Positions 1-64,000 of a stretch of 64,000 nt of DNA are shown here, in pieces. The translations under genes were made by a program, and so were the position numbers. Positions within the stretch are counted from its first letter, which is position 1. Each line of letters begins with the position of its first letter. The notes beneath the pieces were generated by a model. It was not told the DNA's origin. It searched no databases and saw only the letters and a program-made list of their open reading frames with translations. The DNA is taken from assembly GCF_000003815.2 (NCBI RefSeq), contig NC_049979.1:10703381-10767380 (forward strand). The letters are read 5' to 3'. This DNA is from Branchiostoma floridae. Its lineage: Eukaryota > Chordata > Leptocardii > Amphioxiformes > Branchiostomatidae.

Positions 1-1127
1 GTACCTGCTCAATACCATGCCGGTAAGTGTTTGCTAAAGTAGTTACTATATATATTTAAAATAAATATCTTGTCAAACTGCCTTTCCGCCCATATTCCCG
101 TAGCCGTAGTTATTACATATATTTGTAAAACAGACGAGTATTATTGACGATTTTGGGTGATTGATTTATTACTGTTGGCATACATGGCACCACGTACAAC
201 AGTCGAGAAATAAAGCTAATTAATTCATTGAGCCGACGTTTGATGCTGTTGGTCGCTCCAGGGTAAAGAATACCGCTTCAACCTGAGGACCAAGCAGTGC
301 GTGACCCGGGAACTGAACTACGCCTTCCGGCCCATCGAAATCCCCCCGAACGCTACACATATGGGTGACTTCACCATTGGTACCAAGGGGGCCCCGCACG
401 AGGGAGTCGAAGTTAGTTTGTGGGGGGATCGGAACCGAGAGGAGGGTAAGAACTTACAATAGTTTTAACGTTCTTAGATACGACGATGAGTATAAAATAC
501 TGGTGCTGCGTGGTACACTTCACTTACTGTGGTGCAACATGTGAGCTGTGAGATGTCATCATTGTACAGACGTTTTAGTTTGGACCATTGTAACGTTACT
601 TGACGGTTTGCCTATGTATTTCCACCCTATCCGCATCTCTATGTGTTGATTTGTTATTCTATCATGACTTAAGCCACATCTCTGTCCATCTAGGTGCTGA
701 ATGGGTCGGTTCGTTCACCAGCACTGGCTGTGTCCCCGTCAGCGACATGTTCTACAGCAACAGGACTGGCAGGGTGACGACGGAGTAAGGATTTTACTTT
801 TTTAGTCCCAATCCGTACACGTAGAAGATTCGTGAAAACAGCTTACATCTGTAGCAGTATGCTGTTGGGGAGTCCACGATTTACTTAATGTAGTAAAATC
901 GTCTGTAGAATATCATAAGAATTGAATGAAATTGCTCTGGGCGCCTTTAACACAAAACTATAAACTAACATTTGAGAGATAACTTTTACTAGAAACAATC
1001 TGATGACTGATACTCACGGTTTTTGTCCTGTAGATTCTTTGACGTCACCCTGGGCATCGCCGATGCTAACGTCTTCATCCCACCCAGAGAATGTATGGGG
1101 CCTCCTCCTCCACCTCCTCCGCCATGA
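1..1127 (+). CDS. EPDR: Ependymin-related protein, copy 1 (5'-truncated by the window edge)
   Basis: Last four coding exons, at 1-22, 262-445, 694-784 and 1034-1127 (TGA 1125-1127); the start lies left of the window. Junctions are GT-AG and agree in phase and length with copies 2 and 3. Recognisable family blocks are GKEYRFNLRTKQC, GDFTIGTKGAP, WVGSFTSTGCVPV and FFDVTLGIADANVFIPP, matching the mammalian ependymin-related (EPDR1/MERP) layout with its conserved cysteines (KQC, TGC, REC). NAT and NRT are possible N-glycosylation sites. Family members are secreted or lysosomal glycoproteins with a hydrophobic ligand-binding fold; the ligand here is unknown. The C terminus ends with eight prolines just after the last cysteine, longer than in copies 2 and 3. 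Family is sure; function is inferred. Confidence 0.88.
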
Positions 1128-1190
1128 GGACAGCAAAATGCATATCTTCTGTAGTGGTGGAGCAAGAGGAATCCTCTTTCGAATAGCTGT

Positions 1191-1325
1191 TCCGTTTATC
1201 TCTTCGTTCGAATACCTGTTCCAGTGATATCTGCGTTCGAATACCTATTCGATTCATCTCTGCGTTCTAACATTTGTTCGATTTATCTCCACATTCGAAT
1301 ACCTGTTCTATTTACCTATACGTTC
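1191..1325 (+). repeat. Degenerate minisatellite just 3' of EPDR copy 1
   Basis: About four imperfect units of roughly 30 bp, each built on CGTTCGAATACCTGTTC, start about 65 bases after the stop codon. Copy 2 carries a shorter, more decayed version at about 5563-5640, so the array predates the duplication and has changed length since. Confidence 0.6.
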
Positions 1326-1538
1326 GATGAATAGGTTATGACCCTAGATATCTCATACTGTGCTAGAGATAACAATCCTCTACATCCATGTTTACGTGGT
1401 TGCATTGTATTCCTACAACTTTTACAAAATTTGAAGCACCTTCTGATAACGTTTCTGTGTCCCAATCATCTCTACTGATAGCAAATATAACGTTCACAGC
1501 TACATTCAAAGTAGAACCCTCGCTATTTTGATGGGAAT

Positions 1539-2012
1539 TAGGGCTGGGTACCGGTACAGAAACTTCAGGTCCAGGTCCGGTTCAGGTCCAAAGGATCAGG
1601 TCCTTGTCCGGACTTGAACCTGGACTTGATTCAGTATCTGAGAACTTACTCAGTAAGTACAAATACTCAGAACAATGGTCCATTCCGCTACAAAGAAATC
1701 TGTTTGGTGGAGTATTTGAGTCCCACTGGCTGTTTAAGTCATACAAGGTTAACTGCAACTATACGATTGACTGTAAAACTTGGTAGAGATTACAATGAAC
1801 TGTACTCTACTTCGCTCTTGTTATTTTCTTCAATCTGTAATCCCGAAACATGTGAATTTCTGCCAATTAACCTCTTCATTTTCTAGTAAATCTAACATCC
1901 GGTCCACCAACCGGTTCACCGTATTTTTACAGGTCCGGTTTTTCTGGAACGGTCCAATAAGAAAAAACGGTTTTGTACCGGTACACTGTAACGTTACCGA
2001 TGTCCAGCCCTA
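1539..2012. mobile_element. hAT-like non-autonomous DNA transposon (MITE), 474 bp
   Basis: The element begins TAGGGCTGG and ends CCAGCCCTA, with inner inverted GTACCGGTAC motifs. It is flanked by an exact 8-bp duplication, ATGGGAAT, at 1531-1538 and 2013-2020. Eight-bp duplications with (C/T)AGGG-type ends are the hallmark of the hAT superfamily. The paralogous flank of EPDR copy 2 is colinear without it (empty site at about 5804-5811). It has no transposase ORF; the inside is rich in AGGTCCAGGT-type repeats. A related copy lies at 57093-57356. Confidence 0.88.
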
Positions 2013-3391
2013 ATGGGAATGCAAATGAAATCTTGATCACTTCATTTCAAGGTCTCATGAACTTATGTTTCTATAGTGTAACACTATAGCTTAATGTTAA
2101 ACTATGTAGTAACGTTAAGTGTATGTTTTTGAGTGATAAATCGGGCCACGACCAAGGTTCCTACCAGCTGGGTAGAGTAGGGTCGAACAAGGCCGTAAAA
2201 GGAAAATGTGGGTAAATCAAAGTTTGGGTTCTATGTCCGTCAAATTACAAGACGTTTGTTGGCCTCAGTTCTTTCAGAAGTATCTTATGATTATAGACAG
2301 TGTAGTAGCCGTAATGGTTTCACAGAAAAGCATCTTGAACATATAGGAAAGTACAGTGACCTGATTAGAATGACACTTTATTTTGATAGTCATTCCTGTA
2401 GAGAATATCTCCATCGATCAACGATAAAGCACATGTAGATAAACAGACACTAGGTTCACCACTAATCCTCATCTTCCTGATCATGACGTTGATAGTTCAA
2501 TCATGGCGAACTGACACTGGGTACTATGGTACACATGAAACAAGAGTCAAATAAAGCACAAATCCGCCATCTAGCTGCCGACAGAAGGGCCTGGAAGAAA
2601 CTTACAGTCACCAGCGCCGCAGCCGACCGATGATGATGATGTAACGGACAGGAACAAAACATGTACCAAACACCAGGACACAGGTTTCCACGTATTACAT
2701 TGAACGTAAAAGTGTCAGTATCCATGGTCCCTTCACAGGTGACGTCCTTGGTGCTGAAATGGGAGTCTGTCACTCCGCCGTTCGGAGTGAGGCCATCTCA
2801 ATGAGGAGTGTGTCCGCTGGGACGCGCCAACTCAGGGAGAAGAGCGGGATGTGTTTTGGGGTGCTTTGGCAACCTGGGGCCTGCTCCGATGCAAGTTGAA
2901 GGTTGTAAATCGCTCCGATGCAGAGACGGAAAGTGCCGAGGCCGGGTTCAAAGAACCCCCCATCAGTGCTAACGCACAACGAAGTGCAAACAAAGTTTGA
3001 AGGCCGCTCCGGTAACAAGTCCACATTATCTGAGCCGCTGTCCAACATTTGGATTAAAAGAACCCAACACACTTATCATGAAAAGTAGGGGTGACCCGGT
3101 GCTCTTTGCTGAAAAAAAGGCGAGCCGTGGCGAGGCCGCAATGCGCTACCAGGTGTCGAAGGGGCCGGTAACACTTCGCTTCATTGCTGATGCTTGTTGT
3201 TTACGTATCGGGTGTTTATCTGATTTTGGTCGACGGTGATTGAAGTAAACGTGCATGGACTTCGTCCTTAACCTGACACACACCTCGACATGAAGCATGG
3301 CGTGATTACGCAATATTTGTCTTACAGTCTTGATAGTACCAAAGTTCCTACCCCTCGTGACTTGTCCCCTGACTTGAACGAGTGTGTGCAC
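2013..3391. other. Intergenic region between EPDR copies 1 and 2
   Basis: No gene recognised. The left part continues the 3' flank shared with copy 2. The right part, from about 2870, holds a SINE-like fragment (see 2940-3140). Short ORFs on both strands show no family features and look like chance. Confidence 0.5.
2940..3140 (+). mobile_element. tRNA-related SINE fragment (copy 1 of family)
   Basis: Contains AAAGAACCCAACACACTTATC (about 3056-3076), a block shared with fragments near 8400 (minus strand), 16888 and 28945. A degenerate B-box-like GGTTCAAAG lies upstream at about 2945. Ends are unclear and no target duplication was found. Extent is approximate. Confidence 0.45.
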
Positions 3392-3455
3392 GGTACCGCC
3401 CACTGGTCCCTCCTGAGCCGCTGTTTGACTGGACGTGTGGAAACCGAGCTCTGAA
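3392..3455 (+). promoter_or_regulatory. Conserved proximal promoter/5' UTR of EPDR copy 2
   Basis: The 64 bases before the ATG align without gaps with the 64 bases before the copy 3 ATG (6611-6674): about 45 of 64 identical by my count. Both begin GGTACCGCCCAC and share CCTGAG, GACGTGT and CGAGCTC. Further upstream similarity falls off. No TATA box was identified. Confidence 0.55.
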
Positions 3456-5502
3456 ATGAAGGCCTTGCTTCTCCTTCTACTGGCCGCAGCTGCCTACGGG
3501 CAGGTACCGGAACCATGCAGTAAGTCCGTACATGCTTTCTAAAGTGGCTGTCTTTCTTATTTGTTGTAGTTCGGTTTAAAGAAGAACATTTACACGTGGA
3601 AAAAAGGAGATGTTCACAGAAACCCCTAAAATGAGTGTTACGAATTCTTATTCAGAGGTAACAATGTTAAACGATAAAAGTCGCAGACGGAAATAGTGAT
3701 AACGTTACATGTATAAAGCCATACTTATACATAAGAATGCACTTCACATGTTTTTGCCCTCTTTTCTTTTCAAACCTCAGGGGCGCCGAGCGACTTTGAG
3801 TCTAACGTCGGAATAGTAAGTCGGAATCGAATTTACGTCGTAAAAGCAGAATCTTAAACAGGTCGCACGGTTCATCTCAAAGGCATTGTATAACGGTCAG
3901 CCTGCATACACTAGAACTCGCAGTCAGCTGACGACTGGAGGTCACAGGTCATTGAAAGTTTAACAAACAAATCGCACAAGACTCAGCTTACGTAGGACTT
4001 CCCTAAGAGGGAGATTGGACCATGTTCTTTCATATATGATTTTGTCGTATTCGAGTTTGCCATAGAGCAGAGATTTTGTATTCGATGTTAAACGGTTCAA
4101 TCCTTGGTTGGGGACATCTTGGTTGGGGCTGCAACCGTCTGTCGGAAAGGACGTAAATGGGGGTTCCAGGTTAGAGGAGGTGCCTCGAGCACGTAGGGGA
4201 AGAGCTAGCACCCTCTCCATGTGGAAATATGCCCTGCTACTGAAGCAGCGGGGGGACTTGCTGCCTTTCGTAACATCAGGGAATACAAGGATGTGTACGA
4301 ACATACCCATATAGAATCATCAAGTCACCTTACATGTACATGCATATCTCCTCTTATAGCAAGACAGCACGAGGGGGTTCTATGTGCGCGCCAAGCTGTC
4401 GTACGACAGCCGCAACATGCGCATCCGCAGGATCGAGGAGGTCGACGAGAGCCGGACGGGGAAGGAATTCTTTGATGTGTTGTACCTGCACAATACAATG
4501 CCTGTAAGTGCTTTTTGAACGTCTGTTTTTGCGTTGATGGCAACTTTACATTATTTCATAAACACATGAACTATCAGGCGTACCGAACTAACGTTCTTAG
4601 CTGTTGATCGCTCCAGGGTAAAGAATACCGCTTCAACCTGAGGACCAAGCAGTGCGAGACCCGGGAACTGAACTATCCATTCCGTCCCATCGAGATCCCC
4701 ATGAACGCCACACACATGGGCGACTTCACCATCGGTACCAAGGGGGCCCCGCACGAGGGGGTCGAAGTTAGCTTGTGGGGGGATCGGAACCGAGAGGAGG
4801 GTAACGACAATTCATAGTTTGCTAGCCCTTCTTAGACGAGACGCATCGTACAATAATATCAATATGTGGAAAATACTAATGATAATCGGGTTACCAGCAA
4901 GCTACATTCAGTTCATCTACTGTTGCACGGATACCTGTGGTAGACGAACGAGGCGGATATTCCCATAACCCTTCTAACTGTGGAGGCTCTCACAGAGAAA
5001 AGTTTTAGTTTGGATGATTGTACTTGCCGGTTTGACTTAACAAGTACATGAGGTGTTTGGAGAACATATCGATGATACTATGACCCATTAACGGTTTCTT
5101 CATTGATCTATAATTCCACAGTCAATAACTGAACCACAAACCTGTCTGTCTAGGTTTTGAATGGGTGGGTTCGTTCACCAGCACTGGCTGTGTCCCCGTC
5201 AACGACATGTTCTACAGCAACAGGACTGGCAGGGTGACGACAGAGTAAGCATTTTATTATATCAGTCCTCCCAAATCCGTAGAACATCTGTAACAGTATG
5301 TTCTTGGGAAAGTAGACTTGTCTTCGTGTCAAAGATTCAATTAATGTAGTAAACGTGGTCTCTAAAAGATTAGCTATTTCTGATATTTGATGACTGATTC
5401 TCACGGTTTTTGTCCTGTAGGTTCTTTGACGTCACCCTGGGCATCTCCGATGCTAACGTCTTCATCCCACCCAGAGAATGCATGGGGCCTCCTCCTCCAT
5501 GA
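3456..5502 (+). CDS. EPDR: Ependymin-related protein, copy 2 (complete)
   Basis: Six coding exons: 3456-3519, 3781-3815, 4360-4503, 4617-4800, 5154-5244, 5421-5502; 600 coding bases, 199 residues, all phases consistent. It starts MKALLLLLLAAAAYG, a clear signal peptide, then a short Val/Pro stretch and the first cysteine. Exon 3 (starting Q-D-S-T-R-G) and exon 4 (GKEYRFNLRTKQC) form the beta-strand core; later cysteines sit in KQC, TGC and REC, the usual four-cysteine ependymin pattern. Potential N-glycans at NAT and NRT. The product should be a secreted or lysosomal glycoprotein related to fish ependymins and mammalian EPDR1. Ends with four prolines after the last cysteine, so it lacks the longer C-terminal tail of vertebrate EPDR1. 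Exons 4-6 are nearly identical to copy 1: a recent duplication. Confidence 0.93.
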
Positions 5503-6610
5503 GTGCCACAACATGCACATGTCATGGCCTTCGTTTTGTAGTGTTGGTGCAAGAACAACCGCCTCGAATGTTATACCTGTGTTTAGCTTTACACTCGAAT
5601 ACCTGCTCGATTTAGCTCTACGTCAAAACATGTGTTCGAGATAGCAATCCTATAGATATACTACCAAGTGGTTGCATTGAATTCTTGCTACTTTTACAAA
5701 ATTGAAGCACCGTCCTCTGATAACGTTTCTCACATTTTTGTCACAATCATCTCCATAGCAAATATTATGTTAATGGCTAGCTTCAGAAACCTCGCTGTTC
5801 TGATGTGAGTGCAAATAAAATCTGGATCACATGATATAAGGTCTCCTGAACTTATTTTTCTCCTGTTTTCGTCACATTTGTGACCAATGAGGTTTAACGC
5901 GTGACCAAGGATCCCTGCAAGCTTTTCAGCTAAGAAAATGTGGGTTAATCAAAGTTTGGGTACCACTGATCGACGCATATAGTCTTTAGGGGTGAATCAG
6001 AGGTTAGCGTAGTTGAAGGTAAACGTCCTAACGGATAAGGACAAAGATTAATAGTACCTGATATTTGCATTTGATATATTCGGGAAAGATACTAAAGTAA
6101 GCACGGGGAAAGTGATCTGTGTTTGAGAGGTAGAACTTCATTTTGGTGGGGAAGTAACGTTACTTCCTGAGCTTGTTTCAGAATGTAGCAGAGAAAGACT
6201 GATCATGATAACACTCCGTTATTAACGTTACGTTTCTATCAACTTTCGTCGCACATATGAAAAACTTCACACGAGACACTTTTTCTTTCACGTATCTCAT
6301 AATGCACGCTGTTGGCTAATTTGTGATTTTAACAAACGTCACAACAGAACATCGTTTTTATGCAAATTTCATTATGATACAGAATGGCAAAACAGAGCAT
6401 TTGCGTTACTTTAAGCTTAGCCTTGACGGGTCTGCGGGCATAAGTACTTTGACCCCAAGATGTGAAAAACATAATCTAATCCATAGTGTCACCTATCGCC
6501 TGGTTGTAAAGATCATGTGACATGACCATGTGATTGTACCCTGTGATCAGACGTTCCAAGTCCGAAGTTTTTGCCTGTTTACCCGTCTCAGCGGGAGTCA
6601 GCGTGTACGA
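5503..6610. other. Intergenic region between EPDR copies 2 and 3
   Basis: The first about 450 bases match the 3' flank of copy 1 (shared CGAATACCTG units, then ACTTTTACAAAATTGAAGC and TCTGATAACGTTTCTC-like blocks). The rest is AT-rich and shows no gene or element I can name. Confidence 0.5.
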
Positions 6611-6674
6611 GGTACCGCCCACCAGTCCCACCTGAGGTGCTTCAGAACAAGACGTGTCAGACTCGAGCTCCGAC
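6611..6674 (+). promoter_or_regulatory. Conserved proximal promoter/5' UTR of EPDR copy 3
   Basis: Counterpart of 3392-3455, the same distance from the ATG, beginning GGTACCGCCCAC. It stays more conserved than the neighbouring introns between copies 2 and 3, which suggests function. Confidence 0.5.
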
Positions 6675-9069
6675 ATGAAGACTCTTCTGCTCTTCCTCTT
6701 TGTTGCGGTGGCTGCCGTCTACAGCCAAGTCCCAGAAAGATGCGGTAATGTTACACCTACACTAACTCCGTGCCTATTGGGATTATACGCTTGTGTTGTT
6801 TTGACCAAGGGAATTATATAATATCCCTAGCCTTGCATTGGTTTGATATGCTATGATTTTCTTTTTACGACAGTCGAACATGTGTTGTTTTGACCAAGGG
6901 AATTATATAATATCCATAGCTTTGCATTGGTTTGATGTGCTATGATTTTCTTTCTACGACAGTCGAACACAGAGAGCAACGACCCTGTTACAATAGCCCC
7001 TGTTTGTAGGCTTTCAATCTGAAAACTCCGTCAAGATACACTACCTTATGCTAGAAATACTTTGTTACTCCTAGGATGTATGGCGTGTTTTAAACTAAAA
7101 TATTTCGTTTTTAACCACAGAGGCACCCTCGGCGTTTGAGTCCAGAATTGGAAGAGTAAGTTCCATTCGATTTGTGTCGATCTAAAAAAGCTATGATATA
7201 GAATCGCTAATTTACTTCCAGTGCACCTACGACACCTGGCATCAGGTGATCTCAGATGGTCGCTGAGAGCAAAGACCAAGATCAGTAACTTGGCTCGAGT
7301 TCAAACCACGAAATGGGGCGTGGCGTAACAACGTGAGACCAGTCAATGGTAAACTACACACAGGGTGAGCAGGTGACTGTTCATTTCCATGTGCGTGGGC
7401 ATTATCCATGCACAGATTAGACGACAATAATTCTAGGCACGCCGCGCGGCAGAGACATAAACCTCCGTTTGATACAGCCAGACTTAAATTTTCGCGAATT
7501 CATATTGGCCCATTTTCTTTTCTGTTGTCCAGCTGGACACAATAAGGGGTTACTTCGTCCGCGGCAAGATGTCCTACGATGCTCGCAACATGCGGACCCG
7601 GATCGTCGAGGAGGTAGAAACCAGGGAGGACAAGGAGTACTACGATGTGCTTTATCTTCACAACACCCAACCTGTAAGTAGTGGGAGTGCTCTTCCAATC
7701 CAGAACTTGGTATCTTACTCTTTTTATCCTATCTCTACAGATGAGGAACTAAACTGATATTGGTACGATGAGATTTTCGTTTGTGTGTTGCCTGTTTTCA
7801 TTATCAGTATCTAGATTTGACTTTCTTCCACCATTTGCAACTCAACCCTTACCTTCCGTTCTTGCGACTCATACTCCAAGCAGATGCAGGATCCAGCTCA
7901 AGTGTTCTTGCGACGTTTATTATGTCTTTTAAGCTGTATGCCTTCTTGACAAGGGAGACTGAAAACACAGATTGCTAGGAAGAGATAAAAAAGCAAAATC
8001 ATGCCTACATCTACTTAAAGACTAGTGTGACTGGAGTTTCGCGTTATGACTTGGTTGATTCTATGTGATTTAAAATGTGCTTCAGGAAGTTTCGCGCCAT
8101 AACAAACATTCTATTGTCATCCTTTCGCTCGCCGCAGGGTAAGGAATACCGCTACAACTTGAAGACCAAGCAATGTGAGACCAGGATGCTTAACAACTCC
8201 TTCCGCCGGTTCGAAATCCCCGAAGACGCCCATCCCTTCGGAGAGTTCACCATCGGGACCAAGGGGCAGCCGGGCGAGGGAGTCGACGTCACCATGTGGG
8301 GAGGGCGGACGTCGATGGGGGGTAAGATTTTTGTCATTGGTCATCAAGACTCTAATGATAATGGTCATCATCCAGTTTCAGGAGAGAAAGCACGAGCCTG
8401 TAACGTCTCCCTCACTCCTCTCGATAAGTGTGTTGGGGTCTTTAACGTGCAGAGGTCTGATGCCCGAGGCTCTGCTTCCCCAAGTTGGGATTCGAACCCA
8501 GGACCTCTGGGTTCCACCCTATGCTTGAGAAGTGAGACCACACACAGCTCAGTCTGTGTTAACTTGTATAAGCTGTTAGAGATTGACTTACAACCCAACC
8601 TTCTTGTGTAGTGCTTTCTAGTAACTTAGGAACCTTGTTACAGGTGAGTTTGTTGGTGTCTTCACACTGGCTGGCTGTGTTCCTGTCAACGATCGCTACT
8701 TCCGCAACGAAAGCAGCTTTGACAATACAGAGTGAGTATTCTACATGTACAGAATTTGATACAATATAAGCCTATAGTACTTTTATGATGGGGAAGTGAC
8801 CCAACAGGCTTGTTCAGGATATTTCCCAGTCATCTGTGTTAAGAGTGGAAGAATTGCCAAAGTTGTCCTGTAGTCATATCACTCTTTTTGTTCTATGTAT
8901 GATTTTAGCCCCCAAATTTCAATTTGAAAAACATCATTGCCAGGAGTTCCAGATGATAAGGATATTTCTGCAATGACTGATGTCTTCTATCCTCCACAGC
9001 TTCTACGATGTGACCCTCGGCATTTCCAATGCCAGCATCTTCATTCCGCCGCATGAGTGTATGCCCTGA
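6675..9069 (+). CDS. EPDR: Ependymin-related protein, copy 3 (complete, diverged)
   Basis: Exons 6675-6744, 7121-7155, 7533-7673, 8138-8321, 8644-8731, 9000-9069; 588 coding bases, 195 residues. Exon lengths and phases match copy 2 except small changes in exons 1, 3, 5 and 6. Starts MKTLLLFLFVAVAAVYS, a signal peptide. Core blocks are conserved (GKEYRYNLKTKQC, GEFTIGTKG, FTLAGCVPVND, FYDVTLGISNASIFIPP), as are the four cysteines. Glycosylation sites differ (NNS, NES, NAS). The C terminus is only M-P after the last cysteine, with no polyproline run. This is the oldest branch of the three by divergence. A secreted glycoprotein role is inferred from the family; expression may differ from copies 1 and 2. 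Confidence 0.92.
6792..6969 (+). repeat. 89-bp tandem duplication in intron 1 of EPDR copy 3
   Basis: Units 6792-6880 and 6881-6969 differ at only a few positions (for example TATCCCTAG against TATCCATAG). There is no coding content. A recent local duplication. Confidence 0.9.
8380..8560 (-). mobile_element. tRNA-derived SINE in intron 4 of EPDR copy 3 (copy 2 of family)
   Basis: Read on the minus strand it carries a near-perfect Pol III B box, GGTTCGAATCCC (about 8487-8499), followed by GCACGTTAAAGACC and CCAACACACTTATCGAG. The last block links it to fragments near 3056, 16888 and 28945. The A-box side is degenerate. Ends are approximate; no target duplication was confirmed. Confidence 0.6.
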
Positions 9070-10151
9070 GCACCTGCAGCACCCAACCCTGTGATGTATC
9101 TATCGCAGCTGCAGAAGTCGTTCTATGCAGAGCCTCACCTGCAGCCCATACAATTTACCCTGGAAAGGCTCTGCTAAAGAGGGCTGAGTTTTCCACTGTT
9201 GTGGGCATGGGCTCTAACCTCAGCTATCAACCAGATTCGGCCCACTCTAGCAGATCCTCCCCAAAGTATATCCTATATATATGCAGGCAAGGCTCTGCAG
9301 AGGAGAGTGCAGAAGCCATATGATTTACTCTCTAATGGCATATTAAATGTGACAATTAACCACAATGTCTCATTTTTTCTTTTCCTTTATTATGGTCATC
9401 ACCATTGGTGCTGTTCTCTACTTTATATCTAATCTCTGCATTCTTTTGAAACATGCACTGATGTAGCATCATGAAGTATTTACAAATATATACATCTGTA
9501 AGTGTTAATACTTGGACCTGAAGCAGAGTCAGAAGCCATCTATTTCTACTTGAAGAGAAGTAAAGCGATTTTCTCTTTATGTCAGCAATATAATATTCAC
9601 ACCTCTTGTAAAACGAACCAACAATGTGGATTTGGCTGAAGATGTAATACCCAGGCAAGAGTCTGGTTCAGTGTGGCCAATAGCAAACACAGGAAGCTGA
9701 CAGTCTATAACTGTACATTAGCCTGAGAGCAGATGCCAATGACAAGGTGGTTCAACACTCCTTTTGCATGAAGCTGAATTATAAGTACCTACTAGTAGTA
9801 GCTTGTTCTTGTAACAGAACTTGTGGCACACGTCCAGATCTGCCTGTCTTTTTGAGGTGAGGATAAGGTACCTTCAATAATACCTTACAATCACTCACAT
9901 TATGACTAGCTGCAAATGAGGATAGATAAAAGCCCATCAGTCATACCCAAGCTTATGTAGAGTCCAGGTCAGTGTTTTGAGCGTGTTTTTGAGGTTCTTC
10001 ATACCTCTTTCTAGTGGCCATAGTTTCTCTCTTTCTCCTACGTAGACGGAGAAGGGATGTACCAACAGCCAGAAAAAAATGACATAAAACACTGAAATGA
10101 GCCGGATTCTTAGATCTGCATGGACACTACTACAGAGGAACCGAATCCTAC
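9070..10151. other. Intergenic/3' UTR region between EPDR copy 3 and COQ8A
   Basis: The two genes converge here, so most of this probably is 3' UTR of both. A phrase resembling GCAAGGCTCTGCAGAG recurs loosely near 9160 and 9290. Only short ORFs without family features are present. Confidence 0.45.
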
Positions 10152-13100
10152 TCAGGTGCTAAACTTATACCCCTCATAAATATCATCAAAGAGGCTCTTG
10201 CAGGACAGTTTGGCCTTCAGCTTGCTGCACAGCAGGAATCCCCCAGCCATCTTCCTGTGCAGGGAGTATGTCTGTTCAGGAGGAGGGGCGAGTCTGTCAC
10301 GCAGCATCACGGGCAGGAGCTGGTGGATACGCATGGTCGTGTCTTGGGTTCCAAAGTCGAACGGTTCCTCGCTCTGGAAAGGTTCCCCCAGGATCATGAC
10401 TGCATCCACATGGGCTTTCTCAAAGGCCTAGCAAAGAGAAAAGATGTACTTGTGGTTGGGAGGCAATCAATGTGTAACAGGCCAGTACTAAATGAGGAAT
10501 ACAACTCTGCCATAGGCATGTAGTGCTGGAGCGGCTTGGCTGAAGCACACAATAAATACAGCAGTTTATGGTTCCATGTCAGTGTGTGTAAGATACCAAA
10601 GGGTAAACATTAAGGGATTCTGTAAGGAGCTTAATCCTGATACGGTCTACTCAGCTTAACAATAATATTTCCTATCCAAGGGAAATAAGCAGTTTTCTCT
10701 TAAAACATTTGGCTGCAAGTGTCTGTGTCAATGCTGTCAGCCTACCTTAGACTCATAGCCAGTCAGGAAGCCCAGCTCCCTGGAGAAGTTGAGAACCTGC
10801 TCTCTGTCTCCCATCGCTGCACCTTGGATCACCTGGGTCAACAATAGGTAAGACATGATGAAAGGTCAGTCTAAATATGTCAAACAGGTACCTGTATCTT
10901 AACTTTTCAACTGGTACCTATACATGCAAGTATGTCTTAACTTTTCAACTGGTACCTATACATGCAAGTATGTCAAACAGGTCCTAAGGCCACAACAATT
11001 TTATTTGTTGTTTCTCGGATTTCTCGACCCTATTTTTTTCGATCCGGTCCTGAACATGTGCCTGGGCTGCAAATCTCTTTTAGATGTCTCCAATAACCTA
11101 TTCATCTGGGCTTCATACCCAAATACTCTGCATGTTAGTGTGACCACAAGGACAATTGGTACAAATTCACAAAGTCAGCACAATTTGGTGCAGTCCAGTG
11201 AGATACACCTTCTAGATGCTAGCTGAGATGACAAATTATGTTATTCTAACAATAATCACCTTGATGTAGTTGTCAACAAAGTTGTCCTCAAACTTCCTCG
11301 TAGCTCCGAAGTCAAGGAGGTTGATCTGTAAGGGAACCACATCAAACATCACTTTCCTGATGCTTGGCAATTATGAAACATAAATGCACAGCAGTTCTGT
11401 AGTCTTACATTCCATGCAATTCTATAGTTATGACATTTTAAACATCAAAGTTCAACTATGACTCTAGATCCCTCAAAAGTAGTTTAAGATTCTTCATTGC
11501 CTTGGTTAACATTCAAAATTGAAAAATGGACACCTGAACACTTCAAGATTGCCATATTTTATCATGGATCAAATCTAATACTGGTGGCTTTTAGGTGTGT
11601 CATGTAATGACCTAGCCTGACTTAACTTATAACAGTATTTCCACTGACCAGGTCCCTAGTCGGTAGAGTGGACTTCCATAGAGATCAGGTCAGTCAAGAG
11701 TTTATGAAACAAAAACATCCAATGAAAGACCCACCTTCCCATGGACAGGGTTGTAGAAGAAGTTGGACCAGTTGGGGTCTGTCTGCATCAGCTTCCACTC
11801 GAACACCTCCTTCATGCACAGTCTGATGATGGCCAGGCAGATCTACAGGGAAACAGCACACACCATGTCAGCCAAAGCTACATTACATATACAATTTGTT
11901 GATGCTTGCTTTAAAAGTATGAATTTCCCTCTGTTTTGATCCACTTTGAACTATTCTTCTAGGGGTTTTTGAAAATAAATACAACAAAGTATGAATGCAA
12001 TAGGCAACATTTAGATGTATACATTTTGAACTCTTTTCCTTACTGTAAAAACTATAACTGTCCAGTCCTAAAGCCTATGTGTACATGAGAACACATAATT
12101 TACATGAACCCTACAACCTAGTTGGTAAAATAATCATGGAGGTCATATTGTCACTAGCATTTGTCTGTGAGCATGAACTCAAGAGAGGCTCGATTGGTTC
12201 CATGTTTGGTGTGTTAGTAGGGTGTGACAAAAACGGGAAAGAATTAAATTTTGGGCCCCCTAGCAGCTTCCTTTGGTACTGCAGCTTTCAAGATATGACA
12301 GTGGGAAGAAGTGCCTTTACCTCATTCTTAGTGTCCTCATCTATCTCAGTCAGCTGGTCCAGAGTCATGCCATCGATCAGCTCTGTGGTCAGTACTTGGG
12401 GAGTGGACAGCTCAGTGATCACCTCTGGCACATAGAATATCGGGTCATCCTTCAGCAACTCCCTGAAATCAGTTATAAAAAGATGTTATTGACATGGCTG
12501 TTGGATGTTATGTATCTTTTGTATTTTAGTGTGATTGTTCTGTAGTTTCCATGTCTGTAATGTGGTACTGTATTGATGTACTTCATGCATAAGACTACAG
12601 GGAACCTAACAGAAATGTCAAGACATTGTGGATCCAAATAGAGTCAATTCCAAGATGTATGATAGGATTAAGTTAGAACACATTAAAAGTTTCAGCCTGA
12701 CCTAATACATACAATGGAAAAATGTCATAGACAAAATCGTAACATAAAGTAAGGTAATGGACAACAGTAAATGGAAACGTTATTAACATACACTTTCATA
12801 GCTTAAAGAGAGAAGGAAAGTATCAAGTCCTCATGTTTTCAATTCTAGATCTGATTAACATGTCACATCTTTGCCATGGGCAGACAAAATCTCCATCCAA
12901 ATGGTTCGCGGCCAACCAGCTACTGCCAAAGAAGATTATCAGTTCAGCCGTACCCAAACGTTCTCGTCATCTCTGCCTCCCTGACATAGTCCACCTCCCA
13001 GGACAGCTCCTTCCTCGCCACATCCACCAACTTGTCCACATACAGGCCTGAGGAGGGCAGGATAACAGTAAGTTATGTAACACCATCAAGGAAAAAGCCT

Positions 13101-16100
13101 TCAGAAAAGACAAGCAAATTGCTCGAAGTTTTTGCACATTTAGCAAAATAACAGATTGAAAATGAAATTGTGAGCATACTACTTTTGAACAATTGCATCT
13201 GACAGATCAATCGAAATAGACTTGATCATTATCAATTAAAAGATTCCACACAGTGCCACTGTTCATATCATCTAGGATTCAAAACCCAGATGCAACTGCA
13301 ACTTAACTGAAAATTGTTTCTCCACAATCTGCCAAGGAATAGAAAATTTTGAATACCACCAAGAAATGCATTGGTAAGTACAATAGTATCCAAGTATGAG
13401 CTTCATCCTCTCCATAAGCCACTACATTACAGAATACAAACTTTGATGATACCTTCTGGTAAGACGTTAGCCACACTCAGGACTGACATCAAGTTGTCAA
13501 TGTCGCTGTTTATTCCTTTAGCAACACCTGGGTACTGTGGGGACAACAAAGCAGCTTGTTTAAGAGTTTGATAAGAAGCGGTGATTTAGAAATAACCTCA
13601 AGATCATCACTAAAGCTAACGTCAGTAACAATATCAATTTTTTTTACAACCTGAAGTAACGTTTATCAACCAGGTAAAATGTATCTGCCACTGAGATCTC
13701 TAGTACAGAACCACAAGGGTATCATACTATAGTTAATACATGCTGGAGTGCAATTTACTGGGGACATTGGATGCATTTTTTCAGGGTGGTGGTGGACCTT
13801 GCAGATAAATTTTGATAGAGGTTACAACAGAAACATGGGATATAATGAAGTTGTGCTAATATCCACACCTGTATCTTCATGGCCACCTCCCTGCCATCGT
13901 GCAGCTTGGCCCTGTGAACCTGCCCGATTGATGCTGCTGCAAACGGCTTCTCCTCAAACGATGCCAGTTTGTCTCTCCAGTCTGCTCCCAGCTCCTTAAC
14001 CAGCACTTTCTATGGTCGGGAAACAAACATTTGATGTCTTATACTGAAGTGTACACAACAAGGAAAGGTTTATATCTTCAGCTCTCTAACAAGGCCCCCT
14101 TTCCCTTGACGAAGACCATTGAGCAACTCTTAAATATAGGACTTGTATGTCCTGTTGATTTATGAATTGAATTAGTTTACAAACTAAATATGATCCAAGG
14201 GGTAAAAGTACGATTTGAAAGAAGACAGCATAATACACAAAATGACAAAATACACTTCTTTATCAATGAAATTCATTTGAAGTACTACTGAGAATTTTGG
14301 TTGCTAAAATGGTGACTCTAATGTCACTGCCTCAGTGGGAAGGGGTGGGTGTTGAAAAGAAATTGAGTACAAATCAATTAAGTACAAATCAATAGTTGTA
14401 ATGTAGGAGTTGCAGATGACACCATACCTCCAACTGCCACAGAGGCATGAAGTCTGCACTTTGTCTGACCCGCTCGAAAATTCTCTGCAGTTGAGGGTTC
14501 ATCATCGAGTTGTCTGTAAAGTTGGATTGAACATCACAGTGAGCAACAGTATGCAACAGAAGATTTAGTTAAACTCAGGTGTACAATAGTCATACTTTGA
14601 AATATGACATTACCTTCAAGCTTCCTACAAGACAAGATACTTTAAAGTTTAAGAAAAGAAACATCACCTTGAATACTAAGCATCTGTCCCAGCTTGAGTG
14701 CAGCCCCTCGAACTCTGCAGAGCGTGTCCACAATACGCTCTGCATTGGCCTGAGTCAGGAAAGGGCTGGAGTCTAACAGAGCAATGCCGCCTTCTGCAAC
14801 AACAGTTTGATATGACAAGTCATGACAACTCTAGTTCATTTACACTTGAGGTTACCTGTACTTTCATTGTAAACACTAAATAAGTATAAACAATTTCAAG
14901 GCTGATACGTTTTACCAAATCAGATAAATACGAGCCACATAAGAAGAATAAAATCACTTACTGTTATCAGACATACCCAATCCTCTTCTTGTAACTTCAG
15001 CAAGCGCCCCTGCACCCAAACCAGCTGCAAGACCTGAAATAACATACAATAATCATCACAAGATGTATATTTCAGTATTAATGGAAAGCAGCATCCTTGT
15101 CAAAGCTATGAGAGTGTCTACAAGACTCGTAGATAGTTTTTCAGGCTGGTAGTTCAATAAATACAATGTTTGTACATGTATTTCACAATGAAATTTGAAC
15201 CAGTGCTGACACTTCAACAGCCTATCTGCTGTCTTCCTCAGGGCATGATGAGGAACACAGCCCAACATTAATTTACAAAGGTCAATATCATAAAACCTAG
15301 GTCAGTATCACAAAACCACTGGAGCAAGGGACTTTTGCTTGACTATGAATATGAGACTTTGATGAAATCTGACCTCCATAGCTAACCAGTCTGCTGATCC
15401 TGCTGGCAGGCACAGCCCTGGCCTTGGCCTGGCCACTCAGCTGTGGAAACACATTTTGTTTCGAATATCATCATTTGTTTTTAAGAAAAATTAAGACCTT
15501 ACCATCAACATCATCATGAATTAAAATACAATTTGCAATAGCTGATATTATATACATATACACCTAGTTGGCAAAATGTATAAAAACACACAGAAAGTAT
15601 AAACAACAACACAACTTACAGTTTGCCTCGCGACAGATTTGAAGACTTTTGGTACTACTTTGGGCCTGATGGCGGACAGCTTGGGTTTCTTTTCCTCCTT
15701 TTTCTGTTCACTTTTCTTAAGAACGTCTGCTGTTACTGGAGGTGTGGTGGCTTCATAGTGGAAGCCTCTTGTCTGCTGGGTAAAGTTGGCTGAGCCATTT
15801 TTCTGCGAAAGATGAAATTGACAAAAGCCTGATGATACCAGATTCTACAAAATCCATGTCTCTGTTCCCTGGAACAATCCAATATTCTTACAAATAAAAA
15901 CAGTTTTGGGATAAAGATTTGGCTACCTGTGTCAGTCACATATAGTTACAGCAGCTACAGAGAGCCAAATACGTGGGACCACTGGGATGACTACTTTATT
16001 TTTAATAAAACATTCTGGACAGGTCGTAAGATTGTGAGACTGTAGAGGTGAATGCATCGTTTGCCATCATGTGATGCTTATACCACATAACAACATACAC

Positions 16101-17239
16101 AGATGAACTAAATAAATCCAAAAAAGGACACATCATAAATAAACAACTTTAATTCTGAGGCAGGTTACTGTAGAAATGTTCGCGGTGGATTAATGTTCGC
16201 GGTTTTCGCGGCGGCCACTTCACCGCGAATTTAAAACCACTGCGGACAATTTTCCATAACAGTGAGAGTCTATAGTGCATGGCGATACCGCGAAATTAAA
16301 ACCACCGCGAAAAGTCTGTTTCCCGCTACCGCGAAATTAAATCCCCGCGAACTTAAATGCATTTACAGTATTCTAAAGAAAGCTAACCTCTGCATAAAAC
16401 GTGCATTACAATTTTTCATTAAAAACTCACATTGATAGTGGTATTAGTAGTAGTACTGAAGTGGCGTGTTCCGTTGACTGTTCCAGTATCTGTGGCTGGT
16501 CCTGTAGCAGGGGTTGTTGCTGCTGTGTCAAAGTCTGGTGTAGCTGCTGTCATGTTGACCTCCTCTCCCAGCCCTGACCTCTCAGAGATGTTGTCCATTG
16601 TTCTCCTGATTGTAGACTGAAGGAAACACATCATAACATGCATATGTTTTTATTCATACTCTTTTTTGTTGTTGTAATTTTTCCCCATTTAGAGACATAG
16701 AAAAAAATAACATTGGCAAACCTACAGTTTAAAGACCTGAGCTTGGTAAGTTGGTAGATAAATAAAGTGAAGTAATGCTGCTTCACATTTTTACTCCATT
16801 CAGGTGAAAATTGAGTACCTAGCCACATTTAAGGATGTCCTCTTGAATGGAATGCATAGCTGGAGGACTACAGCCACACTCTGATCTCATGAAAGAACCC
16901 CATCACAATTATTGAAAAGAGTATGTATCCATCCAAGTGGTGCCAGTCGATCAAACCTATGGTAAGGTTTTACCCAGCTTGCACTTGTACAAAACTTGTG
17001 TGCTATGTCTAGACTAAAGGCAGTTGACTGGTAATGCTAAACATAATCATTACCTTAACTCCTTCCTGCGTTGATCGCGCCATGCCCATTGCACCGTCCA
17101 TCTGTCCTCGGGCCTCATGCAGCAGCTGCTGCAGGCTGCAGGTGTTCCACACCTGGCGTACGTACACACGCTGCGAGGAGCCCAGCGCCTGTCCCACCTT
17201 CCCCAGGCCTTCCAGCACCATCATGATGTCCTTAGACAT
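10152..17239 (-). CDS. COQ8A: COQ8A (ADCK3) atypical kinase/ATPase of coenzyme Q biosynthesis, complete
   Basis: Fifteen coding exons in gene order: 17239-17054, 16616-16431, 15802-15620, 15440-15374, 15033-14962, 14793-14668, 14513-14428, 14009-13869, 13534-13453, 13047-12954, 12462-12321, 11842-11735, 11325-11260, 10832-10746, 10427-10152. They sum to 1902 bases: 633 residues plus stop, close to human COQ8A (647), with every splice phase consistent. UbiB/ABC1 features: KLGQ (KxGQ motif, residues 265-268), the Ala-rich loop AAAS (326-329) replacing the kinase P-loop, the ATP Lys in VAMKIQ (347), catalytic TDPNWSN (476-482), and DFG (496-498). Family members sit in the mitochondrial matrix on the inner membrane and support the CoQ synthesis complex; ATPase activity is known, protein kinase activity is not established. 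The first exon has an AG acceptor at 17252, so a 5' noncoding exon lies upstream, unseen. Residues 63-124 are a Thr/Ala-rich linker, poorly conserved. Confidence 0.95.
10898..10973 (+). repeat. 38-bp exact tandem duplication in a COQ8A intron
   Basis: Units 10898-10935 and 10936-10973 appear identical, beginning CTTAACTTTTCAACTGG. They lie between the penultimate and preceding coding exons. Confidence 0.9.
16166..16370 (-). mobile_element. CpG-rich MITE, copy 1, in COQ8A intron
   Basis: Bounded by TACTGTA and TACAGTA, with repeated TTCGCGG/CCGCGAA units throughout and near-palindromic ends. It is the same element as 31507-31718 and 44757-44968 but in opposite orientation. A TA target duplication fits the ends. 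No coding capacity. It lies between coding exons 2 and 3 of COQ8A. Confidence 0.85.
16884..16925 (+). mobile_element. SINE fragment (copy 3 of family)
   Basis: GAAAGAACCCCATCACAATT and the following bases match the AAAGAACCCAACACACTTATC block of the SINE family with several changes. A short decayed piece within COQ8A intron 1. Confidence 0.35.
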
Positions 17240-17251
17240 GGTGGGGCTTTC

Positions 17252-20200
17252 CTAAATGATGGGAGAGGGAGGATCACTAGCCTTTCATCATGTGTTCAGT
17301 ACTCAAAGAACACTTCAATAAAACTGTTCATTATGAATGATGCTATGTGCTAACCAAGTACCAAGACATATCAGACATGGAATACATACATCATACATGA
17401 TAAAATGGATGTATGACCAACTCAAACCTCTGCCATATCTTATTAGTTCCTAGCCAAGATGCAAGACTGTCTCAAGGTCCTCCAGGACCTACACTGAGTT
17501 ACATGTAGACCCTACACGAAAGATATCACCGATATCGGGCTAACTGTGGAGACTACTGCTTATAATCTTTTAACATAGCCCAACCTCCTTGCATAGCCTA
17601 TTGAAAGAAGATGCAAGCAAGCGAAGCCTTGCAACTGTCGCTGCTGCTATCTTTTCACCCATCAATCTGTAACATGCAGTTATGTTGCTTCTTGATTCCA
17701 AGAGTCAACACTGATATAATTGTATCTATATGCTACAAAGAATAATTCTATCTCCAGCTGGTTATGCAAGTTATAAAATTTGCCTTGTATAACGTTATCT
17801 CCTTTGCAGGCATGCCCTATTGACCTTGTTTATATGGGTAAGGTCATTAAAGTATATTTGGATGGAAGAACGGAAAGTAGGTCAGGTTGGTAACTGGTTG
17901 TGTAACTGTTACGAAATTTGGCTTGTCTATGATACGGCTACGTTTTGCTATAAATATTACGTTACGCCATGGAAATAAAATAAAAAAGCATCTTAAATCT
18001 ACTTGTTACTAAACTATGTTACCTTTATATTTCATATCAATCGTATACTCGATTTAGCAATGGCCACGACCAAATCGGTTCTTATTGCGTAACACAGCCT
18101 TTTGTTGTTGTGTAACACAGCTGATACAGTAAAGCCGTCCGAGCAGAAAGGAAAGATAATTTTTGCCATAGTTAGTATACTCAAACGGAAATCCTTTAAG
18201 ATACCCTACTTGAACGAAACGTGTTGTGGTTGAAAGACAGCAACAGTTTAAACACGGCGTAAACAGCTTTGCCCAATGACAAGAATTTGGTTCAGGGAAC
18301 GAAGGTAAACAACGAGTCATGTCTAGCCTACTTCAAACAATTCACCAACATACACGCAGCTTTTCCACTTACTCTGTAGCTTGGTCGTTTTATCACCCTG
18401 TAGAGCGACTGTGTCCGCGAATGAATACAGCTACAGACAGGAGGCTACCAAAATGTATCTTCAACCTTTTTTATAGCCATGGCCTCGTGGAAATCAACGT
18501 GCTTTCCTAAAATGAAGGACACATGCAAATAACAAGACGATACCACTTGCGACCTATTAGCAAGGAGGTTAATTAATAGTAATCAGTAATAAAAATGAAA
18601 CATAGAGATTTTATCTCCAAAATTATTAAGTAATATCGTTTTTAACATAGAAATCTATAAAGATAATTCCAGAAACCTAAGTTATAATGAGTGGATATTG
18701 AGTAAAGAAAAAAGAATCAATGCTCAAATCTCTCTTCGAAGATGGTTCCTGCTAGATACCCAGCATCCTTCACTCTTGACATTATATAATGTACTTATAT
18801 CTAAATCCGCATGAGGGCGTCATTACCATTTACAGACTGACACACATAAAGTTACATATATTATCGACCGGACCATGCCAGTACATATTTCACTCCATAG
18901 AGCCCTATCTAACATTACTTGTTCTGGAAAAAGGGATTTGTGAGCAAAACGCGCAATGCGCTGACTAAGCGACGAAGGGGAGTGTTGCTTTCAAACGGAG
19001 CTTACTACAATTTGATGTTCACAGTTAAAAAAAGACAAGGCTCAGTGCGATAGCTTTGAAGAATTACTTGTCGTGACTTTCCAGTTTGCCCAAGAAGGTT
19101 ATTTTACCTTGATTTGTCCAATTGTTTAAAACACCAAATCCGGCCAGCTTGTTTCTTATATAGGGTAGCTCCCGAAATTAAGTCAACCGGGAAAAGAAGT
19201 TTCCCAACTTACCCTTCATAAGCCGGCTATGGGACTAACTAACTAACTGCCGGCTTTACAATTCATCCGAAGACCGGGTAACGTTATTCATCAGCAGATT
19301 TTGGAAGGCCGAGAACGCACTGTCCAGGTTGTGGAGGACACAGTAGGTCAGGGGTACCTTCATCATCATCCAAGGGACCTTGGAGCAAGGAGGTTCTTGC
19401 TTGAAGCCTTGGGAGAATGGATGTCTCAACACTTGCTAACATTGCGCCTAACAGACATAGAAAAAAATCAGTTTCGGGGCATTCCCTTATTTAGATAAAG
19501 AGCTAAATGTATTTCACGGGTTAAACATTCTTCCTAACTGAAGGTTACACAACCGGTTTACGCCACTGAGTTTGTATCAAGCCAACCTGTCATTTTCTTC
19601 GAGGCAATGCTGCTGGCAGTTGGCTCTACTTCGCAGAGCAGCTAGGTGTCGCTGACACAGTGAGAAGAATCCCGTCCTGATCACGGTTCACGGCTGGAGG
19701 AGTTAGAGCAGATTTACCAGTGGCATAAGACAGTAACATAAGAGTTACAGCATCAATTCTAAAAGTCGGTCAAGCAGTGTCCATCAAATGCTGGGTCGCT
19801 TTTGATACTGACCTGTCGAGGCGTTACCTCTATCAGATCATATGTTAGTGGTTCCCAGGCGGCAGTTAACATTCCAATTCTACCCGCACCAGGTTCACGT
19901 CTTGCAAGTAGTAGGTCTTGTGTGACGTTTACTGAAATGTGATCATCTATTCCACAAGCCTTTAACCTTTCTGATTTGTCACAAATGTGCTGCTAGCCCT
20001 TTCCTACCAGACAGCCGGGAAGCTTTGATGACGTCAAACCTCTCGAGTGACAAGGCTAGTATTAATAACTTTCGCAACTCCTCCAGGTACGCGGCCTCGC
20101 CCGTACGGAACCGGATATATGAACCGTAACTTTTTGCGCAATAAGGTTTAGCAATGTTGTAACAGTTGTGTTTCCGTCCGTCCAAACCGCATCAACGGAG

Positions 20201-22240
20201 ACGTCACACGAAGTCTCACTTTCGACTTGAAACCGAGACAGTGGCACGGACCACTGGGATATTTTTTTTTACGATCGTAGCAGGGCTGTCTCTAACTTTG
20301 TATTCTTTTTACATCCTACTCATGACTATGGAGCCCGTGTTATTGTGTGTGTTGTTAAAACGATCATTTAAAGGTTACAAAGATACACTTTAAAGGTCAA
20401 ATAATGAAGTTCAGAATTGGCAAGTAAATTTCTGTCCCAGGAGAGAAAGGCGAGTCCTGGAGACAGCCCTGGGTTTAGTATTATTGAATGAATAGATAAA
20501 TAAATGAACGAATGACAAACTTTGACTTTTGTCCATTGAATCATGGGAGAACCTAAGGTCTAGAGTATTTCACTTGGCTAAATTGGCTTAAAAGTTATTC
20601 CCCAAAATTCCCCAACGACTACCCAATAACTATGGGTAGTAGTTTGAAAACTGTAATGGTTTACTCATGCACTACAATGCCGACCCAAAGCAGTGGTTGT
20701 GTCCCGGCTTCTTTTTTTGGGAAATTTGAGTTTTTGTCAAGCCCTCAACTTTGTCGGGTTTTCTTTTTGACGTCCGCCGTGAAATTGGCTGACGGAGAAG
20801 TCGCGTAGTTTTTAACGTTATCTTTCAGTGCGCAGTTTTTTTTTTCCTTTCAGAAGAAACCACGGCTTGTTCGTTTGCCAAAAAGATCATGATTTCCCAG
20901 TCACGCCAATACAAGTAGTGATACGTAACGCTTTGTGTACATTCTCACCGTCAGTTGATATCGCTTACAACTCAAGACGCATTTCCGGCAGTTAGGGAAC
21001 AGGGGCAGTGATCCCGTCAGTCCTTGTTCAAACCTTGTACAAACCTACCTTCCGTGCGTTTCCCAGAAAACGTGACAGACCGTAAACATTTTAACGATGT
21101 TTAGGGCGTATTTTTCATAATACATTTCAAAGGCTCTTTTGTCGCTCTTGTGAATGGGAGCCTCAGCCTTTTAAGAAAGAAGCTCATGATACATTGGGTA
21201 CCTACTGGCTGGCATGCAGAATACACCAGATATTATTATACATGCTCTTTTCATTGCATTTAGACGAGAAGAAGATGTACGTTTATATTGCCTATGCCAA
21301 TAACTTTTTCTACATGATCATACCCAACATGTGCTAAATGCATTAAATTCAGTTAGTTACAAGAAAAATAATAAGAAAATTATGCTTTGCTTTATTTGCA
21401 ACTTTAATAACGTTACATGCTTCCCGTCCTCTCGATCTCATTGCTGTGAGCTGCTATGTCGGTTTACAAATGAATTCATTAGTACATGTACATGTATATA
21501 TCTTTTTCCAGTAGTATATCGTATTTGGATGCTGACATTTACATATGTCAGCATTTTCTCCATTTTTGAATGTGCATTATTGTGGTCTAGAAGTATTACT
21601 ATATTAATATTGATTTTACTCCGAGTGACGTCATTCGCGCTACTTCGGTCTGCACTACTTGTAAAACCATAAAGATTAAGATGCACTGTGTCAGCATCTA
21701 TTCCCCTGTCCACATGTGAGTCACACATGCTTCCCTGCAGCTCGGGCAAATTTGCAGTTCCCGGAGGTTCTTGGACCAACAACCGATGAAGACGGCGAAG
21801 GAAACATGACGTCATTCATCACAACACCTCCTGTTTCCAGCAGTTCGTTCAACTTCTTAGTGCGGACTCTTCTGATCTAGGATCATCTAGGGCACCGTCC
21901 TCTTCCTGCTTTGGTTTATTTCACACAAACATTGTTGAAACTCGGATAAACCGGCCAGAAAAACACAAGATTGTCATTGGTATTACTATTAATTACCTAA
22001 TGACGAAATTGCAACTATGGCAACGAATTAGCGGAATGTGACCTGACGGCATACGGGGCGTAACTGCATCTAAACGCCAATAATATTAGGAACCAAAAGA
22101 AAAAGTTCCATATATGATGAAAATATCTCACAAAGTAGGTACAAAAAACTCTCTAATACATTTTTTAAGTCTTAGAAAATATTTGTTTTTCTTACTAAAG
22201 ATCATCTAACACAAGATCATTCGTTATTTGCAAGTTTTGT
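17252..22240. other. Intergenic region between COQ8A and the inositol kinase gene
   Basis: The two genes are divergent, so this holds both promoters and the 5' noncoding exon(s) of COQ8A, which I cannot place. No protein gene recognised; ORFs of 60-125 codons lack family motifs. One inverted-repeat element lies at 20281-20471. Confidence 0.45.
20281..20471. mobile_element. Inverted-repeat element with CAGGGCTGTCTC ends
   Basis: The left end CAGGGCTGTCTC and right end GAGACAGCCCTG are exact inverse complements, 191 bp apart. CAGGG-type ends suggest a hAT-like MITE, but the 8-bp flanks are not alike, so no target duplication supports it. Confidence 0.5.
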
Positions 22241-22774
22241 TGGTGTTGTTTATCGGCGGTGCAGCTGAGGTTGAGAATCAGGAAAAGCGTGGGACGATAG
22301 CCTTGGGCAGACCCTGGTGTTACTCAGACTACTCGGGCCGATTTCCCGTATGGATTGGGGTCCTTTACCGTCATGGCCCACTATGACGTGTCCTCAAGGT
22401 TGTGTCACTACCGGTTAAACGTCCATGTTTATTAATTCAGGAAGGAGTTGGAGAATTCACGTCTGTAAACCGGCAGTGCACACTGGTCCCAAGACTCCGC
22501 TGCTGCCAGTTCAACTGATCTCGGAGACTCGCCGAACACGTCCGTGCCTTGTTTACACTCACACGGCTCCATTTCCTCGACTCACCACGACCAGATACGT
22601 CTCTGTAAGTAGTCATATAGGTCAGATACTTAATCTACTTGCTTCGGACTCCCCAATCGCCTTTGGAAGAAGTACCTGTGTCCCAAAGTTGTGTCCAGTA
22701 CTCGACGGTGCATGTTAGAGTGCCCCCCTGCCGAGGGAGCCATTCATTCATGTCGCCTGCCATTGTTTTTCACG
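22240..22774 (+). promoter_or_regulatory. Probable 5' UTR/promoter of the inositol kinase gene
   Basis: Immediately upstream of the chosen ATG. The reading frame is open back to 22691 with another ATG at 22712 in poor context. No core promoter element was identified; the assignment rests on position. Confidence 0.35.
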
Positions 22775-25700
22775 ATGGCCAGCGGCAGGAGTGGCAGCAG
22801 AGGTCTACCCGACAGTAACTCGGAATCAAACTTGGAATCTCTGTGCAGTTCACGGAGGGAAAAACTACACAGGACCTGCTCCAACGGGGACATGTTGGAT
22901 TCGGACTCGTCCAAAGGCAAAGTTAAATTGGGGAACACCGGCAAGGCGTGGAAGAGTGTGGACGACTGCAGTTTTAGTGAGGTACAGTATTTGGCAGTAC
23001 CAGTGAGCAGGAGAAGAAGAAGCAGAACGCTATCAGAAATGGCAGAACCAAGACAGACAACTCCATCAGCAAATTGTAATGCAGGAATGACTCACGGGTT
23101 GGCCATACCTGCAGAACACGAAAGGCTTGTACGTAAACTTTCTAATGAATCGGATAAGGATGCTGGCTATGGCACCGACCCGGGAAGTCCAAGCCCTTGC
23201 AACTTTCTCAACAACAGCACCAAGAATGTGCAAGAAAACGCTGTCCAAACCTGTGGTGATGTAGATGCAGACTTACAGAATCACATGTTAACAGACTTGA
23301 ATGAGTCAGTTTCAGAAGAACCGTTGAACATGTCCCCCAACGAAATTGTTAGAAAATATGTTGGCACCGACTACCTTGATCCAACGACGCCACCAGCTAC
23401 AGTGAGCTTGGAAAGAAACTTGACTTTGCAAGTTGATGGAGTCATTGTTAACAATGACCAGACTCACGTTACTCCTGAAGTTATCATAAGTGACCACTGC
23501 AGTCCGGATAAGGACAACTGTCGGGTCATAAGTGATGGGCCCAACTGGGGTGTACATGTAGATTTGAATGAGGACGACATTCCACCAGACTATGTATACA
23601 GGAGGAAGTCTTCGAACACCAGCACCACATCCTCACAGTTCGACGACACAGAAGATGACCTGAGTGACATAGAACTAACGTTTCCACAACATGACGTTCC
23701 CCAGAAAAACAAGGTGAGTACAACAAGCGGATACCATCACAGATATTTCCAAGTCCAAACACATACTGTGTAACCTTGCAGTATACCAGATGTGTATCCG
23801 GCCATGGGAAAGGGTCACGCCATAACGTGGTGCCTTTCCTCTGACAGGAGTCAAGCCTGATTTAGCAAGGTTACAGATTATGTAAATAAGCTAAACCACC
23901 TTTACTTACAAGTACATGTATAATGTATGCTATAATAAGCCCTTTCACACAGATCAGAACGCATGTAAGGCGACAGGAATTCTAGGTTATTAAATATGTC
24001 AAAGGTAAGGCCCACAAAAAGTAAACAAAGTTGTTATGAAAATCGAAACAATGGTCGAGACAAGGACTGTTTCCTTCTTTGAGGCCTTTACCTTTGACAT
24101 ATTACCCAGAATTCCTGTGGCCACACATGCGTCCTGAACTCAGTGAAAGGGCTTATTGCCTGGGGGCACAAGGACTAGCACCTGACTAGATACAATAGAT
24201 GACCCGCCTCAGTACTTATAACTATTGATATGTGGTGACCATGATAATGACTATAATCATCATGATTGACCTTTATCTTAGGGAGGTTAAGATGATGATG
24301 ATGATGATGAGGGAGGTTTCAACTTTTTGATAGTGCAAAGAGCAGTATGACTCAGAGCCTACTATGAGTTTTCCCCCATAGAATTTATGTACCATAAGAA
24401 ATTGCTGGTTTGTATGACAAAAGGAAACTTCGTGCTTTTGTCGTCATGTATGTGTAGATATGTAATATTATACATGTAGTGTAAAATACTACTAAAATAT
24501 TTAAAGAAATAGAGAATGGAATTCTTACATTTTGACTTGCCCTGACCCCAGGAATCACTCAGTTTGCACTGGGGAAAATTTGTTCTCAACTTTGGCATGT
24601 TTCTTATCTTCTAAGTTCTAGTGAAATGTGACTGAATGGGCTTGTGATGTGTATGTTACATCTTGTGTATGATGGTTGTAGGTTGCTGGTGAGTGGTGCA
24701 TGATAACTAAAGAGGCGTGTACTACAGACTATAAATGACTGTACATTCACAGTGCAGCAATAAGATCGTGCTGTCTGATGCCAAATCTATTCTAGGACAG
24801 TCAATAATGCCTTTGGGCTGGTTATTAACGGAGCACCACTGTTGGCCTGACATTAGTAGAGACACTGGGTGTAATGCCAGCATTTTCGCTGGCTAGTGAA
24901 CTGGAAATCTTGAATTAACTAGCTTATCTAGATCCAAATTCAGCCATTATCATAAAAACAACTTCAATCAAGAAAGAAATATTAATTGAAACAGCTATGC
25001 TAATCATAAAACTAAAAGACGACCGTTCTGATGCATTTCAAACACTGCTTCTGGTACAATGAAAAGTTGTTTCAGTGGGACATGGTTCTTTTTGAAGTTT
25101 TTGTGTTCCTTAAAAAAAGTTCTTCCTTTGGTACCTGTTAGAAGTAGTGACTCACTTCACTCAAGGTTGAAGTGGCTTACTCCAGAAGATCCACCCCATT
25201 AACAGGGGTCCAAAAAGCATTAGTATGCTTCAGAGAACCTGCCCATACACCAAAGCCTTGCCTCTGTTTTTGTTTGCTGTACTAAGGTACACATTTTTCA
25301 GCAATAGGTTAACGGGTAGCATTCGGAGGCTACCATGCACATGATAGATGGACTCTATAGGTTAAATCACAACCTAATGCAAGATACTCGTAATGCAGAC
25401 AAGAAGCAATAATGCTGACTGCACAATTGTGAATGTTCATTATGTAGTTTGGGAGAGTGATCTTTCTCTGTAATAAAGAATTAAAGTCATTTATCTTCAG
25501 CTTTTATAACAACAAAAGCACACACCATATCAATCATACAATAGTCCCTGCCTTTTAGGTTCTATATGCACAGTTAATGTATCCTTTGTTCCATTTCCAG
25601 ACTCCATAGTAACAAAAATGCTTCTTATAGTACCACTAACACTAGTAACAGCTATGAAGGGCTTTTAGATGTGCATGTGAAGTTTTATTGTGTAATCATT

Positions 25701-28700
25701 GCTTTTAATGCTCTTTCTTTCTGTCTGTTACATATTTATTGTGGTAGAGTAGCTTTTATCCCAGAGCTGGAGTCAAATCCACAGTGCAAGCAACCCTAAG
25801 GCTTTCCTATGCCATTCTTGGAAAGGCCTGAATCAAGCCTGTAAGATGTTTTCTAACAGATTTGCCTGCTCTCATTACTTCACTGTTAGGCTACACAAAT
25901 GTTTTGTGTCATTAAATTTGAGTGATGGAGTCCTCCTAATCTTGTTGTTCTCCTAGTCTGTGAAAATAAACAGCTGTGCTTTTTAAACCAGAATGCCCTT
26001 GTGGCATGAAAGCTAAATCTGTTATTTTGCCTGTGTTTGTATATGATTTGATTTATACTGTGTTACTGGAAGGTAGACTAAAAAGGGAATGCCCAAACAA
26101 GTTTGTTGATCATCAACTACTGCTTGCAATGCTAAGATTACAGCAGTTCTGTAATGGTTTTCTATTAGTTCTAGATAAAATGTATGAAAAGTAAAAGCAC
26201 CTGAAAATGTAACAGTTATAGATATCAAGCAATACGTTTGAATTTTGTAATTGCTGAAGTTGGACCTAGCAGTAGCAGCCAAGGACAGGCCTTTCTTTGT
26301 ATGTACAGGTACAACACTACAACTACAAGATTTGTAGTTGAAATTTATCTTCCATTCAATTATGATAAAACATTAACATGATAGGGTATAGTCTATAGAT
26401 TACAATGATAGTGCTTAGGCCAGGTGAAATGTGGATCTGAAGACTGAGAGTTTATTTGTGAGTGAANNNNNNNNNNNNNNNNNNNNNNNNNNNNNNNNNN
26501 NNNNNNNNNNNNNNNNNNNNNNNNNNNNNNNNNNNNNNNNNNNNNNNNNNNNNNNNNNNNNNNNNNNNNNNNNNNNNNNNNNNNNNNNNNNNNNNNNNNN
26601 NNNNNNNNNNNNNNNNNNNNNNNNNNNNNNNNNNNNNNNNNNNNNNNNNNNNNNNNNNNNNNNNNNNNNNNNNNNNNNNNNNNNNNNNNNNNNNNNNNNN
26701 NNNNNNNNNNNNNNNNNNNNNNNNNNNNNNNNNNNNNNNNNNNNNNNNNNNNNNNNNNNNNNNNNNNNNNNNNNNNNNNNNNNNNNNNNNNNNNNNNNNN
26801 NNNNNNNNNNNNNNNNNNNNNNNNNNNNNNNNNNNNNNNNNNNNNNNNNNNNNNNNNNNNNNNNNNNNNNNNNNNNNNNNNNNNNNNNNNNNNNNNNNNN
26901 NNNNNNNNNNNNNNNNNNNNNNNNNNNNNNNNNNNNNNNNNNNNNNNNNNNNNNNNNNNNNNNNNNNNNNNNNNNNNNNNNNNACTGGTTTGTGTCTGCT
27001 TTGTACAGTCTACATGCTCAATATGGAAGAATTAGCTTCATACACACGAAAGATTGCAGTTTCCATCTCATGATGGAACCACAATGTTATGAATATCTAA
27101 AATTTCTGAATATCTAAAAAGAGGAATTTCCCATGCATGGTTGTCAGACAATTGGTGCCTATATCAATAACCAAAGGAAGGTAGTAGACAATCCTTTTTG
27201 CTTAAAGTTAAAGAAATACAAAATTTGTTTCATTTGTTGTCATACACATGAAGGAGCATGTGCAGCATGGCTCAAAGTACTGGTGCATGTGCACCCTTTT
27301 GCACCCAAAATTGGTGCTAGCTGTGCACCTAATTTTTGACTGGGGGCACACCAGCAGTGCACCTAGATATTTATGTAGACACTAGGGTCATGATAACATT
27401 GTTCACCAGTACAGAAAATATTCCTGAAATTTATATTTTATTTTGAAGTTAGGTATAGAATTACACATTCACGTTTTGAAGAGAGGCAGTAAGGTTTGTG
27501 AATCTGTTTTGCTGACAGGTACTTTATCTTATCTTGTGTACCCAATTTTTTTGTGCACCTGGATTTCTAGGCATTGGTTCACCAGTGCATCTATTCTCTT
27601 AAAAGGAATTTCGAGCCCTGTGTGAGCACTGTTCAGACATTCATCTTAATGTTTTACAAGAGTTGCTAACTATCATGAAGATGAATATTTCAATATTGTG
27701 GACTATATTTAGCTTCTGTTACATGTTGTTGCGCATATGTAATGCTGTGTACATGTACATGATTTACAGAACACATTCTAAGCAATGTTGACATCCAGAC
27801 AAATTTCAGTTATTACACCTTGAGAAAACTTCATTTCTGTTTCTTAAACTTAAATGCCGGTGAACTGGATATGTTCCCTCAGCTAAAAACATGGGTTATG
27901 AACTGAAAAATTGGCTGCCGGCTGCCCATGACAGCAAACAAAGGAGAATTAGAATTAGATCATTTTTCTCCTGACTGTCATTGTTACCCTAAGGGGTATG
28001 GGTTGTCTTAATTATGATATGAGTAGAGACCATTTAGTGCACCAGCCACATGACAAGCCTAAGGCAGAGTCTACCTGGCCTGGATACCATCCCATGGCTA
28101 CCTGAGTTATTACTATGAATACTATTACACTTGCTGCCCTGAAAATAATTGCATTACATCTGCAATGAGGGTGACAACCAGCATGGGCAAGTCACAATGG
28201 TCAGCTCCGGGCAGTGAGTGCACAGAGCCCAGGTAGTCATCGGATGGAACCCAGGCTAGAGTCTACCTTGTTGTGGTCTTAACTTTTCACCTGCTATCAG
28301 ATCTTGAAGTTGTTATTTAAATTCCTTCTCAACACTTTAAACAATTCAGGTGTGCAAGAAGAACCAGCTCTAAGACAAAACTAAGTTGCTGTATCATTGC
28401 AAGAAACCTGTTTAATGTGTTTTTCTTGATTTGGAGCTTGTTGTTGATTTTTTTATTTACGAGACGTGAGGTAATGGAGGGTAATCGTTGCCTAGTAATA
28501 AGGCACCCATTGACGTCAATTCTCTAGCCTGCAGGGCGTTAAGAACAGAATTAGAATATTTGTATACTTAAGCCTGTTTGTTCTCCAATGGATGAACTTA
28601 ATGTTACTAAGGAAACCTCCTTACTGCTCTGGGCTCATGATCCAGAGCAGGTCTGGTAACTTTGAACAGGAGGCATGTTTCAACTGTGTCAACATAAGGT

Positions 28701-31700
28701 TCCCTTGAGCTTTTTATTTTGATAATCTAGGTTCCTTGGCGCATTTGGCAAAACTGCAAATCATAAGCTACGTCTAATACCTGCATTCCTCTGTGATGGC
28801 ATGCAGATGTACCCAAGACAGGTGAGGATGTATGGTTAGCTGATTTTTCAATGTGGGTGCGTTTGACAATTTATGAAGCTTATGGTGAAGAACCATTTGT
28901 TTCAGCTTTATGTGCATGCCTCAAGAGTCAAACTTCTGCTCGTGAAAGAACCCAACATACTTATTGAGCTTGAGAAGTGTAGGTGTCCTTGGCCATTAAT
29001 GCAAGCCATAACGTAGCTGCATTGCACGACCATAGCTACTTGAAAGGGTCTCATGCTGCTTCACCGCAGTTAAGGATGAATACTAATACATGTATCTACA
29101 AGCCCATAAAATCACCTTTTAGATTGTTACAGACAATATGTGTCTATTGTAGGCAGCACATCACAGCTGCATACGTGTATAACCACAAGGTGGTAATCAC
29201 TGGTTGTGTTCATGTACATGAAAATGATATAGTTTCCATGTACATATACATGTAGTTTCCATATCGTTTGTTTGTTTGTTTGTTTGAACCTTTATTTATT
29301 CATGAGAAGCTCAAATCGGCCTGCAGCCCACTTTGGAAAATCGCAGTTGCATTGGACAAAAACTTGCATGCAACATACACAAGTCTAATGCAGTTTGACT
29401 GAACACCCACCAAAAAATTGTGATGAATTTTTAAAAACTATAAATCAACAACTCCTTGACATTCCTGTTAACACAGGCACCATGCTGTCAGGGGATGATA
29501 AAAACACTTCACCAGCCAGGCTGTCACAGACATGTATGTGCTACTGCTTGTCTCCATACTCCATACTGATAGGTTGGTGGGGAAATTGTCGAAAACTGGA
29601 TACCGAACCTCTCTGACTAGCTGACAACTCTGGCATATAATTCCCTCTTTTTTTTTTGCTTTTTATTTTTCCGCCAACATTAAGTCTAGCCTGAGTACCA
29701 TCCTCCGTAGTGACTGCTGGCTCACTACTTTCGCTTGCGAAAGTAGTGAGCCAGCGGTCAAGCGAAAGTAGTGAGCCAGCGGTCGTCGCTCCCTGCTACG
29801 GAGGATGGTACTCAGGCTACATTAAGTCTGGTAGAGACTATGAATGTTCATGTTGTAGGCATATAAAGACTCAATGCCACCTGTTCTGTTTAAGATTTTG
29901 GCATTTAATCCCCAGCGGTAATCCTGTGGCATTCCCGCTCCTGCATTCTTGAGGAGTCATCATTCCCTGGGAGAGCTGGGAAGGTGGAGGTATTCCTGCA
30001 AATGTTTAATGTTCTGTCCCACACAGCTGACCCCTAGCTTCCACAGGCTGACACAGGTCAGCTGGCCGGGCAACTGTCATGGATAGAGATGTTCTGGTTC
30101 TGCCTGGGATACTGTTTAATCTCAAAGCAGATAATGAAAGGCAAAATGGTAACGTTTCTCAAGTTCCCCAAGTATAGGGCCTTTCTACCCCAGTGGCCTG
30201 TAGATACTCTGGGAGCATTGATACTCTCCTGGCCCTTGGCCATGGATGCTGTCATGGCCCTGTGGTAGCCTGTATCTCCTTTCAGCAAATTTGCATTATG
30301 AGGATTGTTTCAACTGCCAACTTTGATTTTCTTTTGGGTAGCAAAATATTTTTGGGGAACAAACTTGTATTGAACTATTAGATCAACATGTAGGTCAGGA
30401 AGACTTCATGTAGGCTAGCTGTTGACCCATTGTGATCTGTTCAACCAAATTTCTGTCCTGTATCCGCAACGGGAAACCGGTTCTTCAACCATGCCAGCAG
30501 TAGTGTTTCCTATATGTAACATACATACAAACTGTGCCAAGTTATTGAAGCAAATGTCAAGCAGCTCTTGACGCTCTTTTCACGGTGCTACACAAGAGAT
30601 TGCCTTTAAAACTCAAAACAGAAACACTTGGTTGACTGTGGGACAGCTGGGTACCTCAAATGTTGGAGAGGTTAATTGACCCCTTGATCTGATATCATTG
30701 ATGATCCATTGATGATATAGAATGGTGCAGGTAGCAAGAATCATTTATTATTTGTCATTGCCTTCAATAATGGTCAAGTAGCATGTGTCAGTTGAAGTGG
30801 CCATGTTAACGTTTTAGTGCTATCTTTCATTTTAGTACATTGCATTGAAGTCCCCTTTCATGTATAATATGTAAGGTGTCATATATGTAAACTGTCAAGG
30901 GCGATAAGCAGATTGTGGTATGTTTAAGTTGGTATTCTTACTTCTATGTTGTAAGGTACTTTTTATTAAGCCTGGGGGCCAGCCTTTTTAGGTTTACTCT
31001 GCTCTCTCAGTTGCTTACAGAAGGGCCCAAGAGAGTGGCAGGCTACTTTATTCAGTAGTTTTGAACATTTTCTCTACAAAAAATATCCTTCTCCTTTCTT
31101 CAAGTGAACAGGTAGAAAGGTATACCTGTAGAAAGGTATGCCAATTATCTTGCCAAAAATAGCAGTATTGCGTGTAGAAAGGTATGTTTAATTATCTTGC
31201 CAAAAATAGCAGTTTGTAAGTTGTTAGGTTCTATTCAGTTTATTCAGTAGTTTTGAACCTTTTCTTTGCAAAAATTTCTTTAACCTTTCTTGAAGTGAAC
31301 AAATTACAGCGCTTACACAGGTAGGGCCAATTACCCTGCCAAAAATAGCCGTCACTTTCAAGCTGTAAGCTGTAGTCTGTACTTGTAATGATACTTTATA
31401 CAAAAGGAGCTGCAACTTCCAACTTTAGGCTCAGACAACTTTACCTAGCTTAAACAAAACCCACGTCTGAGTCCCAGAATCTATTTGCCCAGCTACCTTT
31501 CTATGATACTGTAAATGTATTTAAGTTCGCGGGGATTTAATTTCGCGGTAGCGGGAAAATGGACTTTTCGCGGTGGTTTTAATTTCGCGGTAGCACCATG
31601 CACTGTAGACTCTTACTGTTATGGAAAAACGTTCGCGGTAGTTTTAAATTCGCGGTGAAGCGGCCGCCACGAAAACCGCGAACATTAATCCACCGCGAAC

Positions 31701-34700
31701 ATTTCTGCATTTACAGTACTTGAACCCAAAGGGGTAGATTACATTCTTGTTCTTGCAAGTATACCCTTGACATTTAAACAGCAGACAGGAGAGCCTCTTA
31801 CATTCTCAGACTTTATGCTTGGTGCATTGCCAATGTTACTGGCTACACATGCCTCAGGTGTGGTGGGTGTTATTTACAACCTCTTGCTTTAGTACTTCTG
31901 TTCGATCAATCCTCGTTTTGTTTTAGAGCCAAGCTGCTACAGATGATTGCAATGTGTACACCATGTGAATGATTGATAGAGTGATCGGTGTACCTTTGTT
32001 TTGTTAGTGTCAGTGGAGGTGTGAGTGCTACCCTGTGGTGGAGACTTGCAGTTACTGTCTGTCATTTTCTACTGTATCATTCAAACAAACAGCAGGAGTT
32101 GTGATGTTGAAGTCAGCAGATGTTTATTCGGGGACTGCACTGTGTTTGTTATGGGACGACCTTCGCGCTGATGACGTCAGAGAGGCTCAGGCTGCTTTGT
32201 TCCTGGACTGTTCCACTCCATGCTATGTCCGCAAGGTCATATCTGTGCCACCAAAGTTGGACAACATTATCCTGAAAAAGAGAAGCTAGTATGGACTTTC
32301 AGATTAAAGTACAAACCATAGAAAAAACATGTCTAAATGTGTCGAAAAATTATTGAGACTGATAGAAATAAATTCATTTATGCATCTACACTTGGTCAAA
32401 AGCTTCAGTTACCCTCTCATATAGGGGATAATTGGTCCAGTAGCAAAGTGAGCCAATATCTTTTCAAAATCTCCTTGATATTAGTCTTCTATGGGTTTGA
32501 AATGTCATGAAGTAAGTTGAATCTTTCCCTTGCCTATCAAAAGATTAAAAAATACTTAAGTTTAGGTCTCTGTTTTATGATTGCATTTATTATTTTCACC
32601 TGGGCCAGATGTACAACTACCGTACCACTACATCCTATGTCACTAAGCAATCATTTTCAGTCCGCTTGATCTACAGAGACAGAGTTACTGAAAAGTCATG
32701 TTCCTTTTGGGTCTGACGGATGAATAACAGCAACAACAAAAACCTACCTATTAAAAACCAAGCAAGACTGGCATTGTAAGTTTTCTATTGTCAATGTATA
32801 GCCATTACTTTACACAATGTGAGCATTTCTTGTCCAATATACTGTGGTTTGTGTACAGATGGCTCACTAATAAACCTTCCAGTGTTTGGTCATGGGTTTA
32901 GGTGTTTATTTGTCAAGTCCTTATCCACAACTTTCTTCGTACATAGCTTTTACGAACTAGTATTAGAGAACCACGGTCGTTTAACTCACTCATACCTGGG
33001 CATTACCATGCATTTAGACTGAAGCCCCAACCTATTGGAATAGATCATTTGTTTGAAGTCTAATGATAACTGTACAATATACATGTAAGTGGTGACTAAG
33101 TTTATGTAGCTTTAAATTTTTAATCACTTCAGCCCAGTGTTTTTGACATACATCAATATGGACCACATTTGGTCAGGACAGTTTGGACAGTCTGGTATTT
33201 TTTAAGAGGCGTAGTGAAATGGTGGTGGTATGAGATTGAAATGTTACAGGAGGCAAGAAAAGCTGAATCAGATTTACATTATAATTTATATGTACACTGT
33301 ACCATTGTAGTATGGTAAACAGAGCGCTACCATCATCTGCAAAGATGGTTATATTTCTTAGATAGCCAATAATAAACTTGAAATCTATGGTACAAAAATG
33401 GCATATGTTATACATCACTGACATAATGTTTTTTTCTGGCACAAAGAATGTCTTTCTTGTATTTGAAGTTGCATAACAAAGACTATAACTAGTTGTCACA
33501 TAAAGATATTTGGTACCATCATAACAATTGTTTATAGGCTGGTTGTTCAAGGACTCGAATCCTGCTTCAGGAGGATTTTGGCTGTATTGTAAACAGTAGT
33601 TTGCACATTTGTATTTCATAGAACACATCTTTACTTTGACACAGGCAAGCTGTCATCTTAAGACAACATGTTAGTTGGGTTATTGTGGAAAAACATCATC
33701 TTCTTAAATCCTTCAAATACACTATCTTTCAAATGCAGTATCATTACTATTGAAGTATAACAAAGGCATTGTTGAATCTCCAACAGAAAACCTACAGCTA
33801 TATAGAGTAAACTTATACGTGAGAAGCAAAAATTAGTAATAAACACAACTCAGATGAAGGCATGGATATCATTGACTAGAACTTCAGTAGAAGTGGTGCT
33901 GACATGTAATACCATTATGATAGTCTCAGAATAGGTGGAAAATGTTTTTTGTTCGTTTCTTGACTGGTGACAAGGTACTGATTGGCAGGTGAGTCAGTCC
34001 CTGTTTCTATGACAAGGTTGTTATGGTGATGTAACGATGCCGTCACACATACGTCAGGGTTTGTGGTATCTGTTGTTTAGAATGCAACTGTTAATAGATA
34101 ATGTACTAAACATAGGCTAACGCCAAGTTAGTGTTGATAAAAGCTCCCCTAGACTCAGGCCTCCAGGATGTTTTGACAGACAGTGTTTGACAGTTATCTC
34201 TACCTTTATGACGTAAATGGCAAAAAATATGCTATAATCCATGACCTTCTCCGACCCTGACGGGTTGAGGAGTCAGAAATAGCATGGTATAGATGTGTGT
34301 TATCATAAAAACTAAAAGGAGATTGTGAAAGGACATTGCGGCAGTCTATTGTGTGTAAATCAATGCTTGATGACTATCTCAACTAGACCAATGTGTTTGC
34401 CAAGGTTTCAAGTCACATTCTGTCACTAGATTCTGCATCTGGAGCTATAGTATTGATTGTTGAGATTATAACTTGCATGATAGCTAGAAAGTACAGTGTA
34501 CAGAATATGACATAGATGTACAGCAATATTTTATATTCAATTGTTTAAGTGCCTTCACATTTCATCAAGAAGGCAGAAAATCCACTTTGCTTCAATTTGT
34601 TGCAATTTTACTCATGTGATTCTTAGAATATGTTAGTTAAAATCAAAAAGGCACAAGATGGCACGTACATGTACATGTGTGCATCTCTGGACTTTCATTC

Positions 34701-37700
34701 AATCAGTCATAGATAGTATATGTTGCCATGAAATCTAAGTTTCTTCTTTTGAATTTCATTCTGAATTAAGGTATCATTGTCTTGAACGCCATTGAGTTAA
34801 TTGTGCATATCTGTCTGTTTCTTCTAATTGCATATCTTCGTGTGTTTGTTTGAGAAGTGGGAACTGTAGACTCACAGTTGAATGTGTCAGCTACCAGGGG
34901 TTGTCTGCTCTGCAGTGCCTTTAGTTTAATATCCTCTTCTACATTGTACATGTACCTGTAGCAGGACGTTGTGGGATTAAAGAATGTATTTTTCTGTTCA
35001 CGAGTCACAGTGATAATGTGGATAAGATATATGTAGGGTGTATGATTCACCCCATCCAGGGGAGCTTGCTATTTATAGAACCCAGGAAATACACAGGGTC
35101 AGTAGACGTGGAGGAATGCCACTTGGAAGGGAGCACTTCACTTGTTCTTAGAGGGGTGGTACACCACCTTGATTTATTCTTGTTTTATATTAGTCAAGTC
35201 ATCACTTATGTACCCACTCATTTTTCAACTTTCACCACAGTATTGGACCTATATATATTCTCATTGTAATGTTGGCATGTGTGGTGATGAGTAATGACTT
35301 GGGTTAGTTGGCAGGTCATGTAGAGAAGTCATGGCAGCACCTCCCCTTGGTCACGTTCTCCCCTCTTCGAGGATTTCCTGCCGGGTTTCTATGGGTTTGG
35401 TTACGTACTTCCTTGGCTGTTGTGACATCAGCGGTCCAGGCAGTTCCTCTGATCGCATGGCCCTGTGATGGTCCCCCCTGCTGCAGATACTGTTGGTGTA
35501 GCCAGAAGATTTCTAGCCAGCCCTGGAAGTAAAGGATGCTCCCAATGGTTGAAAAGATGTTCGCTGCGTTGCAGTGTAGATATCAGGACAAGCAGGTAGA
35601 GATTTTTATTATTCCTGCTGTTGCTTGTTTACGCTGGATTTTCCAGTATTGTGTTCGACTTTGCCTAGCAACTGGATGTACTCTTACTTAGCTTTGTGTG
35701 GGTATGTTTGGAGACGGGTAGTGAAAGTAGGGCTGGAGGTCCACTTAATTTTGCTTCTCTTTGGAGCTGTTAGAATAAAATTGAGCCAAATTTAAGGTGT
35801 TTGATGGGATAAGCTGTAAATGGTTGTGCGTTCATGGTGATTTAATTACGTGGTAAGGAGAACATAGAGCGTTCACTGTGGTTTTAGATTCACAGTACTA
35901 GTACTTGACTGTACAGTAATGGAAGCACCAGTTTAAAATTTCCAATGAAGGTTTACCTCATAGACAGTGGTCGCAAACATCAAACCAGCTTTAAAATTTT
36001 AAGAATTATAGTATTTGTCAGACACGAAATGTTCATATTTTGGTATTAACAGTTGAAAAAGGTAATCATCTGAATAGCTGCAAAAGATTTATCAAAGTGC
36101 CTACTACCAAATGTTAAAAACAAAAACAGCCCGTTGAAAGTGGCTGCCATTTCAGTGTGGGAATCGCATTTTACATGTTATACAAAATGTAGGTATATGT
36201 GTTCATAAGTGTAACATTGATTCTTTTCTTTTAACCAGACATATCAATTTTTTTTGTTCCCTACAGTCCCTTCAACAATGGAGAAAGATTCGAAACATGG
36301 TCCACTGGTCGCCGTTCCTTCAGTGCTTTAAGAAGAAGTACCCCTGGGTGCAGCTGGCAGGACATGCAGGTGAGGTAGCAATAAGGATGACTGAGCAAGA
36401 CCTTGTGCCAGTCTTGTGGTAAAAACATGCCACTCAACTGCTGATTGTCACTGCCATTTACAGCATTTTTAAGACTTTTGAACATGTAATAGGTAAAACA
36501 TTAGGATGCTTTATCCTGGCAAGTTGATTTGGTGTTGAAAAGGTGTAGCGCTATTTCGATACTAGTGCAATTTTGCAGTTTCACAACGACTTGTGTTTTC
36601 ATCCAAGCGCATTGGATCATCCCCGCATCTCTCTTTATACCTTTGGGGTCTGAAACAGCCTTGATATAATACTGTTTTCAGTAGAAATTGTACGGAAGTG
36701 AGACAGTTGTTACACACAGTGATACTTACAATCATGCATTATCTTACAGGCAACTTCAAGGCTGGAGAGGGAGGCACCATCTTGAAGAAACACTGCAATC
36801 GAGAGGCCAAGTGTCTGAAGAAGCTGATGGGGGACCTGCTGAGATCCTATGTCCCAGAATACAAGGGAGATGTGGAGAGGGACGGAGAAAGTATCCTTTC
36901 CAGATGCAATTGTGTTGTTCCATTCAGTGCTGTGTAGCATGATGTACATTGTACTGTAATTTGTAAAAATTTTGCAGTGGCTTTATGTTTGCAGATTTTG
37001 TGGTGACCTCTTCACATGAATCTGAAACCGGTGTTTGTACAAAAAAGTTACTGTAATCCTACAGTAACTGCAAACTTAAAAACTTTCCTCACACTCCATT
37101 TTCTCTCTGCCATAATATACAAACTTTGAGGCATTTACAGTACTGCTACGTACACAAATTTTGTTTTGAGAAGTATGAAGCCTTGATGTTTCACAGAACC
37201 ACCAGGATATTTGTTATGATAACCTAGAAAGTAATAGAAAATAGTGCTTTGATTGTTGTCACATGGCAGATGTTGAATTGGCCTTGTTATTTGGCTACAT
37301 TTGTTGCAGTCATGACATGTGTGACCAAGGACATACAAACAAGCAAAGGTGTCAGTATCAGAACAGTTCTTGCCTTCCGTATGCGTTACCCAAGTCCTGA
37401 AACTTTCTTGCAATTGCTTTTAGTATTACGTCAGCAAAACAGGCCTTTATTATTATGACAGTTCAGAATAAGACTGTGATATCCTATTCCATTGATCCTG
37501 TTGTGAGTTCCTTGATTCATCTGTGCAGAATTCATGGAGATGGAAGACCTTTTGGGAGACTTTGACACACCTGCTGTCATGGACTGTAAGATGGGCATCA
37601 GGTAGGACTACTACCATACTGCACTTATCAGTATATTCTCTTTTATTAACTTCATCTTCTATTGAGCTGTGCTACAATTTTTTACCTTGTTCACATATCA

Positions 37701-40700
37701 ATTAATACTTGCGGTTATCCTGTTAGACTTCAAAGTCTTTACTGACAAAAGATTGCGGTTGCTATCAGAATTGTGTGACCACTTGAAAAATTTATCCAGT
37801 TGCTTGAGTAACTCTTGTACATTATATTTAACTTGCTGTCTAACCTTTATCAGCGTCCTGTACTGTTCCGTTCTGTCTTTAGCCAATATATGAACTGGTT
37901 GATACATAATATAGCTTTGTGACCTCATTCTGGCCCTGCTGATTGTTGTAGATATGTAGTAGTATCCAGTATTTGATTATAGTGCTGCTTGAGTCCCTGA
38001 CACTGTGGTGGACAGCAGTCAGCTACATGGTGCTCCACACCTCCTAGAGTATTATAATCCTCTACATGTACGCGTAGCTCCATAGTGCTGCTGCAATATT
38101 ATTACCAATTGGATGGATGGGTCCTTGCTGTAGCATCTACTTTGTATATCTATTGTACAACTGTTGTTTGTACCCAGATGTCATTTGAGTTGGGAGATGA
38201 CAGTGCAAGGATGAATGGAAGATGGCAAGACTACACCATTTGATATACTGTCTATTCAGCTAGCTGAGCAGTATGGCTTCATGATGAGGATGAGGCCTTA
38301 TTTGACTTATCATATATATTGTTGTCATCAGGACCTACCTAGAGGATGAACTAGTCAAGGCCAGAAGCAACCCCAAGCTGAGAAAAGACATGTACCAGAA
38401 GATGATTGAGATCGACCCCACAGAGCCAACCAAGGAGGAGAACGCAGCGAAGGCTGTCACCAAACCTCGGTACATGGTGTGGAGGGAGAGCATCAGCTCC
38501 ACATCTACACAGGGCTTCAGGATAGAAGGCATCAAGGTTAGCACTGTGTGCACAATGTCTCACATTGAGTCATGGTAGGACAGATTTGACTATAGAAACA
38601 AGCTGTAGTGAAAAAAGTATGACACTTTGTCTCAAGTATAATTCTTTGAACTTGACTGAAGAGAGAGAGAAAGAGGAACATGTATTTTTCATTTTTGATT
38701 TGTGTGTAGTATTACAATGTACATGTATTTTTATAGTCACAACTGGGTCATAACATCATGGAAGCTCACCTGTGCTAGTGGTTAATCATAGTACAAATTT
38801 TAGAATTCCAACACTATCTTTCTTCAAAAACTTTCTTATCACGTGTCTGTACCTCTCACGAGCTTACGTTCTGAAGTGATTGGTCATTATAGATCCGGAA
38901 AGGGCGATGGTGGTTCTTCAAAATGTGATGTGAAGAACAATGTGAAGAAAGATTGGCTGTGATTTCAGTCTGGATAATGATTTAAGTCTTTGTTTCCTGT
39001 CTGGGTATTAACCTGAGGTGCTAGCATTTGCTTATCATGATTTGATAATATGATAGATATGATTATCATGATTGGATAATATGATTTCAGTACATCTTTG
39101 AAATGGAAAAGGAAGGGCAAGAGCACTGCATCATGTACTGNNNNNNNNNNNNNNNNNNNNNNNNNNNNNNNNNNNNNNNNNNNNNNNNNNNNNNNNNNNN
39201 NNNNNNNNNNNNNNNNNNNNNNNNNNNNNNNNNNNNNNNNATGGTCAGTCGAGCAGAGATTACAGATGACCAAAACAAAAGATCAAGTGGCAGAAGCCTT
39301 CAAGTTCTTCACTGATGGCAACCAGTCATTACAGGTAACTAACCACATACATTGTATGATGCTCTTGTTAGTTACAGTTGATTTACACTACAGACATGGT
39401 GTTTGTCCCGTCTGTGTAAAATAAAACTGGACAACCGGACATGTTACAACAGTCCCAGAATTCTGTTATGTAAGGCAGTTGGCTCATGTTGGGAGAGTTT
39501 GCTAATTTCCATGCAGATTTTTGGGATTTTTCGGGTGCAAAGTTGTAATAGTTGCAGATTGCCCCCCAAGATCTTTGGGAGCTGGGATGTCAGATCCTAT
39601 TGTGATTTTGCCCCCAAAGGTATGCTTGGAGATTAGGGGAATTTACTCCCATTCGTGCAATTTAAATCAAGGAAAGTGACATGGAAAGGCCCTGTTCATT
39701 CCAGGATTCACAAATTGAGATTCATCCAGGCACAGGATTGATCCTGATTTGATCCACTGAATCCACGTCCTGCGGTGGATTCAGCAGATCTGGATTAATC
39801 CTCCCCTCGGAGCAGGATTTGTACTGTTCAAGCCAGGATTTGCAAATTAAGCCTGTGCCTGGGTGAATGCAAATCCTGGTATGAACTGGGTCTTATGCAA
39901 GCGCTATTTCCCCATGAAGTCAATATCTACAGGTACTGTGAAAACAAGATAATACCAAACGCATACACATGTAAACATATTGACCAGGCATTAAAGGATA
40001 TTGCCATAAAGGAAAATGAAGTCTTTGTGTAGTGTAATCACAGAGATCCTTTTCAGGTGGACATTTGTGCATACCACAAATTCTATTCTATCTTCTTGTA
40101 CTCGTAATCAAAGAATGATTCACTTTCAGACGGATAAGATTTGCACCCTTTTGAGCTGCAACTCTCACGTTTGAGAGGGAGAAAAACATTCTGTGGAAAG
40201 CATTCCTGGATGTCATATTTTTGGGGCTGTGATGGTAATAATAAGTTAATCTGTTGCACCAAGTTCGAAAATGACTACTCCAGTACTGATGAATGTTACT
40301 GCAGTGCAACAGTCCAATGTAGTCACCTACATATTTGTTTCTTACAGAAAAAGTATGTCCAGAAGTTGATGGCACTGAGAGCAACACTGGAGAATTCTAC
40401 ATTCTTCCAAACACACGAGGTAAAAATTTTCTGCAACCTTCTTTTATTTTTTACAGTTGTCAGAGACTTTGATACTGCACTTTTGCCAAGAGATAAATCG
40501 TACTTGACAAGCTGATATTGACACAACTAAATGCACAACTTTTTATTGATGTTATGGGTTGACACGGGTCACAACTCAATGCCTGGGGCTGTAACACTTA
40601 CAAATTACATTGGTGTATGTGAGAGTTGTGGTAGGTAGCGTTTTGCTGAGAATAGCAAAGACCTTTGTTATCAAAACCAAGGACAACCACAAGGTGATAA

Positions 40701-41342
40701 CAAGGAGCAAAGAGAAATGTTAAGCTATCCCTTCATGTGGTGAATGAAAATCTGGGATGATTATGATTTGCAATGAGTATGGAGACTGGTGATGCACAAG
40801 AGAATAGATAAAGAACCCAATACAACAGTGCTGTGTTCACAAAGTCCAATATATGACAGCAATTTTCCAATGCTTAACCATAGGTATGAAAACTAATCTT
40901 TGGCCTGTGTGAAAGGTATTGAAACTGTTGCATGTTTTACTAATGAGTGAATTTTGTGGCTAGTTTAGAGCTACCATTGTTGTTCCACTGCAAATAGTGT
41001 TTATGCTTCACAGAAATCTCACCTTTTTATGTCTGGACCTAACTTGGAATAGCAAAATTTAAAAAAAATGTGTGCATTTTGATAAACCAAATTTTGTTGT
41101 TGTTTCAGGTGATTGGCAGCTCACTGTTGTTTGTCCATGACAAGGAAGGGAGCCATGTGGGCGTGTCTCTGATAGACTTTGGGAAGACAATGTCATTGCC
41201 GGAGGGACAGACCCTGGACCACCGGCTGCCATGGAAGGAGGGCAACCGGGAAGACGGGTATCTGTACGGCTTGGACAACATGATAGCTGTGTTCAACACT
41301 CTGGCAGATTGTGATGAACAAGACCTTGCAGAGGAGTTCTAG
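22775..41342 (+). CDS. ITPKA/B/C: Inositol 1,4,5-trisphosphate 3-kinase (ITPKA/B/C family), one exon in a gap
   Basis: Exons 22775-23713, 36267-36369, 36750-36890, 37529-37601, 38332-38536, one starting in the gap and ending 39334, 40348-40419, 41109-41342 (TAG). Start 22775 is chosen for its good Kozak context (A at -3, G at +4). Residues 1-313 are a Ser-rich, acidic, disordered-looking tail unlike any family I recognise. Exon 2 encodes the calmodulin-binding type helix ([14 protein letters not shown]) then [14 protein letters not shown]. Catalytic signatures: PAVMDCKMG (PxxxDxKxG), [17 protein letters not shown] and LIDFGKT with the metal-binding Asp, then [14 protein letters not shown]. 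The enzyme phosphorylates Ins(1,4,5)P3 to Ins(1,3,4,5)P4 in Ca2+ signalling. One gene apparently stands for the three vertebrate paralogs. The 5' end of exon 6, including an expected Asp-Gly loop, is lost in the 39141-39240 gap. Intron 1 is 12.5 kb. Confidence 0.93.
23936..24155. mobile_element. MITE with about 75-bp imperfect terminal inverted repeats
   Basis: Left end TAAGCCCTTTCACACAGATC and right end (GTGAAAGGGCTTA) are inverse complements; pairing continues inward through ACGCATGT, ACAGGAATTCT and ATGTCAAAGGTAA. TA on each side is consistent with a TA target duplication. No ORF. Confidence 0.8.
26467..26983. other. Assembly gap (517 N)
   Basis: Run of N in intron 1 of the inositol kinase gene. 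ORFs drawn across it have no meaning. Confidence 0.99.
27266..27620. mobile_element. Possible decayed hAT-like element
   Basis: The right end, ATTTCGAGCCCTG, is a typical inverse of CAGGGCTCGAAAT; the left end, CATGGCTCAAAG, is a degraded partner. Inside, ACTGGTGCA / TGCACCTA motifs recur inverted. Flanks TGTGCAGC and TGTGAGCA are only roughly alike. Confidence 0.4.
28076..28258. mobile_element. MITE with exact 9-bp target duplication (TGGCCTGG ends)
   Basis: GAGTCTACC occurs at 28067-28075 and 28259-28267, directly flanking an inverted-repeat unit: left TGGCCTGGATACCATCC, right GGATGGAACCCAGGCTA. Its ends resemble those of 29687-29819, which also has a 9-bp duplication. Nine-bp duplications occur in Mutator-like, Merlin and IS4EU transposons; I cannot decide which. 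Confidence 0.85.
28940..28990 (+). mobile_element. SINE fragment (copy 4 of family)
   Basis: GAAAGAACCCAACATACTTA followed by TTGAG and GTGTAGG matches the shared SINE block found at 3056, 8400 and 16888. The downstream end is unclear. Confidence 0.5.
29265..29345 (-). mobile_element. Probable retroposon 3' end with (AAAC)n tail
   Basis: On the minus strand, TTTGAGCTTCTCATGAATAA then ATAAAGGTTC runs into about five AAAC repeats. A unique segment followed by a short tandem tail is typical of a LINE or SINE 3' terminus. The 5' part was not delimited. Confidence 0.4.
29687..29819. mobile_element. Foldback MITE with exact 9-bp target duplication, 133 bp
   Basis: Perfect 24-bp terminal inverted repeats starting TAGCCTGAGTACCATCC. 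CATTAAGTC lies directly on both sides (29678-29686 and 29820-29828). The interior is itself a hairpin plus a direct repeat of GCGAAAGTAGTGAGCCAGCG, so the whole element can fold. Same end family as 28076-28258. Confidence 0.92.
31060..31345 (+). repeat. Local direct repeats with TTGCCAAAAATAGCAGT blocks
   Basis: TTCAGTAGTTTTGAACATTT and following bases recur about 190 bases later with changes, and AATTATCTTGCCAAAAATAG occurs twice at short distance plus a third diverged copy. A decayed segmental duplication in intron 1. Confidence 0.65.
31507..31718 (+). mobile_element. CpG-rich MITE, copy 2, in inositol kinase intron 1
   Basis: 212 bp from TACTGTA to TACAGTA, with repeated TTCGCGG. Nearly colinear with 44757-44968 and inverted relative to 16166-16370. 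Confidence 0.88.
39141..39240. other. Assembly gap (100 N) at a catalytic-domain exon
   Basis: Exactly 100 N, a conventional size for a gap of unknown length. The exon ending at 39334 ([15 protein letters not shown]) should begin inside it, because the stretch expected after RIEGIK is absent from both sides. Confidence 0.97.
39687..39893. mobile_element. Inverted-repeat element, CCAGGATTTGCA family, copy 1
   Basis: The left end (GGCCCTGTTCATTCCAGGAT) pairs with the inverse of the right end (ATCCTGGTATGAACTGGGTC). Related to 54092-54315. No ORF; target duplication unclear. Confidence 0.6.
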
Positions 41343-43938
41343 AGAGCAGAGGATGGATGTTCTCATAGGGATTTTGTACCACAGCCAGAGGCAAAGGGCA
41401 AAGAGAGCCAGCCTCATGTACACACAATGAACAGGACATGGTTGTTACAGAGGGCTGGATGTACAGTGAATCACTACAACTTGCTGATGATGGACAGTTT
41501 CAGCAGGAGTTGTGCAGCCGTTGGGTATTTTTACAGCTTTTTCTACAGGTCTCTATACAGGCAAAATGGTGTAACCAGGTTGGTATGATAGGCAAGGGGG
41601 GATGTCAGGAAGTGGGGCTTATAATAATAATGAACTATTTCAGTTACCTGGGGATGTATTGTTACTAGTACTGCCATGACTCTAAGTCTAAATAATAACC
41701 CACCTGTTACATTGATGTTGCTGATTGTGGCTGTCCTAGTGTGTGTATAGTTGAAGCAACAGGAGCTGGCTCCTTCGCTGGCTCACTTCCCCTCCTTTGG
41801 TTAAAGGTTATCTGCTGCAAGTGTGGAAATCTGGCATTTGATAGTCCTGTATTACCTGGATTAGATTAACTGTCAACTTAATGGAGGTAATATCAAATAA
41901 ATATGAGTTCCACTCTGTTACTGTTACATGTACATAAATGTACCCTTTGCTGGTAGTCATTAATATATTAATATATATCTTGATTATAACTCTGGATAAT
42001 TTTGGAAAGTGCAAGGGGCCATTATATACCATAACATTATGATATTCTAGGTTCAAAGATTTACCCAAGTAAAATTGTAGATTACAGCCAGTATTGGATT
42101 CAGAAATGATAAGGCATCTACTTAAACAACCACAATATGTTTTTGTATCTGAGGATAGTGATGTCGGTAGTTTTTTTGTAGGGTTAATCAGTAACTTGGT
42201 TGTGCTTTTGTTAATCAGAAAATGTCTAGGATCATCTTAATGTAAAATGTGTAAAAACATGGCAATAGTGATATATTCATTAGTGTTTCAGTATGTCAAT
42301 TTGAGTTGTATTTCACGTATAAACAAGTACAACACTGTGTCAATGTCAGTTGGCCATGTTATTGAAGCCATAAGCTTTGTTGAAAAACTGAGACTTGCAA
42401 CAACTGTACTCCACACGAGTGCACTTGAAATGGCCGTCTTCAGTTTCTGCTGTCATTAATATTAGTCTGTTTTTGTTTGCAGCTGTGTACTTGAATCTGT
42501 TCTATCCCTTTCTCAGTAACGAAATTTTTTCGGCTGGCTAAAAATCCTGTAATCTGTAAAGATACTCTGAGTTGACATATTCCCCATTAGCTTTTGATGT
42601 AAACACCTGCTCTAAATGCCAGCAATATCTGAAGGACACCTAAGGGTGAGGTGGATTTGTGGGGTTGTTACCTCAGGCACATGGCAAGTAAAAAGGTCAA
42701 AAGAAAGTTCATCTCTGACAGTTATTAGTCCACTTTTGGAAAGTCCTTTTTGCAGAAAGAGGTCCTGAAACAGTGACAAGTAAAGGCAGATGTGCAATTA
42801 AAGGCTTATGAATCTTTAACACCTGCATTCCATATATTGCTGCTGGTACCATTAATAGTTTTCCTTCATTGACACTATTCATGTGCTGTTTATTTCACAC
42901 ATTCTTCTTATTATTTTGTGTGTTCAGTTTGTAGATGTATTTCCCATAGACACTGCCTCTACATAGCATTCCATTTCATGCCCCATGTGTACATAAGCAT
43001 CATGTATGACACTTTCCATATTACAAGGAGTATTAAAACATCAGGTGTACATGGCTCTCCTGTCTCTATTATTTATGACAAGTTTATTACTGCAATACTT
43101 GTGAGCTGCAATTGTTAACATGAATTTTCAATATACTGTGCATATTTATGTAATACATAAACATGTTAATGCTCCTGTCAAGCTTAAATACATGTATCAT
43201 CATGCTAATACATTACCATTTTTCAACAAATGCAGTGCAGGAAGAGCCATAGCAACAAATTTTCATCAAATTTGCATTGAGGTAGAGGTCATTAATTCAT
43301 CAGAGCACAAATAATATTTGTCAGTATTAAGATGGCAAAAAATCCAAACATGTCCAGCTTTGTGCCTTGCAAATATATACAACTTGAAATAAATGAACTT
43401 TCAGCCCACTTTCTTGTTTGAATCAGTGCTTTTGCAATGCATTTATCAAAGGCCAAGCAGAATCAGTGGTCCCAACCCAAGACCACAAGTACACCAAGCA
43501 GATGGTGGTAGATCTAGCAGAAACTCATTTTAAGCTAGACACTCTACCCATTTGTCAGCCAGTTGCCACCAGATGTTCTTTACAGCATACCAGATTTTTC
43601 TTTCTCAAGGTAGATGTTGAAGATATATCTTCATCAGGAACTGTGCCAAGTCTTCTCCAATTATCTTGGGGAGTGAAAAATCACCTACACTGTGAAGTAG
43701 ACTTGTTTTGGACAAAACAGTGGTGTACGTGATGGAAGCCTCGTGAAGCCCTTCCAGCCTAGCTATAGTTACAATAAGTCGGGCAACTCAGTCAGATCTT
43801 GAGAAATAGTTGTGATTGTTTTGTGGTGAAATCTTGCCATGCTAACACAGCCGTGTTTTGCAAGTTGCATTACCAAGTATCCTGGAGTATATATAAAAAG
43901 CTTTGTAGCTTTGTGTGGATGAAAAGTCTAACTTTTAA
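41343..43938. other. Convergent 3' UTR region of the inositol kinase and propeller genes
   Basis: Follows the kinase stop and precedes the stop of the minus-strand propeller gene. AT-rich, with no gene recognised. It probably holds both 3' UTRs. Confidence 0.5.
43388..43393 (+). terminator. Candidate poly(A) signal AATAAA
   Basis: AATAAA about 2 kb after the kinase stop, before the convergent gene. Other near-matches occur closer (for example around 41896), so this choice is weak. Confidence 0.3.
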
Positions 43939-46900
43939 TCAAGCTTTCCAAATTGCAATGATTGAAGGTGAAGTGCTTCCTGCTCCACTGGTCTGTAGAG
44001 CTTGACTCCTACATGTTGATCCCTTCTTCTTTCCAGCACCAACCACCAAGATGGACTTAGCATGTGGAGTTAGATGGCTGGAAGATGCTGAAGAAACAAG
44101 TACATGTATCATCAGAAAGACAAATGAAAATTGGGTGAAATGCACAACAAGACGAATGGGAGTGAAAGTATAAAGACTGCGCACACTTGATAAGAGAGCA
44201 TTTTCAATGTTTTGACTGAGGAAAGTACCTGCATAGTGTAGCTTTCTTTGTTTAAAAATGGCTACATAAGAAAAAGTGTATTTACAAGTTGTGGATCATA
44301 ACAATAATTGTGGTAAAATCAGAAGTCAAATTGTCATTTGAAACTTCCACTGCTGCATACATCTGGTAAAAGTTGGCATTTAATTCATCATGGAATACCA
44401 TACTGATGACGCAAAGCAGAACAATGCAAGACCAATTAATTTGGGCCTGTATGCGTCAGCGTAGCATGCTACCCACCTGAATGTTGTACGCTGTTGAATG
44501 ACAAGAGGCAGCGAACATAGTTCTCAAATGGGCTGAACAATCGACACAGCTGGTGAGAGGCAGTGTTCCACACCAAGACAACACCAATGCCTGTACCAAT
44601 GTATCAGCAATATTTCAGCTATTGCAGTAGACTTTTTGGCTAGTATATCTGTAATATCTATATAGATTCGTTGTGCCCCATTTATTCCTGTGGCATCCAG
44701 ACAATTAAGGCTCTACTATGAAGTTAGCTTGTCTTGGGGCCTATTTTTTTTATAGTTACTGTAAATGCCTTTAATTTCGCGGGGATTTAATTTTGCGGTA
44801 GCGGGAAAATGGACTTTTTGCGGTGGTTTTAATTTCGCGGTAGCACCATGCACTGTAGTCTCTTAATGTTATGGAAAAATGTTCGCAGTGGTTTTAAATT
44901 CGCGGTGAAGCGGCCGCCGCGAAAACCGCGAACATTAATCCACGGCGAACATTTCTGCATTTACAGTAACATTATAAGATTTTCTGTTTTTATCCAGAGG
45001 CACAGAAAGGCAATATGTAGAGAGGCCTGTATCTATTCTTAAATCTATTGATAAATCAAGCAAGTGCAGATTTGAATACATGCCATCTTACCGTTAAATC
45101 AGGCAGACTACTGATTCAGAAACATCCTACAGAAGCCTGTCTAGAGGTTGTAATTGTTGCCATTCAGGGGACAACTAATTTCTACATTTGCCAATTCAAT
45201 ATGTTTATCGAAAGTATAACTAGCTGAAAAAATTGAAGGTGAATCACAGTTGCAAAAGTTAAGTTTCTATATAAATCATGATGTTGTTGAAAGTGATAGT
45301 CAATACTCATCTGATCTGCTAGATGGCACTCCTGATCATACCTTACACCCCATTCAACTGACAAGAAGCTGAACGATACACTTTGAGATATTTTGAACAT
45401 CATAACTTGTTGACATGTGGCCAATTGGAAGGGCTGGTACATTTATCTACCTATCATTGTTTACTTATGTACACTTTTGTTTATGTCAACTAGACAAGAG
45501 GAGTTCTCTGGGTTTGGTCATCTGCTCTCCAAGCAGAGGTTAGGCTCCAGTTGTTTTCTGATTTTTTTTAGACGTTTATATTGACCTATCATAAAGGGAA
45601 CGGTGCAAAATAGAAATCCTGATAAAAATGCCTAGAAAAATGTCAAAAACAGCTGGCGCCTAACCTCTGCTTGGAGAGTATTGAGAGTATTTTACCGCCT
45701 TTTTTTCTTGATAAAGCATTAGGAAATTTGATAAAAGAGGAGAAAAACTATTGAAGCGCCTATTGTACCTGTCCCGACCCAGACCTGGCCACATGAAGAC
45801 GTCAAACAGGTGATGGTCTCATCCTGCATCTTGTCGACTGGTGAAGAGGAGCACCTGTCCGACAATCTTCTCACCTGTGCACCACAGTCGTACATACTCT
45901 CTTTGTCTACAGTCATTGACGCACCTTTCCATCCTGTACAACAGGTGTGAAGTAGAGATTTTCATTGTTATTTCATTTCAGTCCTATTGTACAGATAAAA
46001 GTCAAGTGAGTTTAAGTATGTTTGATCATCATCATCATGCATCACTAGTTCACATCAGCCCTACAGTATTGGCTAGGGTTTAGCAGTCCTATTGGAGAAT
46101 GACAGCCTCTACCACATAAGTCACATCTGAAAATTGACTCAGTTCTATTACAAAGTTACTTTCTAGCGATCTGCTGTGCTGCACATCAGTCTAGCTTCTG
46201 TACAGACTTTATTGCCTCTTTGATCCAATACTGAGACTTTTAAAAAGAAAGTAGAGCTCTAAATTACTAACATCCACATTTCATAGATCATTCATGTTCT
46301 CATTCCAGGTGAACATAGTCCAGGCAAATAAAATCAGAGGAATCTAGACTGGTGCGCAGTACAGAAAAAATGCGCAGAAAAGAACTTTACAACAGACCCG
46401 AGTCAGCTTACAGATATGCTTTATGTGGCTGAGACTTTTATTTTGCACACTACTGTTAAAGTGTTAAGGATTTTTGCCATGGTCAATATAGATGTATATG
46501 ATGTTCTAAATGTACTACCTGTGACAATGCCACCACTCATGGTGCAGACAGTCCAGATCCTGTCTTCCTCATCACAGCTGTCCATCAGAAACACCTCATT
46601 TAGCTCATTCTGCAGCAGCAGGAGGAGAATGATCTCAGAGTCGAGAAGCAATCCAAACTTACCCAACATATAAACTGCCATGAAAAGTTCATTGGAAACT
46701 TCTACCAACTGTGAAATTTTAAGACTGAGAATATCTAAATGGGATGATCACTATTTCACAGGTACTAGTATTAAATGTCAATGCTGTAGACATATTCCCT
46801 CAAAGTCTGGAGGCATAAGTGAGAGGTTGAAGTTAAAGCTATCACTGCTTCTGTTCTGTTTCAACTTACAGAGATAGCTGACATGATAAAGCAACAATTC

Positions 46901-47529
46901 AGATGATAAACATTTCCCAACCGGACTTCAGAGTGAAAGCCAACCTCTGTATCTGCAAGGAGCTCCTTCTTACAGGTCCACTCTGTGGTTGTGTATACCA
47001 AGATCTTAGAACCTGCTGCCACCCACAGGTCATCTCTTACACACACCATAGCCTTGACTGGCAAGGGGCCACTTTTGCAAGCTGTCCAGTGGATGGGGGG
47101 TCTGTGAAGCAGCTCTGTGTGTAGACAGCACTTGACGGTCCCGGTGGCAAGACCAAAATACAAGTGAGACGAAGAGCAGGCTATGTTCTGTACCATACTG
47201 GGCATGATGTATTCCTCCAGTTGCCGATGTGTTGCAGCATCAAAGACGTTCAGCATGTCACATGTCTGTCCTCTAAAGCTGATCACCACACAGCCGTTAC
47301 AGTAAACCATAGTCTGGACATATGCGTCTTGTTTTGCGATCACATTCTCCTCGTCCCAGTCCTGTCTGGCAAAGTTATAGATGGCAATGGTGGTCCCCTG
47401 CACATCATAGCAGCCCAGCCACACCTCGCTCCAGTCAGTAACGATACAGCCACAGCGGGGACTCTGTTGGCAGGGCAGCAGCTTTCCGTCCTCCACCACT
47501 TTCAGGCTCCTGTCGAGAGACTGCTCCAT
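43939..47529 (-). CDS. Stand-alone LRRK/ROCO-type WD40 beta-propeller protein
   Basis: Exons in gene order: 47529-46870 (coding part), 46609-46519, 45933-45769, 44590-44477, 44087-43939 (TGA). They total 1179 bases, 392 residues; all four junctions are GT-AG with matching phase, which supports the model. Repeated propeller-blade signatures are visible: VWLGCYDVQGTTIAIYNF, VVISFRGQTCDMLNVFD, LYFGLATGTVKC, LWVAAGSKILVY, IWTVCTMSGGIV, VWVGTGIGVVLVWN, and a last blade ILVVGAGKK...IIAIWKA. Their order and the total length resemble, by eye, the C-terminal WD40 domain of LRRK kinases (about 390 residues in LRRK2). No kinase, ROC, COR or leucine-rich exons were found upstream. ATG 47529 is the first in-frame Met in its exon and has a strong context (G at -3 and +4). 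Other propeller families (DENND3, ARHGEF10/17) are possible. The function is unknown; a protein-interaction scaffold is inference. Confidence 0.62.
44757..44968 (+). mobile_element. CpG-rich MITE, copy 3, in propeller gene intron
   Basis: 212 bp, TACTGTA to TACAGTA, same orientation as 31507-31718. Several CG to TG changes (TTTTGCGG for TTTCGCGG) suggest methylation decay. It lies between propeller exons 3 and 4. Confidence 0.88.
45525..45678. mobile_element. MITE with 29-bp terminal inverted repeats
   Basis: The left end starts CTCTCCAAGCAGAGGTTAGG; the right end is its inverse complement with two mismatches over about 29 bp. 154 bp, no ORF, target duplication not clear. Loosely similar CCAAGCAGATGT phrases lie near 58962 and 59140. 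Confidence 0.75.
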
Positions 47530-47602
47530 TTCAGTTTCACCAAGCCTTTTTTTAACCTCCTTGGTTTCACTGAGGATCCTATTCCTCTTTGTCACCCCCA
47601 AC

Positions 47603-47625
47603 ACTACATCTTTGACATCAGGGGC
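47603..47625 (-). other. Short out-of-frame uORF upstream of the propeller start
   Basis: The first ATG in the exon (about 47618) opens a four-codon frame, M-S-K-M-stop, overlapping nothing downstream. It precedes the main start at 47529 and could lower its translation. Confidence 0.4.
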
Positions 47626-48252
47626 CTATGACCTATGGTTGAATAGATCAATCATTAATGTAGCATACAATCTGTCTTACCAGTAACAGCAATTCCTGTA
47701 TCAAATACAAGCAAACAAACAATTAAAGAAATAAATGCATGTTGTACAGGCAACAGATGAAAAGGAAACTGAATGTGACATAGTATCGCTGGTTGATAGA
47801 GTTTACGTTAAAATTAGAGGGCATGTTCCAAAACATTTATCTTTGTACATAAGCAGTTTGATGAGTCACATCCATGTTTATCAACTCTATATAGCCCTGC
47901 GGAATTTTTCCTGAAAAACACCTAAACACCTGGGGCACCGTTCTCACGTAGAATACTAAAAATCAAGTGAATCTCTTTTACAAGTAAGGCACAAAGTAGC
48001 AAAGAATGTAAGGGAATATTAAAAGCAGTAGGTCGAAAGGTAGTATATTCTATGATGGGTTGCAGGTTCATAGTCTCTGAAACCCCACGCTACTGTTAAT
48101 AATCAAGGTAGTGAAGATAACATATTTGGTATGTTCATCAAGGACATCATTTGACGTGTAACGTTACATGTAACAAGTTAAAGGGTAATGTGTTCAACCA
48201 TTTGTTCAACCGAACACTAATTTGTCCCTTTCAGCAACTATGGAATACTTAC

Positions 48253-48420
48253 ATATAAGCACTTTCCTAATTCCTTGGACTTCACTCCTTTGCTGTACTT
48301 TCGCTCCTTTGCCGCCGTCGGTCCTTGCTCTGTATTTGTCCCGTTTTAGGGGGCGTGTGTCCACTCACGTCTTCTGAGACCAGGCCAACAACTTCCGTGT
48401 TTTATTACGCGCCAAACAGA
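48253..48420 (-). promoter_or_regulatory. Candidate 5' noncoding exon and promoter of the propeller gene
   Basis: A strong minus-strand donor (CTTATAT then GTAAGT) at 48252, with CpG-containing sequence upstream and no in-frame ATG. A CCAAT box on the minus strand (ATTGG at 48451-48455) lies just beyond. Splicing to the acceptor at 47626 would join it to the coding exon. The 5' end is a guess. Confidence 0.45.
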
Positions 48421-49159
48421 TGGCCATACGCTATTCTATAACGCACGCTGATTGGTTAACTGAAGTTAGGGATGGTCCGGCTGTTCCATTTTATATCTTT
48501 TGTCTCCGTGCATTGTGCTTCCTTACCAGCTTTTGCAAAAAATCTGATGTGTTTTTATACAGTTATGGACGCTGTAAATAATAATTTGAATGTTTCAAAA
48601 CGCTTCAATGAGGTATCATTCCGCAGCATTGACTAGAGCACCGCATACGTATATGTAGAGAATATTTACGATGGGTGATAATACAACCTGGAACAGCCAA
48701 AGTAATGTCAGAGGTCAGCAGCTTTCCGGCCGGCCATCTTGGTAAGGGGACAGCCGATAGTAGCGAGCAAACAACGCTCGGCTGTTACATTTCAAAGTCT
48801 TTTCCTCTGTTTATATTGTGTGGTATTGATCATTTCCACGCCCGCACATGTAACCAAGCGTGTGAGGACGCTTTTGATGATACACAAGTTAACGTGAGGA
48901 AGAACAACAGACGGAACAGGGCTCCCAAATCGCACTGCAAGCTGGTCGTGTCGAGATCGCACCTGGAACAGATATCGGCTGCTGAAGGTGGTATCCAGCC
49001 CTTAATCATCCAAGTTGGAATTTTACTGTAGACCTCTTACTCACACTGCCTGTCTACAAGACGTCCAGGCGACTTAAGTTTCCTAAGACTTGTCGTCTGG
49101 TCTTGATTAGGATTGGAACTGATCGAGGTTTGTGTCTGACAAAATCCGGATAGCTAGCT
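48421..49159. promoter_or_regulatory. Shared promoter region between the propeller gene and CCDC85
   Basis: The two genes are head to head: the candidate propeller 5' exon is at about 48.3-48.4 kb and the CCDC85 ATG at 49160. The region is less AT-rich than its surroundings. A 118-codon ORF at 48675-49031 has no conserved features and I read it as CCDC85 5' UTR or chance. Confidence 0.45.
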
Positions 49160-62609
<13,450 letters not shown>

Positions 62610-64000
62610 ACAAACAGCACGGACCAGGTCTCCTCTTCATGCAGACTTGTGGCTGATCCCAGAGGAGAAGAGTGTGTGTCATATCTGGGGATGTTGTGTC
62701 AAGTTCATTTCAAAATATCCCAAACACTCCACAGCAGGGAGAAAATGTGTTGATTTTCTCCATATGTAAGTGTACATCTATTGAAGGCACATCAACTTGA
62801 TCCCCCCAAAAACAGAGTCTGATGTATACCATAAGTCTGCATGTAGAGGGGTCCTAACTGAAAATTGTACCTATTTTATAGCTGCATTTTAAAGTGATAG
62901 TAGACAATTTGCCAATGAGCTGATGCAACATGAAGATTTGACAACATTTAGGTCTCTGTAATGTTGGTAACATTTATACAAACTGCAGTTTCGATCAAGT
63001 GAAAACTGAATGAAGATATGTAAGTGATTGGACACAAAATGCTTCATAGAAAGTATGTGTTGCAGAAGTTGTGGTGAGTTTTAACTTTAAATTCTAGTTG
63101 GAAATTTGTCTTGTGTAACAAGGTGAGGAAGGTGGTGTAGTAGACTAAACCCTGATGAGGTGTGCATGCATGAACAAAGCAGATTTTGTCAGACTTTGGT
63201 AGTGATGCACAGAAGGGTTGGTATTGAGGGCACATGTACAGAGTTTTGTATTAAATGGTAGGTAAGATTGTGAATAACCAGTGTCTAACCTCATGAACCA
63301 ATGGAACCAAGAGAAGTCTTCACATCCCACAGTGCCATAGTGCATCAGTGTTCAAACTGGGGACATGCAGGGTACTGTGAACAGGCTGATTTTACAGACT
63401 TCATGAAAAGAATTCTTTTTCAACTAAGAATGGTTGACTTTATGCAGAAATGCACTTGATGTCATAGCTTACTGTCAACTGTGCCAATAGTAGCTGTTAC
63501 TATCTATTGTAGTGTTACATGATAACTTTTGTTGTGAATAGCAGTGCCATACATATCTTATAATTACTGTTGTGTCTGTACTGTTGGTTACTTAAAATTT
63601 CTGTTACTTGTCATAAATATTAGGTGAAATATATGAAACTTAAAGACTGGTAGATACGCTGAAATTATTGCTGAATTTCAGTTGTAAAATGCAAAAGTTG
63701 TGCAACCTACATGTAAGTTACTTGTTGCCAAAAATTTGAACCTCCCACGGTGTCCCACCACTGAAAGTGTACCACCATACCCTGTCTTAACGACATTTGG
63801 TCTTTGTCAACTGTGCAGCTAGTCATTCAGTCATGTTACTAGAATATTGTTATTGTATTGCAGCACTACATTGTAAATACATTGTAATTTGTATCTTAAG
63901 TAAGATTTGCATTTATCCACCAATGTATATGTTCAGTGTATGTGAACTTTATCTACCCATGTTAATTTGCAGGAGAAATTTGCATTGTGCTTGTGTTCCC
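62610..64000 (+). other. Probable CCDC85 3' UTR
   Basis: Starts directly after the CCDC85 stop and shows no gene, repeat or strong ORF. No clear AATAAA was seen, so the UTR may run past the window. Confidence 0.5.

What the first reader, a model, noticed from the sequence alone, without database searches (positions are those of the whole stretch)
43939..47625. LRRK-like beta-propeller encoded as a separate gene without kinase or GTPase domains
Five phase-matched exons give 392 residues that look like the LRRK/ROCO C-terminal WD40 domain from its first blade (VWLGC) to its last (IIAIWKA). In known LRRK proteins this domain follows ROC, COR and kinase domains. Here the frame upstream of ATG 47529 is open only to the acceptor at 47626, the candidate 5' exon has no in-frame ATG, and CCDC85 starts within 2 kb. 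Either the propeller became independent, or the rest was lost or rearranged.
Basis: partly seen in the sequence, partly recalled or inferred. Interest (0 to 1): 0.72.

Follow-up and report, generated by a model that had tools for sequence, protein, structure and literature searches.

The report
Stand-alone divergent LRRK/JIP-type propeller gene
A small lancelet-like animal gene encodes only a ring-shaped docking domain of the kind normally found at the end of big signalling proteins such as LRRK2; it looks like a real gene of its own rather than a broken LRRK2, since the same genome carries an evident LRRK2 elsewhere.

Summary
Five canonical, phase-matched minus-strand exons (47529-43939) encode 392 residues with seven blade-like motifs. 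Pfam finds two propeller families above cut-off: WD40_2 (30.7 bits) and Beta-prop_LRRK2 (29.7 bits). The domain appears to stand alone. Upstream is a CpG-rich gap shared head-to-head with CCDC85. A Pfam scan of about 71% of the upstream minus-strand frames found no kinase, Roc or COR. The last strand ends at the stop codon, without the C-terminal helix that LRRK1 and LRRK2 share.

The label "LRRK" is only partly supported. The genome's evident LRRK2 (pieces of Roc, COR-A and kinase, then the propeller and C-terminal helix, in order on another contig) scores 209.6 bits on the LRRK2 model. A non-LRRK propeller (WD40_2 114.9 bits) also passes that model at 33.4, more than the window gene. In pairwise tests the window protein is equally close to LRRK2 (z 7.3) and to a JIP3/4-like propeller (z 7.4). 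It is a divergent, single-domain member of the LRRK2/JIP/ARHGEF-type propeller group, most likely a soluble docking protein, not a remnant of a lost LRRK. Expression, structure and orthologues could not be tested. Interest is moderate to low.

The parts
46870..47529 (-). coding exon 1 (ATG 47529): blades 1 to 4 and the stretch after them
   Evidence: open frame of 254 codons
47530..47625 (-). 5' untranslated part of the same exon, splice acceptor before 47625; holds out-of-frame ATGs (47618, 47609)
46519..46609 (-). coding exon 2
   Evidence: canonical splice sites, phase fits
45769..45933 (-). coding exon 3
44477..44590 (-). coding exon 4 (with the VWVGTG/IGVVLVWN stretch, most like LRRK2 and JIP)
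   Evidence: PF23748 17.3 bits in the six-frame genome scan, under the cut-off
43939..44087 (-). coding exon 5, last blade and stop; no C-terminal helix
48253..48380 (-). probable non-coding first exon (donor AT|GTAAGT at 48253/48252; 5' limit guessed)
   Evidence: inference, no transcript data
48200..49399 (.). CpG-rich head-to-head interval, likely shared promoter with CCDC85 (CpG observed/expected 0.95-1.0 in three 400-base steps, 0.45 for the whole window)
   Evidence: inference
43083..43088 (-). candidate polyadenylation signal AATAAA
   Evidence: consensus match only, one of three such matches between 42000 and 43939

Best explanation
This is a functional, single-domain gene. It encodes a seven-bladed beta-propeller of about 43 kDa (mass estimated from length) that is a divergent member of the propeller group shared by LRRK2, JIP3/4 and ARHGEF10/17-type proteins. 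It has its own promoter, probably shared head-to-head with CCDC85. It carries no catalytic domain, so it most likely works as a soluble docking platform that binds partner proteins on the rim or top of the ring, as the LRRK2 propeller can do when expressed alone. Shown here: the gene model by sequence, the relationship to two propeller families, no detected LRRK domain in the upstream frames scanned, and an evident LRRK2 elsewhere. Inferred: the fold, the promoter, expression, the docking function. Which of the larger proteins it descends from is not resolved.
For: Intact spliced frame with coding composition. PF19056 WD40_2 30.7 bits at residues 111-196 and PF23748 29.7 bits at 237-366, both over their cut-offs, repeated on residues 1-206 (29.1) and 197-392 (32.8). 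Seven b-strand-like motifs at residues 36, 80, 123, 168, 238, 301 and 356 (chosen by eye). CpG-rich interval towards CCDC85. Upstream minus-strand frames: no family over its cut-off, one chance match at E 0.088 (3,366 of 4,722 letters of 71 frames of at least 45 aa; shorter exons would be missed). LRRK2 present on C5: Roc piece 17886457 (33.1 bits), COR-A piece 17889215 (33.1 bits, under its cut-off of 35.3), kinase pieces 17894108 to about 17895900 with YRDLKPDNIL and DYG (PF00069 105.4 bits over model positions 107-258 of 263), propeller 17903595-17907490 (209.6 bits on joined pieces; best solved match human LRRK2 6dlo E 7.4e-28). The isolated LRRK2 WD40 domain dimerises in solution (PMC6358694, passages) and alters vesicle fusion when expressed alone (PMC5511190, passages).
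Against: No transcript or protein evidence was available. Structure prediction from one sequence failed (mean pLDDT 33.5), so the fold is not confirmed. phmmer found no solved structure at E up to 10. No orthologue in another animal could be looked for, so conservation is untested. ATGs in the leader could lower translation. In the six-frame genome scan the window's own exon scores only 17.3 bits on PF23748, under the cut-off.
Confidence: 0.65

Rival explanations
1. A partial duplicate of an LRRK gene: the LRRK propeller alone was copied, lost the C-terminal helix, gained a promoter, and acts on LRRK2 itself by pairing with its propeller.
For: PF23748 over cut-off (29.7 bits); residues 197-392 hit LRRK2 only; local alignment with the C5 LRRK2 propeller running in order over window residues 87-318, z 6.6 and 7.3.
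Against: Equal scores with WD40_2 and with a JIP-like propeller; a non-LRRK propeller scores higher on the LRRK2 model (33.4) and is nearer to the C5 LRRK2 (z 10.2); no C-terminal helix; by tblastn against the C5 pieces held, 36% over 25 residues at E 0.036 at best.
Confidence: 0.2
2. A stand-alone derivative of a JIP3/4, ARHGEF10/17 or similar propeller rather than of LRRK.
For: WD40_2 is the top family (30.7 bits) and the only one in residues 1-206; 12 of 21 aligned residues identical with the JIP-like gene on C7, z 7.4; like the C7:11588158 propeller it ends right after the last strand.
Against: Residues 197-392 prefer the LRRK2 model; z only 2.2 with the C7:11588158 propeller; the JIP-like match is one short stretch.
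Confidence: 0.2
3. The 3' end of a larger gene whose upstream exons were not recognised.
For: The frame is open for 32 codons upstream of ATG 47529 to a splice acceptor.
Against: CpG-rich interval and CCDC85 within 1.6 kb; no kinase, Roc or COR family in the upstream minus-strand frames scanned (about 71% of the letters); the nearest Roc piece listed on C1 is 5.8 Mb away (150 of 370 candidates scored); the candidate first exon opens no long frame at the junction.
Confidence: 0.06
4. A recently dead copy (pseudogene).
For: Strong divergence from the relatives found; ATGs in the leader.
Against: 1,179 nt open, all splice sites canonical, raised GC at third positions.
Confidence: 0.04

Closest known systems
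LRRK2 C-terminal WD40 propeller (Pfam PF23748; human 6dlo; this genome C5:17903595-17907490)
   Same: Local alignment in order over window residues 87-318; same model passed; VWVGTGIGVVLVWN against LWIGTGGGHLVLVDA.
   Different: No Roc, COR or kinase; no C-terminal helix; 29.7 bits against 209.6 for the genome's own LRRK2.
WD40_2 (PF19056) propellers: JIP3/4-like C7:8792763-8794250 and ARHGEF-like C7:11588158 (names recalled, not from a call)
   Same: WD40_2 passed at residues 111-196; VWVGTG stretch as close as LRRK2's; ends at the last strand as C7:11588158 does.
   Different: Members that I know of are C-terminal parts of large proteins (TEM4/ARHGEF17: PMC3404065, passages; the rest recalled); only 86 of 488 model positions match.
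LRRK1 propeller
   Same: Same general fold expected (inference).
   Different: LRRK1 has a ~112-residue loop in its penultimate blade (PMC10643122, passages); no two neighbouring blade motifs of the window protein start more than 70 residues apart. No LRRK1 propeller was available for comparison.
Single-domain WD40 proteins in general
   Same: One propeller, no other domain.
   Different: No ordinary WD40 model passes its cut-off; only WD40_2 and Beta-prop_LRRK2 do.

Membership tests
LRRK (Roco kinases) | Roc GTPase domain | tested here: not met
   No Roc in the 392 aa; nearest Roc piece listed on C1 is 5.8 Mb away (150 of 370 candidates scored); none in the upstream frames scanned (part).
LRRK (Roco kinases) | COR domain | tested here: not met
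   COR-A scan: 84 matches at E<=0.001, none in the window; nearest C1:10922729, about 155 kb past the window's end.
LRRK (Roco kinases) | Kinase domain before the propeller | tested here: not met
   No kinase family in the 392 aa or in the upstream minus-strand frames scanned (366 of 4,722 letters).
LRRK (Roco kinases) | C-terminal helix after the propeller, shared by LRRK1 and LRRK2 (PMC10643122, passages) | tested here: not met
   Zero residues after the last strand here; 34 residues in the C5 LRRK2 (that they form the helix is inferred).
LRRK2 propeller domain (PF23748) | Pfam score over the gathering cut-off | tested here: inconclusive
   29.7 against 26.9, but a WD40_2 propeller also passes at 33.4, so passing is not specific.
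LRRK2 propeller domain (PF23748) | Closer to LRRK than to other propellers of the group | tested here: inconclusive
   z 7.3 with LRRK2, 7.4 with the JIP-like propeller; 2.2 with the ARHGEF-like and 1.1 with the C9 propeller.
WD40_2 propellers (PF19056) | Pfam score over the gathering cut-off | tested here: inconclusive
   30.7 against 22.5, 86 of 488 positions; the C5 LRRK2 passes too at 47.1, so passing is not specific.
Seven-bladed beta-propeller | Seven blades of four strands | tested here: inconclusive
   Seven motif positions chosen by eye; predicted structure useless, pLDDT 33.5.
LRRK2 propeller | Dimer formation through blade V | not testable with these tools
   Needs protein; alignment too weak to map the interface.

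The most novel reading that the evidence does not exclude
The gene is a free-standing propeller that regulates LRRK2 in trans: it pairs with the LRRK2 WD40 domain, or competes for its vesicle and cytoskeleton partners, and so acts as a natural counterpart of the isolated LRRK2 WD40 construct used in cells.
Probability: 0.07. Interest if true: 0.7.

Novelty: new variant of a known kind. Interest (0 to 1): 0.33.

Why it matters
The LRRK2-type propeller is known mainly as the tail of a Parkinson's kinase. A gene that uses a propeller of this group alone, in a genome that also has LRRK2, would show that the domain can work by itself and would give a natural test of what it binds. If it is only one more divergent WD40 protein, it is a modest annotation point. 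It also shows that a Pfam 'LRRK2 beta propeller' hit near 30 bits should not be read as LRRK membership.

Tried and rejected
Remnant of a broken LRRK: rejected, because pieces of Roc, COR-A, kinase and propeller lie in order on C5; the kinase N-lobe and anything before Roc were not read. Roc hits at C3:12149218 and C7:24842752 as LRRK candidates: rejected, they read as Rab GTPases (Rab11-like and Rab9-like are recalled names). Twenty stretches around further Roc pieces: among the 32 loci then held no tblastn match to the window protein was better than E 2.1, and I found no LRRK there by motif; several read as Rabs. LRRK1 origin: no long loop, so not favoured. COR piece C1:10922729 as a linked LRRK: it reads like an ordinary Roco COR (my reading); with 84 COR pieces in the genome I give it no weight. 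Structure prediction from the single sequence was useless, so no fold search was run. NCBIfam: one chance match at E 0.064, far under its cut-off. Rfam: no match in the window at gathering thresholds. Marin 2008 is not held. In one search the third piece was typed with wrong leading residues; I ignore its row.

Full report
WHAT IS THERE. The window is G000:C1:10703381-10767380 of a 513.4 Mb assembly in 431 contigs. Size and gene style fit the lancelet Branchiostoma floridae; that name is recalled and comes from no call. On the minus strand five exons (47625-46870, 46609-46519, 45933-45769, 44590-44477, 44087-43939) splice into one open frame. From ATG 47529 it encodes 392 aa. Introns are 260, 585, 1,178 and 389 bp, all GT-AG. 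Coding GC is 0.50 with 0.56 at third positions, against 0.37 in the introns.

BOUNDARIES. The next gene upstream is CCDC85 on the plus strand (PF10226 50.5 and 200.6 bits on two exon pieces), with ATG near 49160 (my reading). In 400-base steps CpG observed/expected is 0.97, 0.95 and 1.00 from 48200 to 49399, against 0.45 for the window, 0.60 at 47800-48199 and 0.31-0.36 at 47000-47799; a CCDC85 exon at 49800-50199 also has 0.92. That fits a shared, divergent promoter but does not prove it. A strong donor lies at 48253/48252. Joined to 47625 it makes an ATG at the junction in another frame with a stop after seven codons (read). Downstream there is an AATAAA at 43083-43088, then a plus-strand gene that ends near 41340 and reads as an inositol polyphosphate kinase (one exon, PF03770 17.7 bits, below its cut-off of 22.2).

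WHAT THE PROTEIN IS. Pfam gives WD40_2 30.7 bits (residues 111-196, cut-off 22.5) and Beta-prop_LRRK2 29.7 bits (237-366, cut-off 26.9) and nothing else over its cut-off. Scanned apart, residues 1-206 hit only WD40_2 (29.1) and residues 197-392 only LRRK2 (32.8). Seven b-strand-like motifs lie at residues 36, 80, 123, 168, 238, 301 and 356 (chosen by eye). Against solved structures phmmer finds nothing at E up to 10. AlphaFold2 on the single sequence failed (pLDDT 33.5).

IS IT AN LRRK? The same genome holds a much better LRRK2. PF23748 scans find C5:17903595-17906449 (101.9, 42 and 24.5 bits by exon, the last under the cut-off). Joined pieces score 209.6 bits and match human LRRK2 at E 7.4e-28; of 22 sequences listed at E up to 1, 19 are named LRRK2, 2 only serine/threonine kinase, and 1 is a bacterial sensor kinase at E 0.075. 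Upstream lie kinase exons with YRDLKPDNIL and DYG (PF00069 105.4 bits over positions 107-258 of 263; the N-lobe was not looked for), a COR-A piece at 17889215 (33.1 bits, under the cut-off of 35.3) and a Roc piece at 17886457 (33.1 bits). After the last strand this gene has 34 more residues that look like the C-terminal helix; the window protein has none. LRRK1 and LRRK2 share that helix (PMC10643122, passages).

SPECIFICITY CONTROL. A propeller at C7:11588158, clearly WD40_2 (114.9 bits), also passes the LRRK2 model at 33.4 bits; the C5 LRRK2 passes WD40_2 at 47.1; a piece at C9:10191878 reaches 23.9 on the LRRK2 model, under the cut-off. So a score of about 30 on either model marks the group, not the family. 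Pairwise scores against shuffled sequences, window protein with: C5 LRRK2 z 6.6 (300 shuffles) and 7.3 (1,000 shuffles); human LRRK2 fragment 5.3, C7:11588158 2.2, C9:10191878 1.1, an ordinary WD40 piece at C1:9219344 0.6; the JIP-like propeller at C7:8793457 7.4. The C5 LRRK2 with others: human LRRK2 49.4, C7:11588158 10.2, C9 6.3, C1:9219344 4.2, JIP-like 7.1. So the window protein is no nearer to LRRK2 than propellers that are not LRRK. The alignment with the C5 LRRK2 runs in order over window residues 87-318. The labels JIP-like and ARHGEF-like are recalled.

OTHER COPIES. WD40_2 in the own genome gives 13 matches: 5 at C14:9530715-9535741, 3 at C7:8792763-8794250, 3 at C7:11588167-11589670, 1 on C8, and exon 1 of the window gene itself (25.3 bits). 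PF23748 gives 7 matches, the window's exon 4 last with 17.3 bits. No close second copy of the window gene appears in either list; a direct protein search of the genome did not complete.

HOW IT PROBABLY WORKS. With no catalytic domain, a propeller of this size most likely docks partner proteins. Support is by analogy only: the isolated LRRK2 WD40 domain forms dimers (PMC6358694, passages) and, expressed alone, changes vesicle fusion; synapsin and actin bind LRRK2 mainly through it (PMC5511190, passages).

IN PRINT. Seven searches combining LRRK2 or LRRK with amphioxus, Branchiostoma, Roco, WD40, cephalochordate, DENND3, ARHGEF10, JIP3, JIP4 and isolated WD40 (rows listed 20 of 159, 15 of 296, 12 of 14, 1 of 1, 10 of 83, 8 of 8, 6 of 48) listed no paper whose title or abstract start reports a stand-alone LRRK-type propeller gene. 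I read passages of six papers and only listings of the rest. The library lacks most subscription papers, including Marin 2008.

VERDICT. It is a divergent single-domain member of the LRRK2/JIP/ARHGEF-type propeller group, moderately interesting at most until expression and conservation are shown.

Noticed in passing
window 36270-41342 (+): Inositol polyphosphate kinase-like gene (limits by eye; one exon PF03770 17.7 bits, below cut-off), with a 100-base run of N at 39141-39240.
   Followed up: partly
window 8069-8611 (+): Ependymin-family exon (PF00811 51.6 bits).
   Followed up: no
window 22634-23773 (+): Longest of the open frames listed, 379 codons, no Pfam match at E 0.01.
   Followed up: partly
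G000 whole genome: Very many Roco pieces: 84 COR-A matches, in clusters on C3, C14, C18, C6 and C191, many in single long open frames: looks like a large Roco expansion in this genome.
   Followed up: no
L042 (G000:C1:10922601-10923400): COR-A piece (36.1 bits) about 155 kb from the window's end, on the other strand from the propeller gene.
   Followed up: partly
L041 (G000:C7:8791701-8795200): In the JIP-like propeller gene a CA-rich repeat with three near-copies of one exon fragment (QHLQDVDIEPYVSKMLGKS) in one frame.
   Followed up: no
L040 and L034 (G000:C5:17898218 and 17904095): Much the same translated stretch occurs twice between the kinase exons and the later propeller exons of the C5 LRRK2 gene, likely a repeat element.
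   Followed up: no
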